Below are positions 1-64,000 of a stretch of 64,000 nucleotides of DNA, one piece after another (the stretch's first letter is position 1; each line of letters begins with the position of its first letter). The DNA comes from Abditibacteriota bacterium (lineage in GTDB: Bacteria; Armatimonadota; UBA5829), in contig JAFZNQ010000009.1 in assembly GCA_017552965.1 (NCBI GenBank), positions 124,001 through 188,000 on the forward strand. The letters are read 5' to 3'. A model generated the notes under the pieces. It did not search any database. It was not told the origin of the DNA and saw nothing but the letters and a program-made list of their open reading frames with translations. The translations under genes and the position numbers were made by a program.

Positions 1-657
<657 letters not shown>

Positions 658-689
658 TCAAACAGCGTCTGCTGCTATCTGAATACCAT

Positions 690-717
690 ATTATATTATA
701 ACACAACAGACAGGCAA
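690..717 (-). promoter_or_regulatory. Probable promoter of the PFOR gene
   Basis: On the minus strand TTGCCT (717-712) and TATAAT (695-690) are separated by 16 bases, about 75 bases upstream of the PFOR start codon. The -35 box overlaps the end of the T-tract of the recR terminator. Confidence 0.55.
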
Positions 718-746
718 AAAACCATACGGAGCCCCTTTAGGGCTCC
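715..746 (-). terminator. Rho-independent terminator after recR
   Basis: GGAGCCC/GGGCTCC inverted repeat (728-734 and 740-746, 5-base loop). On the minus strand it is followed after a short GTATGG spacer by a run of six T. It closes the accD-accA-recR transcript. Confidence 0.7.
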
Positions 747-775
747 ATCTTTTGCATATATTATTTATCTGTGTC

Positions 776-1387
776 TTAATCTACGTTTATTTCTCTGCGC
801 CACTCGATGGCCTTTATCATAGTGGCCTGATCGGCATAATCTATCTCGCCCCCCACGGGCATCCCGCTGCCGATGCGGGTCACCTTTACTCCCAGACCTT
901 TCAGCTGACGGGCCAGATAAAGACTGGTGACGTCTCCCTCGGTGTTGGAGTTGAGAGCCATGATGACCTCCCTGAAGGTCCCCTCCTCCACTCTCTTGAC
1001 CAGAGGCTTGATGTTGAGATCGTCGGGCAGCACGTTCTGACTGGGATTGATAAGGCCGCCCAGCACGTGATAAAGACCGTGATACTCGTGAGTGCGCTCC
1101 ATGGTAATGATGTCCCTCGGATCTGACACCACGCACAAATAGTCAGTGTTCCGTTTGTGATCAGCGCACACGGAACAGATGTCCTCCTGGGAATAGTTGA
1201 AGCATATCCGGCATTTCCTGATCTCTTTTTTTGCGGATATGATGGCCGCAGCCAGCTCCTCGGCTTCCTCTTCGGGCATATTGAGGATAAAAAAGGCTAT
1301 CCTCTCAGCCGACTTGGCGCCTACTCCGGGGAAGGCCTCCAGCCTGGATATCAGCCTGGCCAGGGGATTGGCATAATCCGAAAACAT
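776..1387 (-). CDS. recR: Recombination mediator RecR
   Basis: RecR works with RecO and RecF to load RecA on gapped DNA. The 203-residue product has the usual family length. It shows a helix-hairpin-helix region (PGVGAKSAERIAF, about 20-32), a four-Cys zinc finger (C59, C62, C71, C74) and a Toprim domain starting near LCVVSDPRD. I chose the ATG at 1387 over a longer in-frame start because GGAGG lies at the right distance inside the end of accA and family members begin at this point. The gene starts one base after the accA stop, so it is probably co-transcribed with accDA. A terminator follows at 715-746. Confidence 0.95.
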   Translation of the reverse strand: MFSDYANPLARLISRLEAFPGVGAKSAERIAFFILNMPEEEAEELAAAIISAKKEIRKCRICFNYSQEDICSVCADHKRNTDYLCVVSDPRDIITMERTHEYHGLYHVLGGLINPSQNVLPDDLNIKPLVKRVEEGTFREVIMALNSNTEGDVTSLYLARQLKGLGVKVTRIGSGMPVGGEIDYADQATMIKAIEWRREINVD

Positions 1388-1388
1388 G

Positions 1389-2354
1389 CTACTTTTCCTC
1401 CGAATACATGCCCAGCTTTCTGAAGCGGGCAAGACGGTCAGAGATCAGCTCTTCTTCACTCATGGCAGACAGCCTGTCCATATGCCTGACGAGGCTCTCT
1501 CTGATATTTGCAGCAGCCTGCTCGGTATCTCTGTGGGCTCCGCCCAGAGGCTCAGGGATGATCTCTTCGATGATACCCAGCGAAAGAGCGCTGTCGGCGG
1601 TGATCTTCAGAGACTCGGCGGCTTCAGCAGCCTTGGCCTTGTCTCTCCACAGAATGGAAGCGCAGCCCTCGGGAGGGATCACGGAATAGATGGAGTTCTC
1701 CTGCATGAGCACCGTGTTGGCCACGGCGATGCCTATGGCGCCTCCGCTGCCTCCTTCTCCTATGACCACAGCGATGACGGGACAGGCAAGGACGCTCATA
1801 TCCATCATGTTCCGGGCGATGGCTTCGCTGATGCCCCTGGCCTCGGAGCCCACGGTACAGTCGGCCGCGGGAGTGTCCACAAAGCAGATCACAGGTCTTT
1901 TGAATCTTTCGGCCAGACGCATCACCCGCATGGCCTTTCTGTAGCCCTCGGGCTTGGAGGAACCGAAGTTCCTGAACTGTCTGTCCTTCAGGTTGCGGCC
2001 CTTCTGATGGCCCACAAAAGCCGCCTGCCGGCCTCCGATGGAGCCGATGCCGCACACCATGGAGTTGTCGTCCTGATACAGACGGTCTCCGTGGAGCTCT
2101 GTGTATTCGTCAAATATGCTGCGAACATAATCCAGAGTATAGGGTCTTTTGGGATGTCTTGCAAGGAGCACTCTGTCCCAGGTGGACAGATGACTGAACA
2201 CCTTCTTCAGAAGCTCGTCTCTCTGGGTCTGCAGAGTCCTGACGTCCTCGGAGTAATCGGCTCCCTGCTCTATGGAGAGCCTTTTGATCTCGTCTATCTG
2301 CCTGTCCAGCTCGCTGATAGGCTTTTCCAGCTCCAGAATATTCCACTGAGGCAT
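1389..2354 (-). CDS. accA: Acetyl-CoA carboxylase carboxyltransferase subunit alpha
   Basis: AccA forms the heterotetrameric carboxyltransferase with AccD and transfers the carboxyl group from biotin to acetyl-CoA, giving malonyl-CoA for fatty acid synthesis. The 321-residue product has the usual length. It carries the coiled N-terminal segment (LEKPISELDRQIDEI) and the crotonase-like core with VICFVDTPAADC and GEGGSGGAIGIAVANTVLM. The start codon shares one base with the accD stop (TGATG), a layout suggesting translational coupling and equal subunit dosage. In many relatives the middle motif reads DTPGAYPG; here it is DTPAADCT, still within the family pattern. Confidence 0.95.
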   Translation of the reverse strand: MPQWNILELEKPISELDRQIDEIKRLSIEQGADYSEDVRTLQTQRDELLKKVFSHLSTWDRVLLARHPKRPYTLDYVRSIFDEYTELHGDRLYQDDNSMVCGIGSIGGRQAAFVGHQKGRNLKDRQFRNFGSSKPEGYRKAMRVMRLAERFKRPVICFVDTPAADCTVGSEARGISEAIARNMMDMSVLACPVIAVVIGEGGSGGAIGIAVANTVLMQENSIYSVIPPEGCASILWRDKAKAAEAAESLKITADSALSLGIIEEIIPEPLGGAHRDTEQAAANIRESLVRHMDRLSAMSEEELISDRLARFRKLGMYSEEK

Positions 2355-3208
2355 CAGCGCACCTCCCCAAGGGCAAACATAAACACTCTTTCCAGTACCC
2401 CTTTCAGCTCTTTTCTCTGTATGATACCGTCTATCATGCCGTTCCTCAATTGGAACTCGGGAGTCTGAAAATCCTCCGGCTTGTCGTGCATGACCTGAGT
2501 ATTCTCCGACACTCTGGCTCCGGCAAAACCTATGAGGGCTCCGGGCTCGGCAAAGATAAAGTCGCCCAGGGAAGCGTAGGAAGCGTGGACTCCGGCAGTG
2601 GTGGGGTCGGTCATGACCACCACGTAGGGCAGTCCGGCCCTGTGTATCTCGGCCACCGCTGCGGAGGTCTTGGCCATCTGCATCAGGCTCAGTATGCCCT
2701 CCTGCATCCTGGCGCCGCCGGAAGCCGTAAAGACCAGAGCCGGGATCCGCTTGTCAATGGCAGTCTCCAGACAACGGACTATCTTTTCGCCGGCCACGGA
2801 CCCCATGGAGCCGCCCATAAAGGCAAAGTCGGATATGGCGCAGGACACCGCAAAGCCGTTTATCCTGCCGGTCCCGGTGGTGACCGAATCCCGCAGACCG
2901 GATTTCATGGCGCCCTTTTTCAGCTTGGACTCATATTCCGGAAAGTCCAGAGGATTGCCGGAAGAGAGCTCGGTGTTGGTCTCCTGCCAGGTGCCTTCGT
3001 CAAAGGTGGCCTGTATCCTTTCGGTGGCAGACAGCCTGAAATGATAGCTGCACTTCGGACACACCTTTTGATTTTTAAGGAGCTCCTTGGTAAAGAGTAT
3101 CTCGTTGCAGGAGGGGCACTTGATCCATATGCCGTCGGGCAGCGAATCTATCTGCTTGCTTTTGTCGGGCCTGAGTCCGGATTTCAGGCTGCCGAACCAG
3201 TTCGCCAT
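2354..3208 (-). CDS. accD: Acetyl-CoA carboxylase carboxyltransferase subunit beta
   Basis: Partner of AccA. The product is 284 residues. A four-Cys zinc ribbon lies at the N-terminus (C31, C34, C50, C53), followed by the crotonase-fold carboxyltransferase core with FTASGGARMQEGILSLMQMAKT and VVMTDPTTAGVHASYASLGD. The ATG at 3208 is preceded by AAGGAGG; a longer in-frame reading upstream has no support and would overlap the preceding gene. It begins two bases after the end of the secreted TPR gene and overlaps accA by one base, so the three genes and recR look like one transcript. Confidence 0.95.
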   Translation of the reverse strand: MANWFGSLKSGLRPDKSKQIDSLPDGIWIKCPSCNEILFTKELLKNQKVCPKCSYHFRLSATERIQATFDEGTWQETNTELSSGNPLDFPEYESKLKKGAMKSGLRDSVTTGTGRINGFAVSCAISDFAFMGGSMGSVAGEKIVRCLETAIDKRIPALVFTASGGARMQEGILSLMQMAKTSAAVAEIHRAGLPYVVVMTDPTTAGVHASYASLGDFIFAEPGALIGFAGARVSENTQVMHDKPEDFQTPEFQLRNGMIDGIIQRKELKGVLERVFMFALGEVR

Positions 3209-3209
3209 G

Positions 3210-4664
3210 CTATTCTCCCTCCTTGGCTTCCTTTTTGTCGAAGGCCTTGCCCAGCATTTCCACCAGAGAGGCCACGTCCTCCCAATCCTTGTGGTCCTCA
3301 TACACGGAAAGCAGGACCCCGTAGGCCTGAGGATAAGCTTCCTGCAGGAAGAAATACTTGCCCAGGACCACCACGGCGTTGTCGTTGTTTTCTATGTCCA
3401 CCAGATGAATGGTGGCCTTGCCCTCATCCATGGTGTTGGCGGTAATGGCTATGCACACGTCGGCGGCTGTCAGATCGCCCAGCTCTCTGTAAGCTGTAGC
3501 CTGATTCAGTCTGGCGTTGTAATCGCCGGGGTCAAACAGAAGGCAGACAGCATAAGAGTCCACTGCCTTTTGCCACTCATGGGCTATGATGGCATCTTCA
3601 CCCTGCTTTTTTTCGTCGGACACGGAGCCCTTTGACACCACGTCCTTCACGTTCTGAGGGCTGTATTCCAGCAGACGGGCTTTGAGATCCATATCAAAAA
3701 GGGTCTTCGCGGTGGCGCAGATCTTTTCGTTGGTGATGCGGGTGTCGTATTTCAGCTCGGCATTCAGTGAGCCAAAGCCTTTCTTGCCCACCTTCTCATA
3801 CAGGGCGTCGGTCAGCTCGCAGGCATACTGTATGTTGGCAGCGTCCAGCTTGCCGTTGTAGCTCTTGTCGGCCAGCATGACGCTGATGTCGGCAAAGTCC
3901 CACAGATTCACCTTGTCCCTGAGCTCCCGGGACTCGTCTTTCAGAGAGAATATCTGGTCGAAGAGCTTTTTCTGGGCAGGGGAATATTGGGAGAGCAGCT
4001 CGCTGGTCACCTTGTAAGCCATGCCTTCGGTATACCAGCGGCAGAACCAGGGAGAGGTCTTGGTGACGTTTTTCATGATGTCCGACACCATAGCCCTGAC
4101 AGTGAGAGCAGGCGCTGCCTCCCCTACTCCGCAGGCTCCCGCCAGAGCGGAGACCAGCTGCTCCTTCTGAAACACGGTGCCGTCGCTTTTGATGATCACG
4201 GGCAAGCAGACGTTTTTCAGCAGCTCTTCCTGATAGTAGGGCTGGGCCGACATGATGATCTCGGCGCGCTCTGTCTTGTCTGAAAACATGTAGTTCACGT
4301 AGCCCTTCTGGAGGTTCTTTTCCTTGCGGGCGTCCGCCTCGGATATGAGCACTACTTTTGAAAGGGTCTTGGCGATGACCACGGAGTCGTTGTAATAGGT
4401 GTTCACCCAATGCCTTATCTCTGCGTCCTTTTCGGGACACCCCAGAAAGTCGCATATATCCTTCGACACCCTGGCGTAGGGCTTCAGTATGTTCATGGCC
4501 TGCTTTTCGTTGGCCAGGATCTCATTTAAGGCGTCTCCCAGGGCTTTTTCCACCTCTGGAACGTATTTCTTCAGATCATCCGGAGCTTCTATCTTGTAAT
4601 CGGCCGACATGGCCGCCGTACACAGCATAAGGACTGTCACAACAGACAGGATATATTTCAGCAT
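3210..4664 (-). CDS. Secreted protein with C-terminal TPR repeats, possible degenerate peptidase-MA-like domain
   Basis: Function unknown. The product is 484 residues with a signal peptide (about 1-20, cut near AMSA/DYK). The central part contains SPWFCRWYTEGMAY, which resembles the P-W-(F/L)-x-E-G-x-A motif downstream of the HExxH helix in peptidase-MA-like proteins. No HExxH is present; the corresponding stretch reads RAMVSDIM, so protease activity is unlikely. The last 130 residues look like TPR helices (HEWQKAVDSYAVCLLFDPGDYNAR). I chose the ATG at 4664 over the adjacent GTG at 4667 because AGGAG is then six bases away. It is first in the accD-accA-recR transcript, behind a good promoter; the coupling to fatty acid genes is unexplained. 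Confidence 0.75.
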   Translation of the reverse strand: MLKYILSVVTVLMLCTAAMSADYKIEAPDDLKKYVPEVEKALGDALNEILANEKQAMNILKPYARVSKDICDFLGCPEKDAEIRHWVNTYYNDSVVIAKTLSKVVLISEADARKEKNLQKGYVNYMFSDKTERAEIIMSAQPYYQEELLKNVCLPVIIKSDGTVFQKEQLVSALAGACGVGEAAPALTVRAMVSDIMKNVTKTSPWFCRWYTEGMAYKVTSELLSQYSPAQKKLFDQIFSLKDESRELRDKVNLWDFADISVMLADKSYNGKLDAANIQYACELTDALYEKVGKKGFGSLNAELKYDTRITNEKICATAKTLFDMDLKARLLEYSPQNVKDVVSKGSVSDEKKQGEDAIIAHEWQKAVDSYAVCLLFDPGDYNARLNQATAYRELGDLTAADVCIAITANTMDEGKATIHLVDIENNDNAVVVLGKYFFLQEAYPQAYGVLLSVYEDHKDWEDVASLVEMLGKAFDKKEAKEGE

Positions 4665-4696
4665 CACAGTCTCCTGATTTACACTTATTCATTAGT

Positions 4697-4725
4697 ATCA
4701 TACCACATTTCGGGAATATTATCAA
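4697..4725 (-). promoter_or_regulatory. Promoter of the TPR-accD-accA-recR transcript
   Basis: On the minus strand TTGATA (4725-4720) and TATGAT (4702-4697) are separated by 17 bases, with TG just before the -10. It lies 33 bases upstream of the ATG at 4664. Confidence 0.65.
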
Positions 4726-4783
4726 TGACCGAGGCCCCGGGGCCCCTCCCGCAGCTCACCGGCAAGCCGTAGTCTGCCTGACG

Positions 4784-4819
4784 CAAAAAAGCCCCGGGCC
4801 CATACGGGGCGCCGGGGCT
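4784..4819 (-). terminator. Rho-independent terminator after the MsmK/UgpC-type gene
   Basis: Eight-base stem AGCCCCGG/CCGGGGCT (4790-4797 with 4812-4819). On the minus strand it is followed directly by a run of T at 4790-4785. Confidence 0.85.
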
Positions 4820-4832
4820 GAAGATGCGACTG

Positions 4833-5942
4833 TCAGAATATAGCCACTTTGGTGTCGGCGTCAAAGGCGTGAGCCTTTTCCATGTCAAAGATGATCTTCA
4901 TCACGGAGCCGTCCTTGGCCTGAGTCTCGGAGTCGATGGTGGCGGTGATATCGATGTTGCCTGCGTTCAGGTACATGACCACTATGTTGCCCATAGGCTC
5001 GGACACGTCCACCTTGACGGTGGCTGTATTGGTGTCTGTGGGCTTCACCAGTCCGTCCAGAGCGGCATCATATATATGCTCGGGGCGGATGCCGAATATG
5101 ACTTTCTTGCCTGCGTAGCTCTCTACTGCGGCAGCCTTGTCGGCGGGCACCAGCAGCTTGAACTCATTGTTGATGTTGAAGAACACCTCGTCGCCGGTCT
5201 TCTCCACCTGAGCGTCGATGAAGTTCATGGCGGGAGTGCCTATAAAGCCGGCCACGAACACGTTGGCGGGGTTGTTGTAGATGTTGAGAGGCGTATCCAG
5301 CTGCTGCAGGATACCGTCATTCATAACGGCGATCCTGTCGCCCATGGTCATAGCCTCGGTCTGGTCGTGGGTAACGTAGATGGTGGTGATGCCCAGCTTT
5401 CTGTGGAGCTTGATGAGCTCGCTTCTCATGGAAACTCTCATCTTGGCGTCCAGGTTGGACAGGGGCTCGTCCATCAGGAATACCTTGGGCTCCCGGACGA
5501 TGGCTCTGCCCAGAGCGACTCTCTGTCTCTGTCCGCCGGAGAGCTGCTTGGGCTTTCTCTGCAGATATTCGGACAGACCCAGGAACTCGGCAGTCTCTTC
5601 TACCTTGGCCTTGATCTTGGGCTTGGGCATTTTTCTCAGCTTCAGAGCGAAGGCCATGTTGTCAAACACGGACATATGGGGATACAGAGCATAGTTCTGG
5701 AACACCATGGCTATATCTCTGTCCTTGGGAGACACGTCGTTGACGATGCGGTCGCCGATGAGTATCTCGCCCTTGGTGATCTCTTCGAGACCGGCCAGCA
5801 TCCTCAGACAGGTAGTCTTGCCGCAGCCGGAGGGGCCGACCAGCACCAAAAACTCCTTGTCGTTCACCTTGAGGTTAAAATCCTTGACGACCTTGACCTC
5901 TTTGTAATCCTTGAATACGTTCCTGAAGGTTACTTCAGCCAT
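4833..5942 (-). CDS. ABC transporter ATPase of the MsmK/UgpC/MalK sugar-importer family
   Basis: Energises sugar or glycerol-phosphate importers. The 369-residue product has Walker [10 protein letters not shown] (about 36-44), Q-loop [12 protein letters not shown], signature LSGGQRQR, Walker [15 protein letters not shown] and the switch His in [12 protein letters not shown]-terminal TOBE-like region of about 130 residues is typical of MalK relatives. No binding protein or permease is adjacent and a terminator follows, so this is an orphan ATPase. Such ATPases are known to serve several CUT1 importers encoded elsewhere (MsmK in streptococci). AAGGAGT precedes the ATG at 5942. Confidence 0.93.
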
Positions 5943-6034
5943 TTGAAACTCCTTGTCTTAAGCGCGTTTTCAATCCCGTTAAGACGCTACATATATATTT
6001 TTTAGTCAGGCTCAAAACGAAAGCCTCAAGTATA

Positions 6035-8173
6035 TTATATCACATCCGGGGAGGCGGAAGAGCATTTTTTCAAATATTTTTCCGCAAAGAGCAGCCAGGC
6101 AGCCAGAATGACGAGAGAAAGAGCGGCCCACAGAGGCTGCACGATTCTGGGAGAATAACGCCACACCTCCTCGCCGGGCTTCGCTTCCGGGCTTTGGATC
6201 TTCACCCATCTGCCGCAGAGCCAGGCTCTCTCCCGGTCCCCGGATTTGATGGCCACTGTATAATTGTTCAGATATCTCATCTTCGGCGCCCGGGAGTTGG
6301 TTATGCGGTACACCCGGCAGCCGTCCACGATCTCAAGCAGGTCCAGCTCCTCCGACTCCAGTGGCGCCGCCGAAACGACTATGTCGCAGAGGTCCCCCAG
6401 GCCGGGAGCATATTTTTTGACGAACATAATATTGCCGTTTTCCGGCGGAGACGGATCCTCTTCCAGTATAGCGGTGAGCTTTTGTCTGTATGCATCAGAA
6501 TACAGCGAATCATAGCCGCCGGCTTCCCTGATGCCGTAGAGCATGCACATATCCGGAGGCATCAGAGCGTCGGGGATCACCGTCAGGCTCCACCGGCTGT
6601 TGATAAAGGCGCATCTGGTATAGTCCAGGCTCCTGATATATGTGGCGAGCCTGGGTTCTTTTTGCAGGAAGGCCGTGTCCGTATAAGCAGGCTGAGGCAT
6701 ACCGAAGGAGAGCAGGTCCGCCGCTGCAAGAACAACAGCCGCTGCGGGAACTACGCGCTTGCTGCTGATATCCTTAAACAAAAGACATGCGAAGACAACG
6801 AGGGAGAGCAGAAATACGGCGGGCTTGCCCGCGGAGTCCCAAATGACCACGCTCGCCATGCTTTGGTCTATGAATTCTCCTGTCTTGCCCAGCCAGGCCG
6901 CCACAGAAAGCGCAAACAGCGCGGCCATAACTCCCAGAGAGCACAAAACCACAGCCTTCCTGCCCTCTTTCAGGCGCAGCAGGTCGTCCAGGCCGAAAGC
7001 GGCAAAAAGGCTCAGGAAAAAGATCACCGCAAACAGCAGCCGATTGGGTCCGCCCATGGAATTGAAGCCCGGGATCAGATAATACAATGGGTAATTGAGA
7101 GGGCTGCCGCAGGCCACCAGCAATACCAGAGCCAGAAGCGTCAGAAAAACGTACCTTTCGCTTTTTCTTGCCCGCAGGGTGCCTGCGATACCGCAGAAAG
7201 CCAGGAACAAGGGCAAGATGCCCAGATAAGCGCAGTATTCTATGTTGTCGGCTTCGGTAATAAAGTTGATCCTCAAGTCCGGCATAAACAGGGTCACGAG
7301 CCTTTCTCCATGCAGGCTGTTTGACACGTAACGGGCGTAGCCTTCGGCGCTCCTTTGGACGTTGCGGGTGCTTTCTCCGTACAGCTCCGATGAAGGCAGC
7401 AGCTGAAAAGCGGAGACAAACGCAAAACACAGGATGAAGGAAACCGTTACGAGAAGGCCTGAGAGCTCCCTTTTCCGGACGCCGGCGAGCAGATGCCACA
7501 GGACAAAAAACAGGGAGCAGCCGCATACGAACATGGCTATCTGCAGGTGCCCAGCCAGCACCGACAGACCCAGACAGGCCCCGCCCGCTGCGGCGTAATA
7601 AGCGCTGCGGCGGTCAAAGGCCAGGGCGGCAAAATAGAACACGGCGGGGAGCCAGTCAGCCGAATATACCAGCGTGGGCAGCTCCATCCAGGAGACCATG
7701 AAGCCCGAGAGTGAATAAGCCAGAGCCCCCAGAGCCGCAGCCATCCTGCCCGACCCGTATTTTATCAGCAGGAGCAGAGTAAAGACCTGCGCCGCATACA
7801 GATGCAGCAGCAGCAATATACCCAGTCCTCTGTCCGGCCCGAGTGGGACCAGCAGCAGATGCAGAGGATAATACACGGCGGACTGTCCGGTGCCGACAAA
7901 AGGAGTCCCCGACAATTCGTAGGGATTGTAGAGGGGCATCTCCCCCTTTTTGACGCAGTCGGCATAAAAATGCCTCCAGTTGTAGAACTGCAGCACTCCG
8001 TCTGCCATCAGCACGTTCCACTGCAGCCTTTCTCCGTTGTCGGACCAGGGACGCATTTGCCTCAGATAATCCCCGGGGACGGGAGTCTTGCCGCAAAACA
8101 GCGGCCGGTACAGGAAAGCGCAGTCTATGACTGCAAACAGGATAAGTATCAGGACGAGCTTGTCTTTACGCAT
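6035..8173 (-). CDS. YfhO-like polytopic membrane protein (GT-C-type glycosyltransferase fold)
   Basis: The 712-residue product has many hydrophobic segments in the first 480 residues and a soluble C-terminal part (about 490-680) before a last membrane helix. Early motifs RPLFCGKTPVPGDYLRQMRPWSD, MPLYNPYELSGTPF and ADWLPAVFYFAALAF match the YfhO family, whose members modify wall or membrane glycopolymers in Firmicutes. Donor and acceptor are not predictable here. The start codon lies only ten bases after the T-tract of a terminator (8183-8207) and has no clear ribosome binding site apart from GGTG, so expression may depend on read-through. Confidence 0.8.
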   Translation of the reverse strand: MRKDKLVLILILFAVIDCAFLYRPLFCGKTPVPGDYLRQMRPWSDNGERLQWNVLMADGVLQFYNWRHFYADCVKKGEMPLYNPYELSGTPFVGTGQSAVYYPLHLLLVPLGPDRGLGILLLLHLYAAQVFTLLLLIKYGSGRMAAALGALAYSLSGFMVSWMELPTLVYSADWLPAVFYFAALAFDRRSAYYAAAGGACLGLSVLAGHLQIAMFVCGCSLFFVLWHLLAGVRKRELSGLLVTVSFILCFAFVSAFQLLPSSELYGESTRNVQRSAEGYARYVSNSLHGERLVTLFMPDLRINFITEADNIEYCAYLGILPLFLAFCGIAGTLRARKSERYVFLTLLALVLLVACGSPLNYPLYYLIPGFNSMGGPNRLLFAVIFFLSLFAAFGLDDLLRLKEGRKAVVLCSLGVMAALFALSVAAWLGKTGEFIDQSMASVVIWDSAGKPAVFLLSLVVFACLLFKDISSKRVVPAAAVVLAAADLLSFGMPQPAYTDTAFLQKEPRLATYIRSLDYTRCAFINSRWSLTVIPDALMPPDMCMLYGIREAGGYDSLYSDAYRQKLTAILEEDPSPPENGNIMFVKKYAPGLGDLCDIVVSAAPLESEELDLLEIVDGCRVYRITNSRAPKMRYLNNYTVAIKSGDRERAWLCGRWVKIQSPEAKPGEEVWRYSPRIVQPLWAALSLVILAAWLLFAEKYLKKCSSASPDVI

Positions 8174-8182
8174 TTAGACACC

Positions 8183-8207
8183 AAAAAAACGGGCCCTTGC
8201 GGACCCG
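8183..8207 (-). terminator. Terminator hairpin between the LolA-like and YfhO-like genes
   Basis: On the minus strand CGGGTCC-GCAA-GGGCCCG (8207-8190, one G-U pair, GNRA tetraloop) is followed by seven T (8189-8183). It sits directly before the YfhO-like start codon. Confidence 0.75.
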
Positions 8208-8211
8208 ACCG

Positions 8212-8934
8212 TTATATCTTGAAAAGTGAATCTGCCAGCTTTTGATTGACCTTGATGTTGGAATAGGTGGTAGTGCCCAGATACTTTTTCTTGCCGTTGT
8301 AGCCCATGTATTTGGTAGCCATAAAGTATCCCGGGGTCAGCTCGCGGTATTCTTTGTATTCAAACAGGTTCCTCAGCTCGCCGGCGCCGTTGTAGCGCTC
8401 TCTCTTCACCAGCTTGAGAGTGTCGGCGTCCACCCAGATGTTGTCATGTCTCTTGTCGTTGCCTCCGTAGATGGGATCCACCTTCAGCTTCACCACTCCT
8501 CCGGATTCGCTGACCACCGTGACCTTGTTGTCGGCCCATATGGACGAAGAGAGTATGCCCAGATCCAGACTGTTCTGTCTCTGGCCCGGATCGTTTTTCT
8601 TGTCACCCTTGACGTTGTATATACCGCCGGACATCTTGCGCATATAGCCGTTCTGGATCACCATCACGTTTATGCCCTGGAGCTTGCCCTGCACTCTGAT
8701 CTTGTTGTGCTTCTTGTATTTGATGGTGCTGTTCTTCATGTTCAGCACTTCTTCGTATCTGTCGCCCAGGTCGTCGATGACGGTCTTGTCGCCTGTGACC
8801 TTGACACTGAGGGACACGTCCACAAAGGGAGTCTCCAGCTTTTTGACCTTTGCCAGCAGAGCATCCGAAGTCACTCCGTAACAGGAGCACACCGAAAACA
8901 GAAACACGCATATAAGCAGTATGGTTTTTTTCAT
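8212..8934 (-). CDS. Secreted LolA/outer-membrane-lipoprotein-sorting-like protein
   Basis: The 240-residue product has a signal peptide (MKKTILLICVFLFSVCSCYG). The rest is rich in beta-strands with a pattern typical of LolA/LppX-like lipoprotein carriers: a charged N-terminal helix, NKIRVQGKLQGINVMVIQNGYMRKM, then IWVDADTLKLVKRERYNGAGEL and GYFMATKYMGYNGKK. This suggests binding of a lipid or lipoprotein in the periplasm. There are Cys residues near the signal cleavage region but no clean lipobox. The ATG at 8934 has TGAGG six bases upstream; an in-frame GTG twelve bases earlier overlaps the previous gene. A terminator follows. The family assignment rests on fold-like pattern and is tentative. 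Confidence 0.6.
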   Translation of the reverse strand: MKKTILLICVFLFSVCSCYGVTSDALLAKVKKLETPFVDVSLSVKVTGDKTVIDDLGDRYEEVLNMKNSTIKYKKHNKIRVQGKLQGINVMVIQNGYMRKMSGGIYNVKGDKKNDPGQRQNSLDLGILSSSIWADNKVTVVSESGGVVKLKVDPIYGGNDKRHDNIWVDADTLKLVKRERYNGAGELRNLFEYKEYRELTPGYFMATKYMGYNGKKKYLGTTTYSNIKVNQKLADSLFKI

Positions 8935-8942
8935 GATTTGCC

Positions 8943-10187
8943 TCACTTGTCACCGTCGTCCGATCTCTCTTGGATCTCGAGAGTCATGATCTGACCCTCC
9001 CTGACCTCCAGCACCTTGATGATATAGCCTTCCACGCTGACGGACTCGCCGCCCTCGGGGATGTCCCCGTATTGCTCCAGCACCAGACCTGCCACGGAAT
9101 TGTATTCGTCCGAAAGAGGCAGCGAGAGAGAGTACCTGTCGTTGGTCTCGTCTATGGAATCCGAAGCATCCACCACGATGGGGCCGCCGTCGGGAAACAC
9201 CGGCTCCTCCCCTGTGTCGTCATTGTCCTTGTCGTATTCGTCGCCTATGTCGCCCACGATCTCTTCCAGCAGGTCTTCGACGGTGATGAGACCGCTGGTG
9301 CCGCCGTATTCATCGGTGACTATAGCCATGGGCTTGCTCTGCCTGCGAAACTCATCCAGGAGCTCGTGAGCTTCCTTTGTCTCCGGCACGAACAGCACCG
9401 GCTGCATGCATTTGTATATATCAAAAGGAGCATCCGTATCGATCACGAAGTCCAGCATGGACTTCGCGTGCACTATGCCCACTATATGATCTATATCCTC
9501 TTTGTAAATGGGGATGCGGGAATGGCCGGTCTCTCTGATGACCGTGATCAGCTCTTCGAGAGTGGTCTGGTCGGACACGCAATTCATTTCGTTGCGGGGG
9601 ACCATGACTCTCCTGACCACGTTCTTGTTGAAATCTATGACAGAAGTCAGCATTTCCTTTTCGTCGGACTCGATATCCCTGATATCGTCGTCTGTGGTCT
9701 CCAGTATGATCTCCGTGCTGGTGTTCACCTTGTGCCTGATGGAATGCTTCCTGTCAAAACCCATAACTTCTGACAATCTGCCCGTAATAAATGTTCCCAG
9801 AGCCAGAGCGGGGCGGGAGAGGAACACTGTTACTGCCATAAGGGGAGACAGCCGTTTCAGGGCGGCCTCCGTCTTGTCGCCCATGGCGGCTTCGGGGACA
9901 AGGATGCCGAAGATAAACACGGCCAGCACAGCCGCGCCAATGAGGAGAACAGCGGCCGCAACCAGGCCCGGGACGGAAAAAGAATTACCGGTAAAAGAGA
10001 ATACTATGCCGCCCAGCAGCGCAAACACCACCGCATCGCAGACACAACAGGCAAGCCTGCAGGACAGTATCTGCCTGCTGTCGGGCTCGTCGCTGTTCGG
10101 GAGCAGAGCCATAGCCGAAAATATGATCCTCGCCCAGCCGAACAGCAGGATCAAAAGCAGCATATACGCCAACTCATTGATAGACAT
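8943..10187 (-). CDS. CorC/HlyC-type membrane protein with CBS pair
   Basis: The 414-residue product has N-terminal membrane helices (about 1-120) that replace or correspond to a divergent DUF21 region. A cytoplasmic pair of CBS domains follows (MVPRNEMNCVSDQTTLEELI and MQPVLFVPETKEAHELLDEF...VTDEYGGTSGLITVEDLLEEIVGDI). The end is a CorC/HlyC transporter-associated domain (about 330-405). The VTDEYGGTxGLVTxEDLLEExVG signature is diagnostic of this family, whose members act in magnesium/cobalt efflux or membrane-stress tolerance. The ATG at 10187 has GAGG upstream. It lies eight bases after the DgkA-PAP2 gene in the ybeY-dgkA block. Confidence 0.88.
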   Translation of the reverse strand: MSINELAYMLLLILLFGWARIIFSAMALLPNSDEPDSRQILSCRLACCVCDAVVFALLGGIVFSFTGNSFSVPGLVAAAVLLIGAAVLAVFIFGILVPEAAMGDKTEAALKRLSPLMAVTVFLSRPALALGTFITGRLSEVMGFDRKHSIRHKVNTSTEIILETTDDDIRDIESDEKEMLTSVIDFNKNVVRRVMVPRNEMNCVSDQTTLEELITVIRETGHSRIPIYKEDIDHIVGIVHAKSMLDFVIDTDAPFDIYKCMQPVLFVPETKEAHELLDEFRRQSKPMAIVTDEYGGTSGLITVEDLLEEIVGDIGDEYDKDNDDTGEEPVFPDGGPIVVDASDSIDETNDRYSLSLPLSDEYNSVAGLVLEQYGDIPEGGESVSVEGYIIKVLEVREGQIMTLEIQERSDDGDK

Positions 10188-10195
10188 AACAGACC

Positions 10196-10909
10196 TCAGA
10201 AGATGGGGGCTATGACCGTAAAGATCAAAAATGCGACCACAGTAGCGATGATGGCGCCCCAAATCACCTCGCTGACGGAATGGATGCCGCCTTCCACCCT
10301 TGACTGGGCCACCAGGCCCGCAAGGATAAGGGCTATCACGGTAACGGCGATCCTCTTTTCGATAAAGAACACGGTCCAGGCCAGAAAAAAGCCTATGGAC
10401 GAATGAACGCTGATGACGCCTCCCCGCCAGATCTTGCCCTTGTTGCCGGCTACCTTGTACATGACTATCAGACTCATGAGGATAAAGAAGGCGAAGATGA
10501 TCATGATGGTCAGCGAATGACTGTCATAATCAATGAGCTTTTCCAGCCTGCGGATCTTGCTGTGATTGAAGAGTATGATGGCGCCCAGAAGCACCGCGTT
10601 GATGCTGGCCACCAGCACGGCTCCCGCCGCTATATCCTTGGCAAATTTTGCCAGAGGGTGGTATTTCTGAGAGACCATATCCACCACGGCTTCCATGGCC
10701 GTATTGATCATCTCGGCAAAAATCACAAAGGCCACCGACAGTATGGCAAAACACACCTCTATATAGTTCAGCTTCAGCAGTATGCAGAGTATCCCCACTA
10801 TGATGATGCACAGGAAGTGAAAACGCATGTGCTGCTGGGTCCGGAAGGCATGCTCGATGCCCTCCATCGCAAACTTGAAGCCTCTCGGCGAATTGTCTTT
10901 GTCTTCCAT
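10196..10909 (-). CDS. dgkA: DgkA-type lipid kinase fused to a PAP2-like phosphatase domain
   Basis: The 237-residue integral membrane protein has two parts. Residues 1-115 form an undecaprenol/diacylglycerol kinase: EHAFRTQQHMRFH, then EMINTAMEAVVDM, then KFAKDIAAGAVLV. Residues 130-237 form a PAP2-like four-helix domain with SVHSS (168-172, in place of PSGHS) and SRVEGGIHSVSEVIWG (203-218). The pair could phosphorylate and dephosphorylate undecaprenol, the carrier for wall precursors. It starts two bases after the ybeY stop with only a weak ribosome binding site, so it is probably translationally coupled. Order pgpH-ybeY-dgkA is conserved in Firmicutes. Confidence 0.85.
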   Translation of the reverse strand: MEDKDNSPRGFKFAMEGIEHAFRTQQHMRFHFLCIIIVGILCILLKLNYIEVCFAILSVAFVIFAEMINTAMEAVVDMVSQKYHPLAKFAKDIAAGAVLVASINAVLLGAIILFNHSKIRRLEKLIDYDSHSLTIMIIFAFFILMSLIVMYKVAGNKGKIWRGGVISVHSSIGFFLAWTVFFIEKRIAVTVIALILAGLVAQSRVEGGIHSVSEVIWGAIIATVVAFLIFTVIAPIF

Positions 10910-10910
10910 G

Positions 10911-11402
10911 TTATTTGTCCATATACCAATCGTCACAGGCTGCAGAGTCGCATCCCTCATCGGAGAGAAATTCCGCAAGGATCTGCTTGTGCAGCGCAAA
11001 CATCCGCCGCCTGTCCTTTGGCTTCATATGATCGTAGCCCAGGAGATGGAGCGTCCCGTGACACAGGAGATGCAGCAGTTCCATATTGACGGAGTGCCCC
11101 AGCTCGGCAGCCTGACGGCGAGCCGTGTCCAGAGATATGACTATATCACCCAGGAGAGACCTGTCGGGGTCAAAATCAAAGGAGTCGTCCCCGGGGTCGT
11201 TGAGGGCAAAGGACAGCACGTCGGTGGCGCTGTCGACACCCCTGTAATCCCGGTTCAGATCCCGGATATAGCTATCGTCCTCCACCAGCACGTTGACCTC
11301 GGCCGTATCCGGCTGGTCATGCATTCTGAGTATTTTCTCCGTCAGCCGCTTCATCTGCCTTTTGTTCGTCAGCCTTCCGGAGCTCTCTATTCTGATTCTC
11401 AA
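10911..11402 (-). CDS. ybeY: Endoribonuclease YbeY
   Basis: Metal-dependent RNase acting in 16S rRNA 3'-end maturation and ribosome quality control. The product is 163 residues. The metal-binding H-x3-H-x5-H motif is intact (H115, H119, H125 in HGTLHLLGYDH), as is the preceding LGDIVISLDTA. The start is a TTG at 11402: GAGG is six bases upstream, and only this start keeps the first beta-strand (MRIRIES) found in the family. It therefore overlaps the end of pgpH by 86 bases in another frame; the next ATG (11354) would remove that strand. Confidence 0.93.
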   Translation of the reverse strand: MRIRIESSGRLTNKRQMKRLTEKILRMHDQPDTAEVNVLVEDDSYIRDLNRDYRGVDSATDVLSFALNDPGDDSFDFDPDRSLLGDIVISLDTARRQAAELGHSVNMELLHLLCHGTLHLLGYDHMKPKDRRRMFALHKQILAEFLSDEGCDSAACDDWYMDK

Positions 11403-13554
11403 TTTCTGCCTCTTTTTTCTGCTCTTCCGGATAGCTGACCCGGGAATGGAGCATGTGGGTAAGAGTCCTGATTATGCTCAGCTTTACTATACCGATCTCA
11501 TTCAGGGACAGGGGGCATTCGCTCAGCTGTCCGTCGGCCAGCTTGGAGGAAAACACCTGATTCACCAGAGCCTCCACTCTGGATATATTTGCCTCCTTCA
11601 GGCTGCGGGAAGCAGCCTCGCAGGAGTCGGCCAGCATCAGGATGGCTGCCTCTCTCGTCTGAGGCTTGGGTCCGGGATATCTGAACTGCCCCTCATATAC
11701 CTCCAGATCTCCGTCATAACCGGCGGAGAACCGGTTGTAGAAAAAGCTGACTATGGTAGTGCCGTGATGCTGACGGATCAGATCCCTGACCACCTGAGGT
11801 ATCTTGTATTTGGACGCTATGTCGATGCCGTTTTTCACGTGGGCCTGAATGACCATGGAGGACAGAGAAGGATTGAGATCGTTGTGGACGTTGTGACCGA
11901 ACTGGTTCTCCGAATAATAGTCCGGCTGGACCAGCTTGCCTATATCGTGATAATAGGCCCCCACTCTCACCATCAGCGCGTCGGCTCCTATCTCGTTGGA
12001 AGCCAGCTCGCCTATATAAGCCACGGACACCGAATGGGCGTAGGTCCCCGGCGCCTCCAGGGAAAGCTGTCTCATGATGGGCAGATTGGTGTCCGCCAGC
12101 TCCACCAGTCTCATGGGGGTGGTGATGTCAAACAGCCGCTCCAGAACAGTGGAGATGAGCATAAACACGAAGGTGGACATGGGGATGATGAACACGGACC
12201 ACATGACGTCCCTGGCTATCTGGCTCATGGGCTGCTCCACCAGCAGGTCGTATATGGTGATCTGCAGAAGGGTAGCAGCGGCAGCCACAAAGTATATGTT
12301 GATGATGTCGCTTCTGGTCCTGATACGTCTCAGGGAATAAATGGCGCAGATGCCGGTGACCAGAGTCACGGTGGTCACTCTGATATTGTCGCCCACCACA
12401 AAGCCCAGCAGCACGGACACCACCACCAGTATGATGGCGGCGCATTTGTGGTCCGACAGTACGAAGATGAGCATCACTGCGGCTATGAACCACATAGCCC
12501 CCAGAAAGCCCAGATACATCTGCGAAAAATAGTTCTCGAACATCTTGCCCGAGGCGTAAAATAAGAGGCAGCAGATGGTGAGCACTATGTTGATCAGCAG
12601 CACCTTTTTACGGTCGGTGGTGTGCTCCAGTCTGCTCATAACAAAGCTCACGGCGCCGAAGCAGATGCACATGAGGCAGAAGATATAGGCGAACTTTTTG
12701 AGCCTTCCCGTACCGGAATAGAGCCCCAGAGCCTTCAGGGATTCTATGGTGCCTTCGGTGACCCTCTGCTCACCGTCGATGACCTTGTCCCCCACTCTTA
12801 TGGTCTTGTATATGGGCTTCACGCTGTTTTTGCGGTCGTTGGCCAGCTCCAGAGTCTTTTCTTCATTGTATATCCTGTTGGGCTTGACTACGCTCACCAG
12901 TATCTCATAGCATACGTCTGCCAGCTCGGGCTGCTTCGGGAACCTGTCGTTTACCAGCTTGCGGATCTCCTTGTAGGTCTCCTTCAGAAAATACAGGTTT
13001 TCCCGCACCTCGCCGGACATGACCAGAGTCCCTGTGACGAGCACGGCCTCCTTCACCTGATGAAAGGTGGAGTCCGGGACCGTCAGGAGAGTATATACGG
13101 TCTTGTCCGACAGCTGGCCGCCGGAGTATTTGAGTATATTCAGTCTGAGCCTGTCTATGACCTCGGTGGTGGGAGACACGTCATCGGTCCTCTCCGAGGC
13201 AATGGCAGTGAAGATCAGATTGATATTGGACACGGTGTCGGACTGGGCGTCCGGGACCGTGTCGTAGACTATCTCGTTGGCGCTGATCTGATTTTTGAGA
13301 AGGCTTTCGGAATAATGATCGCGGAAGGTGACGTTGGACTTGGCTATGATCTGCCTGTCCGACAGGTCACCGGCTTTCCAACTGATGGCCTCCGGCATGT
13401 AAAAATAATACATGACCAGCAGAGACACGCAAAAGGTCACCAGAGTGCTGATCACCTTTACCGAATCAATACTGCTTACCAGCCCCCTCAGGCGGCCGGA
13501 TCCTTTTTTTCTGCGCTGCCGCAGCTTGAAAAAACCTGATTGTCCTATTTTCAT
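11317..13554 (-). CDS. pgpH: c-di-AMP phosphodiesterase of the PgpH family (7TM-HD)
   Basis: The 745-residue product has an N-terminal membrane anchor (about 33-52), an extracytoplasmic 7TMR-HDED-type domain, about seven membrane helices (290-460), then a cytoplasmic HD domain with AHSVSVAYIGELA, VGAYYHDIGK and IRQHHGT. PgpH hydrolyses c-di-AMP to pApA. The order rpsU...pgpH-ybeY-dgkA matches Firmicutes. The tail is rich in Glu, Lys and Ala and overlaps ybeY. No ribosome binding site is visible before the ATG at 13554; a terminator-like hairpin ends eight bases upstream. With cdaA/cdaR 1.5 kb away, synthesis and breakdown of the same second messenger are encoded together. Confidence 0.93.
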   Translation of the reverse strand: MKIGQSGFFKLRQRRKKGSGRLRGLVSSIDSVKVISTLVTFCVSLLVMYYFYMPEAISWKAGDLSDRQIIAKSNVTFRDHYSESLLKNQISANEIVYDTVPDAQSDTVSNINLIFTAIASERTDDVSPTTEVIDRLRLNILKYSGGQLSDKTVYTLLTVPDSTFHQVKEAVLVTGTLVMSGEVRENLYFLKETYKEIRKLVNDRFPKQPELADVCYEILVSVVKPNRIYNEEKTLELANDRKNSVKPIYKTIRVGDKVIDGEQRVTEGTIESLKALGLYSGTGRLKKFAYIFCLMCICFGAVSFVMSRLEHTTDRKKVLLINIVLTICCLLFYASGKMFENYFSQMYLGFLGAMWFIAAVMLIFVLSDHKCAAIILVVVSVLLGFVVGDNIRVTTVTLVTGICAIYSLRRIRTRSDIINIYFVAAAATLLQITIYDLLVEQPMSQIARDVMWSVFIIPMSTFVFMLISTVLERLFDITTPMRLVELADTNLPIMRQLSLEAPGTYAHSVSVAYIGELASNEIGADALMVRVGAYYHDIGKLVQPDYYSENQFGHNVHNDLNPSLSSMVIQAHVKNGIDIASKYKIPQVVRDLIRQHHGTTIVSFFYNRFSAGYDGDLEVYEGQFRYPGPKPQTREAAILMLADSCEAASRSLKEANISRVEALVNQVFSSKLADGQLSECPLSLNEIGIVKLSIIRTLTHMLHSRVSYPEEQKKEAEIENQNRELRKADEQKADEAADGENTQNA

Positions 13555-13561
13555 AGCGCAT

Positions 13562-13593
13562 CAAAAATAAATGACAGCAGAATAACTGCTGCC
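13562..13593 (-). terminator. Terminator hairpin between rpsU and pgpH
   Basis: On the minus strand GGCAGCAG-TTATT-CTGCTGTC (13593-13573) is followed by ATTTATTTTTG. It likely releases most rpsU transcripts, leaving pgpH to read-through. Alternatively it shapes pgpH translation, since it lies eight bases from the ATG. Confidence 0.65.
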
Positions 13594-13602
13594 ATATATG
13601 TC

Positions 13603-13785
13603 TTAATTGCTCCGCCTGTTCTTTCTCTTGCGGGCGGCTTCAGCCTTGCGACGCTTGTCGGACGGCTTTTCGTAGCGCTCGTGTTCCTTGGCTTCCTTTA
13701 AAATACCGGCCTGCTGAAGCACCTTCTTGAATCTCTTCAAGGCGTTGTCCAGGCTTTCGTTAGGTTTTACAGTTATTTGAGCCAT
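13603..13785 (-). CDS. rpsU: Ribosomal protein bS21
   Basis: Small-subunit protein near the 3' end of 16S rRNA. The product is 60 residues, the usual size, with [16 protein letters not shown] at the start and a strongly basic C-terminal tail ([14 protein letters not shown]). The ATG at 13785 follows a purine-rich GGGAGGGGAAG ribosome binding site. It has its own consensus promoter (13869-13897), a 77-base leader with alternative pairings, and a terminator just after the stop. It is therefore expressed as a short abundant transcript separately from its neighbours. Confidence 0.96.
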
Positions 13786-13862
13786 GTTTCTTCCCCTCCC
13801 CCACAGACCGATTTTTCAAGGTCTTAAAAATAAAACCGGGTCAAAGGTCTGTAACAATGACC
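13786..13862 (-). promoter_or_regulatory. rpsU leader with two mutually exclusive stems next to the ribosome binding site
   Basis: On the minus strand ACAGACC (13852-13846) and AGACC (13824-13820) can each pair with GGTCTGT (13809-13803), which abuts the ribosome binding site of rpsU. Only one pairing is possible at a time. This could be an autoregulatory leader or chance; no known leader family was recognised. Confidence 0.35.
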
Positions 13863-13868
13863 ATTTCA

Positions 13869-13897
13869 ATTATAATACATTCGGCAAGGCTTGTCAA
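13869..13897 (-). promoter_or_regulatory. Consensus promoter of rpsU
   Basis: On the minus strand TTGACA (13897-13892), a 17-base spacer and TATAAT (13874-13869) are perfect sigma-70-type elements. Expected transcript start is near 13862. Confidence 0.9.
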
Positions 13898-13922
13898 GAG
13901 TCTCAGGGACAGCCCCGCGCTT

Positions 13923-14150
13923 CTAAGACTTTATCACCTTCCAGTACTGAAAATCAAAGGCGTCCACCTTTTCGAAAAGAGGGTCCTTGCCGTCGCACCT
14001 TTCCACGCAGGCCTCTCCGTCTCTGATGCCTATGAATATGTATTCCACTCCCCGGGGGCTCCTGACCCGGTCAAACCTTTTGAAGCCCATGCCCTCGGGG
14101 CCGGTGGAAGCCATGAGCTCCCTGCGCTCCGCCGCCGTATTTCTCCTCAT
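13923..14150 (-). CDS. Small hypothetical protein downstream of cdaR
   Basis: The 75-residue product is not recognised. It has a basic N-terminal stretch (MRRNTAAERREL), then a predicted beta-rich core (FDRVRSPRGVEYIFIGIRD, ACVERCDGKDP). No signal peptide or membrane helix is visible. A clear GGAGAAATGACATG start context and a one-base gap after the cdaR stop show that it is a real, co-translated gene of the cdaA-cdaR transcript. It may be a small accessory of that pathway, but only context says so. Confidence 0.65.
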   Translation of the reverse strand: MRRNTAAERRELMASTGPEGMGFKRFDRVRSPRGVEYIFIGIRDGEACVERCDGKDPLFEKVDAFDFQYWKVIKS

Positions 14151-14151
14151 G

Positions 14152-15102
14152 TCATTTCTCCTTTTCGATCTCGCAGATCACTTCGGCTTCTGCGCCGTTG
14201 ACCGGGGTGATGCCCGAAGGCATCCTGCAGGTGACTGTTGACCTGACTGTGCGGGAGGCGCCGCCTATATCCACGGTGCCTGTCCTGATGACCTTCACGT
14301 CATTTATGAGCAGCAAAGGCCCTTCTGCCAGGAGTCTTTCGGGTCTGACCGTGACGCTCTTCAGGCGATAACCCCTGGCGGGAACGCCCGTGAGATCTGC
14401 CTCCAGAGCTATGTATTTGCGGGATATCTCTTCATCCAGCATAACGGTGACAGTCACTGCAGAGGGTGATATGACGATGTTTTTGAGCCTTTCGCCGTTT
14501 TTCGAGTAGGCCTTCAGGGCCACCCTTCCGGAAAACCCCTTGTCCCCCACTGCGGGGACCTCACCCTTTATCTCCGATACCAGCGCCATTTCCTTTTCGG
14601 AGCCGCTGACGGACACGGTGTTGTCCGAGACCATTTTGTCCCTGTAGATGTAGCCCACGGGCGGAGCCGAGGAAAAGAGGATGTTCACAGGCATATATAC
14701 GCTGTTCATCCTGTTGATGCTGACCTCTACCCAGGAAGGATTGACCGAGACCTTCACCTTTTTCAGATTGACGTTGTCGATGGAGTATTTGACCTGCAGC
14801 CTTTTGCCCCGTACGAGAGAGTCCACGGACTCGCCGCTCAGGTCCACCCACAGCTTGATGGCGTCGGGCCTGATCCCGGATATGGTGCTCCGGGGGGCCT
14901 TCACGGTCACGGATATCTGGCTCACCGGCATATTGAGGTTGTAGCCGGACGGTATATTGACGGCCTCCACGGAGCCCGTATATATGATCTCTTCTTTGGG
15001 ATTGTTGTTGGAGCTGACGTATGCCCAGAGAGCCAGGGCGATAACCAGAGCCAGCAGCTTGTAAAAAGGATCGTCTGTCACGAATTTCAGGAGCTTATTC
15101 AT
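14152..15102 (-). CDS. cdaR: YbbR-domain protein CdaR, regulator of c-di-AMP cyclase
   Basis: The 316-residue product has one N-terminal membrane helix (FYKLLALVIALALWAYV, about 13-29), then an extracytoplasmic region of repeated YbbR domains (for example VEAVNIPSGYNLNMPVSQISVTVKAP). In Firmicutes CdaR sits outside the membrane and modulates CdaA. The gene overlaps the end of cdaA by eight bases, the standard order, so the pair is probably translationally coupled. Confidence 0.9.
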   Translation of the reverse strand: MNKLLKFVTDDPFYKLLALVIALALWAYVSSNNNPKEEIIYTGSVEAVNIPSGYNLNMPVSQISVTVKAPRSTISGIRPDAIKLWVDLSGESVDSLVRGKRLQVKYSIDNVNLKKVKVSVNPSWVEVSINRMNSVYMPVNILFSSAPPVGYIYRDKMVSDNTVSVSGSEKEMALVSEIKGEVPAVGDKGFSGRVALKAYSKNGERLKNIVISPSAVTVTVMLDEEISRKYIALEADLTGVPARGYRLKSVTVRPERLLAEGPLLLINDVKVIRTGTVDIGGASRTVRSTVTCRMPSGITPVNGAEAEVICEIEKEK

Positions 15103-15901
15103 TGCGGTCCGACCTCCTGTTCATAAAGCTGATGAGGGGTCCCGCTTTGCCCGCATTGTCCTCTCTCAGGAGCTCCTTCAGCATGATGTCAGTCAGAGTG
15201 CGCTCGTTCAGATGTCTGGTCATGGAGCCGTTCTGGACCACGGATATGATGCCCGTCTCCTCGCTGACCACCACCACAAAAGCGTCCGTGATGTCTGTGA
15301 TGCCCAGAGCAGCCTTGTGTCTGGTGTGTATCTGCGAAGAATAATTCTCGTTCCGGGTGAGAGGCAGGGTGCAGGAGGCCGCTACTATGCGCCCCTTTCT
15401 GATGATCAAAGCTCCGTCATGGAGAGGAGTGCCGAACCAGAAGATGGTCCTGATGAGCTCGTCGGTCACGGAAGCGTCCATCTTCAGGCCGTTTTCGATA
15501 TAGCTGTCCAGAGAGTCGTTTCTCTCAAATACTATGAGGCAGCCCGTATTGGACTGGGACATGGTGCAGGCGGCGCGGACTATGTGCTGTATCACTTCTC
15601 TGGGGGCGCTGCTCACGGACCTGTGACCCCTGAAGCCCCTGCCCATGTTTTCCAGTATCAGGCGCATCTCCGGATAAAACAGCATGACGAGAGCCACCGG
15701 GGCCAATGGCATGAAGGAACGGACCAGAAAATTGACGGTGTTCAGCTTCAAGAGTTCCGTCAGATAGCTGACCGCTATGAATATGCCAATGCCCCACAGC
15801 ACCTGCCACGCTCTGGACCTTTTGGATATGCATATGATCCAGTACACGGCGGCAAAGCATACGAAGACGTCAACGATGTTGAGGATAATGTTTGTTATCA
15901 T
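15095..15901 (-). CDS. cdaA: Membrane diadenylate cyclase CdaA
   Basis: Makes c-di-AMP from two ATP. The 268-residue product has three N-terminal membrane helices (about 4-75) and a cytoplasmic DAC domain. The DGA motif is intact (D162-G163-A164 in LHDGALII). The second motif, RHR in most members, reads RHK here (R194-H195-K196); this keeps the charge and the enzyme is probably active. GSMTRHLNERTLTDIM closes the domain as usual. It lies between a DivIC-like gene and cdaR. c-di-AMP controls potassium uptake, osmolyte balance and wall homeostasis in bacteria that make it. Confidence 0.93.
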   Translation of the reverse strand: MITNIILNIVDVFVCFAAVYWIICISKRSRAWQVLWGIGIFIAVSYLTELLKLNTVNFLVRSFMPLAPVALVMLFYPEMRLILENMGRGFRGHRSVSSAPREVIQHIVRAACTMSQSNTGCLIVFERNDSLDSYIENGLKMDASVTDELIRTIFWFGTPLHDGALIIRKGRIVAASCTLPLTRNENYSSQIHTRHKAALGITDITDAFVVVVSEETGIISVVQNGSMTRHLNERTLTDIMLKELLREDNAGKAGPLISFMNRRSDRNE

Positions 15902-15923
15902 AAATGTCTCCCGGGCGCCCCGG

Positions 15924-16226
15924 TCACTTTTTCTTTTCGGACACCTTGTTGTCGGTGACGATGATGACTATGTCGTCCTTGTCGTAAAAGCCGTGTTTTT
16001 TCGCTATGTATCTGAGACCCTTTTTGGACGAATAAAAGAGTATCTCGTTCTGGAGCTCCTTCTCCTTGTCCTCCATCTGAGAGAGTGTCTTTTTGGCCTC
16101 GGCATAGAGCCTCTTCTGCTCATTCATCTCCAGAACGGGTCTCCGGAGCACCAGGACAGCGGCCGCAATGACGACCAATACTATAAGGAACGTCACCAGA
16201 CCGTTTTTGTTCTTTGCCTGATCCAT
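15924..16226 (-). CDS. DivIC/FtsB-like septum protein
   Basis: The 100-residue product has a short cytoplasmic N-terminus, a single membrane helix (GLVTFLIVLVVIAAAVLVL, about 9-27) and an extracytoplasmic coiled coil (NEQKRLYAEAKKTLSQMEDKEKELQ). It ends with a small globular tail containing LRYIAKKHGFYDKDD. This is the layout of FtsB/DivIC, which scaffolds FtsQ/FtsL at the division site. The start ATG shares its A with the mnmG stop (TGATG), with GAGGTGA nine bases upstream, giving translational coupling. FtsL-like proteins have the same layout and remain an alternative. Confidence 0.75.
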   Translation of the reverse strand: MDQAKNKNGLVTFLIVLVVIAAAVLVLRRPVLEMNEQKRLYAEAKKTLSQMEDKEKELQNEILFYSSKKGLRYIAKKHGFYDKDDIVIIVTDNKVSEKKK

Positions 16227-18088
16227 CACAAGTCACCTCTCTTTGACAATTGATGCACATACACCGACAGCAGACCCGCGTCGGCGGGAGTAATGCCGGG
16301 CACTCTCAGGGCCTGCCCTATGGTGTCCGGACGTATCTTCATCAGTTTTTCCCTGCACTCCCGGGACAGGGAGACCAGCTGCTCATAATCGATGTCCGGG
16401 GGGATGCGGGTCCTTTCCAGATGAACGGACCTCTCGACCTGATCCATCTGGCGGCGGATATAGCCCTCGTATTTTATCATGAGCTCTATTTCCATAGCGG
16501 TACCGGGCTTGCAGCGCAGCTCTTCCCCCCGGGCGGCTATAATGTCGGCGTAAGTGATGTCCGGATGCTTCAGCAGCTCCGCCAGAGTGACGGCGCGGTC
16601 CTTCAGGGTCACCGAAAGAGACCTGAGGGCCTCATCTCCCGGCTTCAGGGACGTGGACTCCAGACGCCCGATCTCACTGTCGATGAACCGCTTTTTCTCG
16701 CAGAAGACGCACCATCTGTCGTCGGACACCAGACCCGCTTCCCGGCCCTTTGCCGTGAGCCTGAGGTCGGCGTTGTCCTGCCTCAGCAGGAGCCTGTATT
16801 CCGAACGGCTGGTGAGCAGCCTGTAGGGGTCATTGACCCCCTTGGTCACCAGGTCGTCTATCATGACGCCTATATAGCCCTCGTCCCGCCCCACGGTAAA
16901 GGGCTCTCTGCCCTCGGAACGCATGGCGCTGTTGATGCCCGCCACCAGACCCTGTCCAGCAGCCTCCTCGTATCCGGAGGTGCCGTTGATCTGACCGGCG
17001 AGAAAGAGCCCCTTTATCTTCTTGGTCTCCAAAGAGCGACAGAGCTCCGTGGGCTGTATAAAGTCATATTCGATGGCGTAGCCGGGCCTCAGTATCTCAG
17101 CATGCTCAAGTCCGGGGATGGTGTGGATGAATGCTTCCTGGACTTCCTCCGGCATGGAGCTGCTCATCCCCTGAAGATATATCTCGTCGCTGTCCGCCCC
17201 CTCCTGCTCCAGAAACACCTGATGATCGGTCCTCTGAGAGAACTTGACGTATTTGTCCTCTATGCTGGGACAGTATCTGGGGCCTACTCCGTCGATCATG
17301 CCCCCGTACATGGCAGAGCGGGAAAGATTGGCCATGATGATATCCCTTGTGGCGCTGTTGGTATAGGTGAGATAACAGTCAGCCAGATCCTCCTTGACCA
17401 GACCTTCGTTCATATAGGAAAAGGCTCCCGCGTCGGGCTCCGATGGCTGGACCTGGCATCTGGAATAATCTATGCTTCTCCTGTGCACTCTTGCCGGCGT
17501 CCCGGTCTTGAGCCTGCCCAGCCGGAAGCCCTGCTCCGTAAGGCTCTCGGACAGTCGGTCCGCAGCCATCTCGCCGGCGCGGCCCGAAGAAAAGCGGGTG
17601 CTGCCTATATGGATGAGACCCCTGAGAAAGGTGCCGGTGGTAAGTATCACGTTGTCGGCATAAAAGGCCACTCCGGTAGAGATGCGGACGCCCCGGGCAT
17701 ACCCGTCCTCTGTGAGCAGCTCTTCCACCAGGCCCTGACGCACCTGAAGATGGGGGGTGTTGAGCACCAGACGGGACATATAGGCTTCGTAGGCCCGCTT
17801 GTCTGCCTGGACCCGGAGCGCCCTGACTGCCGGTCCCTTGCCTGTGTTCAGCATACGGATATGGGTATAACAGGCGTCGGCGGCCAGAGCCATCTGCCCG
17901 CCGAGAGCATCTATCTCCCTGACCAGATGGCTTTTGGCAGGCCCCCCTATGCTGCAATTGCAGGGCATGTGTCCTATGTGCCACAGATTGATAGTCAGGA
18001 GCAGCGTCTCATGACCCAGTCGCGCCGAGGCGCAGGCCGCTTCTATGCCGGCATGCCCCGCTCCGACTACTATGGTATCATACTTCAT
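16226..18088 (-). CDS. mnmG: tRNA uridine-34 5-carboxymethylaminomethyl synthesis enzyme MnmG (GidA)
   Basis: FAD-dependent enzyme that with MnmE modifies the wobble uridine of several tRNAs. The product is 620 residues, the full family length. It has the dinucleotide fold VVGAGHAGIEAA (7-18), the signatures CNCSIGGPAKSHLVREIDALGG and GLFLAGQINGTSGYEEAAGQG, and the C-terminal IPPDIDYEQL. It is first in a minus-strand array (mnmG, DivIC-like, cdaA, cdaR, small ORF) with its own promoter at 18123-18152, divergent from the HAD-thiD-pyrG transcript. Confidence 0.97.
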   Translation of the reverse strand: MKYDTIVVGAGHAGIEAACASARLGHETLLLTINLWHIGHMPCNCSIGGPAKSHLVREIDALGGQMALAADACYTHIRMLNTGKGPAVRALRVQADKRAYEAYMSRLVLNTPHLQVRQGLVEELLTEDGYARGVRISTGVAFYADNVILTTGTFLRGLIHIGSTRFSSGRAGEMAADRLSESLTEQGFRLGRLKTGTPARVHRRSIDYSRCQVQPSEPDAGAFSYMNEGLVKEDLADCYLTYTNSATRDIIMANLSRSAMYGGMIDGVGPRYCPSIEDKYVKFSQRTDHQVFLEQEGADSDEIYLQGMSSSMPEEVQEAFIHTIPGLEHAEILRPGYAIEYDFIQPTELCRSLETKKIKGLFLAGQINGTSGYEEAAGQGLVAGINSAMRSEGREPFTVGRDEGYIGVMIDDLVTKGVNDPYRLLTSRSEYRLLLRQDNADLRLTAKGREAGLVSDDRWCVFCEKKRFIDSEIGRLESTSLKPGDEALRSLSVTLKDRAVTLAELLKHPDITYADIIAARGEELRCKPGTAMEIELMIKYEGYIRRQMDQVERSVHLERTRIPPDIDYEQLVSLSRECREKLMKIRPDTIGQALRVPGITPADAGLLSVYVHQLSKRGDL

Positions 18089-18122
18089 TGACAGCCCCTG
18101 GAAAATAATATTATCACTATAA

Positions 18123-18152
18123 ATTATACCAAAAATACGGCAGCCCTTTCAA
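18123..18152 (-). promoter_or_regulatory. Promoter of mnmG
   Basis: On the minus strand TTGAAA (18152-18147), an 18-base spacer and TATAAT (18128-18123), with TG before the -10, lie about 35 bases upstream of the ATG. Confidence 0.75.
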
Positions 18153-18210
18153 CATTCCCGGCGCCCTTATACAAACTAAAGAGTCCCGCTCTCCGGCGAA
18201 AAAATCCTTG

Positions 18211-18239
18211 TTGCAATATCACTCCGAATAAAGTATAAT
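18211..18239 (+). promoter_or_regulatory. Promoter of the HAD-thiD-pyrG-znu transcript
   Basis: TTGCAA (18211-18216), a 17-base spacer and TATAAT (18234-18239) lie 52 bases before the HAD start at 18291. The rest of the 202-base divergent region (18089-18290) holds nothing else I can identify. Confidence 0.8.
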
Positions 18240-18290
18240 AAAGAAGGTATTTTTATTTTTCTAAGTCAAATGTCCCGAAGGTTTTTTTTA

Positions 18291-19106
18291 ATGAACAAGA
18301 TCATCAGCTCGGCCGACGAGAAGCTCACCTACATTTTTGATCTTGACGGAGTGGTTTACAGAGGCGTCACGCCTCAGCCTCACGCCCCGGAAAGCATCAA
18401 CGAGCTGGGCAGGCTGGGACACTCGGTCTGGTATTTCACCAACAACGCGGCCCAGACAAGAACCTCCTATGTGGAAAAGCTGGCAGGCATGGGCATCACC
18501 GCCTCGGAAGACCGGGTCATGACCAGCGCCTACGCCACCGGTCTGTATATGTCCGACAACTATTCTCTGGAGGGCAAATCGGTGCTCTGCGTGGGTCACG
18601 AAGGCATCATAGACGAGATGCGCAGGCTGGGGCTTACATGCGGCACAGGCTCTGAGCTGAAAAAATACGATTTCGTGGTAGCCGGTATCAAAAGAGACAT
18701 CACCTACAATGAGATATGGGCCGCCATGTATGCCATCAGGAACGGAGCGGTGTTTATCGCCACCAACACTGACAAGACCTTCCCCCTGGAAAAAGGCATG
18801 CTGGCTCCCGGCGGCGGCGTCATAGTCAACGCCATATCCACCGCCACCGACGTGGTGCCCTACGTATGCGGCAAGCCCAACACCTTTGCCATAGACAGGA
18901 TCATGGCCATATCGGGCTCGGACAGAGAGCACACGGTCATGGTGGGCGACCGTCTGGACACCGACATAGCGGTAGCCAACAACGCCCGTATCACCTCGGC
19001 TCTGGTCATGGGAGGCGTCACCTCCAAAGAGGCTGCGCTGGCCGCCGAAGGCGTGGAAAAGCCGGATCACATCATAGAAGACCTGCGGGGGCTGCTGCCG
19101 TCATGA
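18291..19106 (+). CDS. HAD-superfamily subfamily IIA phosphatase (NagD/phosphoglycolate-phosphatase-like)
   Basis: The 271-residue product has motif I IFDLDGVVYRG, motif II WYFTNNAAQTRTSYVEKL and motif IV MVGDRLDTDIAVANNA, with a class II cap between them. The combination GKPNTFAIDRI before motif IV is standard for NagD and p-nitrophenyl/phosphoglycolate phosphatases. The natural substrate cannot be told; these enzymes often clear nucleotide or sugar-phosphate side products. The ATG at 18291 has GAAGG upstream; an earlier ATG (18270) has none. Its end overlaps the ThiD-like gene by four bases (ATGA). Confidence 0.9.
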   Translation: MNKIISSADEKLTYIFDLDGVVYRGVTPQPHAPESINELGRLGHSVWYFTNNAAQTRTSYVEKLAGMGITASEDRVMTSAYATGLYMSDNYSLEGKSVLCVGHEGIIDEMRRLGLTCGTGSELKKYDFVVAGIKRDITYNEIWAAMYAIRNGAVFIATNTDKTFPLEKGMLAPGGGVIVNAISTATDVVPYVCGKPNTFAIDRIMAISGSDREHTVMVGDRLDTDIAVANNARITSALVMGGVTSKEAALAAEGVEKPDHIIEDLRGLLPS

Positions 19107-19876
19107 CACCGGTCGCTCTGACTATCGCTTCCGTGGACAGCTCCTCCGGAGCCGGCGTCACCAGAGACCTCTCCGTATTCGGAGATCTGGGCGTTTACGG
19201 CATGAGCTGCACCTGCAACGTCACCAGCCAGAATTCCTGCGGAGTACACAGGATCTTTCGGGTGGCTCCGGCGATCATAGCCGATCAGATAGACTGCGCC
19301 CTGAAGGATGTGACTCCCGGGGCTGTGAAGATAGGCATGTTTTACTCCCTCAGAGCGGGAGCGATCATCGAGCAGAGGATCAAAAAATACGGTCTCCGCA
19401 ACATAGTCCTGGACACTCCCAGGATCAGCAAGAATACTACGCCCATCATCACGGAGAGAGCTTTCAAATTTCTCAGGGCGCGCCTGCTGCCTCTGGCCGA
19501 CGTGATCACCCCCAACGCGGAGGAGACGGAGGCCCTGACCGGCATGCATATCACCGACCTGTCGGGGAGCCGGGAGGCCTGCAGGGTCCTTTGTGACATG
19601 GGAGCAAAGAACGTCATCGTCAAGGGCGGACATCTGGACACGCCCACTGACATCCTCTACGACGGCAGGGACTATTATGAAGTCCCGGGAGAGCCCTGCG
19701 GCAGACGGGTCCACGGCACAGGCTGCACCTTTTCCGCCGCTCTGTGTGCCGGACTGGCCCTGGGCAAAAGCATGCCCGACGCCTTTGCCGACGCCAAAAG
19801 CTACGTCAACGAGCAGATAATCAGGTCCAAACGGTTTGGCAAAACCGATATATATTATTTCGTACAGGGAGAATAG
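19103..19876 (+). CDS. thiD: ThiD-like kinase (hydroxymethylpyrimidine/pyridoxal kinase family)
   Basis: Ribokinase-fold enzyme; family members phosphorylate hydroxymethylpyrimidine phosphate in thiamine synthesis, or pyridoxal. The 257-residue product shows DLGVYGMSCTCNVTSQNSCGV, ITPNAEETEALTGM and VKGGH. The catalytic-loop motif VHGTGCTFSAALCAGLALGK is also present. The N-terminal substrate loop reads IASVDSSSGAGV rather than the usual AGSDSSGGAGI, so the exact substrate is uncertain. The start shares ATGA with the HAD stop, and pyrG begins two bases after its stop. No other thiamine gene is nearby. Confidence 0.82.
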   Translation: MTPVALTIASVDSSSGAGVTRDLSVFGDLGVYGMSCTCNVTSQNSCGVHRIFRVAPAIIADQIDCALKDVTPGAVKIGMFYSLRAGAIIEQRIKKYGLRNIVLDTPRISKNTTPIITERAFKFLRARLLPLADVITPNAEETEALTGMHITDLSGSREACRVLCDMGAKNVIVKGGHLDTPTDILYDGRDYYEVPGEPCGRRVHGTGCTFSAALCAGLALGKSMPDAFADAKSYVNEQIIRSKRFGKTDIYYFVQGE

Positions 19877-19877
19877 T

Positions 19878-21491
19878 ATGAACACAAAATACATTTTTGT
19901 TACCGGCGGCGTCGTTTCGTCAGTAGGTAAAGGTATTTGCACAGCGACCATGGGACGGCTGTTCAAAAGCCGCGGTCTGAAGGTATCGGTTCAGAAATTT
20001 GATCCGTATATCAACATAGACGCCGGCATGCTGACTCCCATACAACACGGCGAGATATTCATCACCGAGGACGGCGCCCAGGGCGATCTGGACCTGGGGC
20101 ACTACGAAAGATTCGTGGACATCAACACCACCCTCCTTTCGGACATCACCACCGGCATCATATATGACAACGTGATCAAAAAAGAGAGACAGGGCGCCTA
20201 CAAGGGCGGCACCGTGCAGGTCATCCCCCACATCACCAACGAGATCATAGAGACCCTGGTCAAGAACTCCGAGGAACAGGCGGCCGATATATCCATAGTG
20301 GAAATAGGCGGCACCGTAGGCGACATGGAAGGCCTGCCCTACCTGGAGGCCATCCGCCAGTTCAAAAAGAGGATCGGCTTTGACAACGTCATCAACGTGC
20401 ACCTGACCCTCATTCCTTCCGTAGGCACCTGGAACGAGCTCAAGACCAAGCCCACTCAGCACTCCGTGATCAAGCTCAGAGAGCTGGGCATACAGCCCGA
20501 CATTCTGGTATGCCGCACCAAATCCCCCATATCCTCCGACATGAAGGACAAGATATCCCTGTTCTGCGACGTGCCCAAGGAAGCCGTCATAGAATCCTGC
20601 GACGTTGACACCATCTACGAGATCCCTCTCATCTATGAAAAGGCAGGCGTGGCCGACTACATTTGTAAGAGATTCGGCATAGAAAAGAGACCTGCGGATC
20701 TCAAAAAATGGACCACCATGATCGACGCCATCAAGCATCCCAAAGAAAAATGCAACATAGCCATAGTAGGCAAATACGTGGAGAACGGCGACGCCTATCT
20801 GTCACTGGCCGAAGCCTGCAAGCACGGCGCAGTGGAATTGGGCAACGGCGTCAATATCCTGTGGGTGGACACGGCAGACTTTGCTTCCCATACCCCCGCA
20901 GAGCTCCTGAAGGATGCGGACGCCATCATAGTAGCCCCGGGCTTCGGAGAAAGAGGAGCCGAGGCCAAGATACAGGCGGTCCGTTACGCCAGGGAAAACA
21001 ACATACCCTTCCTGGGCATAGCCTACGGCATGCAGCTTGCCGCGGTGGAGACAGCCCGGAACCTGTGCGGGCTGGACAAGGCCAACTCCATCGAGGTGGA
21101 CAGCAAGACTCCTCATCCCATCGTGTGCGCCAGACCCTCTGTGTCCAAGTATGACAACTATGGCCCCTGCATGAGGCTGGGCTCCTTCCCCTGCAGACTG
21201 GAGGAGGGCTCTGTCATCAAGTCCATATACGGCAGCGAACTCATATATGAAAGACACAGGCACAGATACGATCTCAACAACAAATACAAGGCCGCTCTGG
21301 CCGAAGCAGGCATGCTGTGCACCGGCTTTTCGCCCGACAACACCATTGTCGAGGTCATCGAGCGCAGGGATCACCCCTTCTTTGTGGGCGTCAGCTACAA
21401 TCCCGAATACAAGAGCAGACCCGACGTGCCCCATCCCCTGTTTTTGGCATTCATCAAAAAGGCCTTTGAATACAAGCACGGCAAACAATAA
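19878..21491 (+). CDS. pyrG: CTP synthase with a degenerate glutaminase domain
   Basis: Converts UTP to CTP. The 537-residue product has an intact synthetase half (1-265): GGVVSSVGKGI, FDPYINIDAGMLTPIQHGEIF, DLDLGHYERF, YKGGTVQVIPHITNEI. The class I amidotransferase half (295-537) is present at full length, but its catalytic residues are replaced. The nucleophile Cys of GICLGMQ is A382 (GIAYGMQ, bases 21021-21023). The His of HPEF is N508 (YNPEY, 21399-21401). The PGGFG oxyanion loop reads APGFG (353-357). ERHRHRYDLNN and the core fold are kept. Glutamine hydrolysis should be lost; ammonia-dependent synthesis, known from nucleophile mutants of other CTP synthases, should remain. GGGAG precedes the ATG. 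Confidence 0.95.
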   Translation: MNTKYIFVTGGVVSSVGKGICTATMGRLFKSRGLKVSVQKFDPYINIDAGMLTPIQHGEIFITEDGAQGDLDLGHYERFVDINTTLLSDITTGIIYDNVIKKERQGAYKGGTVQVIPHITNEIIETLVKNSEEQAADISIVEIGGTVGDMEGLPYLEAIRQFKKRIGFDNVINVHLTLIPSVGTWNELKTKPTQHSVIKLRELGIQPDILVCRTKSPISSDMKDKISLFCDVPKEAVIESCDVDTIYEIPLIYEKAGVADYICKRFGIEKRPADLKKWTTMIDAIKHPKEKCNIAIVGKYVENGDAYLSLAEACKHGAVELGNGVNILWVDTADFASHTPAELLKDADAIIVAPGFGERGAEAKIQAVRYARENNIPFLGIAYGMQLAAVETARNLCGLDKANSIEVDSKTPHPIVCARPSVSKYDNYGPCMRLGSFPCRLEEGSVIKSIYGSELIYERHRHRYDLNNKYKAALAEAGMLCTGFSPDNTIVEVIERRDHPFFVGVSYNPEYKSRPDVPHPLFLAFIKKAFEYKHGKQ

Positions 21492-21526
21492 GACTCGCGC
21501 GATATCGAGCCCATAAGACGCATAAT

Positions 21527-22372
21527 ATGAAAATCAAGCTATTCCTTCTTTTATTGACAGCGGCTCTCCTCCTGGGGGGCTGCCGCAAGGACGCGGATCC
21601 CGTGTCCGACCTGTCGGTAGTGTGCTCCACCACGTCTCTGACCAGAGTGGCAAAGGCCCTGTCCGAAAACACTGCCATCAGTATCCATCAGGTAGTGCCG
21701 GACAACGTCAACATCCACACCTTCACTCTGTCCCAAAAGGACATGAAGAGCCTTCACGACGCCGATCTGGTGGTGATCTATTCCCCCGAGCTGGAATTCT
21801 GGGCATCCAAAGTCCCCTCGGGCAAGCTGCTGGTCATCAACAAGGACCTGCCGAACTTCGAGCCTATCTATATCGGCAAGGACACCGTGAACCCTCACAC
21901 CTGGCTGGACCCCGTGTATGAAAGCGAGATCATCGATCTGATGGTCAGCAGGTTCTCCGTCATCAACCCCTCTGCCAAGGAAAGCTTCAGGGGCAAGGCA
22001 AAGAGACTGCAGGAAAACATACGCAAGCTGGACAAAAACATCCAGGCAGACGCATCGGCGGGCATGCTGAAGGACGTGTACGTGATATGCTCCCACCCGT
22101 CTCTGGCCTATTTCTTCAGACGCTACGGCATAGACAACGTGGACTATATCCAGACGGGAGAAGGCGAAGAGCCCTCCGTCAAGCATCTGAACCAGCTCAT
22201 CACCAAGGCCAAAAACGCCAAGCGCTGCGTGGTCATATGCGAAGAGCAGTTCGACGACAAGGCCGCCGACACCATCATCAGAGAATCCCGGGCGCGCAAG
22301 GTGGAATTCAACCCTCAGACGCCCAACTATGACGACGATATGTGGCGTATGTTCATGAACCTGACAGACTGA
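21527..22372 (+). CDS. Zinc/manganese-type ABC transporter binding lipoprotein
   Basis: The 281-residue lipoprotein has a signal with lipobox (LLLGG/C19). The fold is that of cluster A-I metal-binding proteins (ZnuA/PsaA type). The motif NPHTWLDP supplies a His ligand of the family, and VICSHPSLAYFFRRYGI a second. The conserved H in the first lobe lies near NVNIHTFTLSQKD. The usual His/Asp-rich loop of zinc-specific ZnuA is missing, so zinc versus manganese is open. It overlaps the ATPase gene by one base. No clear ribosome binding site precedes the ATG, which lies 35 bases after pyrG. Confidence 0.85.
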   Translation: MKIKLFLLLLTAALLLGGCRKDADPVSDLSVVCSTTSLTRVAKALSENTAISIHQVVPDNVNIHTFTLSQKDMKSLHDADLVVIYSPELEFWASKVPSGKLLVINKDLPNFEPIYIGKDTVNPHTWLDPVYESEIIDLMVSRFSVINPSAKESFRGKAKRLQENIRKLDKNIQADASAGMLKDVYVICSHPSLAYFFRRYGIDNVDYIQTGEGEEPSVKHLNQLITKAKNAKRCVVICEEQFDDKAADTIIRESRARKVEFNPQTPNYDDDMWRMFMNLTD

Positions 22373-23142
22373 TGACACCTGCCCTTGAGATCCGCCGCGT
22401 TTCTTTCAGGAGAAACGGAGCCTACGTGCTGAAGGATATAGACTTTACCCTGGAAAAAGGAGCCTACGCCACCATCATCGGTCCCAACGGCGGCGGCAAG
22501 ACCACCTTTATCAAGCTGATATGCGGTCTGCTGAAGCCCTGCGAAGGCTCCATAAAGGTGTTCGGCACAGAACCCGCCAGACAAAAGGTCTGCTACGTCC
22601 CCCAGACAAAGGATATAGACAGGACCATGCCCTTCAAGGTGAAGGACGTGATCCTTATGGGCCGCAAGCTGGGTCTCTTTGCAAGGACGGACTCCTCGGA
22701 CGAAGACGCAGCCGTCAGGGCTGCCCGGGACGCGGGAGTAGAAGCCTTTCTCGACAGGCAGATGAAGGAGCTGTCGGGGGGCGAGCAGCAGAGAGTGCTT
22801 ATAGCCCGGGCTCTGGCAACCGGCGGCGAGCTGCTGCTTCTGGACGAGCCCATCACCGGCATCGACCCCGGCGGCACGGCAGCTATACACAGGATACTGG
22901 AGGAGCTGAAATACAAGGGCAAGACCATAGTGTACGTGAGTCACGACCTGGGGCTCATCTCCGAGGTCACGGACACAGTGGCCTGTATCAACGTCCGGCT
23001 GTTTGCCCACGGCTCTCCCTCTGAGGTCATCACAGGTGAAAATCTGAAGGAGCTCTTTGGCACAGGGATGGCCTATCTGTATCACAGACTTGGCTACACT
23101 CTCGTGGGCGAGCACACCCACTCCGCAGGAGGTCCCGACTGA
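22372..23142 (+). CDS. Zinc/manganese-type ABC transporter ATPase
   Basis: The 256-residue product has Walker A GPNGGGKTT, Q-loop YVPQTKDID, signature LSGGEQQRVLIARAL, Walker B LLLLDEPITGID and switch His in YVSHDLGL. It matches ZnuC-like ATPases, including the C-terminal extension seen in some members (GTGMAYLYHRLGYTLVGEHTHSAG). That extension's scattered His residues might sense the metal, but this is speculation. Start and stop overlap the flanking genes by one base each, so all three subunits are probably coupled. Confidence 0.92.
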   Translation: MTPALEIRRVSFRRNGAYVLKDIDFTLEKGAYATIIGPNGGGKTTFIKLICGLLKPCEGSIKVFGTEPARQKVCYVPQTKDIDRTMPFKVKDVILMGRKLGLFARTDSSDEDAAVRAARDAGVEAFLDRQMKELSGGEQQRVLIARALATGGELLLLDEPITGIDPGGTAAIHRILEELKYKGKTIVYVSHDLGLISEVTDTVACINVRLFAHGSPSEVITGENLKELFGTGMAYLYHRLGYTLVGEHTHSAGGPD

Positions 23143-23951
23143 TGGCGGAAGGCTTGTTTCAATACGAATACATGCGCTATGCCTTTGCCTGCGGAGCCAT
23201 CATAGGCGTGCTGTGCGCCATCATAGGCGTCTACGTCATCCTCAGAGGCATGAGCTTTCTCGGGGTAGGCATCAGCCATTCCGCCATAGGAGGCACCGCC
23301 ATAGGCGTAGCGGCAGGCATCCCCACGGAGCTGTCGGCCTTTGTCTATTGCATGCTGACCGTATGGATCATAGGGCTGCTGTCCTCCGAAAACCGCATGA
23401 AGCTGGATGCTGCCATCGGTGTGCTGTTTGCCTTTTCCCAGGCTCTGGGCATTTTTATCTTTTCCCTGACGCCCACCCTGCGCTCGGACCTGAACAGCTA
23501 TCTCTTCGGCAGCATCGTGTCCGTGGACCTGCAGCAGCTGGTGCTGTCCGCCTGCGCTCTGTTGCTCATAGGAGCCGTGCTGATATGCGTGTACAGACCT
23601 CTCAATTCCATGATCTTTGACGCGGAGTTTGCCCAGGTATGCGGAGTCAGGGTCACCCTGCTCCACTACCTCCTGCTGCTCCTCACTGCCGTCTGCGTGG
23701 TGTGTTCCATGCAGATAGTGGGAGTCTTGCTGGTCTCCGCTCTCATAGTCATTCCCGCCTCGGCGGCCCGTCTGTTGTTCCGCACCATGAAGTCCCTGCT
23801 CTTCTCAAGCGCTCTGTTCGGCGCTCTTTCCTGCATACTTGGGCTGGTGATCAGCTATTACACTGACACGGCGCCGGGCCCGGTGATAGTGCTCTTTTCG
23901 GGCTTTATCTTTCTCGCCTGCTGGATGCTGAACCGCGCCCGACAAAAATAA
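23142..23951 (+). CDS. Zinc/manganese-type ABC transporter permease
   Basis: The 269-residue membrane protein has about eight hydrophobic segments. Family signatures are LRGMSFLGVGISHSAIGGTAIG near the N-terminus and QIVGVLLVSALIVIPASAARL in the second half, as in ZnuB/MntB permeases. It is the last gene of the HAD-thiD-pyrG-znu array and is followed by a strong terminator. Whether pyrG and the transporter share a transcript is uncertain; there is a 35-base gap but no terminator between them. Confidence 0.93.
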   Translation: MAEGLFQYEYMRYAFACGAIIGVLCAIIGVYVILRGMSFLGVGISHSAIGGTAIGVAAGIPTELSAFVYCMLTVWIIGLLSSENRMKLDAAIGVLFAFSQALGIFIFSLTPTLRSDLNSYLFGSIVSVDLQQLVLSACALLLIGAVLICVYRPLNSMIFDAEFAQVCGVRVTLLHYLLLLLTAVCVVCSMQIVGVLLVSALIVIPASAARLLFRTMKSLLFSSALFGALSCILGLVISYYTDTAPGPVIVLFSGFIFLACWMLNRARQK

Positions 23952-23953
23952 AC

Positions 23954-23982
23954 GGGGCTCCCGAAGGAGCCCCTCTTTTTTT
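23954..23982 (+). terminator. Terminator after the metal permease gene
   Basis: GGGGCTCC-CGAA-GGAGCCCC (23954-23973) is followed by TCTTTTTTT. It separates this transcript from the convergent iorB. Confidence 0.9.
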
Positions 23983-23987
23983 GTCTG

Positions 23988-24563
23988 CTAACCCAGCTCT
24001 CTGCCCAAAGCAAAAGCCTTCAGGTTGATCTCCACGAACTTCGGCTTGACCAGAGCCTTGATGGCCTCCAGCCAGATCTCCTCCGGGATGTCGGTGTTCA
24101 CCGACAAGGCTCCCAGCATTATCAGGTTCGCCACCTTGACGTTGCCCAGCTCCCCGGCCAGCTTCAGAGCGGGGATGATCTTGACGCGGCCAAAGGCGCT
24201 GTTGATCTTTTCGTCTATGGCCTCGGGCCATTCCTGCTGACCTGTGGACACGGTGATGGGTCTTATTTCCTGATCGTTCACGTAGCAAATGCCGTCCTCG
24301 CTCACCAGATGAGCGTATCTGAGGGCCTCCACCTTTTCAAAGGATATCAGCACGTCCGTGCCGCCGGTGGGCACCAGCGGAGAATACACCTTGTCGGCAA
24401 TACGCACCTGGCTCATGACGGAGCCGCCGCGCTGGGCCATGCCGTGGACCTCGTTTTTCTTGACGTCCATTCCCGCCAGAAGGGCGGTCCTGCACAGTAT
24501 TTCACTGGCCAGCAGCGTTCCCTGGCCGCCGACTCCCACGAGAGATATATTTACGGATTTCAT
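23988..24563 (-). CDS. iorB: Indolepyruvate:ferredoxin oxidoreductase beta subunit
   Basis: Gamma-type 2-oxoacid oxidoreductase subunit, partner of IorA in oxidising aryl pyruvates from aromatic amino acids to aryl-acetyl-CoA. The 191-residue product shows GVGGQGTLLASEIL (10-23) and KKNEVHGMAQRGGSV, standard for the family. The ATG at 24563 has AGGAG upstream and overlaps the iorA stop by four bases (ATGA), ensuring equal synthesis. Confidence 0.93.
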   Translation of the reverse strand: MKSVNISLVGVGGQGTLLASEILCRTALLAGMDVKKNEVHGMAQRGGSVMSQVRIADKVYSPLVPTGGTDVLISFEKVEALRYAHLVSEDGICYVNDQEIRPITVSTGQQEWPEAIDEKINSAFGRVKIIPALKLAGELGNVKVANLIMLGALSVNTDIPEEIWLEAIKALVKPKFVEINLKAFALGRELG

Positions 24564-26320
24564 TTGCTTTTCTCCTGTATAGCGCCGAATTTGCACAGCT
24601 GGCTGCACATGCCGCAGCCCGCGCACAATACGGGATCGATCTTTGCCTGATACCTGTTGCCGGTCTTTTCGCCTCTCAGGATAGCCTGACAGCCCAGCCC
24701 GATGCACATTCCGCAGGCCTTGCACTTGTCGGGATCCACAAAGTAGGTCTTGTTGTGCTTCACTCCCGTGAGCATGCAGGGATATTTGCTGATGATGACC
24801 GACAGTTCCGGCGCCTCGATCTCTTCTTTGATGGCGTCGATGGTCTCTTTGATATTGTAGGGATTGATGGTCCTTACCCGCTTTACTCCGATACCCTTGC
24901 ACAGAGCCTCCAGGTCCACGGCGGAGGTAGGCTCGCCTCTCAGAGTGCTGCCGGTGCCCGGATTGTCCTGATGGCCGGTCATAGCGGTGATCCTGTTGTC
25001 GGAGATGATGATGGTCCCGTGGGACTTGTTGTACACCATATTCACCAGTCCGGTGATGCCGCTGTGGAAAAAGGTGCTGTCGCCTACGATACCCACCACG
25101 GGTCTGGTCTCGCCGCCCTTTTCAAAGCCGTGAGCGTTGGTGATGCCGCCGCCCATGCATATGATGGTGTCCAGAGCGTCAAGAGGCTTCATGAGCCCCA
25201 GAGAATAACAGCCTATATCACCGGTGACTATGCAGCCCAGCTTGTTCAGAGCATAAAACACGGGTCTGTGGCTGCAGCCGGGACACAGCACGGGAGGCCG
25301 TGCCGGCAGGTCCTGAGCCGGAGCCTTTCTCACAGGCGCGGCTGAGCCGGTGATCTCGGCATAGAAATCCGCCACGCGGTCGGGGTTCAATTCGCCTATC
25401 TTGAGCATATCGGAATGAGGAGCCAGACTGATGCCCATGGACAATATCTGCTCTTCCAGATACTTGTCCCCTTCCTCGATCACGTACAGCCTGTCCACCT
25501 TGCCGGCAAAAGCGGCGATCTTTTCCCGGGGGATAGGATTGGTAAAGCCCAGCTTCAGCACGCTGACCTGAGGCATGGCCTCCCTGACGTACTGATAGCT
25601 GACTCCGCTGGTGACGACGCCTATCCGGGTATCCCTGATCTCTTCGAAGTTGAAGGGGCTCTCCTCGGATATGGCCGCCAGCTTCTTCATTTTTTCCTCG
25701 AGCCTTACTCTCATCTGTCTGGCAAAGGCAGGTATGGGGCAGGTGCGGGTCACGTTTTTCTCATATCTGAGGCCGGAGGGCTCTGCTCTCCTGAAATCGC
25801 CCAGGTCCACCACGCCGGAGGAATGGCAGACGCGGGTGGTCATACGAAACAGCACCGGCTGCTTGACCTCTTCGCTGAGGGATACGGCAGCCCTGAACAT
25901 ATCGTAGGCCTCCTGGCTGTCCGAAGGCTCGAACATGGGTATCCTGGCAAAGCGGGCCACGTTGCGATTGTCCTGCTCGTTCTGCGAAGAATGCATCCCG
26001 GGGTCGTCTGCGCTGACCACCACCATGCCTCCGTTGCCGTCCACGTACGAAAAGGTCATCAGAGGATCCATAGCCACGTTGAGGCCCACGTGCTTCATGG
26101 TAGTCATGGAGCGGGCTCCGGCAAAGGATGCGCCGATGGCTACCTCACAGCCCACCTTCTCGTTGACAGACCATTCGGCGTAGATCTCGGGAAACTGCTT
26201 GAGATTCTCCATGATCTCCGTAGAAGGAGTACCGGGATAAGAGCTGGCCACGTTGATACCCGCGGCATACGCCGCGTGAGCCACTGCCTCATTGGCAGAT
26301 AAGACTTTTTTTATTCCCAT
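24560..26320 (-). CDS. iorA: Indolepyruvate:ferredoxin oxidoreductase alpha subunit
   Basis: The 586-residue product has a pyrimidine-binding domain (SSYPGTPSTEIMENL), a TPP-binding domain (VTGDIGCYSLG...DTIICMGGG...GDSTFFHSGITGL) and a C-terminal 2x[4Fe-4S] ferredoxin domain. The cluster ligands are CKACGMCIGLGC and CAGCGMCSQLC. It oxidises indolepyruvate and related aryl pyruvates using TPP and passes electrons to ferredoxin, a trait of anaerobic amino acid fermentation. It has its own promoter at 26367-26395, and AAGGAT precedes the ATG. Confidence 0.95.
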   Translation of the reverse strand: MGIKKVLSANEAVAHAAYAAGINVASSYPGTPSTEIMENLKQFPEIYAEWSVNEKVGCEVAIGASFAGARSMTTMKHVGLNVAMDPLMTFSYVDGNGGMVVVSADDPGMHSSQNEQDNRNVARFARIPMFEPSDSQEAYDMFRAAVSLSEEVKQPVLFRMTTRVCHSSGVVDLGDFRRAEPSGLRYEKNVTRTCPIPAFARQMRVRLEEKMKKLAAISEESPFNFEEIRDTRIGVVTSGVSYQYVREAMPQVSVLKLGFTNPIPREKIAAFAGKVDRLYVIEEGDKYLEEQILSMGISLAPHSDMLKIGELNPDRVADFYAEITGSAAPVRKAPAQDLPARPPVLCPGCSHRPVFYALNKLGCIVTGDIGCYSLGLMKPLDALDTIICMGGGITNAHGFEKGGETRPVVGIVGDSTFFHSGITGLVNMVYNKSHGTIIISDNRITAMTGHQDNPGTGSTLRGEPTSAVDLEALCKGIGVKRVRTINPYNIKETIDAIKEEIEAPELSVIISKYPCMLTGVKHNKTYFVDPDKCKACGMCIGLGCQAILRGEKTGNRYQAKIDPVLCAGCGMCSQLCKFGAIQEKSK

Positions 26321-26366
26321 TGAACAATATCCTTATAATACAAATATGCTAATAATACGCTTAAAT

Positions 26367-26395
26367 ATTATACCATACAAGGAGCCGAAAATCAA
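26367..26395 (-). promoter_or_regulatory. Promoter of iorAB
   Basis: On the minus strand TTGATT (26395-26390), a 17-base spacer and TATAAT (26372-26367) with TG before the -10. The -35 lies directly after the hairpin that ends the upstream gene. Confidence 0.75.
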
Positions 26396-26397
26396 AC

Positions 26398-26427
26398 GAT
26401 GCCGCAGACCCGGGGGGACGCGGCATC
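26398..26427 (-). terminator. Probable terminator after the sugar-isomerase-like gene
   Basis: Eight-base stem GATGCCGC/GCGGCATC (26398-26405 with 26420-26427). On the minus strand it is followed by the modest T-rich GTTTGATTTT. Confidence 0.5.
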
Positions 26428-26440
26428 GCAATAGAGGGTC

Positions 26441-27433
26441 TTAAGAACCGAAGGCCTCGTCAAAGACTCTGTCGCTCTTGGGGAAGTCCAGGTTGCGCAC
26501 GAAGCTGCAGGACTCGGTGGCTCCGTAGGCTCTGTCCATCATGGCGTCTTCCCACTCCACGGCCAGAGGTCCCTGGTAGTCAATGTGGTTCAGAGCCCGG
26601 ATGATGGCCTCAAAATCCACGTCGCCGTGGCCCAGGCTCCTGAAGTCCCAGCCTCTGCCGTTTTCGCCGAAGTTGAGATAGGAGGACAGTATGCCGGACC
26701 TGCCGTCCAGCGTCACGGCGCAGTCCTTCATATGGACGTTGTATATCCTGTCTGAGAATTCCATCAGGAAACGGACCGGATCCACTCCCTGCCACTGCAG
26801 ATGGCTGGGGTCAAAGTTGAAGCCGAAGGACTTTCTGAAGCCTATGGCCTCCAGGGCTCTCTTGGTGGTCACTATGTCAAAGGCTATCTCGGTGGGATGG
26901 ACCTCCAGGGCAAACTTGATGCCGTTTGCGTCATAGACGTCCAGTATGTCGTTGAATTTGTCGGCAAAATCCTTGTAGCCGGCCTCGATCTGAGCAGGGC
27001 TCACGGGAGGGAAAGAATACAGGAGGTGCCATATGGAAGAGCCCGTAAAGCCGTTGACCACCTTCAGACCCAGGGTCCTGGCGCACACAGCCGAATCCTT
27101 CAGCTGCTGTATGCCCCAGGCTCTTTTGGCTTCCGGGTCTCCAGCCAGCTCGGCCGGCGCAAAGGAGTCGGAGCGCTCGTCGTCATTGGGGTCGCACACC
27201 AGCTGACCGGGGAGATGGCAGCTGAGAGCGGAGATGACCAGACCCGCATCCTCCACTATCTTCTTTTGCTCTGCCAGATATCCGGGATCCTTCGCTCCTC
27301 TCGCCACGTCCATATGATCGCCCCAGCAGCACAGCTCCACGCCGTCATAGCCGTAGGACTTGATCATACGCACCAGTTCCTTCAGAGGGATATCCGCAAA
27401 TTGTCCTGTAAAAATAGATACCAATCTTGACAT
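26441..27433 (-). CDS. Sugar phosphate isomerase/epimerase-like TIM barrel protein
   Basis: The 330-residue product belongs to the xylose-isomerase-like/AP-endonuclease-2 superfamily: YGYDGVELCCWGDHMD, FALEVHPTEIAFD, GFNFDPSHLQWQG, IYNVHMKDC and a C-terminal Glu in LAVEWED. These supply the Glu, Asp, His and Glu metal ligands of the family. The motif spacing is like that of sugar-metabolising relatives rather than endonuclease IV. It is last in an operon with a FucU-type mutarotase and a GxGYxYP protein, so a role in breakdown of a deoxy-sugar or polysaccharide unit is plausible. GGAGAG precedes the ATG. Confidence 0.85.
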   Translation of the reverse strand: MSRLVSIFTGQFADIPLKELVRMIKSYGYDGVELCCWGDHMDVARGAKDPGYLAEQKKIVEDAGLVISALSCHLPGQLVCDPNDDERSDSFAPAELAGDPEAKRAWGIQQLKDSAVCARTLGLKVVNGFTGSSIWHLLYSFPPVSPAQIEAGYKDFADKFNDILDVYDANGIKFALEVHPTEIAFDIVTTKRALEAIGFRKSFGFNFDPSHLQWQGVDPVRFLMEFSDRIYNVHMKDCAVTLDGRSGILSSYLNFGENGRGWDFRSLGHGDVDFEAIIRALNHIDYQGPLAVEWEDAMMDRAYGATESCSFVRNLDFPKSDRVFDEAFGS

Positions 27434-27435
27434 TT

Positions 27436-29127
27436 CTACTCTCCTTTTTCGTCAAAGATATTCTTGCATATATTGAAAAAATTGTAGCCGTCCACCACCT
27501 CTATATCCAGATCTGGCCTCAGCTCCCGGGTCCTCTCCAGTATTTTTATCACCTCCGAGGGGGAGGTCCAGACTATCCTGAAGATCAAATGTCCGGGCTT
27601 GCCGTCCCGGGGTCCCCGAAGGAGCCCGGCCAACACTCCGGCATTTTTCTCCGTGGACGCAAAGTTGCACAGGTCGTTTTCCAGTGTGGTGACGGGCATC
27701 TGCTTCCAGTTGTGGTCAGCGGGAGCGGCTCCGCCTTCCATGTGCATATCCATGACTATGGTGGCAAAGCCGTCGGGCGAAAAGGTCCTGAAGGCGTCCT
27801 TCACAGGGCCGGTGGGCTGATCCCAGTCCAGCACCATGGGCGACAGGCTCATATCGTACCGGTCATAATACTTCTTGTTGTGGGCTGCAAAGGCCGGGAG
27901 CCTCTCCGCGGGTATCCTGTTGGGATTGAAGTAGCCGGCGCAGCTGGCGTCGGCGGCTATGACGTCGGCATCCGTTCTCGTCTCGTAGATATAGTCCATG
28001 ATATCGGGATAGGTGTCGGCGAGAGATGGGTTGATGCCCCAGGTAAAGGGCGCGGAGCCTCTTTCCGGGTCGGACCAGTATTCCGGAAGAAAATCATAGA
28101 GAGGCGTGGCGCTGTCATAATCCGCCATGAATACGGACACGTAGGTCTTGGTGGGATCGGGCTCGATGAGCTTCGGTCTCCCCTGCCTCACCTTCCGGGG
28201 AACAAAGTGGGAGTGTACCGACTGATTGTAGCAGTCGCTGGCCACAGTGTTCTGATAGCAATTATAGGGGCTTATGACGTAGACCGTCTCCCATTCGGTA
28301 GGCACGGGCTCGTGACTGGACCGGTGGCCTCCGTGCCGGGAATACTTGTTGAAGCAGAAAAAGCCGCAGACCTCGGTGAACTCTCCGGGACCCCGGCGCT
28401 CATCCAGAGCCTGAAGCATCATCCGATAGGTCTCCAGATCGGTCCCGAGCCTCTGCCCCTCGTCATCCGCCGGCGGCTCATCGCCCCAGGGGGACAGATC
28501 GTACACAAAGCCTCTGTTCATGACGGACCAGTCTCTGGTGATAGTATAGCGCACAGAGCCCGCGCTCCTGGATTGCCAGGCGTCTTCATACAGATACAGA
28601 TATTTCACCGAACAACGGGGAAGGTATTCCCCGATGGCGTATCTGTATGCGTCGTTCTTGGCGGAGCCGGTGACGGAGCCGTCAAACCTGCCCCTGAAGT
28701 CTTCCTTTATGGGCAGCTGCCACTTGTCCGAATACACCTGAGCCTGCTCAGGACTCATGACCAAAGAGTCCTCCAGACCCGCAAAGGTGGTGGCCAGATT
28801 CACTGTGGCGGGCACCATGGGGTCCCAGACCACGATCCCTTTCACCAGCTGCCGGGCCAGATGAAAGACCTCATCCAGCGAATCCAGGGTGACTCTTTCG
28901 TATTCGGACAGCCATCTGCCTCCGGACTGCATCACGTCCAGCCAAAACCGGGCTGAAGGCACCCTGATGCGGCTGTGCCGAGCGCAGGGATCCTCCCGGG
29001 GGATCACGTAGAGACAGGGCTCCTGTCTGTTGACCAGACCCTGCAGGCAGGCCAGTATGAGAGAGCGGTCGTAGGCTTCTTCGGGAGAAGCGGAGGGCTC
29101 GGGGGTATAAATATACAGCGTTTTCAC
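27436..29127 (-). CDS. GxGYxYP-family protein (putative glycoside-hydrolase-related)
   Basis: The 563-residue product resembles the GxGYxYP family, whose members often lie near glycoside hydrolases but have no proven activity. Matching features are the N-terminal LACLQGLVNRQEPCLYV and the later YVSVFMADYDSATPLYDFLPEYW, FTWGINPSLADTYPDIMDYIY and ADASCAGYFNPNR. No signal peptide is evident. I place the start at a GTG (29127), sharing GTGA with the upstream stop and with AAAGGA six bases ahead. An ATG nine bases earlier would sit directly on that site. It lies between FucU-like and isomerase-like genes, suggesting intracellular handling of an imported sugar or oligosaccharide. Confidence 0.75.
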   Translation of the reverse strand: MKTLYIYTPEPSASPEEAYDRSLILACLQGLVNRQEPCLYVIPREDPCARHSRIRVPSARFWLDVMQSGGRWLSEYERVTLDSLDEVFHLARQLVKGIVVWDPMVPATVNLATTFAGLEDSLVMSPEQAQVYSDKWQLPIKEDFRGRFDGSVTGSAKNDAYRYAIGEYLPRCSVKYLYLYEDAWQSRSAGSVRYTITRDWSVMNRGFVYDLSPWGDEPPADDEGQRLGTDLETYRMMLQALDERRGPGEFTEVCGFFCFNKYSRHGGHRSSHEPVPTEWETVYVISPYNCYQNTVASDCYNQSVHSHFVPRKVRQGRPKLIEPDPTKTYVSVFMADYDSATPLYDFLPEYWSDPERGSAPFTWGINPSLADTYPDIMDYIYETRTDADVIAADASCAGYFNPNRIPAERLPAFAAHNKKYYDRYDMSLSPMVLDWDQPTGPVKDAFRTFSPDGFATIVMDMHMEGGAAPADHNWKQMPVTTLENDLCNFASTEKNAGVLAGLLRGPRDGKPGHLIFRIVWTSPSEVIKILERTRELRPDLDIEVVDGYNFFNICKNIFDEKGE

Positions 29128-29579
29128 AGCACACATCCTTTGACCAGCAGCAGATTGCCGTAGATACGCTCCTCGCCGGTCTGTATCACGGCATAGGCCT
29201 TCTCCGCACGCCTGTAAAACTCCTGCCTCTCCACCAGTCCCAGCCCGGCGTCTGGCCTGAGGCCTTTAAGGGTGGCGGTGAACTCCGCCCATATTTCCGG
29301 GTCCGCCATGCCCTTCTCCCTGTCGGAAGGGGTCAGGTCCATGACGCAGGCCGGATAAGCGGTATAGTCAAAGTCCAGAGGCAGCAGGCCGGATATGGCC
29401 TCAAAGAGGTCCGACGCTCCGCAGCCCTGGGAGCGGATCAGCACGCCCGTTGCGGTGGAGCGGGCTATACGCTCGCCCGGAAAATTGGCGTCGGCTATGA
29501 TAAGGGTATCGCCATGACCCATGTCCGACAGGCATTTGAGCATGTCGCCGGTAAGTATCTTGGGTATATTATTCAGCAC
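29124..29579 (-). CDS. RbsD/FucU-family sugar mutarotase
   Basis: The 151-residue product interconverts sugar anomers. The N-terminus (IPKILTGDMLKCLSDMGHGDTLIIADANFPG) and the C-terminal YGNLLLVKG are close to the FucU (L-fucose mutarotase) branch, with the catalytic His in MGHGD. The start is a GTG at 29579 with AGGAG seven bases upstream. It is first in an operon with the GxGYxYP and isomerase-like genes, behind a near-consensus promoter. Fucose is a reasonable but unproven substrate. Confidence 0.88.
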   Translation of the reverse strand: MLNNIPKILTGDMLKCLSDMGHGDTLIIADANFPGERIARSTATGVLIRSQGCGASDLFEAISGLLPLDFDYTAYPACVMDLTPSDREKGMADPEIWAEFTATLKGLRPDAGLGLVERQEFYRRAEKAYAVIQTGEERIYGNLLLVKGCVL

Positions 29580-29656
29580 TTTTCGTCTCCTGATACTGCT
29601 GCGCCGGGGAGCCCGCCATCAGAGGCGCGGGGCCCGGGACGCCGCTTGTCGTATAT

Positions 29657-29685
29657 ATTTTACAGAATAATACGCGCCGTGTCAA
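29657..29685 (-). promoter_or_regulatory. Promoter of the FucU-type operon
   Basis: On the minus strand TTGACA (29685-29680), a 17-base spacer and TAAAAT (29662-29657). Expected transcript start is about 70 bases before the GTG at 29579. Confidence 0.8.
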
Positions 29686-29732
29686 CAACAGACAGGGACA
29701 AATTCCCCATCCGGGCAGTATCTCCGAAAATA

Positions 29733-29741
29733 TGCTATAAT
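29733..29741 (+). promoter_or_regulatory. Extended -10 promoter of the GT-C-like gene
   Basis: TGCTATAAT ends 30 bases before the ATG at 29772; there is no good -35. The 192-base divergent region 29580-29771 otherwise holds only the opposite promoter. Confidence 0.55.
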
Positions 29742-29771
29742 ATTTTTGATAACGACATCAAGGCGGACCCG

Positions 29772-31703
29772 ATGCTTTCATCATTTATCAGTATCATCAT
29801 TTGTCTTACCATAGTGCTTGCCGGCTTTGGCGCCGGGCTCCTCGTCGAGCGTTTCACATCCGGCGGCGACAAAAGCGCCGGCGAAAGGTTTGTCACAGAC
29901 ACGTCTCTGGGTCTGGGCTTCGTATCCCTCGTCTGTTTTGCTTTTGGAGCCCTTCACCTCTACTCCTCTCCCGGCATATACGCCCTGCTGGCCCTCCTGC
30001 TCATCGGCGCAGTCCGGGGCGGCGTCACAGCCTGCCGGATGCTGCTCTCCGCATATCAAAGGGCCATGGCCAGACACGCTGCCGGGGCCGCCGGCAAAAA
30101 GAAGGCTGCGCAGGCCCCACGGGCCAACCGGCTCCATATGCTCATATACGCCATAGTGAGCCTGATACTGCTTCTCTGTCTCATCAACGCTCTCGCTCCC
30201 TCCGTCAGCGACGACTGGGATTCTCTGGCTTATCATCTGTCCGTGCCCAAGATGTTTCTCCAGCACGGCGGCTTTTTCAGGATAGACGGCATCTCCCACT
30301 CCAATTTCCCCATGTTTCAGGAGCTGCTGTATATCCCGGCCATATTTCTGGGTCATCCTGTGGGCGGCAAGCTCATGAGCTGGGTGTTCTGCATATTCAC
30401 CATTTGCGCGGCGGGATATACTGTCTCCCGGCATTTCGGCAAGCAGAGCGTCCCCGTCACGGTCCTTGCCATTGCCTCTATGCCCATATATCTCTGGCTG
30501 GCTTCCACTGCCTATATAGACGTAGCGACAGGCCTGTATTCGGTGCTGGCTCTGTCATTCATGCTCAGCTATCTGGACCACCGACGCCCCGGTGATCTTC
30601 TGGGCCTGGGACTGGCTCTGGGGATAGAGGCCTCGGTAAAATTCACCGGCCTGCAGTTCATGCTTATTTTTGCTCTGTGGCTGGCAGGCGACAGCCTGAT
30701 CCGGGAAAAGCGCTTCCCTCTGAAGGCTCTCCTTTGGATGCTGGCGCCGGCTGTCCTCGTGTGTCTCCCCTGGTATCTGAAGACCTTCATATACACCGGC
30801 AATCCCGTATATCCCTTCTTTTACGGTCTTTTCGGCGGCAGAGGCTGGGACCGGGCGCTGGCCGACGTCTACGCCTTCAAGCAAAGTCTCTTCGGAGCAG
30901 GCCACAGCATCAGAGGCTTCGTGCTGACTCCCATCAAAATGACCACCAATCCAGAGCTCTTTTATGATCAGCCGGGGCTTTACGTGGGCCCTGTGATACT
31001 GATGATATTCCCCTGTCTGTGCCTGCTGGTGCAGACCCGGGGCCGCAAGCTGACGGGGCTGGGAGCCATGATACTGCTCCAATACGTCATCTGGTTCGCC
31101 CTTACCCATCAGAGCAGATACCTCCTGCCCATGTTCATCTACTCGGCCATATTCATCGCCGCCGTCATACACAGCATCAGAGGCATCAGAGCCGTAAGAG
31201 GCGTCCTGACGGCCATCTTTCTCTTGTCGGCAGGCATCACACTTCTGCAGATGAACACCACTGCCTTCAGGATGGAGCGGTTTGCCGTAGTCACCGGCAG
31301 TATCACCCAAAAGGAATACGTCACCAAATATTTCAGTCCCTACAGAGCCGATATGTTCGTCAACAGCCTGAAGGAAAAGGATATGAAGGTGGCTCTTCTG
31401 GGAGATACCCGGGGCTTTTATCTGGACAAGCCCTACGTATGGGCCGATTCTTCCCACAACCTGCCCTTCAACAAAGAATACGAGACGCCGGAAGAGCTGG
31501 CCGAGAATCTGCTCGATAACGGCTGTACTCACGCCATGGTGTCCTTCGGCTATCCCGGCATAGGCCGGCGTGAATCTGCGGCAGGCAACAATCTCCGCAT
31601 ATTTGAAGCCATAGACGCAGGCTATCTCGCTCAGGTATTTCCGGAAGAGCGCTATGACCCGTCACAGGTCTTCCTCTTCCGGGTCATCCGGCCGAAAAAA
31701 TGA
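29772..31703 (+). CDS. Membrane glycosyltransferase-like protein, GT-C/ArnT-PMT type
   Basis: The 643-residue product has about twelve membrane segments. Between the early helices it carries VSDDWDSLAYHLSVPKMFLQHGGF and SHSNFPMFQELLY, the acidic loop and following motif of GT-C enzymes that take sugars from polyprenyl-phosphate donors. WYLKTFIYTGNPVYPFFYGLFGG is another typical stretch. The C-terminal 100 residues form a soluble domain (KVALLGDTRGFYLDKPYVWAD). Donor and acceptor are unknown. The ATG at 29772 has AAGG upstream. The stop overlaps the next gene by four bases. Confidence 0.78.
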   Translation: MLSSFISIIICLTIVLAGFGAGLLVERFTSGGDKSAGERFVTDTSLGLGFVSLVCFAFGALHLYSSPGIYALLALLLIGAVRGGVTACRMLLSAYQRAMARHAAGAAGKKKAAQAPRANRLHMLIYAIVSLILLLCLINALAPSVSDDWDSLAYHLSVPKMFLQHGGFFRIDGISHSNFPMFQELLYIPAIFLGHPVGGKLMSWVFCIFTICAAGYTVSRHFGKQSVPVTVLAIASMPIYLWLASTAYIDVATGLYSVLALSFMLSYLDHRRPGDLLGLGLALGIEASVKFTGLQFMLIFALWLAGDSLIREKRFPLKALLWMLAPAVLVCLPWYLKTFIYTGNPVYPFFYGLFGGRGWDRALADVYAFKQSLFGAGHSIRGFVLTPIKMTTNPELFYDQPGLYVGPVILMIFPCLCLLVQTRGRKLTGLGAMILLQYVIWFALTHQSRYLLPMFIYSAIFIAAVIHSIRGIRAVRGVLTAIFLLSAGITLLQMNTTAFRMERFAVVTGSITQKEYVTKYFSPYRADMFVNSLKEKDMKVALLGDTRGFYLDKPYVWADSSHNLPFNKEYETPEELAENLLDNGCTHAMVSFGYPGIGRRESAAGNNLRIFEAIDAGYLAQVFPEERYDPSQVFLFRVIRPKK

Positions 31704-32485
31704 AGAAAAAGCTGCTTGTCGCCTGCATCATCCTTGTCCTTCTCGGCGCGGGAGCCGGCGGGTATATATACTATCAACGACTCTCCGGACACAAAAAGGC
31801 CGCCCGGGGAGCGGGAGCCCTGCTCACCCTCCTTGCTGCGGAGGAGTCATCCTCCTCCCGGGACAGCGCAGATATACCTCTGGGGACCCCTGCGGAGGGC
31901 ACTCCCGTGGACAAGGACGACGCTCCCGAATACGCCCGGGAATATATGGTCGACACGGACCGGGTGGTATATAACATCCACGAAGCCCCGGACCTCATCA
32001 TCATAGATTCCCGGCCCAAAAGCCGGGGACGCACCTCTCTCTTCTTCAGGGAAAACCACATGCCCGGAGCTCTGGTCACCGACAAACAGCAGATAGGCAG
32101 CTTCGTGCTGGAAAAGGGCCACGATCTGCTGTGGCTCAGAGACAAAAAAGGCGCTCTCCTGTGGGCAGCAGACCTCACTGACCCGCTGCACAGCAAGCCC
32201 AAGAGAGACACAGTGTATGATGCCGAGGACGGCCCGAAGCAGTGCCTGCTGACTCTGGTGACCACCGGCGTCACCGTATTGCATGCCAACGAAAAGCTGA
32301 CTCTCGACACCCGCGTCAGGACCATTGAGGACGGCAGAGCCGTCATAGTCCGCAGGACCCTGCGGGAATACCTGCGTTCCTTCAACATAGGCTCCGAAGA
32401 CCCTGTTCCCGTATCCGGCAGGCTCACCCCTTCAAAGGCGGAGGTCACCTACGGCGACGGGACCCGGGAGACCTTCGACAGATAA
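31700..32485 (+). CDS. Membrane-anchored hypothetical protein
   Basis: The 261-residue product is not recognised. One N-terminal membrane helix (LLVACIILVLLGAGAGGYIYY, about 5-25) is followed by a Ser/Glu/Asp-rich linker (about 40-75) and a beta-rich soluble region (VVYNIHEAPDLIIIDSRPK and later). It overlaps the GT-C-like gene by four bases, so it is co-translated with it and may act in the same extracytoplasmic sugar pathway. A strong hairpin follows the stop. Confidence 0.65.
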   Translation: MKKKLLVACIILVLLGAGAGGYIYYQRLSGHKKAARGAGALLTLLAAEESSSSRDSADIPLGTPAEGTPVDKDDAPEYAREYMVDTDRVVYNIHEAPDLIIIDSRPKSRGRTSLFFRENHMPGALVTDKQQIGSFVLEKGHDLLWLRDKKGALLWAADLTDPLHSKPKRDTVYDAEDGPKQCLLTLVTTGVTVLHANEKLTLDTRVRTIEDGRAVIVRRTLREYLRSFNIGSEDPVPVSGRLTPSKAEVTYGDGTRETFDR

Positions 32486-32513
32486 AAAAACGGCGCGCGA
32501 ATATCGCGCGCCG
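32484..32513 (-). terminator. Terminator at the convergent gene ends
   Basis: Nine-base stem CGGCGCGCG/CGCGCGCCG (32491-32499 with 32505-32513). On the minus strand seven T follow (32490-32484), so it best serves the gene at 32527-33990. Confidence 0.85.
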
Positions 32514-32526
32514 GTCCTTGCCCGGT

Positions 32527-33990
32527 CTAATAAGGCTTGTTCTTCAGGAGATCCGCAAACAGATCCGCAGAAAAGTCTGCCCGCTTGTCCTCCGACATGG
32601 GGATATAGTCGTATATCTTCATGCTCTTTTCCCAATACCTCTGTCTCACAGACTGCCTGTCCGGGTCGTCTCCTGCCAGCTCCAGGAATATCCGGGCAAA
32701 CCACAGCAGGTCATTCCTGTATTCCTCCGGATCCGGAAAGAGAGGCAGACTGCAGCGGGACACGTCGGCTGCCTCCAGATGCTCGATCATCTCTCCGTAG
32801 GTCTCTCTCAGAGCCTGCCGGGACCACTGATGCCTGGGGAAGTGGCCCCAGCCCGTGTCCACTATCTCAAAGGCTTCAAAGAGCTCGCCCAGAGCCCTGT
32901 GCTCTTCGCCGAATACCTGAGCGCAAAAATCACCGGATATCATATCCGGGTCCGCATCGGGATCGGTCATGAGCCTGGCCGCCGCGTATTGGGACATCAG
33001 ATTCAGCTTGGGAGTCATGGTGTAGCTCATGCCGCCTGAATAAGGCGCCGACGAGCGCCATTCCCTGATCTTCTGGGACATTCTGGGCAGGCGCCAGTGG
33101 GGATAAGTGATGAGCTCTCCTTCCGACAGGGAATAATCCCAGGTGATGATCTCTCTCTTTTTGGCTATCTCCCTGGCCCACTTCTTGGCGGGACCGCCCT
33201 GCTCGTAGGTGGCGTTGGAACTGAAGCCCAGATTGATCTCCACGAAGGTATCCTCCGGGAACCGGTCCAGCCGGGCCAGAAGATACTCCATGGCAGCCTT
33301 TGCTCTGTCCATCCTGCCGTTCCAGATGGGTATTTCCCAGCCGGACGCTTTGAACTCCTGCTCCATCTTTGCCCAGGTGTCCGAGTCGTCGGACATGGGG
33401 AAGGAATCGGTCCCCCATCCGGAGAAGGGCGCTCCCCAGGTGCTGAGGCTCACTCTGGTCTCCGGGCGGTTGGCCTTGATGATGCCCGCGATCTCCAGAG
33501 AAGTGTCGATATACTCCTCGTGAGTGCAGCCGTGTCTGGCGCAGCCCCCGGGATCTCCGGGGAATATGCAGATGATATCCGGCTCCGAGAGGGCCTTTGA
33601 CCAGTGATCCCACAGGCTGAGAATGAGCTGCTTTTCTTCGGGCACGTTGGGGCAGGCAAAGAACCATTTCTGGCCTATGGTGTTGATGATCATCAGCACC
33701 TTGACCCTGAGACCGGTTTCGTGAGCGGCCGCGATGGCCCTGTTGATCTCCCGGGTAAAATCTGCCTGCACCTTTTCTCCGGCGAGTGCCTCCCGGGAAA
33801 ACATGGTGGGCGGCAGCCAGAACTCCAGCACGTTGAAGCCAAAGCTCTTCAGCATGACGCAATACCGTCGCCAATCCTCCGAGGACCAGCGATTGGGAGC
33901 GTCGGGAAATATGACGTTGGCATTCCAGTGGTTCTGGAGATGCTCCGCCAGGTTCACGTAACAGGAACGGTGAGAAAAATAAGGTGTCAT
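32527..33990 (-). CDS. Putative TIM-barrel protein, glycoside-hydrolase-like
   Basis: Family not recognised with certainty. The 487-residue cytoplasmic product looks like an alpha/beta barrel acting on carbohydrate: RRYCVMLKSFGFNVLEFWLPP, IAAAHETGLRVKVLMII, DIICIFPGDPGGCARHGCTHEEY, VSLSTWGAPFSGWGTDSF and FVEINLGFSSN give regularly spaced strands ending in acidic or aromatic residues. The pattern recalls GH67/GH115-like or DUF4838-like enzymes, but I cannot assign a family or catalytic pair. It follows glyQS by 24 bases with only a weak start context and ends at a strong terminator. Confidence 0.6.
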   Translation of the reverse strand: MTPYFSHRSCYVNLAEHLQNHWNANVIFPDAPNRWSSEDWRRYCVMLKSFGFNVLEFWLPPTMFSREALAGEKVQADFTREINRAIAAAHETGLRVKVLMIINTIGQKWFFACPNVPEEKQLILSLWDHWSKALSEPDIICIFPGDPGGCARHGCTHEEYIDTSLEIAGIIKANRPETRVSLSTWGAPFSGWGTDSFPMSDDSDTWAKMEQEFKASGWEIPIWNGRMDRAKAAMEYLLARLDRFPEDTFVEINLGFSSNATYEQGGPAKKWAREIAKKREIITWDYSLSEGELITYPHWRLPRMSQKIREWRSSAPYSGGMSYTMTPKLNLMSQYAAARLMTDPDADPDMISGDFCAQVFGEEHRALGELFEAFEIVDTGWGHFPRHQWSRQALRETYGEMIEHLEAADVSRCSLPLFPDPEEYRNDLLWFARIFLELAGDDPDRQSVRQRYWEKSMKIYDYIPMSEDKRADFSADLFADLLKNKPY

Positions 33991-34014
33991 ATCGCTGCGA
34001 GGCGCCGGAAGCCT

Positions 34015-35331
34015 CTATTCATCCAGCCGGTCTCTCAGATAACCCTTGACCTTGTCCAGGGATACCTTGGTCTGCTCCATGGTGTCTCTGTCCCGGACCG
34101 TGACGCAGCCGTCTCCCTCGATGGTGTCAAAGTCCACGGTGACGCACCAGAGGGTACCCACTTCGTCCTGCCGTCTGTAGAGCTTGCCGATGGAGCCCGT
34201 GTCGTCATACTGCACGGCCATGGTCTTCTGCAGGTCGCCGACCAGCTTTTTGGCAGTGGACACTATCCGGGGCTCGTTGCGCTTCAGAGGCAGCACTGCC
34301 GCTTTGATGGGAGCCAGCTCCTTGGCAAACTTCAGCACGGTGCGTTTTTCGGTCTTGTCTCCCTTGGGCACCTCTTCCTCGGTGTAGGCTTCGCACAAAA
34401 AGGCCAGGATGGACCTGTCGCAGCCGGCGGAGGGCTCTATGACGTAGGGTATGACGTGCTCCTTCTTGTCTTCGTCGAAGAAGGTCAGCTTTTTCCCGGA
34501 GCCCTCGGAATGTCTGCCCAGATCATAATCGGTCCTGTTGGCAATGCCTTCCAGCTCGCCCCAGCCGAAGGGGAACAGATATTCTATATCAGTGGTGCCC
34601 TTGGAATAAAAGGCCAGCTCTGCGGGATCGTGAGGCCGCAGCTGCAGGTGCTCCCGGGAAATGCCGTATTTCTGATACCAGGCGTATCTCTCGCCTACCC
34701 AATACTCAAACCATTCGTCATCGGTCCCGGGCATGCAGAAAAACTCCATCTCCATCTGCTCGAACTCTCTGGTCCTGAAGGTAAAGTTGCCGGGGGTGAT
34801 CTCGTTTCTGAAAGACTTGCCTATCTGTCCTATGCCGAAGGGCAGCTTTTTGCGGGTGGCGTTCTGCACGTTCTGAAAATTGACAAAAATACCCTGAGCA
34901 GTCTCGGGTCTCATGTATATGGTGGTACCGGATTCCTCCACGGGCCCCATATTGGTCCTGAACATACAGTTGAACTGTCTGGCCTCTGTGAGCTCGCCGC
35001 CGCATTCGGGGCACACCTTCACGTTGTCCAGATGGTCTGCCCTGAAGCGCTGCTTGCACTGCTTGCAGTCCACCAGAGGGTCGTTGAAGTTGGTCACGTG
35101 GCCGGACACCTCCCAGACTCTGGGATGCATGAGTATGGCGGCGTCTATACCCACCGTGTCTTCACGGTTGGAGATCATATCCCGCCACCAGGCTTCCTTT
35201 ACGTTTCTTTTCAGCTCTATGCCCAGAGGACCGTAGTCCCAGGTGCTGGCGAGACCTCCGTAGATCTCCGAAGACTGAAAAATGAGGCCCCGGTTCTTGC
35301 ACAGGGACACTATCTGCTCCATATCTGTCAT
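34015..35331 (-). CDS. glyQS: Glycyl-tRNA synthetase, single-chain (alpha2) type
   Basis: Class II synthetase of the eukaryal/archaeal/Firmicute-like dimeric type, not the GlyQ/GlyS tetramer. The 438-residue product has GLIFQSSEIYGGLASTWDYGPLG (motif 1 region), FNCMFRTNMGPV, RPETAQGIFVNF, the motif 2 sequence FGIGQIGKSFRNEITPGN, motif 3 PYVIEPSAGCDRS, and a C-terminal anticodon-binding domain. A zinc-ribbon-like insert (CKQC...CPEC) follows motif 1. The ATG at 35331 has AGGAG nine bases upstream; an in-frame TTG at 35340 touches that site. Its promoter is at 35388-35417. Confidence 0.96.
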   Translation of the reverse strand: MTDMEQIVSLCKNRGLIFQSSEIYGGLASTWDYGPLGIELKRNVKEAWWRDMISNREDTVGIDAAILMHPRVWEVSGHVTNFNDPLVDCKQCKQRFRADHLDNVKVCPECGGELTEARQFNCMFRTNMGPVEESGTTIYMRPETAQGIFVNFQNVQNATRKKLPFGIGQIGKSFRNEITPGNFTFRTREFEQMEMEFFCMPGTDDEWFEYWVGERYAWYQKYGISREHLQLRPHDPAELAFYSKGTTDIEYLFPFGWGELEGIANRTDYDLGRHSEGSGKKLTFFDEDKKEHVIPYVIEPSAGCDRSILAFLCEAYTEEEVPKGDKTEKRTVLKFAKELAPIKAAVLPLKRNEPRIVSTAKKLVGDLQKTMAVQYDDTGSIGKLYRRQDEVGTLWCVTVDFDTIEGDGCVTVRDRDTMEQTKVSLDKVKGYLRDRLDE

Positions 35332-35387
35332 TATAGGCAACTCCTGTCTTTTATGCGTTATCCCGCAGAATGATCGTAAACAATTAA

Positions 35388-35417
35388 ATTATATTATAAA
35401 AAGGCTTTTCTTGTCAA
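35388..35417 (-). promoter_or_regulatory. Promoter of glyQS
   Basis: On the minus strand TTGACA (35417-35412), an 18-base spacer and TATAAT (35393-35388). A second TATAAT overlaps at 35398-35393. Confidence 0.8.
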
Positions 35418-35430
35418 ACGAAGGAGACGG

Positions 35431-36423
35431 TCACTCTATGACGGTCTGCCTGCCGTCCAGAAATACGGGCTGGGTCAGCAGCGCGTTGCCGCCGGTATCA
35501 TAAGCCTTGATCCTGACGTACATCTCGTCCCCTTTTATCTCGTATTCCGCTTCGGGGCCCGTCGACGCTTTGAGGAGCGCGCCATGACGCCCTATGAACT
35601 CGATGCGATAGCTCCTGTCGGCATCCTTCAGTCTGACAGAGGCCCGATCCCGGGAGAGGAGGCAGGACTCCAATTCCGGCCCGGTGGTGGAGTAAAAGGC
35701 GCCCCTTCTCAGAGAGGAGAGTACGTTTTCCTCGGTCAGGGACTCCGCCTCCAGCATTATCCAGGCCATTCCCGGCGAATTGCGTCTGTGGCGCAGCGAA
35801 GAGTCATAGACGTGAGCGTCATCCGTGCCGGTGCCGTACACAGTGCGTCCCGCGGTGAGCAGCGTGTCCCAGATCCTTTCGTGAGAGGGAAAAGCGGGCG
35901 AGCCCTCGTTGGGCACGCCTGAATGCATGTTGATGACCTCCATGAGATAGGGCTCAGTGATATGCAGTATCTCGTCGAAGGAATAGGCGTAGCGGAAATT
36001 GGGGTGGTTCAGCATGGGGATACCGCCCGCTGCCAGAGTGTCGGTCACACAGGCCCCTGCCTGCCGGGCAAGCGAATCGCGTATCTCTTCCGTCCGGATC
36101 CCGGCGTGGATGCCTATGGCGTTGGCGTGAAACGGGACCAGAGTCCCCATCCTGTTCCTGCACATAAAGGACAGCTCCTGAGCGCCCAGAAGCAGCAGCC
36201 CCTCGGGCTTGCGCTTCACGGACAGGGCGGGATCGTAATACACGGAGTGATCGCTGAAGGCCGCAAAGTCAAAGCCCAGCTCCCCGTAAGTCCGGGCAGC
36301 CAGATCCGGGTCGCCGTCGCCGTCGGACAGATTGGTGTGCAGATGCAGCTGGCCTTTGAATACACGGGCATAGGCCCTGCCGGACAGTATGACCGCAAGG
36401 GATATAAGCAGAATGAAGAACAT
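35431..36423 (-). CDS. Secreted PHP-domain metal-dependent phosphoesterase
   Basis: The 330-residue product has a signal peptide (about 1-19) and a PHP domain: GQLHLHTNLSDGDGDP (first metal motif), FAAFSDHSVYYDP, then MLNHPNF and GTGTDDAHVYD. The four PHP motifs are present, so a trinuclear metal site is likely. A beta-rich tail of about 90 residues follows. Most PHP proteins are cytoplasmic (polymerase proofreading, histidinol phosphatase), whereas this one is exported and probably removes phosphate from an external substrate. AGGAGG precedes the ATG. It is divergent from rnpB; TATAAT on the minus strand at 36495-36490 is a likely -10. Confidence 0.85.
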   Translation of the reverse strand: MFFILLISLAVILSGRAYARVFKGQLHLHTNLSDGDGDPDLAARTYGELGFDFAAFSDHSVYYDPALSVKRKPEGLLLLGAQELSFMCRNRMGTLVPFHANAIGIHAGIRTEEIRDSLARQAGACVTDTLAAGGIPMLNHPNFRYAYSFDEILHITEPYLMEVINMHSGVPNEGSPAFPSHERIWDTLLTAGRTVYGTGTDDAHVYDSSLRHRRNSPGMAWIMLEAESLTEENVLSSLRRGAFYSTTGPELESCLLSRDRASVRLKDADRSYRIEFIGRHGALLKASTGPEAEYEIKGDEMYVRIKAYDTGGNALLTQPVFLDGRQTVIE

Positions 36424-36489
36424 GTAGCCTCCTGTGTAATGACGATTGGATCGCAGGACCCCACGGTTTTCATTCGCAGGCCCTCATAT

Positions 36490-36495
36490 ATTATA
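36490..36495 (-). promoter_or_regulatory. Extended -10 of the PHP phosphoesterase gene
   Basis: TGCTATAAT on the minus strand, about 66 bases before the start codon at 36423. No good -35 at standard spacing. Confidence 0.5.
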
Positions 36496-36514
36496 GCACA
36501 TCAGGCCGTTTTGT

Positions 36515-36544
36515 TTGTAAAACAGGCGTGAAATCTGATATAAT
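36515..36544 (+). promoter_or_regulatory. Promoter of rnpB
   Basis: TTGTAA (36515-36520), an 18-base spacer and TATAAT (36539-36544). The RNA 5' end at about 36551 lies seven bases after the -10. Confidence 0.82.
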
Positions 36545-36550
36545 AATATT

Positions 36551-36880
36551 ATAGCAGGCCGGGCAATCGCACTATACGTGAGGAAAGTCCGGGCTTCAGA
36601 GGGCAGGATGACTGCTAACAGCAGCCGGCAGCGATGCCAGGGAAAGTGCCACAGAAAAGAAAACTCCGGTCTTCCGGAAAAGCTGAAACGGCGGTGTAAG
36701 AGACCACCGGTCCCGCCGAGAGGCGGGAGCCTGGTAAACCCCATCCGAAGCAAGGTCAAATAGGAAAGCTGCATCCGGCGGCCCGCCGGAGCTTTCGGGT
36801 AGTACCGCTGGAGGCCGGCAGCAATGCCGGTCCGAGACAGATGATTGCCTATTACAGAACCCGGCTTACAGGCCTGCTAT
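36551..36880 (+). ncRNA. rnpB: RNase P RNA, bacterial class A-like
   Basis: Catalytic RNA that trims tRNA 5' leaders. The ends pair as P1 (ATAGCAGGCC 36551-36560 with GGCCTGCTAT 36871-36880), and P2 is GGCAATC with GATTGCC near 36844-36850. Conserved blocks are present: GAGGAAAGTCCGGGC near 36580, the P10/P11 region GGCGGTGTAAGAGACCACCGG, GCAAGGTCAAATAGG, and the 3' block ACAGAACCCGGCTTACAGGCC. Length is about 330 bases. P3 appears reduced to three pairs (CAC-TATAC-GTG), where relatives usually have a longer hairpin. An open frame starting at 36841 inside the RNA is not taken as coding there. Confidence 0.96.
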
Positions 36881-36906
36881 CTCTTGTTTTTGGGACGGCG
36901 CTTATT

Positions 36907-37173
36907 TTGACAGACGAGGAAAAGCTTACCAGACAGATAGAGGAGATAGCCGAATACATCCACAAAAAGAAGCTGGAGGTCCCGGCCATCCTGTTTTTGG
37001 AGACCAACAAGCCTCTGGCGCTCTTCAACGGAGCGGCTGTCACCGCCTCCATACCCTTTCTCGGCGCGGTGTTTTCCGCCGACAAGCTGAAGGTATTGTC
37101 GGAGGTGCTGTCCGACAGACGCAACGTCGAGCTTTTGATCAGGGCCTTGGAAGAAAAGGCCGGGAGTGACTAA
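36907..37173 (+). CDS. Small conserved hypothetical protein next to the DUF6754-like gene
   Basis: The 88-residue product has a charged amphipathic N-terminal half (EEKLTRQIEEIAEYIHKKKLEVP). A hydrophobic stretch (AAVTASIPFLGAVFSA) and a helical tail (KLKVLSEVLSDRRNVELLIRALEEK) follow. The pattern resembles small peripheral or single-pass proteins of unknown function often found in Terrabacteria. The longer in-frame ATG at 36841 lies inside rnpB, so I take the TTG at 36907, 26 bases after the RNA end; its ribosome binding site (GGGA) is weak. It precedes the DUF6754-like gene by two bases and is probably transcribed from the rnpB promoter or a weak internal one. Confidence 0.6.
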   Translation: MTDEEKLTRQIEEIAEYIHKKKLEVPAILFLETNKPLALFNGAAVTASIPFLGAVFSADKLKVLSEVLSDRRNVELLIRALEEKAGSD

Positions 37174-37175
37174 TT

Positions 37176-37976
37176 ATGGCATCACACGCTACGCTTTCCG
37201 TGTACGTATTGGAAACGCTGCTCATATTTTTCATACTGCTGAGGATATTTCAGGCCAGAGGCGGCAGGGAGCTCTTTATCAGGCGCATCTCCGGCCTCAA
37301 CGCCATTGACGAGGCCATCGGCAGGAGCACCGAGATGGGCAAGCCCCTGCTCTACTGCTTCGGCATGTCCGGCTTCGGCATCGTGGGGCTTCAGAGCCTT
37401 GCCATCATGAGCCATATTGCACGGCGCTCCGCCGTGTTCGGCTCCAGGCTGGTATCAGCCTATTCCGATTCGCTGCTTCTCGCTGCGGGCAATGAGGTCA
37501 CCAAGGAAGCCTATGAGGAAATGGGCGTGCCCGACCTCTATGACCCCGAAAACAGCAAATATCTGTCGGACAACCAGTTCGCATACACCTCTGCGGTAGT
37601 GGGACTTACCCACAGGGAAAAGCCCGCCTCTGTGGTGTATATGGGCTATTTTGCCGGAGAGGCCCTGATCCTCACGGAAAACGGGCAGCAGCAGGGAGCC
37701 ATCCAGATAGCCGGCACGCCCGAGACCATACAGGTGCCGTTTTTCCTGGCCTCCTGCGACTACACCATCATCGGCGACGAATATTTTGCAGCCGCCGCCT
37801 ATCTCTCCCGGGAGCCCACTATGCTGGGCAGCCTTTCGGGGCAGGATCTGGGCAAGGCGACTCTGGCCCTGTTTATCATCGTGGGCGCACTTCTGTCCAC
37901 CCTGTCGGCCCTGGGCATAGACAACAGTATCATCAACATGCTGCTTGGCAGCTTATTTGCATATAACGGAGTATGA
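37176..37976 (+). CDS. DUF6754-like membrane protein
   Basis: The 266-residue product has an N-terminal membrane helix (about 8-25), a cytoplasmic or exposed alpha/beta core, and two C-terminal membrane helices (about 225-262). The core starts with ISGLNAIDEAIGRSTEMGKPLLY and contains RLVSAYSDSLLLAAGNEVTKEAYEEMG, features I associate with DUF6754. Function unknown. The genes on both sides (88-residue and 177-residue products) are almost contiguous with it, suggesting a small membrane complex, with a TolC-type export operon directly behind. Confidence 0.7.
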   Translation: MASHATLSVYVLETLLIFFILLRIFQARGGRELFIRRISGLNAIDEAIGRSTEMGKPLLYCFGMSGFGIVGLQSLAIMSHIARRSAVFGSRLVSAYSDSLLLAAGNEVTKEAYEEMGVPDLYDPENSKYLSDNQFAYTSAVVGLTHREKPASVVYMGYFAGEALILTENGQQQGAIQIAGTPETIQVPFFLASCDYTIIGDEYFAAAAYLSREPTMLGSLSGQDLGKATLALFIIVGALLSTLSALGIDNSIINMLLGSLFAYNGV

Positions 37977-37977
37977 C

Positions 37978-38511
37978 ATGGCAAACAAACGCAAAGACTC
38001 TTCCATCAATGTCCCGCTGGTGGTGATCCTTCTCATCATCGTATGCGGCATTGCCTTTGTGATCTCATACAGCAACAGAGAGGGCAAGAGAGACACAGGC
38101 TCCCTGCCTCCTCCCAACATAAAGCCGGATATCACCCCGGACAGTGACGCCGGATCCGATGAGCCGCAGACCGTTTCGGAGCCGCGGCCGGCCCCCGGGC
38201 CAGAAAGACCGGCGCCGAAAGAAGAAGCCAAGGCAGCAAAAGACACAAAAGAGAGAGAAAAACCGGCAGAGGTCAAGTCCTCTCCGTCCAAAAACAAAGA
38301 GACCGCCTCGCCCAAAAAGTCCGGCAGTTCCCCGGCTCCCAAAAAGATGTCAAAGGAAGATATGTTGGAGCAGCTCAATCGGTTTGACCGGAAGCACAAC
38401 GAAAACGCGGCCGCCTCGCAGGCCGCCGCAGAGCCTGCCGCTCCCGCTGCCGAGCCTGTTGCTCCCGCAGCCGAGCCTCAGGAGGCACCTGAGCCTGCAG
38501 CAGAGCAATAA
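37978..38511 (+). CDS. Single-pass membrane protein with Pro/Lys/Ala-rich tail
   Basis: The 177-residue product is not recognised. After a short basic N-terminus comes one membrane helix (VPLVVILLIIVCGIAFVISY, about 12-31). A low-complexity tail follows, first Pro/Lys/Glu-rich, later Ala/Glu/Pro repeats (AAEPxxPAAEP). Such tails can span the periplasm, as in TonB-like proteins, but no TonB C-terminal domain is present. GGAG lies six bases before the ATG. It comes one base after the DUF6754-like gene and 21 bases before the TolC-like gene. Confidence 0.65.
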   Translation: MANKRKDSSINVPLVVILLIIVCGIAFVISYSNREGKRDTGSLPPPNIKPDITPDSDAGSDEPQTVSEPRPAPGPERPAPKEEAKAAKDTKEREKPAEVKSSPSKNKETASPKKSGSSPAPKKMSKEDMLEQLNRFDRKHNENAAASQAAAEPAAPAAEPVAPAAEPQEAPEPAAEQ

Positions 38512-38532
38512 AGGCAGGACAAGAGACCATCC

Positions 38533-39897
38533 ATGAAGACGTATCACATCACACTGCTCGCGGCGATCAGCTTCGCCCTCTGCCTTATCTCAGGTGTTTC
38601 TCTTGCGGGAGAAGTCCTGCCTCTTTCTCTGGAGGAGGCTATTCTACGGTGCGAGACAGCCAACCCCGGCATACAGGCCAAAAGAGAAGCTCTTGAAGCC
38701 GCAAGTCACAAGGTAGATCAGGTCAGGGGGATATCCTCCGGGACTCTGGCTCTGGCCGGCAACTACACCCTGCTGGACAAAAAGCTGACTACTCCCACCA
38801 GGCTGGATACCGACAACCCGGCCCTCGCCGACCTTCTGGCTCCCGTAGTCGCGGTATTGGGAGGCATTCCCGACGTTTATCTGGGTCCCAGAAATCAGGT
38901 GCATCTCGTGGCCGCGTACACCCTGCCCCTTTATACCGGCGGCAAGCTGCCTCTCAGCATCAAAGCCGCAGAAGAAGAGCTCGGCGCCGGTGAGATGAAG
39001 CTGGAGTCGGACATTGACGACCAGGCCTTCAGCGCCGCCGACTACTATCTGCTCACTCTGCTGACGGACGCCCTGGTGGACGTGAACCGCGAAGCCCTTG
39101 ACACAGTCCGCCTCCACGCTCAGCAGGCCCGGGCGGCTTATGAGGTGGGCACTGTGGCCAAATACGACGTGATCAGAGCGGACACTGCCGTCAAGGACAG
39201 AGAGAGGCTCCTTTCCGAAGCCGAGACAGACCACCGGGCTGCGGAGCTGGCCCTGAAGACCATTCTGGCCCTGGACGAGGACACGGAGCTGCAGCTCACG
39301 GACAGCCTCTCCTTTGACGCCGGGGAACAGGACCCCGACGCCCTGCTTGCTCTGGCGAGAGACCACAATCCCGGCCTCAAAGCCCTTCAGGGCAAGGTGA
39401 CCGCCGCCGGCTTCAAGACCAAGGCGGAAAAGGGTGGCGCCCGGCCTCAGATATCTGCCATGGCCGCAGGCCAGCTCCTCACGGGCAACATCAACGGCGC
39501 CGAGCCCAAATGGCTGGTGGGCCTCAACGTGACCATGAACATTTTTGACGGCGGCATCACCGGGTCCCGGATCAAGGAATCCGCAGCGCAGGAAAGCGTT
39601 GCCAGGCTGGAGCTGGAGAACACCGACAGCCTTCTGGAGCTGGGTATACGCACCGCCTGCCTCAAGCTGCAGACCGCTGTGAAATCCCTGGAGGCAGCCA
39701 GAGAATCCATAGTCCTTTCGAAGGAGGCTCTGCGTCTGGCCGAAAAGCGTTTTGAGACAGGCAACGGCACAGGCATAGAGGTCATAGACGCCCAGACCGC
39801 CCTTTCCGCAGCTGAAGCGGCGGAAAAGGCCGCCATGTATCAGGGCAGAAAATGTCTGCTGACCATAGACAAATACTGCGGCACCATAAGGAAATAA
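38533..39897 (+). CDS. TolC-like outer membrane efflux protein
   Basis: The 454-residue product has a signal peptide (about 1-25), then two outer-membrane-efflux repeats. Typical stretches are LSLEEAILRCETANPGIQAKREALEAA, ARAAYEVGTVAKYDVIRADTAVKD and LRLAEKRFETGNGTGIEVIDAQTAL. These form the alpha-helical barrel and small beta-barrel of TolC trimers, so it should be the outer-membrane exit of the exporter encoded downstream. Two GDPD genes separate it from the HlyD-like adaptor, which is unusual. Confidence 0.9.
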   Translation: MKTYHITLLAAISFALCLISGVSLAGEVLPLSLEEAILRCETANPGIQAKREALEAASHKVDQVRGISSGTLALAGNYTLLDKKLTTPTRLDTDNPALADLLAPVVAVLGGIPDVYLGPRNQVHLVAAYTLPLYTGGKLPLSIKAAEEELGAGEMKLESDIDDQAFSAADYYLLTLLTDALVDVNREALDTVRLHAQQARAAYEVGTVAKYDVIRADTAVKDRERLLSEAETDHRAAELALKTILALDEDTELQLTDSLSFDAGEQDPDALLALARDHNPGLKALQGKVTAAGFKTKAEKGGARPQISAMAAGQLLTGNINGAEPKWLVGLNVTMNIFDGGITGSRIKESAAQESVARLELENTDSLLELGIRTACLKLQTAVKSLEAARESIVLSKEALRLAEKRFETGNGTGIEVIDAQTALSAAEAAEKAAMYQGRKCLLTIDKYCGTIRK

Positions 39898-39901
39898 CGA
39901 A

Positions 39902-40771
39902 ATGAAAGCATTGATCGGAATAATATTGGTATTGTTGATATCGGCTGTGGCATGGGCCGGTACCGGGAGGTCTGACATGATCATCATAGCTCACAGAGGC
40001 AATTCCTCCGCCTTTCCCGAGAACACTCTCGAGGCCTACAAAAGCGCCATCGAGATGGGGGCGGACTATATCGAAACGGACATCTGGCTGTCCAAAGACG
40101 GCGTGCCCGTCATGCTTCACGACGGCAATCTCAACAGGACCGGCGGCGTGGACAAAAACGTGGCCGACATGACCTTTGACGAGATACGCCGGGTGGAGGT
40201 CAATTACCCGGGCAAATTCGGCGACAAATACAGCGGCATACTGGTTCCCTCCGTGGAAGAGGTGCTTACCCTCTGCAGGGACACCGGCGCCAGAGTGTGT
40301 CTGGAGATGAAGACCATCGCCGCCTGCGGCCCGGTGAAAAAGCTCATGGAAAAGACCGGCTTCAGGGAGGAAATGGCCATCATACTGGTCTGGACCAACG
40401 ACAACGTCAAAGAAGCCTACAAATACTTCAAAAAGGCCCCCATCTACCACCTGGCTCCTCTGGGCGGCTACAAAAACGCCGAGGACAAGGACGCCTATTT
40501 CAAAGAAATGAGACAGGCAGGCCTGAGAGGTCTGGACGTGAACGCCGGGGAGCTCTTCGGTATGCCCGAGGAGGAGATGAACAGATACGTGTTCCTGGCC
40601 AAAAAATACGGCATGCCCATAGTGCTGTGGACCGTGGACGACGAGGCCACCATGCACAGGATCTTTGACGTGGAAGTCAAGGGCAAGGCCACTACTGCCC
40701 GCCTGAGCGGCATCACCACCAACGTGCCCGCCATGGGCATGGAGGTCAGAAAGCAGCGGACCGGAGAATAA
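39902..40771 (+). CDS. Secreted glycerophosphodiester phosphodiesterase-family protein (first of a pair)
   Basis: The 289-residue product has a signal peptide (about 1-19) and a GDPD TIM barrel: IIAHRGNSSAFPENTLEAYKSAIEMGADYIETDIWLSKDG, then MLHDGNLNRTGG. The catalytic His-Arg, Glu, Asp and His positions are all present. The family releases glycerol-3-phosphate or related products from glycerophosphodiesters or modified lipids. It is followed one base later by a related gene lacking the export signal. Both share KFGDKYS in the loop after the active-site strand. The pair probably arose by tandem duplication. Confidence 0.88.
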   Translation: MKALIGIILVLLISAVAWAGTGRSDMIIIAHRGNSSAFPENTLEAYKSAIEMGADYIETDIWLSKDGVPVMLHDGNLNRTGGVDKNVADMTFDEIRRVEVNYPGKFGDKYSGILVPSVEEVLTLCRDTGARVCLEMKTIAACGPVKKLMEKTGFREEMAIILVWTNDNVKEAYKYFKKAPIYHLAPLGGYKNAEDKDAYFKEMRQAGLRGLDVNAGELFGMPEEEMNRYVFLAKKYGMPIVLWTVDDEATMHRIFDVEVKGKATTARLSGITTNVPAMGMEVRKQRTGE

Positions 40772-40772
40772 T

Positions 40773-41561
40773 ATGCTGATATTTGCCCACAGAGGAGACT
40801 CCGGCAACTTTCCGGAAAACACACTGCCTTCCTACAGATCCGCTTCGGAGATGGCTCCCGACTACGTGGAAGCTGACGTCAGACTGTCCGCCGACGGCCA
40901 GGTGGTCATCAGCCACGACAACAATCTGAAAAGGACCGGCCGGACAGACCGCTCCATATCGGACATGACTCTGGAGGAGATCAGGGATATAGACGTCTCC
41001 TTCAGAGACAAATTCGGAGACAAATATTCCCCCTGCAGGGTCCCTACAGCCCGGGAAGCCCTGTCTCTCTTTGCCGAATACGGCCAAAAGTCCATTCTGG
41101 AGCTCAAGGACCCCGAAGCGGCTCCTCAGCTGAAGCGCATCATGGACGAGGTCGGCTACGCCGAGAAAGGCAACATCATAGAGGTCTGGAGCCTCAAGGA
41201 TGCGGAGTATGCCCAAAAGTATTTTACCCGGGCCTTCTTCTACTTCGTCAGCACCAACTTTGACGAATACTCCGCATGCCCGGACAAAGCGGAATATTTT
41301 GCCGCTCTGCGCAGAGCCGGCATTTCGGGCTGGGCCTTCAAATACGCAAAGCTGAGCGATATAGACCGGGATGAATTCATCTATCTGGCCAGGATATACC
41401 GCATCACCCTTCTCGCATGGAATCTGGACGACGAGAACACCGTCAGAGAGGCTCTGTCTCTCTCTGTACGAAGAAACGGCATCACCGCCCGAATAGGAGC
41501 CATTTCTTCCAACTTTCCCGCTATGCTCCTCAGGGTCAGAGCGGAAATGCCCCTCTCGTAA
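40773..41561 (+). CDS. Glycerophosphodiester phosphodiesterase-family protein (second of a pair)
   Basis: The 262-residue product begins directly with the GDPD core (MLIFAHRGDSGNFPENTLPSYRSASEMAPDYVEADVRLSADG, then ISHDNNLKRTGRT). Catalytic residues are conserved. No signal peptide is visible, unlike its neighbour, so the two may act on opposite sides of the membrane, for example before and after export or import of a phospholipid-derived compound. GGAG lies six bases before the ATG. The next gene encodes the HlyD-like adaptor, 28 bases downstream. Confidence 0.87.
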   Translation: MLIFAHRGDSGNFPENTLPSYRSASEMAPDYVEADVRLSADGQVVISHDNNLKRTGRTDRSISDMTLEEIRDIDVSFRDKFGDKYSPCRVPTAREALSLFAEYGQKSILELKDPEAAPQLKRIMDEVGYAEKGNIIEVWSLKDAEYAQKYFTRAFFYFVSTNFDEYSACPDKAEYFAALRRAGISGWAFKYAKLSDIDRDEFIYLARIYRITLLAWNLDDENTVREALSLSVRRNGITARIGAISSNFPAMLLRVRAEMPLS

Positions 41562-41589
41562 AGAATAGCCTGTTGTTACGGAGCCACAT

Positions 41590-42915
41590 ATGAAAAAGCT
41601 GTTGCCTATAGCCATTGTGCTTTTGTTTATAGTATGCCTTTCCACCATCACCGTGCTCATATCACGGCGCAGCGCAACGGAAAACACCGAGGCCTATGAC
41701 GGGACCGTGGAGTGCGACGAGACCGACGTAGCCAGCAAGATACCCGGCCGCCTCGCTTCAGTTCTCGTAAAGGAAGGAGAATATGTCAAAAAGGGTCAGC
41801 TCCTGGCCGTAGTGGAGACCAAAGAGATAGACCAAAAGCTCATCCAGGCCCGCAGCGCCCAGAGCGCCATAGGAGCCCAGGAAGAAAAGGCCCTTTTGGG
41901 AGCGGATATAGAAAGGCAGCTCCTCGCAGACGACCTGCAGGCCAAGGAGCTGAAGCTCAAGGCCGCCCGCGAGGACTACAAAATGGCCATTTCCGCCACC
42001 CGTCCCGAGCAGATCAAAATGGCAGAGGCAGACCTGAAGGCCAAAGAAGCCGCTCTGCGCATGGCCCAGGAGGGTCCCAGAGCAGAGACCAAGCGCAAGG
42101 CCCGCATAGCCTATGACGTCAGCGCCAAGGCCGCAGAGACTGCCAAGGCTGCCTACGACAGAGTCGCCACCCTCTATGAGGAAGGCGTGGTCCCCAAGCA
42201 AAAGGAAGAAGAAGTCCGTCTGCAGTGGGAAAAGGCTCAGGCTCAGCTGGACGCCGCCCGGGAGGACCTGGACATGGCGGAGCGGGGAGCCCGTCCCGAG
42301 GAGCTGGAGCAGCTCACCGAGGCTGTCAACGCCGCCAGGGCCCAGCTGGAGCTGGCCAAAAAAGGCGCCCGTGACGAGCAGAAGCAGCAGGCCAGGCTGG
42401 CTCTTGAAGGGGCCGAGGTGGCCGTCAGAGCTGCCCGGGAGGCTCTCAAAAAGGCCGACCTCACTCTGAAGGACGCCAGCGCTGCCGCCTGGCAAAAGGA
42501 AGCAGCCAAGGCAGGAGCAAATCTGGCAGGCATAGCCAAGGAAGACTCCCGGATCACCGCGCCCGCAGACGGCTATATTTCCACGGTGATACCCAAGGAG
42601 GGCGAGCTCATCAGCGCCGGCTATCCTCTCTTCACCATAGTCTCCGACAGCAATTACAGGGTCAAGGTGTATATCCCCGAGACCATGTCCCAAAGATTCG
42701 GCATAGGCAAGCAGGTCAGAGTGCTGATCCCTGCCGTGGGCGACGACCCGGTAAAGGGTACGGTCACCGGAGTATCTGCCGCCGCAGATTTTGCCACCAG
42801 AGTGGCCACCAATCAGCAGGGCTCCTTTGACGTGAGATATATAGAGCTGACCATCAGCCTGCCCGACTCACAGCCGCAGCTCAAAAACGGCATCACCGCC
42901 AGACTGCTCCCCTGA
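41590..42915 (+). CDS. HlyD-type periplasmic adaptor (membrane fusion protein)
   Basis: The 441-residue product has an N-terminal membrane helix (about 4-24) and a lipoyl half (IPGRLASVLVKEGEYVKKGQLLAVVET). A long Ala/Glu/Lys coiled-coil hairpin (about 90-310) with YDRVATLYEEGVVPKQKEEE near the turn leads to the returning lipoyl half (ITAPADGYISTVIPKEGELISAGYPLF) and a beta-barrel domain. This links an inner membrane pump to TolC. It is followed by two ABC-2 permeases. GGAG is six bases before the ATG. The coiled coil is longer than in simple AcrA relatives. Confidence 0.9.
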   Translation: MKKLLPIAIVLLFIVCLSTITVLISRRSATENTEAYDGTVECDETDVASKIPGRLASVLVKEGEYVKKGQLLAVVETKEIDQKLIQARSAQSAIGAQEEKALLGADIERQLLADDLQAKELKLKAAREDYKMAISATRPEQIKMAEADLKAKEAALRMAQEGPRAETKRKARIAYDVSAKAAETAKAAYDRVATLYEEGVVPKQKEEEVRLQWEKAQAQLDAAREDLDMAERGARPEELEQLTEAVNAARAQLELAKKGARDEQKQQARLALEGAEVAVRAAREALKKADLTLKDASAAAWQKEAAKAGANLAGIAKEDSRITAPADGYISTVIPKEGELISAGYPLFTIVSDSNYRVKVYIPETMSQRFGIGKQVRVLIPAVGDDPVKGTVTGVSAAADFATRVATNQQGSFDVRYIELTISLPDSQPQLKNGITARLLP

Positions 42916-42921
42916 CAGGCC

Positions 42922-44082
42922 ATGTTTCGCATCCTGAAGAGAGAGCTGGGGTATATAGCCAACAACAGGATCCTGGCAGCCATCACCATACTCATGCCCC
43001 TTGTGTGGGCGCTGATACTGGCAGGCGTGTTTTCCGAGAAGACCGTCACCGGGCAGCCCTCTGCCATCATGGATCTGGACGGCAGTCCCCTCTCTGCGCA
43101 ACTGGTGGAAAAGAGCCTGCAGGCTTCCCCATGGTTCGACGTAAAATACTACCCGCGGAGCATGACCGAGGCCAAAAGGCTCTTTGACGCTAACCGCATA
43201 CAGGCTCTCTTTATCATTCCCGAGGGCTTTGAACGGGACGTAAAAAGCAAAAAAAGAGTGGTGGTGGAGGTAGAGCTGGGCAAGCAAAATCTGGCCTCCG
43301 GCAGCGTCCTTTCCGTAAAGGCGGGAGAGCTCTTTTCCACCCTGTCGGGTCAGATAGAATTCAGGGCAAAGGAAAGAGATATGCCTCCCTCCGCCGCCAT
43401 GGCCTCCGTGCTGCCCGTAAGAGAAAGCTTTCACTTTCTCAACAACCCGGCCTTTGTCAACAATTACGCCGCTTTTCTGGCGCTGGGCATGTTTCTCAAC
43501 TGTGTGATGGTGGCGGCCATGTTTTATCCCACCAGGTGCCTGCTGAGAGAGATCAAGGATCTGACCGAGACCGAATATCATTCCTGCCCCAGTCCCTTCA
43601 GGCTGCTGCTGGGGAAGACCATAGCCTATCTGCTGGTGGTGTTTCCGGGCTGCATCCTGGGTCTGCACGCCTGCATCCTGTTTTGCCATGTCCCCCTCAG
43701 CGCTCCTCTGTGGCAGCTGTGGGCCCTCACCCTGTGGTTTTGCGCCATCTGCGCCTGGATCGGCATGTCCATACCCGTGCTCTTCAACAATCAGGAGTTC
43801 GGCTTCAGCGCCGCCGCCATCCTGTTTATGCCCAGCTTTCTGGTCAGCGGCTACACCTGGCCCGACTACATGATGCCCGGATTGCTGCAGATATATTCCG
43901 ACGCCATGCCCCTCAAGTATTATCTGTTCGCCATGAGGGAGCTCACCTACGGCAAATATCTCAATTATGATCTCACGCCCTACATCAACGGCCTCATGCT
44001 CTGGACCTGCGCCGCCTTTGCTCTGGCCTTTGCCATGACTCTTATCCTCATCTACAGGACGGGAAAAGCCTATGATGAATGA
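42922..44082 (+). CDS. ABC-2-type permease, first subunit
   Basis: The 386-residue product has an N-terminal membrane helix, a large extracytoplasmic domain (about 45-190) containing AIMDLDGSPLSAQLVEKSLQAS, and five C-terminal membrane segments. This matches YbhR/YbhS-like ABC-2 permeases. The motif FLVSGYTWPDYMMPGLLQIYSDAMPLKYYL is typical for the last third. The gene overlaps the second permease gene by eleven bases. No ATP-binding subunit is encoded next to it. Confidence 0.88.
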   Translation: MFRILKRELGYIANNRILAAITILMPLVWALILAGVFSEKTVTGQPSAIMDLDGSPLSAQLVEKSLQASPWFDVKYYPRSMTEAKRLFDANRIQALFIIPEGFERDVKSKKRVVVEVELGKQNLASGSVLSVKAGELFSTLSGQIEFRAKERDMPPSAAMASVLPVRESFHFLNNPAFVNNYAAFLALGMFLNCVMVAAMFYPTRCLLREIKDLTETEYHSCPSPFRLLLGKTIAYLLVVFPGCILGLHACILFCHVPLSAPLWQLWALTLWFCAICAWIGMSIPVLFNNQEFGFSAAAILFMPSFLVSGYTWPDYMMPGLLQIYSDAMPLKYYLFAMRELTYGKYLNYDLTPYINGLMLWTCAAFALAFAMTLILIYRTGKAYDE

Positions 44083-45247
44083 GTATTACAGAGTCCTGGG
44101 GCTCATCTTTTCCAAGCCGGGCATACTGGTGATATTTGTGCTGGGGCCCATAATCTACCCTCTGATCATGGGCAGCGTATATCTGGCCGGACGCACTCAG
44201 AACGTGCCCGCCTGCGTGGTGGACATGGATTCGTCTGCTCTGAGCCGCAGGTATATCGATATGCTGGATCAGAGTCAGGACCTGCATATAGTAAAAAAGG
44301 TCACTTCGATGCCCGACATACAAAGGGCCTTTGAAAAGCACGAGGTGTATTTTGGCATCGTAGTGCCCCGGGGCTTCGAAAGGTCTGTCAAGAAGGGCAA
44401 GCCCACCACCATAGCAGTCTATGGAGACGGCATCAATCTGATACCCGCTATCATAGGATACAAGGGCATCCGCACCGTGACGGCCACCTTCAACGCGGGT
44501 GTGAAGATCGGTGTCATGACCAAAAAGGGCGTTCCCGCCGAGGCGGCCTACGCCGCGGCGCTGCCCCTCTCGTCGGACGTCAACGGACTCTACAATCCGT
44601 CCAACAATTACAACAGCTTCATACTGCCGGCGCTGCTGTGCATCATATTCATGCAGATCACCTTTATAGGCATCAGCGCCGTCACATATGAAAAGCGCTC
44701 CCACAGCCTGGACAAGGTGGCAGGCAGCTATGAGGGCTCCTATTGGCTCTACGGCTCTTTTTTGGCGTATCTCACTCTCATGATACCCATGACAGTGATG
44801 AGCGCCCTCTTTTCCTACGCCCTGTTTGACTTCACGGTAAACGGCAGCCTTTTGCCCGTGTTCTGCGTGACGGTGCTCTTTGAGGCGGTGATAGTGCTGC
44901 TGGGCATCTTTCTCACCAACACCTTCGAAGACACCATGGGCATCATGATCTGCCTTATGTACGTCTCGGTGCCCATTTTTCTGGTATCCGGCGGCAGCTG
45001 GCCCCTGGAAGCCATGACTCCCTTCGTGCGGGGTCTGTGTCTGGCCTCTCCTCTGACCCTCTACGTCAATATCACCAGAAGGCTGGTCACGGTGGGCGCA
45101 GACCCATGGTATGTCAGGGAATACGTGTTCGGCCTGATGCTGTGGCTGTTGGGAGCTCTGGGGCTGGCGAGATACTCGGTGCACAATTTCCAGAAACACC
45201 TGCCCGCCTACAAAGCCCGCAAGGCCCGCATGAAATCCGGGTCCTGA
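44072..45247 (+). CDS. ABC-2-type permease, second subunit
   Basis: The 391-residue product has the same layout as its neighbour: first membrane helix, extracytoplasmic domain with ACVVDMDSSALSRRYIDMLDQS, and five membrane segments ending in FLVSGGSWPLEAMTPFVRGLCLASPLTLYV. The two subunits probably form a heterodimer. The first of two adjacent ATG codons (44072) has GGGA at proper distance. In Escherichia coli the comparable YbhFSR system includes the ATPase YbhF; here that subunit is missing from the locus and must come from elsewhere, if the system is active. Confidence 0.88.
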   Translation: MMNEYYRVLGLIFSKPGILVIFVLGPIIYPLIMGSVYLAGRTQNVPACVVDMDSSALSRRYIDMLDQSQDLHIVKKVTSMPDIQRAFEKHEVYFGIVVPRGFERSVKKGKPTTIAVYGDGINLIPAIIGYKGIRTVTATFNAGVKIGVMTKKGVPAEAAYAAALPLSSDVNGLYNPSNNYNSFILPALLCIIFMQITFIGISAVTYEKRSHSLDKVAGSYEGSYWLYGSFLAYLTLMIPMTVMSALFSYALFDFTVNGSLLPVFCVTVLFEAVIVLLGIFLTNTFEDTMGIMICLMYVSVPIFLVSGGSWPLEAMTPFVRGLCLASPLTLYVNITRRLVTVGADPWYVREYVFGLMLWLLGALGLARYSVHNFQKHLPAYKARKARMKSGS

Positions 45248-45293
45248 CGGTCTGTATCGTTAATAAACATATTCATTATAATCGGAGGCTATT

Positions 45294-46556
45294 TTGAAAC
45301 TCGGAACCAAATGTATCCAGACGGGCTGGCAGCCCAAAAACAGCGACCCCAGGGTCCTGCCCATTTATCAAAGCACCACCTTCAAGTTTGACACGGTGGA
45401 ATACGTGGGTGAGCTGTTTGATCTGAAGCACTCGGATCACTTCTATACCAGGCTGTCCAACCCCACTCTCGAGTGCGTGGAAAACAAGATCAGCGCCCTT
45501 GAAGGAGGCGTGGGAGCCCTGCTGACCTCCTCCGGAATGTCGGCTTCGTACATAGCAGTCATGAACATTCTGCAGGCCGGAGACCACATGATCTCCACCT
45601 CCTGCATCTACGGCGGCACCTACAATCTCTTTTCCGTCACTCTGCCCAAGATGGGCGTCGAGGTCACCTTTATAGACCAGGATGCATCGGATGAGGAGAT
45701 ATCGGCAGCCTTCAGGCCCAACACCAAGCTGGTCTTTGGCGAGACCATAGCCAACCCGGCTCTGGCAGTGCTGGATATCGAAAGACTGGCCGGGATAGCC
45801 CACGCCCACAATTGCCCTCTCATCGTGGACAACACCTTCCCCACCCCTATCCTGTGCCGCCCCTTCGAATGGGGAGCCGATATAGTGGTCCACGCCACCA
45901 CCAAATACATGGACGGCCACGCAGTGGCTATAGGAGGCGTGGTAGTGGACAGCGGCAACTTTGACTGGGGCTGCGACAAAAAGTTTGCCAATATCACAGA
46001 CAAGGACCCCTCCTATCACGGTCTCAGCTACACGGAAGCCTTTGGCAAGGCTGCTTACATAGTCAAATCCCGCGCCCAGCTCATGAGAGACCTGGGTATG
46101 CAGGCTGCGCCCATGAACGCCTTCCTGCTGAATCTGGGTCTGGAGACCCTGCACCTGCGCATGAGGCAGCACTCTGCCAACGCTCTGGCCGCAGCGGAAT
46201 TCTTTGCCTCTCATCCCGGCGTGGAATGGGTCAATTATCCCGGCCTCACCACCGACAAATACTACCCGCTGGCCCAAAAATATCTGCCCGACGGGCAGGC
46301 CGGCGTCATCTCCATAGGCATCAAGGGCGGCAGAGAGGGAGCTGTCAGGTTTATGGAAAAGGTCAAGATGGCCGCTCTGGTGGTCCACGTTGCCGACGCC
46401 AGGACCAGTGTCCTGCATCCCGCCAGCGAGACCCACAGGCAGCTGACGGACCAACAGCTGATAGACTGCGGCATTTCCCCGGAAATGGTCAGAGTCAGCG
46501 TGGGAATAGAAGACATCGAAGATATCATAGCCGATTTCAGTCAGGCTCTCGAATAA
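45294..46556 (+). CDS. metY: O-acetylhomoserine sulfhydrylase-type PLP enzyme
   Basis: The 420-residue enzyme of the Cys/Met metabolism family probably converts O-acetylhomoserine and sulfide to homocysteine. It shows LPIYQSTTFKFDT, YTRLSNPTLECVENKISALEGG and LVFGETIANPALAVLDI. The PLP-binding K204 is in HATTKYMDGHA, and GLETLHLRMRQHSANA follows. The chain is close to MetY/Cys-Met aminocarboxypropyltransferase; methionine gamma-lyase is the main alternative. The start is a TTG at 45294 with GGAGG six bases upstream. A hairpin follows. Confidence 0.88.
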   Translation: MKLGTKCIQTGWQPKNSDPRVLPIYQSTTFKFDTVEYVGELFDLKHSDHFYTRLSNPTLECVENKISALEGGVGALLTSSGMSASYIAVMNILQAGDHMISTSCIYGGTYNLFSVTLPKMGVEVTFIDQDASDEEISAAFRPNTKLVFGETIANPALAVLDIERLAGIAHAHNCPLIVDNTFPTPILCRPFEWGADIVVHATTKYMDGHAVAIGGVVVDSGNFDWGCDKKFANITDKDPSYHGLSYTEAFGKAAYIVKSRAQLMRDLGMQAAPMNAFLLNLGLETLHLRMRQHSANALAAAEFFASHPGVEWVNYPGLTTDKYYPLAQKYLPDGQAGVISIGIKGGREGAVRFMEKVKMAALVVHVADARTSVLHPASETHRQLTDQQLIDCGISPEMVRVSVGIEDIEDIIADFSQALE

Positions 46557-46563
46557 CACGCAG

Positions 46564-46587
46564 GACCGGAGGCTCCGCCTCCGGTCT
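46564..46587 (+). terminator. Weak terminator-like hairpin after metY
   Basis: Perfect nine-base stem ACCGGAGGC-TCC-GCCTCCGGT, followed by only CTTC. It may stall polymerase or stabilise the mRNA rather than fully terminate. Confidence 0.45.
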
Positions 46588-46611
46588 TCATGCAATAACA
46601 GAGGAACCATC

Positions 46612-47904
46612 ATGATCGAAAGACCCATATTCCATTTTACCCCCCAAAAGAACTGGATGAACGACCCCAACGGCCTCGTGTATGACCGGGGCGTATGGCA
46701 CATGTTCTTTCAGTACGACCCCATCAGCAAATCCTCCGGCCGACGGGCCTGGGGACACGCGGTGAGCAGGGATCTGGTCCGCTGGCAGGAGCTGGACGTG
46801 GCTCTCATGCCGGACAAATACGAGATGTATTCCGGCAGCGGCGCCATGGACATCCCCAATACTCTCGGACTGAACACTCCCGGCCGGACCACCATGCTGC
46901 TGGCAGTATCCGAATTCTACAACGGGATGTGCATCTATTATTCCGTGGACGGCGGCAACACCTTTGCCAAGCTGGGCGACAGGACCCTCATACCCAGCCC
47001 GGACGGTCCCGACAGAGACCCCAAGCTGTTCTACTATGACGAAGGCAAATACTGGGTGACGATGTTTTACGGCGAGCAGCACGCCCGCAGCGGCGTCCCC
47101 GGCTACGTGTTTTTCAGGTCCCGGGACCTGCTGGACTGGGAGTATATGTCCGAGGTGCCCTCCAATTACGAATGTCCCGACATGCGTCTTCTGCCCGTAG
47201 AGGGCTCCGACGAAAAGAAATGGACCATACTGGCAGGCAACACCGACACTCTGGTGGGAGACTTTGACGGCAGGAGCTTTGCTCCCTGCCAGCCCAAGGA
47301 CAAGTCCCTCAGGGTATATATGAATTACGCGCCCCAGACCTGGAGCGACGCCCCCGGAGGCAGGGTGATACAGCAAAACTGGCTCACGGGCCCCGTCGAC
47401 CCAGACACCCCCTGGACTCAGCAGATGGCCTTTCCCACAGACCTGTCCCTGCGGAAGACCCCGGAGGGCTACAAGCTGCTGCACAGCCCCGTACCGGAGA
47501 TAAAGTCTCTCTGGCAAAAGACCTTCGATTTCGGTCCCGGCGAGCTGAAGTCCGGCCGGACGGGCCTCTTTGACAACATAGAAGGCAAGGCCCTTGATAT
47601 CGAGTACGAATACGTCCACGCTCCCTTTTCCTGTATAGTTCTGCAGACCCCCAACGGCTCCATGGAGCATCTGGGCTTTGAGCCCTGCGTCCGCCTCAAC
47701 AACCGCTGGGAGACCTGCCGTCTGACCAAGGACGGGACCATGAAGGTCCGGGTCCTCATCGACACTGATTCCATAGAGGTGTTTGCCGGCGAAGGAGAGG
47801 TGTATATGTGCTTTACCGCGGCAAGAGGCTCCGCTCCCCTTGCCCTGTTCAATCATGGCAAACCGGCGCAGCTGGTAAGAGCCAGAGTCAGCCTGATAGG
47901 CTAA
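46612..47904 (+). CDS. GH32 fructosidase (invertase/levanase/inulinase type), cytoplasmic
   Basis: The 430-residue product hydrolyses beta-fructosides such as sucrose or fructo-oligosaccharides. The five-blade beta-propeller contains WMNDPNG with nucleophile D18, the RDP motif (135-137) and ECPD with acid/base E187. A C-terminal beta-sandwich follows (about 300-430). No signal peptide is present, so it works on imported sugar. It stands alone between metY and trxB with its own GAGGAA ribosome binding site; no transporter is next to it. The orphan MsmK-like ATPase elsewhere in the window could serve such an importer. Confidence 0.93.
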   Translation: MIERPIFHFTPQKNWMNDPNGLVYDRGVWHMFFQYDPISKSSGRRAWGHAVSRDLVRWQELDVALMPDKYEMYSGSGAMDIPNTLGLNTPGRTTMLLAVSEFYNGMCIYYSVDGGNTFAKLGDRTLIPSPDGPDRDPKLFYYDEGKYWVTMFYGEQHARSGVPGYVFFRSRDLLDWEYMSEVPSNYECPDMRLLPVEGSDEKKWTILAGNTDTLVGDFDGRSFAPCQPKDKSLRVYMNYAPQTWSDAPGGRVIQQNWLTGPVDPDTPWTQQMAFPTDLSLRKTPEGYKLLHSPVPEIKSLWQKTFDFGPGELKSGRTGLFDNIEGKALDIEYEYVHAPFSCIVLQTPNGSMEHLGFEPCVRLNNRWETCRLTKDGTMKVRVLIDTDSIEVFAGEGEVYMCFTAARGSAPLALFNHGKPAQLVRARVSLIG

Positions 47905-47914
47905 GGAGGACCAT

Positions 47915-48832
47915 ATGATATACGACGTGATCATCATAGGCGGAGGCCCCGCAGGTCTCACCGCCGCCATCTATACGGCCAGAGCCAGACGCTCCACCCT
48001 CATGATCTGCCAGGGCTTTCCCGGCGGACAGATCATGCAGGCCGACGTCATAGAAAACTATCCCGGCTTTCCCGAGGGCATTTCCGGTATGGAGCTGGGC
48101 TCCGCCTTTTACGCTCAGGCAGAAAGATTTGGTCTGGAGACAGTATATTCCACTGTCACAGGGATCACAGTGAGCGGCCGCATAAGGACAGTGACCACCG
48201 ACTCGGGAGAAGAGTATCACTCCAGAACAGTTATCCTTGCCACCGGTGCCTCTCCCCGCAGGCTGATGGTCCCGGGCGAAACGGAGCTGGGAGGCAAGGG
48301 CGTCTCCTACTGCGCCACCTGCGACGGCGCTCTCTACAAGGGCAAAAAGGTGGCTGTCATAGGCGGCGGCGATACGGCTGCCGGAGAAAGCGTGTTCCTC
48401 ACCCGTTTTGCCTCCGAAGTGCATCTCTTTCACAGGCGGGACAAGCTGAGAGCGGCCGGCATACTGCAGGAAAGGCTCTTTGCCTCCTCCGTCACGGTCC
48501 ACTGGAACCAAAAGCCCCTGGAGATACTGGGAGACGAACAGGTCACAGGAGTCAGATTCAGAGATACCGTGACCGGTGAGGACAGCATCTTTGAGTGCGA
48601 CGGCGTGTTCGTTCTGGCAGGCACCGCGCCCAACTCGGACGCCTTCAGGGCCACAGTCGCCTGCGACGAAGCGGGATACGTCATAGCCGGCCCGTCCTGC
48701 GAGACCTCTGTCCCCGGCATCTTTTCCGCAGGAGACGTGAATCACGACGCCTTCAGACAGGTGGCCACCGCAGTCGGCGACGGAGCCAGAGCCGCCCATG
48801 AGGCGGATATGTATCTGGAAAATATCGAATAG
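47915..48832 (+). CDS. trxB: Thioredoxin reductase
   Basis: The 305-residue flavoprotein transfers electrons from NADPH to thioredoxin. It has the FAD motif GGGPAGLTAAIY, the redox pair C133-A-T-C136, the NADPH fold VIGGGDTAAGESVFL and the closing GIFSAGDVNHDAFRQVATAVGDG. Full family length. AAGGAGG lies before the ATG. It starts ten bases after the GH32 stop and may be transcribed with it, though the functions are unrelated. Confidence 0.95.
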   Translation: MIYDVIIIGGGPAGLTAAIYTARARRSTLMICQGFPGGQIMQADVIENYPGFPEGISGMELGSAFYAQAERFGLETVYSTVTGITVSGRIRTVTTDSGEEYHSRTVILATGASPRRLMVPGETELGGKGVSYCATCDGALYKGKKVAVIGGGDTAAGESVFLTRFASEVHLFHRRDKLRAAGILQERLFASSVTVHWNQKPLEILGDEQVTGVRFRDTVTGEDSIFECDGVFVLAGTAPNSDAFRATVACDEAGYVIAGPSCETSVPGIFSAGDVNHDAFRQVATAVGDGARAAHEADMYLENIE

Positions 48833-48842
48833 ACCGAAGGTT

Positions 48843-48870
48843 TTGACTTCTCCGCCGAGTCTTATATAGT
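48843..48870 (+). promoter_or_regulatory. Possible promoter of the ECF sigma operon
   Basis: TTGACT (48843-48848), a 16-base spacer and TATAGT (48865-48870) lie directly before the ATG at 48873. The start codon has no ribosome binding site, so a transcript from here would be leaderless or nearly so. Confidence 0.45.
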
Positions 48871-48872
48871 GT

Positions 48873-49418
48873 ATGGAAAGCAAAACAGACTTGGAGCTGC
48901 TCGGATCTTTCGCCGCCGGCGACGATGCAGCCTTTGAAGAGCTGTTCAGACGTTACAGGCAAAAAGCCTTCAACGTGGCTTACCGCGCGCTGGGCTCCCG
49001 GGAAGCAGCCGAAGACGTGGTCATCGAGACCTTCGTCAGACTGTACGGCGGAGACTTGAGGATCAGACAAGATTTTTCTTCCTATTTTTACAGGATGGTG
49101 GTGAACAACTCCCTGAGCTACATGCGCAGACAACGGAGTCACGCGCCTCTGACAGACGACATATCGCCGGACCGGCAGCACAGCTCGGACCCCATGCATA
49201 TGGCTCTGAAAAACGAAGCGGAAGAAGAAGCCCGCCGGGCCCTGGATGCTCTGCCCGACTCACAAAAAATGGCTTTTATTTTGATAAAATACGAAGGTTT
49301 GAGCTACAGGGAAGCGTCTTCTATTATGAAGGTCTCGGAAAAGGCTGTTGACTCACTCATGTCAAGAGCCAGGGCAGGTCTGAAAAAATATTTTGACAAA
49401 AAGGAGGACAAGCCATGA
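48873..49418 (+). CDS. ECF-type RNA polymerase sigma factor
   Basis: The 181-residue product has region 2 (FEELFRRYRQKAFNVAYRALGSREAAEDVVIETFVRLY) and region 4 (RRALDALPDSQKMAFILIKYEGLSYREASSIMKVSEKAVDSLMSRARAGL), with no region 3, as in ECF factors. An anti-sigma gene overlaps it by four bases and three Spy-like genes follow, so it probably controls an envelope stress response. The ATG has no ribosome binding site and an in-frame stop (TAG at 48867) excludes a longer start. ECF operons are often autoregulated; I could not confirm a matching element. Confidence 0.93.
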   Translation: MESKTDLELLGSFAAGDDAAFEELFRRYRQKAFNVAYRALGSREAAEDVVIETFVRLYGGDLRIRQDFSSYFYRMVVNNSLSYMRRQRSHAPLTDDISPDRQHSSDPMHMALKNEAEEEARRALDALPDSQKMAFILIKYEGLSYREASSIMKVSEKAVDSLMSRARAGLKKYFDKKEDKP

Positions 49419-49810
49419 AATGCAGGTATTCAAGGCTCCTGGGACGCTATGCGGACAGAGAGCTGAAGCAGGCAGAGTACGACGCCATGACCCGGCATAT
49501 AGAGAGCTGCGACGAATGCAGAGAGCTGCTCTCCGACATACTGCGCGCAGACAGTCTGGCAGCGGCGCTGACCACAGAGCCCTGCAGCGTGTCCTTCGCC
49601 GACCTGCAGCCGAGACTGAGACGGACGCCGTCCTTTCCCGTGCCCCGCTGGGGCATAGTAGCGGCGTCTTTGGTGATGCTGTCTCTGGGGATCGTGTTCG
49701 GCGCGGAGCTGTCAGACGTGAACTCGGGCGACACCGACACCAGCTACGTGTTGCTGGCCTCCGACAGGACGGCAAACAGCGGCTTTGTGTACAACTTCAG
49801 CGAGGAATAA
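49415..49810 (+). CDS. Zinc-finger anti-sigma factor, membrane anchored
   Basis: The 131-residue product has an N-terminal ZAS motif (C3, then H28-x3-C32-x2-C35), which should bind the adjacent sigma factor. One membrane helix (about 79-97) and a short extracytoplasmic tail of about 33 residues follow. The tail is too small for a sensor domain, so signal perception may depend on the Spy-like proteins encoded next. ATGA overlap with the sigma gene; AAGGAGG lies upstream. Confidence 0.87.
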   Translation: MKCRYSRLLGRYADRELKQAEYDAMTRHIESCDECRELLSDILRADSLAAALTTEPCSVSFADLQPRLRRTPSFPVPRWGIVAASLVMLSLGIVFGAELSDVNSGDTDTSYVLLASDRTANSGFVYNFSEE

Positions 49811-49814
49811 GGCT

Positions 49815-50318
49815 ATGTTCTGGAAATGGACTTCACTGGTGCTTTTTCTCATAATCATACTGATATGCTCGTGCATAGCCGGCCACTTTTTCAGGTTTGC
49901 CCGCTACAGGCATCACAGGCAAAAGCCTCTGGAGACCTTTGCTGCGGACTACTCTCTCACTGACAGCCAAAAGGCTGCCTACGAAAAGCTGGTCCGCCAG
50001 CACCGCAAGGTCCTGGAAGACAATTTCGTCAAGCTGGATGAGCTGCAGAAAAAGCTGGACGCCGAGACCGGCAGTTTTGCCGACAGAGAAAAGACCAAAA
50101 AGGTCAACCGGGAGATCACTCTCATAGAGCAGGCCAACAGGGACGCGTCCGTGGACCTCTTCTACGACATTTACGAGCTGCTGGACGACTCCCAGAAGGC
50201 CAGAATGAAAGCCAGGTTCAAAGAAAGAGCCCGCAAATTCGGGCACAAAAGGTTCAGACCGGGCCCTCCGGGACCCATGAGAAAATTTGACAAACCAAAA
50301 GAGGAGAAACGACCATGA
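49815..50318 (+). CDS. Membrane-anchored Spy/CpxP-like protein
   Basis: The 167-residue product has one N-terminal membrane helix (about 6-24), then an all-helical domain with two LTxxQ-type motifs (LTDSQ 48-52 and the variant LDDSQ 123-127). The C-terminus is basic with Pro and Gly. LTxxQ repeats mark Spy/CpxP proteins, periplasmic chaperones or metal-stress sensors; membrane anchoring recalls CnrX/ZraP-like sensors. Placed directly behind the anti-sigma gene (four-base gap), it is a good candidate for the signal-sensing partner. Confidence 0.75.
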   Translation: MFWKWTSLVLFLIIILICSCIAGHFFRFARYRHHRQKPLETFAADYSLTDSQKAAYEKLVRQHRKVLEDNFVKLDELQKKLDAETGSFADREKTKKVNREITLIEQANRDASVDLFYDIYELLDDSQKARMKARFKERARKFGHKRFRPGPPGPMRKFDKPKEEKRP

Positions 50319-50884
50319 AAAAACTTGTTTTGCTGTTGGTGCTGACTCTGTGCGCCTGCGTGGTGTTCGGAGCGACCACCACAAAAAAGAGCGCTCCTGC
50401 CCCCAAGAAGAGCGCCCCGGCAGCCACTGCGAAGAAGGCTCCCGGACCCCGGGGTATGGGTATGCCGGGGCTCAGCGACCCCAATATCCAGAAGCAGCTG
50501 AATCTCACCGCTGACCAGAAGAAGAAGCTTGCTGCCATTGACAAGAAATACCAGCCCAAGCTGGATGCCGCAGCCAAGAACATGCCCAGACCCAAGATGA
50601 ACGGCAACAAGCCGGATATGTCCAAAAAGCCCACCCAGGCCGAGATGGACAAGATGCGCAAGAGCTTCGAGGCCATGGGCAAGCTGCGCAAGGAATACGT
50701 GACCGAATGCGAAAAGGTGCTGACCAAGGCTCAGAAGACCAAGTACGACCAGATCAAGCAAAAGCGCTTTGAGGAGATGGCTAAGAAGTTCGGCATGCCC
50801 ACCGGCCGCGTTATGGGCGGACCCGGTGGACCCGGCGCCCCCAAACAGACCCAGCCCGTCAAGCCCAAGACGAGCAAGAAATAG
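50315..50884 (+). CDS. Periplasmic Spy-like protein, Lys/Pro-rich
   Basis: The 189-residue product has a signal peptide (about 1-19, FGA) and a Lys/Pro/Ala-rich linker. Two LTxxQ motifs (LTADQ 64-68, LTKAQ 136-140) sit in helical surroundings, and the tail is Gly/Pro/Lys-rich. Strongly basic overall. ATGA overlap with the preceding gene indicates coupled translation. Probably a periplasmic chaperone of the stress operon. Confidence 0.75.
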   Translation: MKKLVLLLVLTLCACVVFGATTTKKSAPAPKKSAPAATAKKAPGPRGMGMPGLSDPNIQKQLNLTADQKKKLAAIDKKYQPKLDAAAKNMPRPKMNGNKPDMSKKPTQAEMDKMRKSFEAMGKLRKEYVTECEKVLTKAQKTKYDQIKQKRFEEMAKKFGMPTGRVMGGPGGPGAPKQTQPVKPKTSKK

Positions 50885-50893
50885 GAGATGAGG

Positions 50894-51820
50894 ATGATGA
50901 AAAAACTGTTTATCTTTGCGCTGTGCCTTATGGTCATGGCTGCAGCAGCCTTTGCTCAGGAAGGCGGTATGAGAGGCCCCGGCGGAGGACGCCAGGGCGG
51001 TATGAGAGGCCCGGGTGGTCCCGGCATGGGTCCCGGCGGCCCCGGTATGATGGGCGGCATGATGGCCGGAGGCATGATGAACCCCATGATGATGATGGGC
51101 AATCAGGGCTTTGACTTCGACAAGTCCTATCTGAAGCTCAAGGAAGAAGAAGTCAAAAAGGTGGACGCCCTCATAGCCAAATACAACAAAGCCCAGCAGG
51201 AAGCCTTTGAAGCCATGAGAAAACAAATGGAAGAAGCCCGCGCAAACGGCACGGGTCAGCCCGGCGCTCCCCGCGGGAACGGCTATAATCCCCAAGCCCA
51301 GAGAGAAGCTTTTGAGAAAGAGCTGAAGGCTCTCCTCACCAAGGAGCAGGGAGCCAGATACGACAATCTCTTGCTCAAAAACAGATTCTTTATGCAAATC
51401 GGCGTTTACAATCCTATGTCCAAGACCAGACTCGAAGACAAGCTGAATCTCACCGAAGAGCAGGACACCAAGATCGACGCCCTTCTCACTAAGTTCCAAA
51501 AGCCCACAGCCGAGATCGAAAAAGAAGGCCGCTCTCTCATGGAGAGTATGCGAAATACACAGGACAGAGAAGGCATGATGGCGAAGATGCAGCAGCTGAA
51601 CGAGAAGTCCGCCAAAAATCTCACGGAGTTTGAAACGGAATACAAGACCCTTTTGACCTCCGAGCAGATCAACGCCTTCAATCAGTATGCCAAGTCTCTG
51701 CAGGAAGAGATCAGAAAGATGATGGAAGAGCGCCGGCCCGCCGGCGGTGACAGACGCCCCGGAGGCGGCGAGCGCCGACCGGGAGGCGGACAGCGCCAGA
51801 ATGCGGACAACGCCGCATAA
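50894..51820 (+). CDS. Periplasmic Spy-like protein with Met/Gly-rich segment
   Basis: The 308-residue product has a signal peptide (about 1-22) and a Gly/Met/Pro-rich segment (about 24-70) with many Met pairs. A long helical region carries three LTxxQ motifs (LTKEQ 148-152, LTEEQ 186-190, LTSEQ 254-258). The tail is Arg/Gly/Pro-rich. The Met-rich stretch resembles copper or silver binding segments, so metal stress is one possible signal. Of three nearby ATG codons I take 50894, six bases after AGGAG. It is the last gene before a strong terminator. Confidence 0.75.
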   Translation: MMKKLFIFALCLMVMAAAAFAQEGGMRGPGGGRQGGMRGPGGPGMGPGGPGMMGGMMAGGMMNPMMMMGNQGFDFDKSYLKLKEEEVKKVDALIAKYNKAQQEAFEAMRKQMEEARANGTGQPGAPRGNGYNPQAQREAFEKELKALLTKEQGARYDNLLLKNRFFMQIGVYNPMSKTRLEDKLNLTEEQDTKIDALLTKFQKPTAEIEKEGRSLMESMRNTQDREGMMAKMQQLNEKSAKNLTEFETEYKTLLTSEQINAFNQYAKSLQEEIRKMMEERRPAGGDRRPGGGERRPGGGQRQNADNAA

Positions 51821-51827
51821 TAGCTTG

Positions 51828-51859
51828 GCCGGATCTCTGTTTGAGATCCGGCTTTTTTT
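51828..51859 (+). terminator. Terminator of the ECF sigma/Spy operon
   Basis: Ten-base stem GCCGGATCTC-TGTTT-GAGATCCGGC (51828-51852), followed by seven T. Confidence 0.95.
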
Positions 51860-51880
51860 GTGGCATATCCCGGCAAAAGG

Positions 51881-51889
51881 TGCTATAAT
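51881..51889 (+). promoter_or_regulatory. Extended -10 promoter of the ankyrin-repeat gene
   Basis: TGCTATAAT ends 29 bases before the ATG at 51919. No good -35 at normal spacing. Confidence 0.6.
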
Positions 51890-51918
51890 ATAATTACCAT
51901 ATCTTTCGGGAGAGCTTT

Positions 51919-53655
51919 ATGAAACGCCTTATTGTCCTCGTCATCCTTGTATTTGCGGCCTGCATCGCTTTTGCCCAGGCCCCGGCCGACACAGCTCCTC
52001 CCGAAGCTCCCGCCGACACTCCCTCCGAAACCCCCGCAGCTCCCGAAGAGCCCCTCAAGCCGGAGGATATGAAGGTCATTCTCTTCAACGCAGTCATGGA
52101 CGGCGATCTGACCCACGTACAGCAGCTGATGAACAAAAAGGCGCCGGTGAATATCACCGACTCCAGCGGCTTCAGCCCCCTCCATTATTCTGTGTGCTTC
52201 AAAGACCTGGCCATCACCAAGCTGCTCATCAACAACAAGGCCAATCTGGACGCAAGGGATATAGAGGGCTATACTCCCATATATTACGCCGCCGAGAACG
52301 GCAGCGCAGAGATATTCAATCTGCTCCTCAAGAGAGGAGCGAGCACTGCCCCCACCGAAAAGACCAGCCTCCTGCATATGGCTGCCTACGGAGGCAACAC
52401 GGATATCATCCGGGCCCTGCTGGACAAGCAGCTGAGCCCCACTGCCCGGGACAGCCAGGAGCTGCTGCCCATAGATTATGCGGCAGCCAGAAACAATGAC
52501 GACGCTGTGCTGCTGCTGGCAGACCACATGCCCGAGGAAGCCATCAGCCTCAACACCCTTCTGCCGCTGCTGGTCGGCGAAAACAAAAAGGTGCTCCACG
52601 GCCTCTTTGCCAAAGTCGCAGACAAGGACCGCTTCAATTCGGAGCTGGATAGTCCCGCCAGGATAGTAGCCCACTACTCCACCGCCGACATGCTCTCCTT
52701 TCTGGAAGAAGAAGGCGTCAGCGTGACCTGGGTGTCTCCCTCCGGCAACAGCGCCCTGTTTGAAGCCGCTCTGGCCGGCAATATGGAGGTATTGAAGCTC
52801 CTCATCGATAAGGGCATGGACGTCAACTGCGTCCTCACGGACACAGGCTTTACCCCTATCATGACAGCCTGCTGCGCCGGCAACTCGGATATAGTCAAAT
52901 ATCTTGCCGAAAAGGGAGCCCGTCTGGACATGCCCTCCGCCAAAGGCACCTATCTGATACATGAGGCAGCCTTCAGAGGCAACCTGGAGCTGGTCATATT
53001 TTTCACAGACCGGCAGCAGGACGTGAATATGCCCGACTCCCGGGGTGTCACTCCCCTTTTTCACGCTCTGGACGCCAATCAGCCCGGCGTAGTGAGCTGG
53101 CTGCTGGAGCACGGGGCTGACCCCCGGCACAAGACCATGAACGGAGATACGGCGCTGCACTATGCCGCTCTGGCGGACAACGAGGCTCTGTTCAAGCAGA
53201 TCATCCCTCTCACGGCCGGCTACGCCAACTTGCAGGACAAGGATGGAGTCACGCCGCTGATGTATGCCGCCATGACGGGCAACATGCCCGTGGTAAGGGC
53301 TCTCCTGGCTTTGGGCGCAAAGCCGGACGCCAGGGACGCCGAGGGCAACACGCTGCTGCACTTCGCGGTCCTGTCCAACAAGCCCGAGTCTGTCCGTCTG
53401 CTTTTGGAAAAGGGCGTCAACCCGGATACCCCCAACAGTCGTGGCGAGCTCCCTCTGGATATTGCGGAGAAGAACAAGTACGGCGACGTCATCGCCGTGC
53501 TGAAGCCTGCGCCGCCCGAGCAGGAGGCTGCTCCCGACACCCCAGAGGGTGACAGCCCTGCTGCCGAGGCTCCTCTTCCGGCCGAAGCCCCCGCCGCGCC
53601 CGGGCAGACGGCAGAACCAGCAGCCCCTTCCGAGACAGCTCCACCGAAGTCCTGA
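51919..53655 (+). CDS. Secreted ankyrin-repeat protein
   Basis: The 578-residue product has a signal peptide (about 1-20) and a Pro/Ala/Glu linker. About a dozen ankyrin repeats (60-515) follow, for example SGFSPLHYSVCFKDLAITKLLINNKANLDARD and DGVTPLMYAAMTGNMPVVRALLALGAKPDARD. The tail is Pro/Ala-rich. Ankyrin repeats bind proteins; exported versions can act on host proteins or as envelope scaffolds. The middle repeats (about 190-260) are degenerate. GGGAGAG precedes the ATG. It has its own promoter and is not part of the sigma operon. Confidence 0.88.
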   Translation: MKRLIVLVILVFAACIAFAQAPADTAPPEAPADTPSETPAAPEEPLKPEDMKVILFNAVMDGDLTHVQQLMNKKAPVNITDSSGFSPLHYSVCFKDLAITKLLINNKANLDARDIEGYTPIYYAAENGSAEIFNLLLKRGASTAPTEKTSLLHMAAYGGNTDIIRALLDKQLSPTARDSQELLPIDYAAARNNDDAVLLLADHMPEEAISLNTLLPLLVGENKKVLHGLFAKVADKDRFNSELDSPARIVAHYSTADMLSFLEEEGVSVTWVSPSGNSALFEAALAGNMEVLKLLIDKGMDVNCVLTDTGFTPIMTACCAGNSDIVKYLAEKGARLDMPSAKGTYLIHEAAFRGNLELVIFFTDRQQDVNMPDSRGVTPLFHALDANQPGVVSWLLEHGADPRHKTMNGDTALHYAALADNEALFKQIIPLTAGYANLQDKDGVTPLMYAAMTGNMPVVRALLALGAKPDARDAEGNTLLHFAVLSNKPESVRLLLEKGVNPDTPNSRGELPLDIAEKNKYGDVIAVLKPAPPEQEAAPDTPEGDSPAAEAPLPAEAPAAPGQTAEPAAPSETAPPKS

Positions 53656-53755
53656 TAACTGTTACGCCGCATATTTCCCCGATGGCGGGCCCGGTCCCGT
53701 CCTCTTTGTACGAGGGACCCGATCTCCAGGCGCTCTTTATAAATAGTGTAATATA

Positions 53756-53764
53756 TGGTATAAT
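53756..53764 (+). promoter_or_regulatory. Extended -10 promoter of DUF1858-def-fmt
   Basis: TGGTATAAT ends 28 bases before the ATG at 53793. The non-coding stretch 53656-53792 shows nothing else clear. Confidence 0.6.
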
Positions 53765-53792
53765 AATCATAGTGTTTGTCCAAGGAGACCCC

Positions 53793-54014
53793 ATGAACTA
53801 CGTTGACAGCGATTCACTGATCTGCACCGTGCTGCAGGACTACCCCGAGACCGAGGCTGTGTTTGCAAAGCACGGCATGCACTGCCGCGACTGCATGGGC
53901 GCCACCGAAGGCACCATCAAGGACGGCGCTCTGATGCACAGCGTGTGCCTTGCAGAATTTCTGGCAGAGCTCAATAAAACCATAAAGGACAATATCAACA
54001 ATGGCGATTCTTGA
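53793..54014 (+). CDS. DUF1858-domain protein (hybrid-cluster-associated type)
   Basis: The 73-residue product shows DSLICTVLQDYPETEAVFAKHGMHCRDCMGATEGTI, the DUF1858/ScdA-N pattern with the C31-x2-C34 pair and a third Cys (C52). Such small proteins accompany hybrid-cluster or Fe-S repair proteins; the exact role is unknown. AAGGAGA lies before the ATG. Its end overlaps def by 14 bases, so deformylase translation is coupled to it. Peptide deformylase is an Fe(II) enzyme, so a link with iron or redox state is conceivable but unproven. Confidence 0.82.
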   Translation: MNYVDSDSLICTVLQDYPETEAVFAKHGMHCRDCMGATEGTIKDGALMHSVCLAEFLAELNKTIKDNINNGDS

Positions 54015-54489
54015 CATAGTCAAATACGGCGACGACAGGCTGAGACAAAAATGCGAGCCCGTCACCGAGTTTGACGATAGCCTGAAGCAGCTCATCTCCG
54101 ACATGGCCGACACCCTTCACGCAGCCAGGGGCATTGGTCTGGCCGCCCCTCAGGTGGGGGTCCTGAAGAGACTGTTCATATACGATCTGGGCGAAGATTC
54201 CGACGGCTGTCACGCCCTTATCAATCCCAGGATCATCAAAAAGACCGGCGCCGACACCTATTACGAAGGCTGCCTGTCGGTTCCGGGTCTTCAGGGCGAG
54301 GTGGAAAGAGCCTGCAAGGTAGTCATCACGGGCATCAACGAAGACGGTCAGCCCGTGAGGATCAAGGCCCACGACCTGCTGGCCCGCTGTTTTCAGCATG
54401 AGACCGACCATCTGGACGGAGTAGTCTTTATGGACATAGCCATCCCCGACACCATAGAGCCGGTGGACCTGGAAGACAAGGACAAATGA
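54001..54489 (+). CDS. def: Peptide deformylase
   Basis: Removes the formyl group from nascent proteins. The 162-residue metalloenzyme has motif 1 GIGLAAPQVG (44-53), motif 2 EGCLSVPG with C91, and motif 3 QHETDHLDG with H133, E134 and H137. The ATG lies 14 bases inside the DUF1858 gene, and the end overlaps fmt by four bases, so addition and removal of the formyl group are encoded together as in many bacteria. Confidence 0.96.
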   Translation: MAILDIVKYGDDRLRQKCEPVTEFDDSLKQLISDMADTLHAARGIGLAAPQVGVLKRLFIYDLGEDSDGCHALINPRIIKKTGADTYYEGCLSVPGLQGEVERACKVVITGINEDGQPVRIKAHDLLARCFQHETDHLDGVVFMDIAIPDTIEPVDLEDKDK

Positions 54490-55394
54490 ACGTAGTCTTC
54501 GCAGGCACCTCCGACTTTGCTCTGACCATCCTCAGAGGACTTGCGGATGCAGGTCACAGGATACTGTGCGTCATATGCCAGCCGGACAAGCCAAAGGGCC
54601 GCAAAAAGCTGCTGACCGTATGCCCTGTCAAGGAGTATGCTCTGGAGCGCAGTCTCCCGCTGCTGCAGCCCGAAAGGATATCCGACCCGGACAGCGTGAA
54701 GGAGATATTTCTTTTTGCGGCAGACGTCTTTGTGGTAGCCGCATACGGTCAGAAGATACCTTCTTCCCTTTTGCATTTTGCTCCTCTCGGAGCGGTCAAC
54801 GTCCACGGCTCGCTGCTGCCGCAGCTGAGAGGCGCAGCGCCCATACAGAGAGCCATTATGAACGGACTGAAGACCACCGGGGTCACCACCATGCTCATGA
54901 ATGAAGGCATGGACACGGGAGACATGCTCCTCAGGGCAGAGACTCCCATATATGACCATGACACCTACGGCAGCCTGTCCGGGAGACTCTCGGATATGGG
55001 CTCGGCGCTGCTCCTGGAGACCCTCGCGGGGCTTGCAGACGGCAGCATCCTGCCCGAGAGACAGGACGACAGCCTCTCTACCAAGGCGCCCTCCATCAAA
55101 AAAGAAGACACTCTGGCAGACTTCTCCCGGTCCGCCCGGGAGGTGTATGATCTCATCAGAGGTCTCAGTCCTTCCCCCTGCGCCAGAGGGATACTGGCGG
55201 GGACGGAGGTCAGGCTATTGGAAGCCCGTATCCCGGAAGAGGATCTGTCATTTGATACTCCGGGAGAGATAGTTTCCGCAGGCAAGGAAGGCATCAGGGT
55301 GGCCTGCGGCCGGGGCTCCGTCCTCATTACCAGACTGCAGCCCGCCGGGGGCAAGGTCATGGACGCCGGCGCCTTCGCCAACAGATTTCACTAA
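54486..55394 (+). CDS. fmt: Methionyl-tRNA formyltransferase
   Basis: Formylates initiator Met-tRNA using 10-formyl-tetrahydrofolate. The 302-residue product has MNVVFAGTSDFALTIL, VVAAYGQKIP and NVHGSLLPQLRGAAPIQRAI. The usual active-site Asp is in MDTGDMLL, and a C-terminal OB-like domain follows (about 205-302). The family usually reads NxHxSLLPxxRGAAPI, here kept. ATGA overlap with def. Confidence 0.96.
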   Translation: MNVVFAGTSDFALTILRGLADAGHRILCVICQPDKPKGRKKLLTVCPVKEYALERSLPLLQPERISDPDSVKEIFLFAADVFVVAAYGQKIPSSLLHFAPLGAVNVHGSLLPQLRGAAPIQRAIMNGLKTTGVTTMLMNEGMDTGDMLLRAETPIYDHDTYGSLSGRLSDMGSALLLETLAGLADGSILPERQDDSLSTKAPSIKKEDTLADFSRSAREVYDLIRGLSPSPCARGILAGTEVRLLEARIPEEDLSFDTPGEIVSAGKEGIRVACGRGSVLITRLQPAGGKVMDAGAFANRFH

Positions 55395-55433
55395 GCAATA
55401 AGGCTATACGCCATAACGAATAAGGAGCAAGCA

Positions 55434-56687
55434 ATGTTTAAAAAAATCCTTCTGACCCTTGCGGTCTTAGCCATGACAGCGGCATGTTTTGCCGAAAAGA
55501 ATGTCATCCTCATAGTCAGCGACGGCACCGGCATCAACGCTATCAGCATGTATGAGCAATTCGTGGGACACGACTCCATCATGCGGTCCTTCCCCACCCG
55601 GATGTTCTGCACTACTTATTCCCACGGTCTGGACTTTGACTCCTCCAAAGCCTGGAAGGATGCGGACGCTCAGATACCCGACATGGAAGACTACCTCAGA
55701 GCCTGCACCGACTCTGCTGCCTCTGCCACTGCCATCAACAGCGGCAGAAAGACCTACAACGGCCACGTCAATCTTTTCAGCGGCCTTGTCAACTATGACA
55801 CCGTGGCGCTGGCAGCCAAGAGAGCCGGCTACAGGGTAGCCGACGTGACCACCGTCAGCTGGGCGGACGCCACTCCCGCAGGCGTCAGCTCCCACAGTAT
55901 AGCCAGAGGCAGTTGGAACCCCATTTCCCACGAGCTGCTCTCCAACAGGATCAACGACGTGCTGGGCGGCGGAGGCAACCCCTGGTATCACACAGACGGC
56001 ACCAAAAAGGAAGACCCTTCCTACAACGTGATATCCAAGGAAGACTGGGACGATGTGTCCAACGGCATCACCCGCTACAAGCTCCTGGAAAACAGGGAAG
56101 ACATCCAGGCTCTGGCCAATGACAGGAAGGCCAAGGGCTTCTACGTGTTTTCTCCCAAGTGCTCCGGCGATATGCCCATTGCAGAGCACGTGCCCACCAC
56201 TGCCGAGATGGCCATAGCCACCCTGAACGTCCTGAAGAACAACAGCGGCAAGGACGGCAAGGGCTTCTTCTTCATGCTGGAAGAGGGACGTCCCGACCAT
56301 GCCAACCACGCCAACAACGGCGAGAACAACGTGGCTTTCATCAACGCCCTTGACGACGCTGTCCGCGCCATAGTCGCCTGGGTAAACAAGAACTCCAACT
56401 GGAAGGACACCATGCTCATCGTCACCGCAGACCATGAGACAGGCGGCATCAGGAACAGCGACAAGACCTATTTCATCACCTCCAACGGAGCCGGCAATAT
56501 GCCCAACTATGAATACACCACCGGCGGACACACCAACACCCCCGTCCCCTTCTTCGTAAAGGGCGGCACCCCCGGACTCTACAATCAGTTCGTCCGCGGC
56601 GTTGACCCCGTGCTGGGCAAGTATATAGACAATACCGACATCTCCAAGGGCATCGAGGAATTCATGCACCTGAGGATGCTGAAGTAA
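55434..56687 (+). CDS. Secreted alkaline phosphatase (PhoA family)
   Basis: The 417-residue product has a signal peptide (about 1-20) and the alkaline phosphatase core. It starts with VILIVSDGTGINAISMY, then carries the nucleophile S94 in CTDSAASATA. Metal ligands follow in EEGRPDHANHANN, TADHETGG and TGGHTNTPVP. Family members remove phosphate from external monoesters in the periplasm. AAGGAG precedes the ATG. Together with the GDPD, PHP and type I phosphodiesterase genes it gives the window an unusual number of exported phosphoesterases. Confidence 0.92.
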   Translation: MFKKILLTLAVLAMTAACFAEKNVILIVSDGTGINAISMYEQFVGHDSIMRSFPTRMFCTTYSHGLDFDSSKAWKDADAQIPDMEDYLRACTDSAASATAINSGRKTYNGHVNLFSGLVNYDTVALAAKRAGYRVADVTTVSWADATPAGVSSHSIARGSWNPISHELLSNRINDVLGGGGNPWYHTDGTKKEDPSYNVISKEDWDDVSNGITRYKLLENREDIQALANDRKAKGFYVFSPKCSGDMPIAEHVPTTAEMAIATLNVLKNNSGKDGKGFFFMLEEGRPDHANHANNGENNVAFINALDDAVRAIVAWVNKNSNWKDTMLIVTADHETGGIRNSDKTYFITSNGAGNMPNYEYTTGGHTNTPVPFFVKGGTPGLYNQFVRGVDPVLGKYIDNTDISKGIEEFMHLRMLK

Positions 56688-56696
56688 CCAAAACGA

Positions 56697-56730
56697 CAAA
56701 AAAGGCAGGCGGATAGCCTGCCTTATTTTT
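56697..56730 (+). terminator. Bidirectional terminator between the alkaline phosphatase and ParB-like/DUF6273 genes
   Basis: Nine-base stem AAGGCAGGC-GGATA-GCCTGCCTT (56702-56724), with ATTTTTT after it and a run of A before it. It can end transcripts from both sides. Confidence 0.9.
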
Positions 56731-56741
56731 TGCCTGAGCTG

Positions 56742-57941
56742 CTATTTGATCCACATACAGGGCCGTACTCCGTTGGAATCAAAGTGCACGGTGAAGCCGT
56801 TGGCGAACACGTCGCCCGCTTCGTTTACGTATACTGCGTTCTTGCTGCTGGCTCCGGGAGACCTGAGCCACCAGCGGCAGTATTCCCCTTCCCTGTAGAT
56901 GTGCCGGGTCTTGGCGTAGGCCGTGGGCTTGCAGGCTCTTTGTTCGTAGCCCGCAAAGTATTTCTCCGCCTCGTCTCTGCTCAACAGGAATATTTTGTCC
57001 AGAGTATCAAAGCCTCCCCATACCGGGGGATCTCCGGCGCTGTTATTGTTGTTCACTTCTGTCTCCGCTATACGGGCCTTTTCGGCGGCATCGAAGGCCT
57101 CTTCAAAGAAAGCCCCGTTCAGCCAGCTTCTCAGAGTACATTTTTCCCAGGTGATATCCTCGTAGGTCTTGTTGTAGGGGGCGCAGTCAAGAGCCTGCTC
57201 GCTGATAACGAGCAGCTTGCCGTCCCGGGCGTCCAGTACGCGCCAGACGATCTCTTCGCCATGATAAAGCCCCAGCCTGATCCTGTCGCCGGGTCCTGAG
57301 GCAGCGGCGCCTGCGCCGGCCTCTGTCTTTCGCTCCTCTTTGGAAAAATGCCCTCTGGGGCCTCCCACGTTCACAAAGCCGGAATTGAAATTCCTGTAGA
57401 GAGACTTGTAGTCCTCTATCCTGTGCCACTTCTTGATGTAGCCCTCGGGCAGCTCGTCCCTGATCTCCACGTCATCCCAGCCTCTCACAAGAGGATACGA
57501 ATAATAGGGATACTCTTCGGGCACGCCGGACACGTACACCACCTTAACGGGCTTCCGTTCCATCCGGGCCAGATACACCCGATGCATGCCGTCGTTGAGG
57601 ATATTCACGGCGCTGCCGTCGGCCTCCCGGGACAGCTCCACTACCGGCGGCAGCACGTCTATCTGGTCTTCGCAGTCGTCCCGCCATATGGACACGTAGC
57701 CGTCCAGGTCAAACAGGTCTATCCCATGCTTCTCCAGAGCCCACTCCAGCTCTCTTGCCCGCAGCACGTTCTCAGCGAGCACGTATCTCTGGGCCGGCGC
57801 TATCAGGTCTGTGTGCATCCTCTCCAGAGTGATGTCACACCCTTCATAACATTTCACCTCGGGTCTTTTCAGCATGCTGACCCTGCGCATGTTGGCCATG
57901 AGCTCTTCTCGGGAATGTCTCTCTATTTTGATGATATTCAT
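56742..57941 (-). CDS. ParB-like domain fused to a DUF6273 domain
   Basis: The 399-residue cytoplasmic protein is of unknown function. Residues 50-160 resemble a ParB/sulfiredoxin-like fold: YVLAENVLRARELEWALEKHG, then NDGMHRVYLARMERKPVKVVYV, with the DGxHR motif (117-121) that binds nucleotide in that fold. Residues 219-399 form a DUF6273 domain: IVWRVLDARDGKLLVISEQAL, TWEKCTLRSWLNGAFFEEAF, EVNNNN, RWWLRSPG and HFDSNGVRPCMW. A Gly/Ala/Glu-rich linker joins them. DUF6273 is usually found alone or in exported proteins. It follows the HAD gene with no gap; GGAGAG is inside the end of that gene. Confidence 0.65.
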   Translation of the reverse strand: MNIIKIERHSREELMANMRRVSMLKRPEVKCYEGCDITLERMHTDLIAPAQRYVLAENVLRARELEWALEKHGIDLFDLDGYVSIWRDDCEDQIDVLPPVVELSREADGSAVNILNDGMHRVYLARMERKPVKVVYVSGVPEEYPYYSYPLVRGWDDVEIRDELPEGYIKKWHRIEDYKSLYRNFNSGFVNVGGPRGHFSKEERKTEAGAGAAASGPGDRIRLGLYHGEEIVWRVLDARDGKLLVISEQALDCAPYNKTYEDITWEKCTLRSWLNGAFFEEAFDAAEKARIAETEVNNNNSAGDPPVWGGFDTLDKIFLLSRDEAEKYFAGYEQRACKPTAYAKTRHIYREGEYCRWWLRSPGASSKNAVYVNEAGDVFANGFTVHFDSNGVRPCMWIK

Positions 57942-58640
57942 TTATCTCTCCTTATATATAGTATCCAATAATTTGTCGTCGGCCAGCTCCGCGAGAGCGC
58001 CTATGGTGACGTCCGGCGCCGGCTTGACCCGGTTGATCACGTCTATCACGTCCCGGCTCTCCTTTTCCGGCCGCCGCAGCAGCCAGCAGGTCTTCATGCC
58101 CATAGCTATGGCCGGCTCTATATCGTGGGAATAGGTGTCTCCCACCATGAGTATACGCCCCGGCTCTTCTCCCAGCTCTTTGCACACCAGGGAGAAATTG
58201 TGGGGGTCGGGCTTTTTGCAGCCCGTGAGAAAGCTGAGGACCCTCACGGGAGCCAGCCGCTCTATATCGGGCAGAGCCCGCTTGACTCCCTCGTAATAGG
58301 GGCGCCATATGTCGGACAGAAGGGCGAGCTTCACGCTGCGCTCCGCAAAAAACCGGAGGACCAGAGAAGACCCACCCAATTCCTCGCAGGCGGTGAACTG
58401 GCTGCGCCACAGCCGCTCCGTCTCCTGCCGCGCTTCCTCGGAAAAGACGACGCCCAGCTCCTTTTCCAGCCGGTCAACGAGAGCGTCGCTGCCGGAAAAA
58501 TCGTGGCACATGATGATGTTGCTCACCGCTCTGTGGTCTTGAGTGCCCACAAGGGCGGCGATATGCTTGGCCGGGGCTACGGGCGGACCTTCCACCAGCG
58601 TGGCCCCTATATCAAAGACCACAGCCCTTAAGCCTTCCAT
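57942..58640 (-). CDS. HAD-superfamily hydrolase
   Basis: The 232-residue product has motif I VVFDIGATLVEG, motif II LALLSDI, motif III Lys in GCKKPDP and motif IV ILMVGDTYSHDIEPAIAMG, with a helical class I cap (about 25-95). The second Asp of the usual DxD motif is Gly (D-I-G). That also occurs in some active HAD members of the GxV/GGT type but may change the reaction. Substrate unknown. The start lies 13 bases inside the dCMP deaminase gene, so the two are coupled; a role in nucleotide clean-up is possible. Confidence 0.85.
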   Translation of the reverse strand: MEGLRAVVFDIGATLVEGPPVAPAKHIAALVGTQDHRAVSNIIMCHDFSGSDALVDRLEKELGVVFSEEARQETERLWRSQFTACEELGGSSLVLRFFAERSVKLALLSDIWRPYYEGVKRALPDIERLAPVRVLSFLTGCKKPDPHNFSLVCKELGEEPGRILMVGDTYSHDIEPAIAMGMKTCWLLRRPEKESRDVIDVINRVKPAPDVTIGALAELADDKLLDTIYKER

Positions 58641-59065
58641 TCCTCCACCTTTATGCCCTGAGACTCAAGGAGACTGATGCCGTCATTTTTGGTGTCGCTG
58701 TCCCTGCGGAATACTACTCTCTTTATGCCAGAAGCGGCTATGAGCTTGGCGCAGGTCAGGCATATGTTGGCGTTCACGTATATGGTGGCGCCGTCAAGGG
58801 CCAGGCCTCTCTTGGCGCACTGGGTAATGGCATTCTGCTCCGCATGGACGCAGATCTTGTAATCCTCATCATGCTGAGCATCCTTTTTGCATATGCCGGT
58901 GTCGGAGCAGTGCTCCATGCCGGACAGCACGCCGTTGTAGCCGTGGGACAGTATCCTGCGGTCCATGGTGATGACAGCCCCCACCCTTTTTCTCAGGCAG
59001 GTGGACCGACGGGCAATGATGTCCACTATATCCATATAGGTCTCGTCAAAGGTGGGCCGCTTCAA
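58628..59065 (-). CDS. Deoxycytidylate (dCMP) deaminase family protein
   Basis: Converts dCMP to dUMP for thymidylate synthesis. The 145-residue zinc enzyme has RRSTCLRKRVGAVIT, SHGYNGVLSG, the catalytic HAEQNAI and the ligand pair C-L-T-C in NICLTCAK, where most relatives have Pro before the first Cys. The tail KRVVFRRDSDTKNDGISLLESQGI fits ComEB-like dCMP deaminases. The start is a TTG at 59065 with AAAGGAG seven bases upstream, one base after the aminopeptidase stop. Confidence 0.92.
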   Translation of the reverse strand: MKRPTFDETYMDIVDIIARRSTCLRKRVGAVITMDRRILSHGYNGVLSGMEHCSDTGICKKDAQHDEDYKICVHAEQNAITQCAKRGLALDGATIYVNANICLTCAKLIAASGIKRVVFRRDSDTKNDGISLLESQGIKVEEWKA

Positions 59066-59066
59066 G

Positions 59067-60191
59067 TCAGAACTCCTTTGCGAAGGCGTCGGGATTCAGA
59101 GGCTGCAGATAATCGGGGACAAAGAGACCGTCCCTGCGGATGAGCTCGTCGTCAAACCATATCTCGCCGCCGCCGTATTCCGGGGTCTGTATCATGACCA
59201 GATCCCAGTGAACCAGCGAATCGTTGCCGTTGGGGGCGTCTTCGTAGGCTCTCCCCGGGGTCAGGTGTATGGACCCGGAGATCTTTTCGTCAAAAAGTAT
59301 GTCCCTCATGGGCTTTTTGATAAAGGGATTGACCCCCAGAGAAAACTCGCCGAAATACCTGGCGCCGGGATCCTTGTCCAGTATGAAGTTGATGCCGTCC
59401 GGGTCGGAGCCCGTGGCGTCAACGATCCTGCCGTCCCTGATCTCAAAGCGCACGTGGTCAAACTCCTTGCCCTCGTAGCAGGTAGGCGCATTGTAGCGGA
59501 TGACACCGTTTACGGAGTCTCTGACGGGGGCGGTGAACACTTCTCCGTCCGGTATGTTTCTGTCTCCGAAGCAGCTGACTGCGGGTATGCCCTTGATGCT
59601 GAAGGAGAGATCCGTCTCGCCGGGCCCCACCAGGCGCACCTTGTCCGCCTTGTCCATCCGCTGACGCAGCACCTCCTCGGCCTCTGCAAGCCTGGCATAA
59701 TCAAGGGTGCACACGTCGAAATAAAAGTCTTCAAAGGCTTCCGTGCTCATGCCGGCTCTCTGGGCCATGGAGGGAGTAGGCCACCGGAGGACCACCCATT
59801 TGGTGTTGTTGACCCTCTCGTTCTGGACGTCGCTGCCATAATACTTGGCCACTATGGTCTTCTTGTCGTTGGGCACATCCGACCCTTCCTGGTCGTTGTC
59901 GGCGCCCCGTATGGCTATAAAGCAGTCCATCTGCTTCATCATGGCCAGGTCGGCCTCTCTGAGGAGCTCCATCCTTTCCTTTGAGGCCACCAGAGCCAGC
60001 TGCCTGTTGATGCGTCCGTTGGTCAGGTGATGAAAGGGGATGCCTCCCGCCCTGACCACCTGCCGGATCAGCTCGCAGTCCATCTCGGGCTCTATGGCCT
60101 GAGTGGATATATACACCTTTTCGCCGGGCTTGACGCTGACGGAATAGTTTACCAGCAGCTCTGCCAGCCTGCTCATTCTGGGATCAGTCAT
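59067..60191 (-). CDS. M29-family aminopeptidase
   Basis: The 374-residue metalloaminopeptidase is of the thermophilic AmpS/AmpT type. Family features are the N-terminal SVSVKPGEKVYISTQAIEPEMDCELIRQVV, central VRLVGPGETDLSFSIKG, TYNAPTCYEGKEFDHVRFE-like stretches with metal-binding acidic residues, and C-terminal NDSLVHWDLVM with H and D ligands. The ATG at 60191 has GGAG eight bases upstream; a longer in-frame reading has none. It is first in an operon with dCMP deaminase, HAD and the ParB-like/DUF6273 gene, a functionally mixed set. Confidence 0.9.
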   Translation of the reverse strand: MTDPRMSRLAELLVNYSVSVKPGEKVYISTQAIEPEMDCELIRQVVRAGGIPFHHLTNGRINRQLALVASKERMELLREADLAMMKQMDCFIAIRGADNDQEGSDVPNDKKTIVAKYYGSDVQNERVNNTKWVVLRWPTPSMAQRAGMSTEAFEDFYFDVCTLDYARLAEAEEVLRQRMDKADKVRLVGPGETDLSFSIKGIPAVSCFGDRNIPDGEVFTAPVRDSVNGVIRYNAPTCYEGKEFDHVRFEIRDGRIVDATGSDPDGINFILDKDPGARYFGEFSLGVNPFIKKPMRDILFDEKISGSIHLTPGRAYEDAPNGNDSLVHWDLVMIQTPEYGGGEIWFDDELIRRDGLFVPDYLQPLNPDAFAKEF

Positions 60192-60221
60192 TTCACACAC
60201 TCCGCTATGATATACATATTG

Positions 60222-60251
60222 ATTATACCACAAAAAGGCCCTCGCAATCAA
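60222..60251 (-). promoter_or_regulatory. Promoter of the aminopeptidase operon
   Basis: On the minus strand TTGATT (60251-60246), an 18-base spacer and TATAAT (60227-60222) with TG before the -10. The -35 lies in the end of the preceding terminator T-tract. Confidence 0.75.
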
Positions 60252-60275
60252 AAAAAACGGCCCCCGCAGGGGCCG
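60250..60275 (-). terminator. Terminator after the type I phosphodiesterase gene
   Basis: On the minus strand a stem between CGGCCCC and GGGGCCG (60275-60258) is followed by eight T (60257-60250). Confidence 0.9.
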
Positions 60276-60284
60276 GTAAGGGCA

Positions 60285-61934
60285 TCACCTTTGCCTGTAG
60301 TATTCCCCGAGCCTTGACACTTCTTCAGAGCTCAGAGCTCCGTCAAACACCAGCAGATCGTCTGCCAGAAAATCCATGGAGGAGATGGTCTTTCGCGAGC
60401 CGTCGCAGCCTATGGTAAAGGGCAGACCCGAGTCAAAGGACACATCCCTCAGAGCGGCGCTCAGGGTATCGGCGCCCACTTCTTCAAAGTTGATATAGGC
60501 CCTCACGACGCCCTGCTCCCTGTCGGCGGCTATGATGACGTTGGTCCAGCGGCCGGGGAAATCATAGGGCATGGTGTACATATAGTCGCATCTGGCGTCG
60601 CTGCCGTTGCCCAGATTGAATTTGAAGGCCCCCAGGCTGGCCACTATAAAGCCGGTGTTGAAGCCGCTGCGCCAGTCCTTGTTGCCGAATATGGTAGGCT
60701 GGTTCACGCCGTAATCCCTGGCATTGAGCCACATGGACACGGAAAAGCTGTCCTTGCCAAAGGTCAATTCCGGCACGGAGACAAAGTTCTTGACGTTCAC
60801 CCACAGGGCCTTGCCGAACATGCCGTCCCCGTATTTTTCCTCGCCGTTAAATTCTGCCTTATAGCTCCCGGCCAGAGGCTCCAGAGAGCCGTCAAAGCAG
60901 AAGGCCGAGCGCAGCTTTGACCGGTCGATATAATTGTACAGGCCCTCCGGGGAGTCGGCGGCGGGAGTAGCGAGAGACTTGTGCTTTTTGGGCTTTTGCT
61001 CCGCTTTTCTGGCATGAGGCTTGGGGTATTCCTCAAAGAGGCCGTCGGGCAGAAAGGCGTCCCACAGGGGATTGCCCTTGATACCCAGAGCATAGCACAC
61101 CACGGCGGGCAGGTCTCTGGTATATATGTGCCCCAGGTCGGAGCCCTTGATGACCGTCTTCCCTTTCACGCCGAAAAACACAAAGGTTTCCTCGTCCGTA
61201 AATCCTCCGTGTCCTCCGTTCTTCACGCCTCCGTGGTCGGTGGTGATCAGTATGAGGGTGTCGTCGGCTATACCGGCGTCCTCCACTGCCGCGACCACTC
61301 TGCCCACGTAGCCGTCCATGGCCCGGACGGCCTCATAGTAGGGCTCGTTCAGATAGCCGCCTGCATGGCCCATGTGGTCCGGATTGCCAAAATAGACGAA
61401 GGTAAATACGGGCTTGTGCTCCTTGATAAAGGCCTCGGCCACTTTGCAGACGTCGGCTTCTTTGTCGCAGCTCGTGTTAAACTTCTCTACGCCAGGCAGG
61501 TCGTCCACCACTGATTTGTTCAGGGACGGCCAGTCCACAAAGGAGCCCATGACCGTGCCGGGAAAGGCCTTATCCACCAGAGCGAACACTGTGGGATACT
61601 TGTCGCCCATGGCGTAGGCCCGGGAGTCTATGTTGTGGTTGCCCACCTTGTGATAATAGGGCAGCACGCCGGTGAAGATGCTGGTCCAGTTTTCTCCGCT
61701 GATGGTGGGCTTCACGGCTTCTGCCCGGCAGGTAGAAGCGCCGCCGTCCACGAACAGGCGGTCTATATTGGGAGTGTCCGTATTCAGGTGAAAGGCTCCC
61801 AGACCGTCCACGCCTATAAACACCACGTGCTTATAGACAAAGTGCTTTTTCTCGGAGCCGGGATTAGCCTTGTCATAGGCCGCAAGACAGACCGAGCAGG
61901 CTATGAACAATATGATGCATATCAGTTTATTCAT
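60285..61934 (-). CDS. Secreted type I phosphodiesterase/nucleotide pyrophosphatase with C-terminal LamG-like domain
   Basis: The 549-residue product has a signal peptide (about 1-18) and an alkaline-phosphatase-superfamily domain: VVFIGVDGLGAFHL (first metal Asp), KPTISGENWTSIFTG (nucleophile region), YFGNPDHMGHAGG and LITTDHGGVKNGGHGG. After a Lys/Pro-rich linker (about 305-325) comes a concanavalin-like (LamG) domain (about 350-545): FCFDGSLEPLAGSYKAEF, FSVSMWLNARD, DDLLVFDGALSSEEVSRL. The tail may bind a glycan and bring the esterase to it. It is followed by a terminator and lies 26 bases after the GH127 gene, so the two are likely expressed together. Confidence 0.87.
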   Translation of the reverse strand: MNKLICIILFIACSVCLAAYDKANPGSEKKHFVYKHVVFIGVDGLGAFHLNTDTPNIDRLFVDGGASTCRAEAVKPTISGENWTSIFTGVLPYYHKVGNHNIDSRAYAMGDKYPTVFALVDKAFPGTVMGSFVDWPSLNKSVVDDLPGVEKFNTSCDKEADVCKVAEAFIKEHKPVFTFVYFGNPDHMGHAGGYLNEPYYEAVRAMDGYVGRVVAAVEDAGIADDTLILITTDHGGVKNGGHGGFTDEETFVFFGVKGKTVIKGSDLGHIYTRDLPAVVCYALGIKGNPLWDAFLPDGLFEEYPKPHARKAEQKPKKHKSLATPAADSPEGLYNYIDRSKLRSAFCFDGSLEPLAGSYKAEFNGEEKYGDGMFGKALWVNVKNFVSVPELTFGKDSFSVSMWLNARDYGVNQPTIFGNKDWRSGFNTGFIVASLGAFKFNLGNGSDARCDYMYTMPYDFPGRWTNVIIAADREQGVVRAYINFEEVGADTLSAALRDVSFDSGLPFTIGCDGSRKTISSMDFLADDLLVFDGALSSEEVSRLGEYYRQR

Positions 61935-61960
61935 GGTCCTTATTCCTTGTGCTTAGAGCG

Positions 61961-63994
61961 TCATTTTTCCCTGTTGGCCAGATTGGGCACGTAGGTCACC
62001 CTGAGATTGGTGCAGCCGTGAGGCACCATGGTCACCATACGGGGAGTTTCCTCGGCCAGATGAAAGCTCCATTCTTCATAATTGCGGAACTGCCAGCAGC
62101 CTCTGCCTCCCGCGGCGTCGGTGCGGTACATGGGCACCTCCAGTACCACAGGCGGGTTTTCCCACACGTAGCCCTCCGCAGGCTTTTCCACCACCTTTAT
62201 ATCGCCGACCCTGGTTTTCTCGTCCAGCGCGTAGGCCCAAGGAGACCATTCGCCCAGGTTGGCAAAGTCGGGTCTGGCCTCATACCAGGGCCAGGTGTCC
62301 GTCTCGGGAGTGATCTTCAGGCCGGGATAGGTGTTCCAGGCAGCGGGCACGTCGATAGCGTAGACGATGGGTCCTCTCTCCACACACAGAGGATATCGCC
62401 GGGCCGTATAACGGTCGTCCACTCGGCTGATCTTTATCTTCATGGGGAATCTGAGGCTGATGAGGCTCCCTTCTCTGATATCGCCCTTCAGAGCGGCAAA
62501 GCCGGCGCCTGTCTTTTCGAGCTTTACCTTCTTGCCGTCCAGCTTCACCGAGGGAGCGGAGCACCACTCGGGGATGCGCAGATATATCCTGTCCGCAGAG
62601 CCCCGGGTGACCCTGATATCCACCGTGTCGCGGAAGGGATAGAGAGTGTCCACCTCAAAGTCCAGCTTCGGACTCTTGACGGAGGCGGGGCCGTAGCAGG
62701 TGAGATAGAGACAGCCCTCAGCGTCCTCATACACCATATCCCGCACGAATTCCGGCACGGCGCTCACTGCCTTGGTATTGCAGCAGGCCACGTAGAACAC
62801 AGGTGCAAAGGCTCCCTTGTCCGGCACGTCGCCGTATTTGGAGGAGTCTCTGGTAGCGTAAAGCTGATTGGGAGCCACGTTGTACTGCACTCCCTTTTCG
62901 TCCTTGAGCCTGGCGCCCTGGATGCCGTTGAAGAGACAGCGCTCTATGTGGTCTGCCCAGGAAGCGTCGCCGGTGGCGGCTATGAGCCAGGAATAGGAAT
63001 GGTTGTAGGTCATGAGGTTGCAGTATTCGCTCTCCAGCACCGAGCCCACGGGGCTCAGGAGCTCGCAGGAGGCGGAGGGAGCGCCTGTCTTCTGCACCTG
63101 CTTTTTGAGAGCCTTTACGAAGCCGTTAACGGAGGCCTTCCTGTATTCCTCGTTGCCGTTGACGCAGTATATGATGGCGGGATGCTTGGTGTCCTCTCCG
63201 TAGGCCACGGAATGCATGGAGCCGAAGATGAATTCGTCGGACAGCATCTGGGACACCCTGTTGCGATGCCGGGAATTGTTATTAAGCCATTCCTGCCAGT
63301 CTTCCGCCAGCTTCAGGAGCCGGGCGTCCCCGGTGTAGGCGTATACCACGCACAGTGATTCTATGATGGTAGGACCGGCGTAGTCGGTTTTTACGTCTTT
63401 GAATTTGTCGCAAAACCACAGAAGGCCCTTGTGCACGGCCTCCAATACGTCCTTCCTGCCGGTGGCCTCATAGTAGGACAGCAGGGCTCTGTAGCACCAG
63501 TTGGCGCTCCAGGGATTGTAGTCCACCATACGGTCCGTATCCTTGCCGTAGCCCCCCAGATAACCGTCGGGCTCCTGGTTGGCCAGCACCGCGTTCACCC
63601 ACTTATCCGCCTTGGCTATGAGCTCGGGATCGTCCAGGGTAAAGGCCAGCTCCACCAGGCCCATCCAGTAGGTGCCGGATATCTCCGCAGACCACCCGGC
63701 AGCAAAGGTGGGATCATCGGGAGCAGCGTGATGAGGCAGCTGGTAAAAGCGGCCGTGATCCACAAAGGGCCGGGCTATCATGTCGGGCTCCAGCTCGTCC
63801 AGATGTCCTCCCATCCCTTCCTTGCTCCTCTCCAGCTGGTCCCTGATCCAGCCCCGGGCGGTCACACTGCCCAAAGGCAGCTTGGAAAGAGAATTGTAGG
63901 TTTTGATCTTGGAATATTCCCTTGAAATATTCATGCAAAAAACAGGCAGACATAAAAGCGTCAACAGCGCGGCGCACAAAAGCATTTTATACAT
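61961..63994 (-). CDS. GH127 beta-L-arabinofuranosidase-like enzyme, secreted
   Basis: The 677-residue product (formerly DUF1680) has an N-terminal signal peptide (about 1-20), an (alpha/alpha)6 barrel and C-terminal beta-sandwich domains. The zinc site of GH127 is complete: E323 and C325 in EYC, C404 and C405 in ACCNT, where one Cys is the nucleophile. Family stretches TYNHSYSWLIAATGD and VQYNVAPNQLYATRDSS surround it. Known members release L-arabinofuranose from plant glycoproteins or pectin. The ATG at 63994 is near the window end and no upstream site can be checked. Confidence 0.9.
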   Translation of the reverse strand: MYKMLLCAALLTLLCLPVFCMNISREYSKIKTYNSLSKLPLGSVTARGWIRDQLERSKEGMGGHLDELEPDMIARPFVDHGRFYQLPHHAAPDDPTFAAGWSAEISGTYWMGLVELAFTLDDPELIAKADKWVNAVLANQEPDGYLGGYGKDTDRMVDYNPWSANWCYRALLSYYEATGRKDVLEAVHKGLLWFCDKFKDVKTDYAGPTIIESLCVVYAYTGDARLLKLAEDWQEWLNNNSRHRNRVSQMLSDEFIFGSMHSVAYGEDTKHPAIIYCVNGNEEYRKASVNGFVKALKKQVQKTGAPSASCELLSPVGSVLESEYCNLMTYNHSYSWLIAATGDASWADHIERCLFNGIQGARLKDEKGVQYNVAPNQLYATRDSSKYGDVPDKGAFAPVFYVACCNTKAVSAVPEFVRDMVYEDAEGCLYLTCYGPASVKSPKLDFEVDTLYPFRDTVDIRVTRGSADRIYLRIPEWCSAPSVKLDGKKVKLEKTGAGFAALKGDIREGSLISLRFPMKIKISRVDDRYTARRYPLCVERGPIVYAIDVPAAWNTYPGLKITPETDTWPWYEARPDFANLGEWSPWAYALDEKTRVGDIKVVEKPAEGYVWENPPVVLEVPMYRTDAAGGRGCWQFRNYEEWSFHLAEETPRMVTMVPHGCTNLRVTYVPNLANREK

Positions 63995-64000
63995 TGCATC

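Follow-up and report, generated by a model that had tools for sequence, protein, structure and literature searches.

In textbook accounts, bacteria take the nitrogen of CTP, GMP, and carbamoyl phosphate from glutamine rather than from free ammonia, which is usually scarce inside cells. Vertebrate CPS I has a class I glutaminase (GATase) domain without a complete Cys-His-Glu triad and works from free ammonia only (PMC7657897), and single-domain, ammonia-dependent NAD synthetases show as a precedent that an ATP-dependent amidating enzyme can run on free ammonia in vivo (PMC3376133). Among laboratory mutants of CTP synthase (PyrG), E. coli G352P has no activity with glutamine and nearly full activity with NH4Cl, and E. 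coli L109A, D107A, and R429A, as well as L. lactis T431V, form CTP from NH3 at near wild-type levels while glutamine-dependent activity or its coupling is lost or reduced (PMC9138612). Ammonia-only enzymes with an inactivated GATase, ammonia-using NAD synthetases, and engineered CTP synthases of this kind are therefore already known. Searches of open-licence papers turned up neither a natural CTP synthase lacking the nucleophile nor a single bacterial genus in which three amidotransferases had all changed in this way.

Here, we analyzed a pyrG gene with an inactivated glutaminase domain in a stretch of 64,000 nucleotides (the window) on contig C9 of G000, an armatimonadote MAG (2.78 Mb draft in 138 contigs, 97% complete, 0.9% contaminated), together with its counterparts in other genomes of the genus and family.

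Native pyrG and its glutaminase domain

The reading frame of this gene (Table 1) had no internal stops, and its product was full length and above both NCBIfam cut-offs for PyrG (TIGR00337/NF003792), with 758.7 vs. 308 bits and 715.2 vs. 462.75 bits. The HAD-ThiD-PyrG gene order was common to relatives at the family, order, and class level, and in the tree the window protein grouped with its own family and order (SH-aLRT 98). Given this gene order and tree position, the inactivated gene is the native, vertically inherited copy and an orthologue of CTP synthase. Elsewhere in the window (23988-26320), an IorA/IorB-like pair (indolepyruvate ferredoxin oxidoreductase), named by eye from sequence, points to amino-acid fermentation.

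Table 1. Features of the native pyrG locus, in positions of the window.
Feature	Position	Strand	Basis or remark
HAD-family phosphatase, upstream of native pyrG, conserved neighbor	18270..19106	+	
ThiD-like gene (phosphomethylpyrimidine kinase), ending just before the pyrG start, conserved neighbor	19106..19876	+	
Native pyrG, 537 aa, glutaminase domain inactivated	19878..21491	+	Profile matches; last in HAD-ThiD-PyrG order
Synthetase (amidoligase) domain, about residues 1-270	19878..20687	+	PF06418 (CTP_synth_N), 387 bits; catalytic residues all kept
Lys109 codon (E. coli Leu109, loop L4, coupling of glutamine-derived ammonia); Asn in G001	20202..20204	+	
Class I GATase domain, full length, about residues 290-537	20745..21488	+	PF00117, 102 bits
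APGFG loop, natural variant, also in triad-intact homologues	20934..20948	+	Alignment; PDB 3nva
Nucleophile codon GCC, Ala382 (E. coli Cys379)	21021..21023	+	Alignment
Ser506 codon (E. coli Gln513; Gln in 56/56 intact homologues), common with the G001 copy	21393..21395	+	
Catalytic His codon AAT, Asn508 (E. coli His515)	21399..21401	+	Alignment

Only one residue of the triad, E. coli Glu517, is kept in the window protein (as E510); the nucleophile has become Ala and the catalytic His has become Asn, and the protein lacks the complete Cys-His-Glu triad of a glutamine-hydrolyzing CTP synthase. Cys was present in all of the approximately 110 homologues aligned from outside the genus (same phylum plus 80 named genomes) and in 56 of 56 intact rows of a second alignment, and His515 was present in all 56 intact homologues as well; judged from these alignments, the loss of the triad is far beyond chance. 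The initial annotation had called both substitutions, Cys of GICLGMQ to Ala and His of HPEF to Asn, and both were confirmed. It had also considered sequencing error unlikely, and we could reject sequencing or assembly error as the cause of the Cys loss, given that GCC lies at least two base changes from either Cys codon and that G001, a genome of the same genus, independently carries Ser (AGC) at this position. By contrast, its claim that a change from PGGFG to APGFG abolished the oxyanion loop was wrong. Pro occupies E. coli position 351 in 11 of the 56 triad-intact homologues (VAPGFG, VCPGFG, VGPGFG), the archaeal CTP synthase of PDB 3nva has LPGFG with Cys present, and Gly352, the oxyanion-hole glycine tested by mutation, is kept in the window protein.

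The G001 PyrG, 69% identical to the window protein and found in the same HAD-ThiD-PyrG order, combines Ser at the nucleophile with a change of HRHR to HRNR and keeps His515. No second PyrG was found in G001 (91% complete) with queries of both PyrG types, only the acquired type described below was detected in G002 (same genus, 84% complete), and the other 12 family genomes had one PyrG each, with Cys and His present. In genus g5 (G006 and G010), the single-copy PyrG keeps Cys and His but is unusual at sites of coupling and of the GTP lid (Gly or Asn in place of L109, a change at R356, and GVC or GTY in place of GKY), possibly representing an earlier stage of the same loss. Base composition also varied within the genus of the window, with 35% G+C in contig C65 of G001 vs. 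56% in the window for the stretches compared.

The synthetase half had been described as conserved, and this held at every catalytic, UTP, ATP, and Mg position examined, none of which is changed in either native copy (G000 or G001). Using the catalytic residue set of CTP synthase from PMC8325340, we found K18, K40, D72, E140, G142, G143, D147, E149, K187, Q192, R211, and K223, as well as the H57 gate, unchanged in the window protein. Changes common to both native copies affect the nucleophile, Gln513 (Ser), Leu109 (Lys or Asn), Gln/Arg429 (Val or Ala), and Thr438 (Cys), along with Val60 (Ile), Met52 (Leu), and Thr69 (Gly); D107 is altered in the window protein only, not in G001. Given that published mutants at altered sites show lost or reduced activity or coupling with glutamine and keep activity with NH3, the changes in PyrG are concentrated on glutamine use and coupling. 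Caution regarding free NH3 comes from V60 at the tunnel bottleneck, which is replaced by Ile in the window protein and in the G001 copy alike; in E. coli, the larger substitution V60F leaves an enzyme unable to use free NH3 unless GTP is present (PMC9138612).

M52L, T69G, and I148M, changes of the synthetase half near the UTP site or tunnel, count against ammonia use as the explanation of this gene. Derived substitutions near the UTP site would fit an enzyme neofunctionalized to aminate a substrate other than UTP or to produce a modified nucleotide, yet the UTP, ATP, and Mg ligand residues examined are all unchanged and the gene remains in its ancestral housekeeping locus, and we consider neofunctionalization highly improbable.

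The GATase domain is full length, as had been annotated. Among near-invariant columns (conserved at ≥95%), nine of 103 differ from the window protein in the synthetase half and seven of 58 in the GATase half. Given that the remaining 51 GATase columns are kept, and that the G000 and G001 GATase halves are still 64% identical with an open frame (no stops or frameshifts) despite saturated synonymous sites, this half of the protein is not decaying freely; because of the same saturation between G000 and G001, dN/dS is uninformative for native PyrG. With a pLDDT of 84.8 and weak confidence at residues 13-15 and 47-69, the predicted structure of the window protein agrees from end to end with those solved for CTP synthases (TM about 0.82-0.88), and the GATase fold is therefore expected to be intact.

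The second pyrG and its operon

G000 has two PyrG genes. The second, on contig C64, encodes a protein 48% identical to the window PyrG with an intact triad, and belongs to a glmS-guaA-pyrG-purF operon in which the glutaminase residues are intact. This canonical copy, recovered by searching the genome, refuted the earlier proposal that the organism makes CTP only from ammonia. The same operon was present in G002 on a 47 kb contig (C264), with a pyrG 80% identical. SecA encoded on the G002 operon contig is 90% identical to G000 SecA, vs. 72% for G001 and 63% for other genera; the operon is therefore genuine DNA of the genus, and contamination was rejected as the source of the second pyrG. We also considered whether the operon was inserted right after secA and the tmRNA gene in both genomes, and this position is not shared: colinearity of G000 contig C63 with G002 ends at the tmRNA gene, and no glmS follows there.

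In the tree, the C64-type PyrG was sister to PyrG of Subdoligranulum variabile (70.8% identity; SH-aLRT 100), within Bacillota and other outsiders, and the AU test rejected a single clade of both PyrG types (p = 1.5e-6). The intact copy is best read as horizontally acquired. The pyrG of Subdoligranulum is the nearest named one, and in its surroundings glmS, guaA, and purF were not adjacent to it. A Subdoligranulum-like donor lineage hints at a gut habitat and is the only pointer to it. In both G000 and G002, glmS occurs only within the acquired operon, and no two-SIS-domain GlmS of about 600 aa was found in G001, G005, G009, or G010 (91, 99, 98, and 100% complete, respectively), which suggests another route to glucosamine-6-phosphate in these four genomes.

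With a canonical copy coexisting in G000, native PyrG could be a regulatory or structural paralogue that supplies no CTP and instead modulates canonical PyrG or forms filaments or mixed tetramers with it. CTP synthases are known to form filaments (PMC9138612), and the shared changes M52L, T69G, and I148M, given their proximity to the UTP/CTP site, could alter regulation. However, a purely structural role would not require the synthetase catalytic residues, all of which are kept, and no canonical partner was found for the inactivated type in G001. Co-assembly is doubtful for two copies at this level of identity and phylogenetic distance, and the parallel losses in GuaA and CarA described below would be left unexplained. 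We therefore regard a regulatory or structural role as unlikely.

It is similarly improbable that native PyrG is a redundant copy decaying to a pseudogene since the arrival of the operon. The acquired operon does contain both pyrG and guaA, each with an inactivated native counterpart in G000, and the stem branch of the native PyrG clade is long (0.99). Against decay stand the open reading frame and the retention of most near-invariant GATase columns and all synthase residues, as well as the 69% identity between the G000 and G001 copies, which is near that of SecA between G002 and G001 (72%) and above that of the neighboring HAD (58%) and ThiD (48%) proteins. Decay by redundancy would also not account for G001, inactivated without a detected second copy, or for CarA, inactivated without a replacement.

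GuaA, CarA, and the remaining glutaminases

We collected the class I and class II glutaminases of the genus and compared PyrG, CarA, and GuaA with their E. coli counterparts. Native GuaA of G000 (contig C37) keeps Cys, has RPE in place of HPE, and lacks the MSHG motif, and G002 (contig C61) agrees over the portion of the gene that remains on the contig. The G001 copy (contig C13) has an internal deletion within the GATase domain that removes both the nucleophile and His. A GuaA deletion suspected in G002 from its short frame was rejected, as the contig end cuts the gene there, whereas the deletion in G001 is real.

CarA, present once in each genus genome (G000, G001, and G002), has GFGDGAA or AFGDANV in place of GICLGHQ and YKP or FKP in place of HPE, and the two CarA proteins scanned (G000 and G001) fell below the NCBIfam cut-offs. 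In all three genomes, CarA is encoded directly beside CarB (carA of G000 at C9:282279-283193). The CarB proteins of G000 and G001 are full length and share 78% identity, as against 41% for the CarA proteins. With neither nucleophile nor catalytic His in its CarA, such a carA-carB pair resembles a bacterial version of CPS I. Two carAB pairs occur in G004, which belongs to a different genus of the family: one, within a pyrimidine operon, is intact, and the other has an inactivated CarA. This indicates that the inactivated CarA is older than the genus, which kept only this type.

Between G000 and G002, dN/dS (NG86) of native GuaA rose from 0.12 in the synthetase part to 0.46 in the GATase part; the two halves of CarA had values of 0.14 and 0.24. 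These values indicate selection on synthetase function with relaxation of the glutaminase part. With the same chemistry lost in same-genus PyrG, native GuaA, and CarA, the sequence comparison supports the original idea that PyrG lost glutaminase chemistry and may use ammonia.

Loss of all glutaminases was considered and rejected: PurQ (all five genomes), PabA/TrpG (G000 and G002), HisH (G001), and native PurF (G000 and G002) look intact, and PurF of G001 deviates at several conserved glutaminase sites. Given these intact-looking enzymes, glutamine is still made or imported and used, which counts against a general move to ammonia. In line with a move away from glutamine, the canonical GSI-type glutamine synthetase was detected in G004 and G009 but not in the genus, where G000 and G001 have a GSIII-type protein. 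Beside the GSIII-type glutamine synthetase of G001, a GSI-family protein of 322 aa that is either remnant-like or divergent was observed (C92:46599-46967).

Several intact glutaminases in the genome could in principle feed native PyrG with ammonia in trans, from a separate subunit or from the GATase of another protein, and two-subunit amidotransferases exist in related families. However, no glutaminase gene adjoins native pyrG in the window, the protein's own GATase domain still fills the docking position, and every class I protein returned by a Pfam GATase scan of G000, six in total, could be assigned to a known enzyme. We consider supply in trans very unlikely.

Proposed change of nitrogen donor and comparison with known systems

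The explanation we favor, at a probability of about 0.62, is that native PyrG was converted from a glutamine-dependent to an ammonia-dependent CTP synthase within a lineage-wide move from glutamine to ammonia, and that the operon was acquired later in the G000/G002 branch. The synthetase domain would still phosphorylate UTP and then aminate it, while the GATase domain would no longer hydrolyze glutamine and would be kept as a folded scaffold, tetramer partner, and vestibule leading external NH3 to the tunnel. The change probably began before the split of G000 and G001, given that both copies have Q513S, T438C, M52L, T69G, and other changes, which suggest that glutamine use was already impaired by then. 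Once the lineage depended on free ammonia, selection would no longer have maintained the glutaminase chemistry of PyrG, GuaA, and CarA while still acting on their synthetases. In the G000/G002 branch, acquisition of the Bacillota-type glmS-guaA-pyrG-purF operon would have made glutamine usable again as the donor for CTP and GMP, with the native copies continuing to use ammonia alongside.

We favor loss before acquisition of the operon, given that inactivation also occurs in G001, where no copy of the operon was found at 91% completeness, and in CarA, which has no replacement; the alternative order is loss caused by the operon in G000 and G002. The operon brings glutamine-dependent versions of four enzymes (GlmS, GuaA, PyrG, and PurF), some of whose native genes are inactivated or missing; the match is incomplete, as the native PurF of G000 looks intact. 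The intact glutamine-dependent PyrG of G000 also counts against our explanation, as the native copy is not needed there for CTP from glutamine. Each rival explanation, on the other hand, fails to account for one or more of three findings: the retained synthase site, the inactivation in G001, and the parallel losses in GuaA and CarA. In a more far-reaching form, PyrG, GuaA, and CarA would all be ammonia-only in this lineage; one or more living members, of the G001 type, would depend entirely on free ammonia for CTP, GMP, and carbamoyl phosphate, and the other branch would later have regained glutamine by means of the operon. We advance this form tentatively, at somewhat less than even odds.

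If conversion to ammonia is correct, bacterial dependence on glutamine as a donor can be lost, in a bacterial counterpart of the change from CPS III to CPS I in vertebrates, and the genus would provide natural ammonia-only enzymes for the study of tunnels and GTP control. The acquired operon makes the reverse step, regained use of glutamine, directly testable.

Compared with canonical PyrG (E. coli, Thermus, and M. tuberculosis structures), the window protein has the same two-domain architecture, all synthase residues, and a matching predicted fold, and differs in the absence of the nucleophile and His and in the alteration of L109, Q/R429, and T438, positions of coupling and GTP activation. 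The loss or impairment of glutamine activity with retention of NH3 activity measured in laboratory mutants (G352P, R429A, and L109A) is predicted here from residues; those mutants were engineered, whereas this change is natural, occurs in a genus, and involves losses of the nucleophile and His. Single-domain NAD synthetases have no glutaminase domain, while here the domain is kept but inactivated. In its logic, window PyrG resembles CPS I, as it also has a class I GATase with an incomplete triad. CPS I is a different enzyme with a different substrate and serves ureagenesis in animals, whereas the change proposed here concerns a bacterial CTP synthase, together with GuaA and CarA of the same genus.
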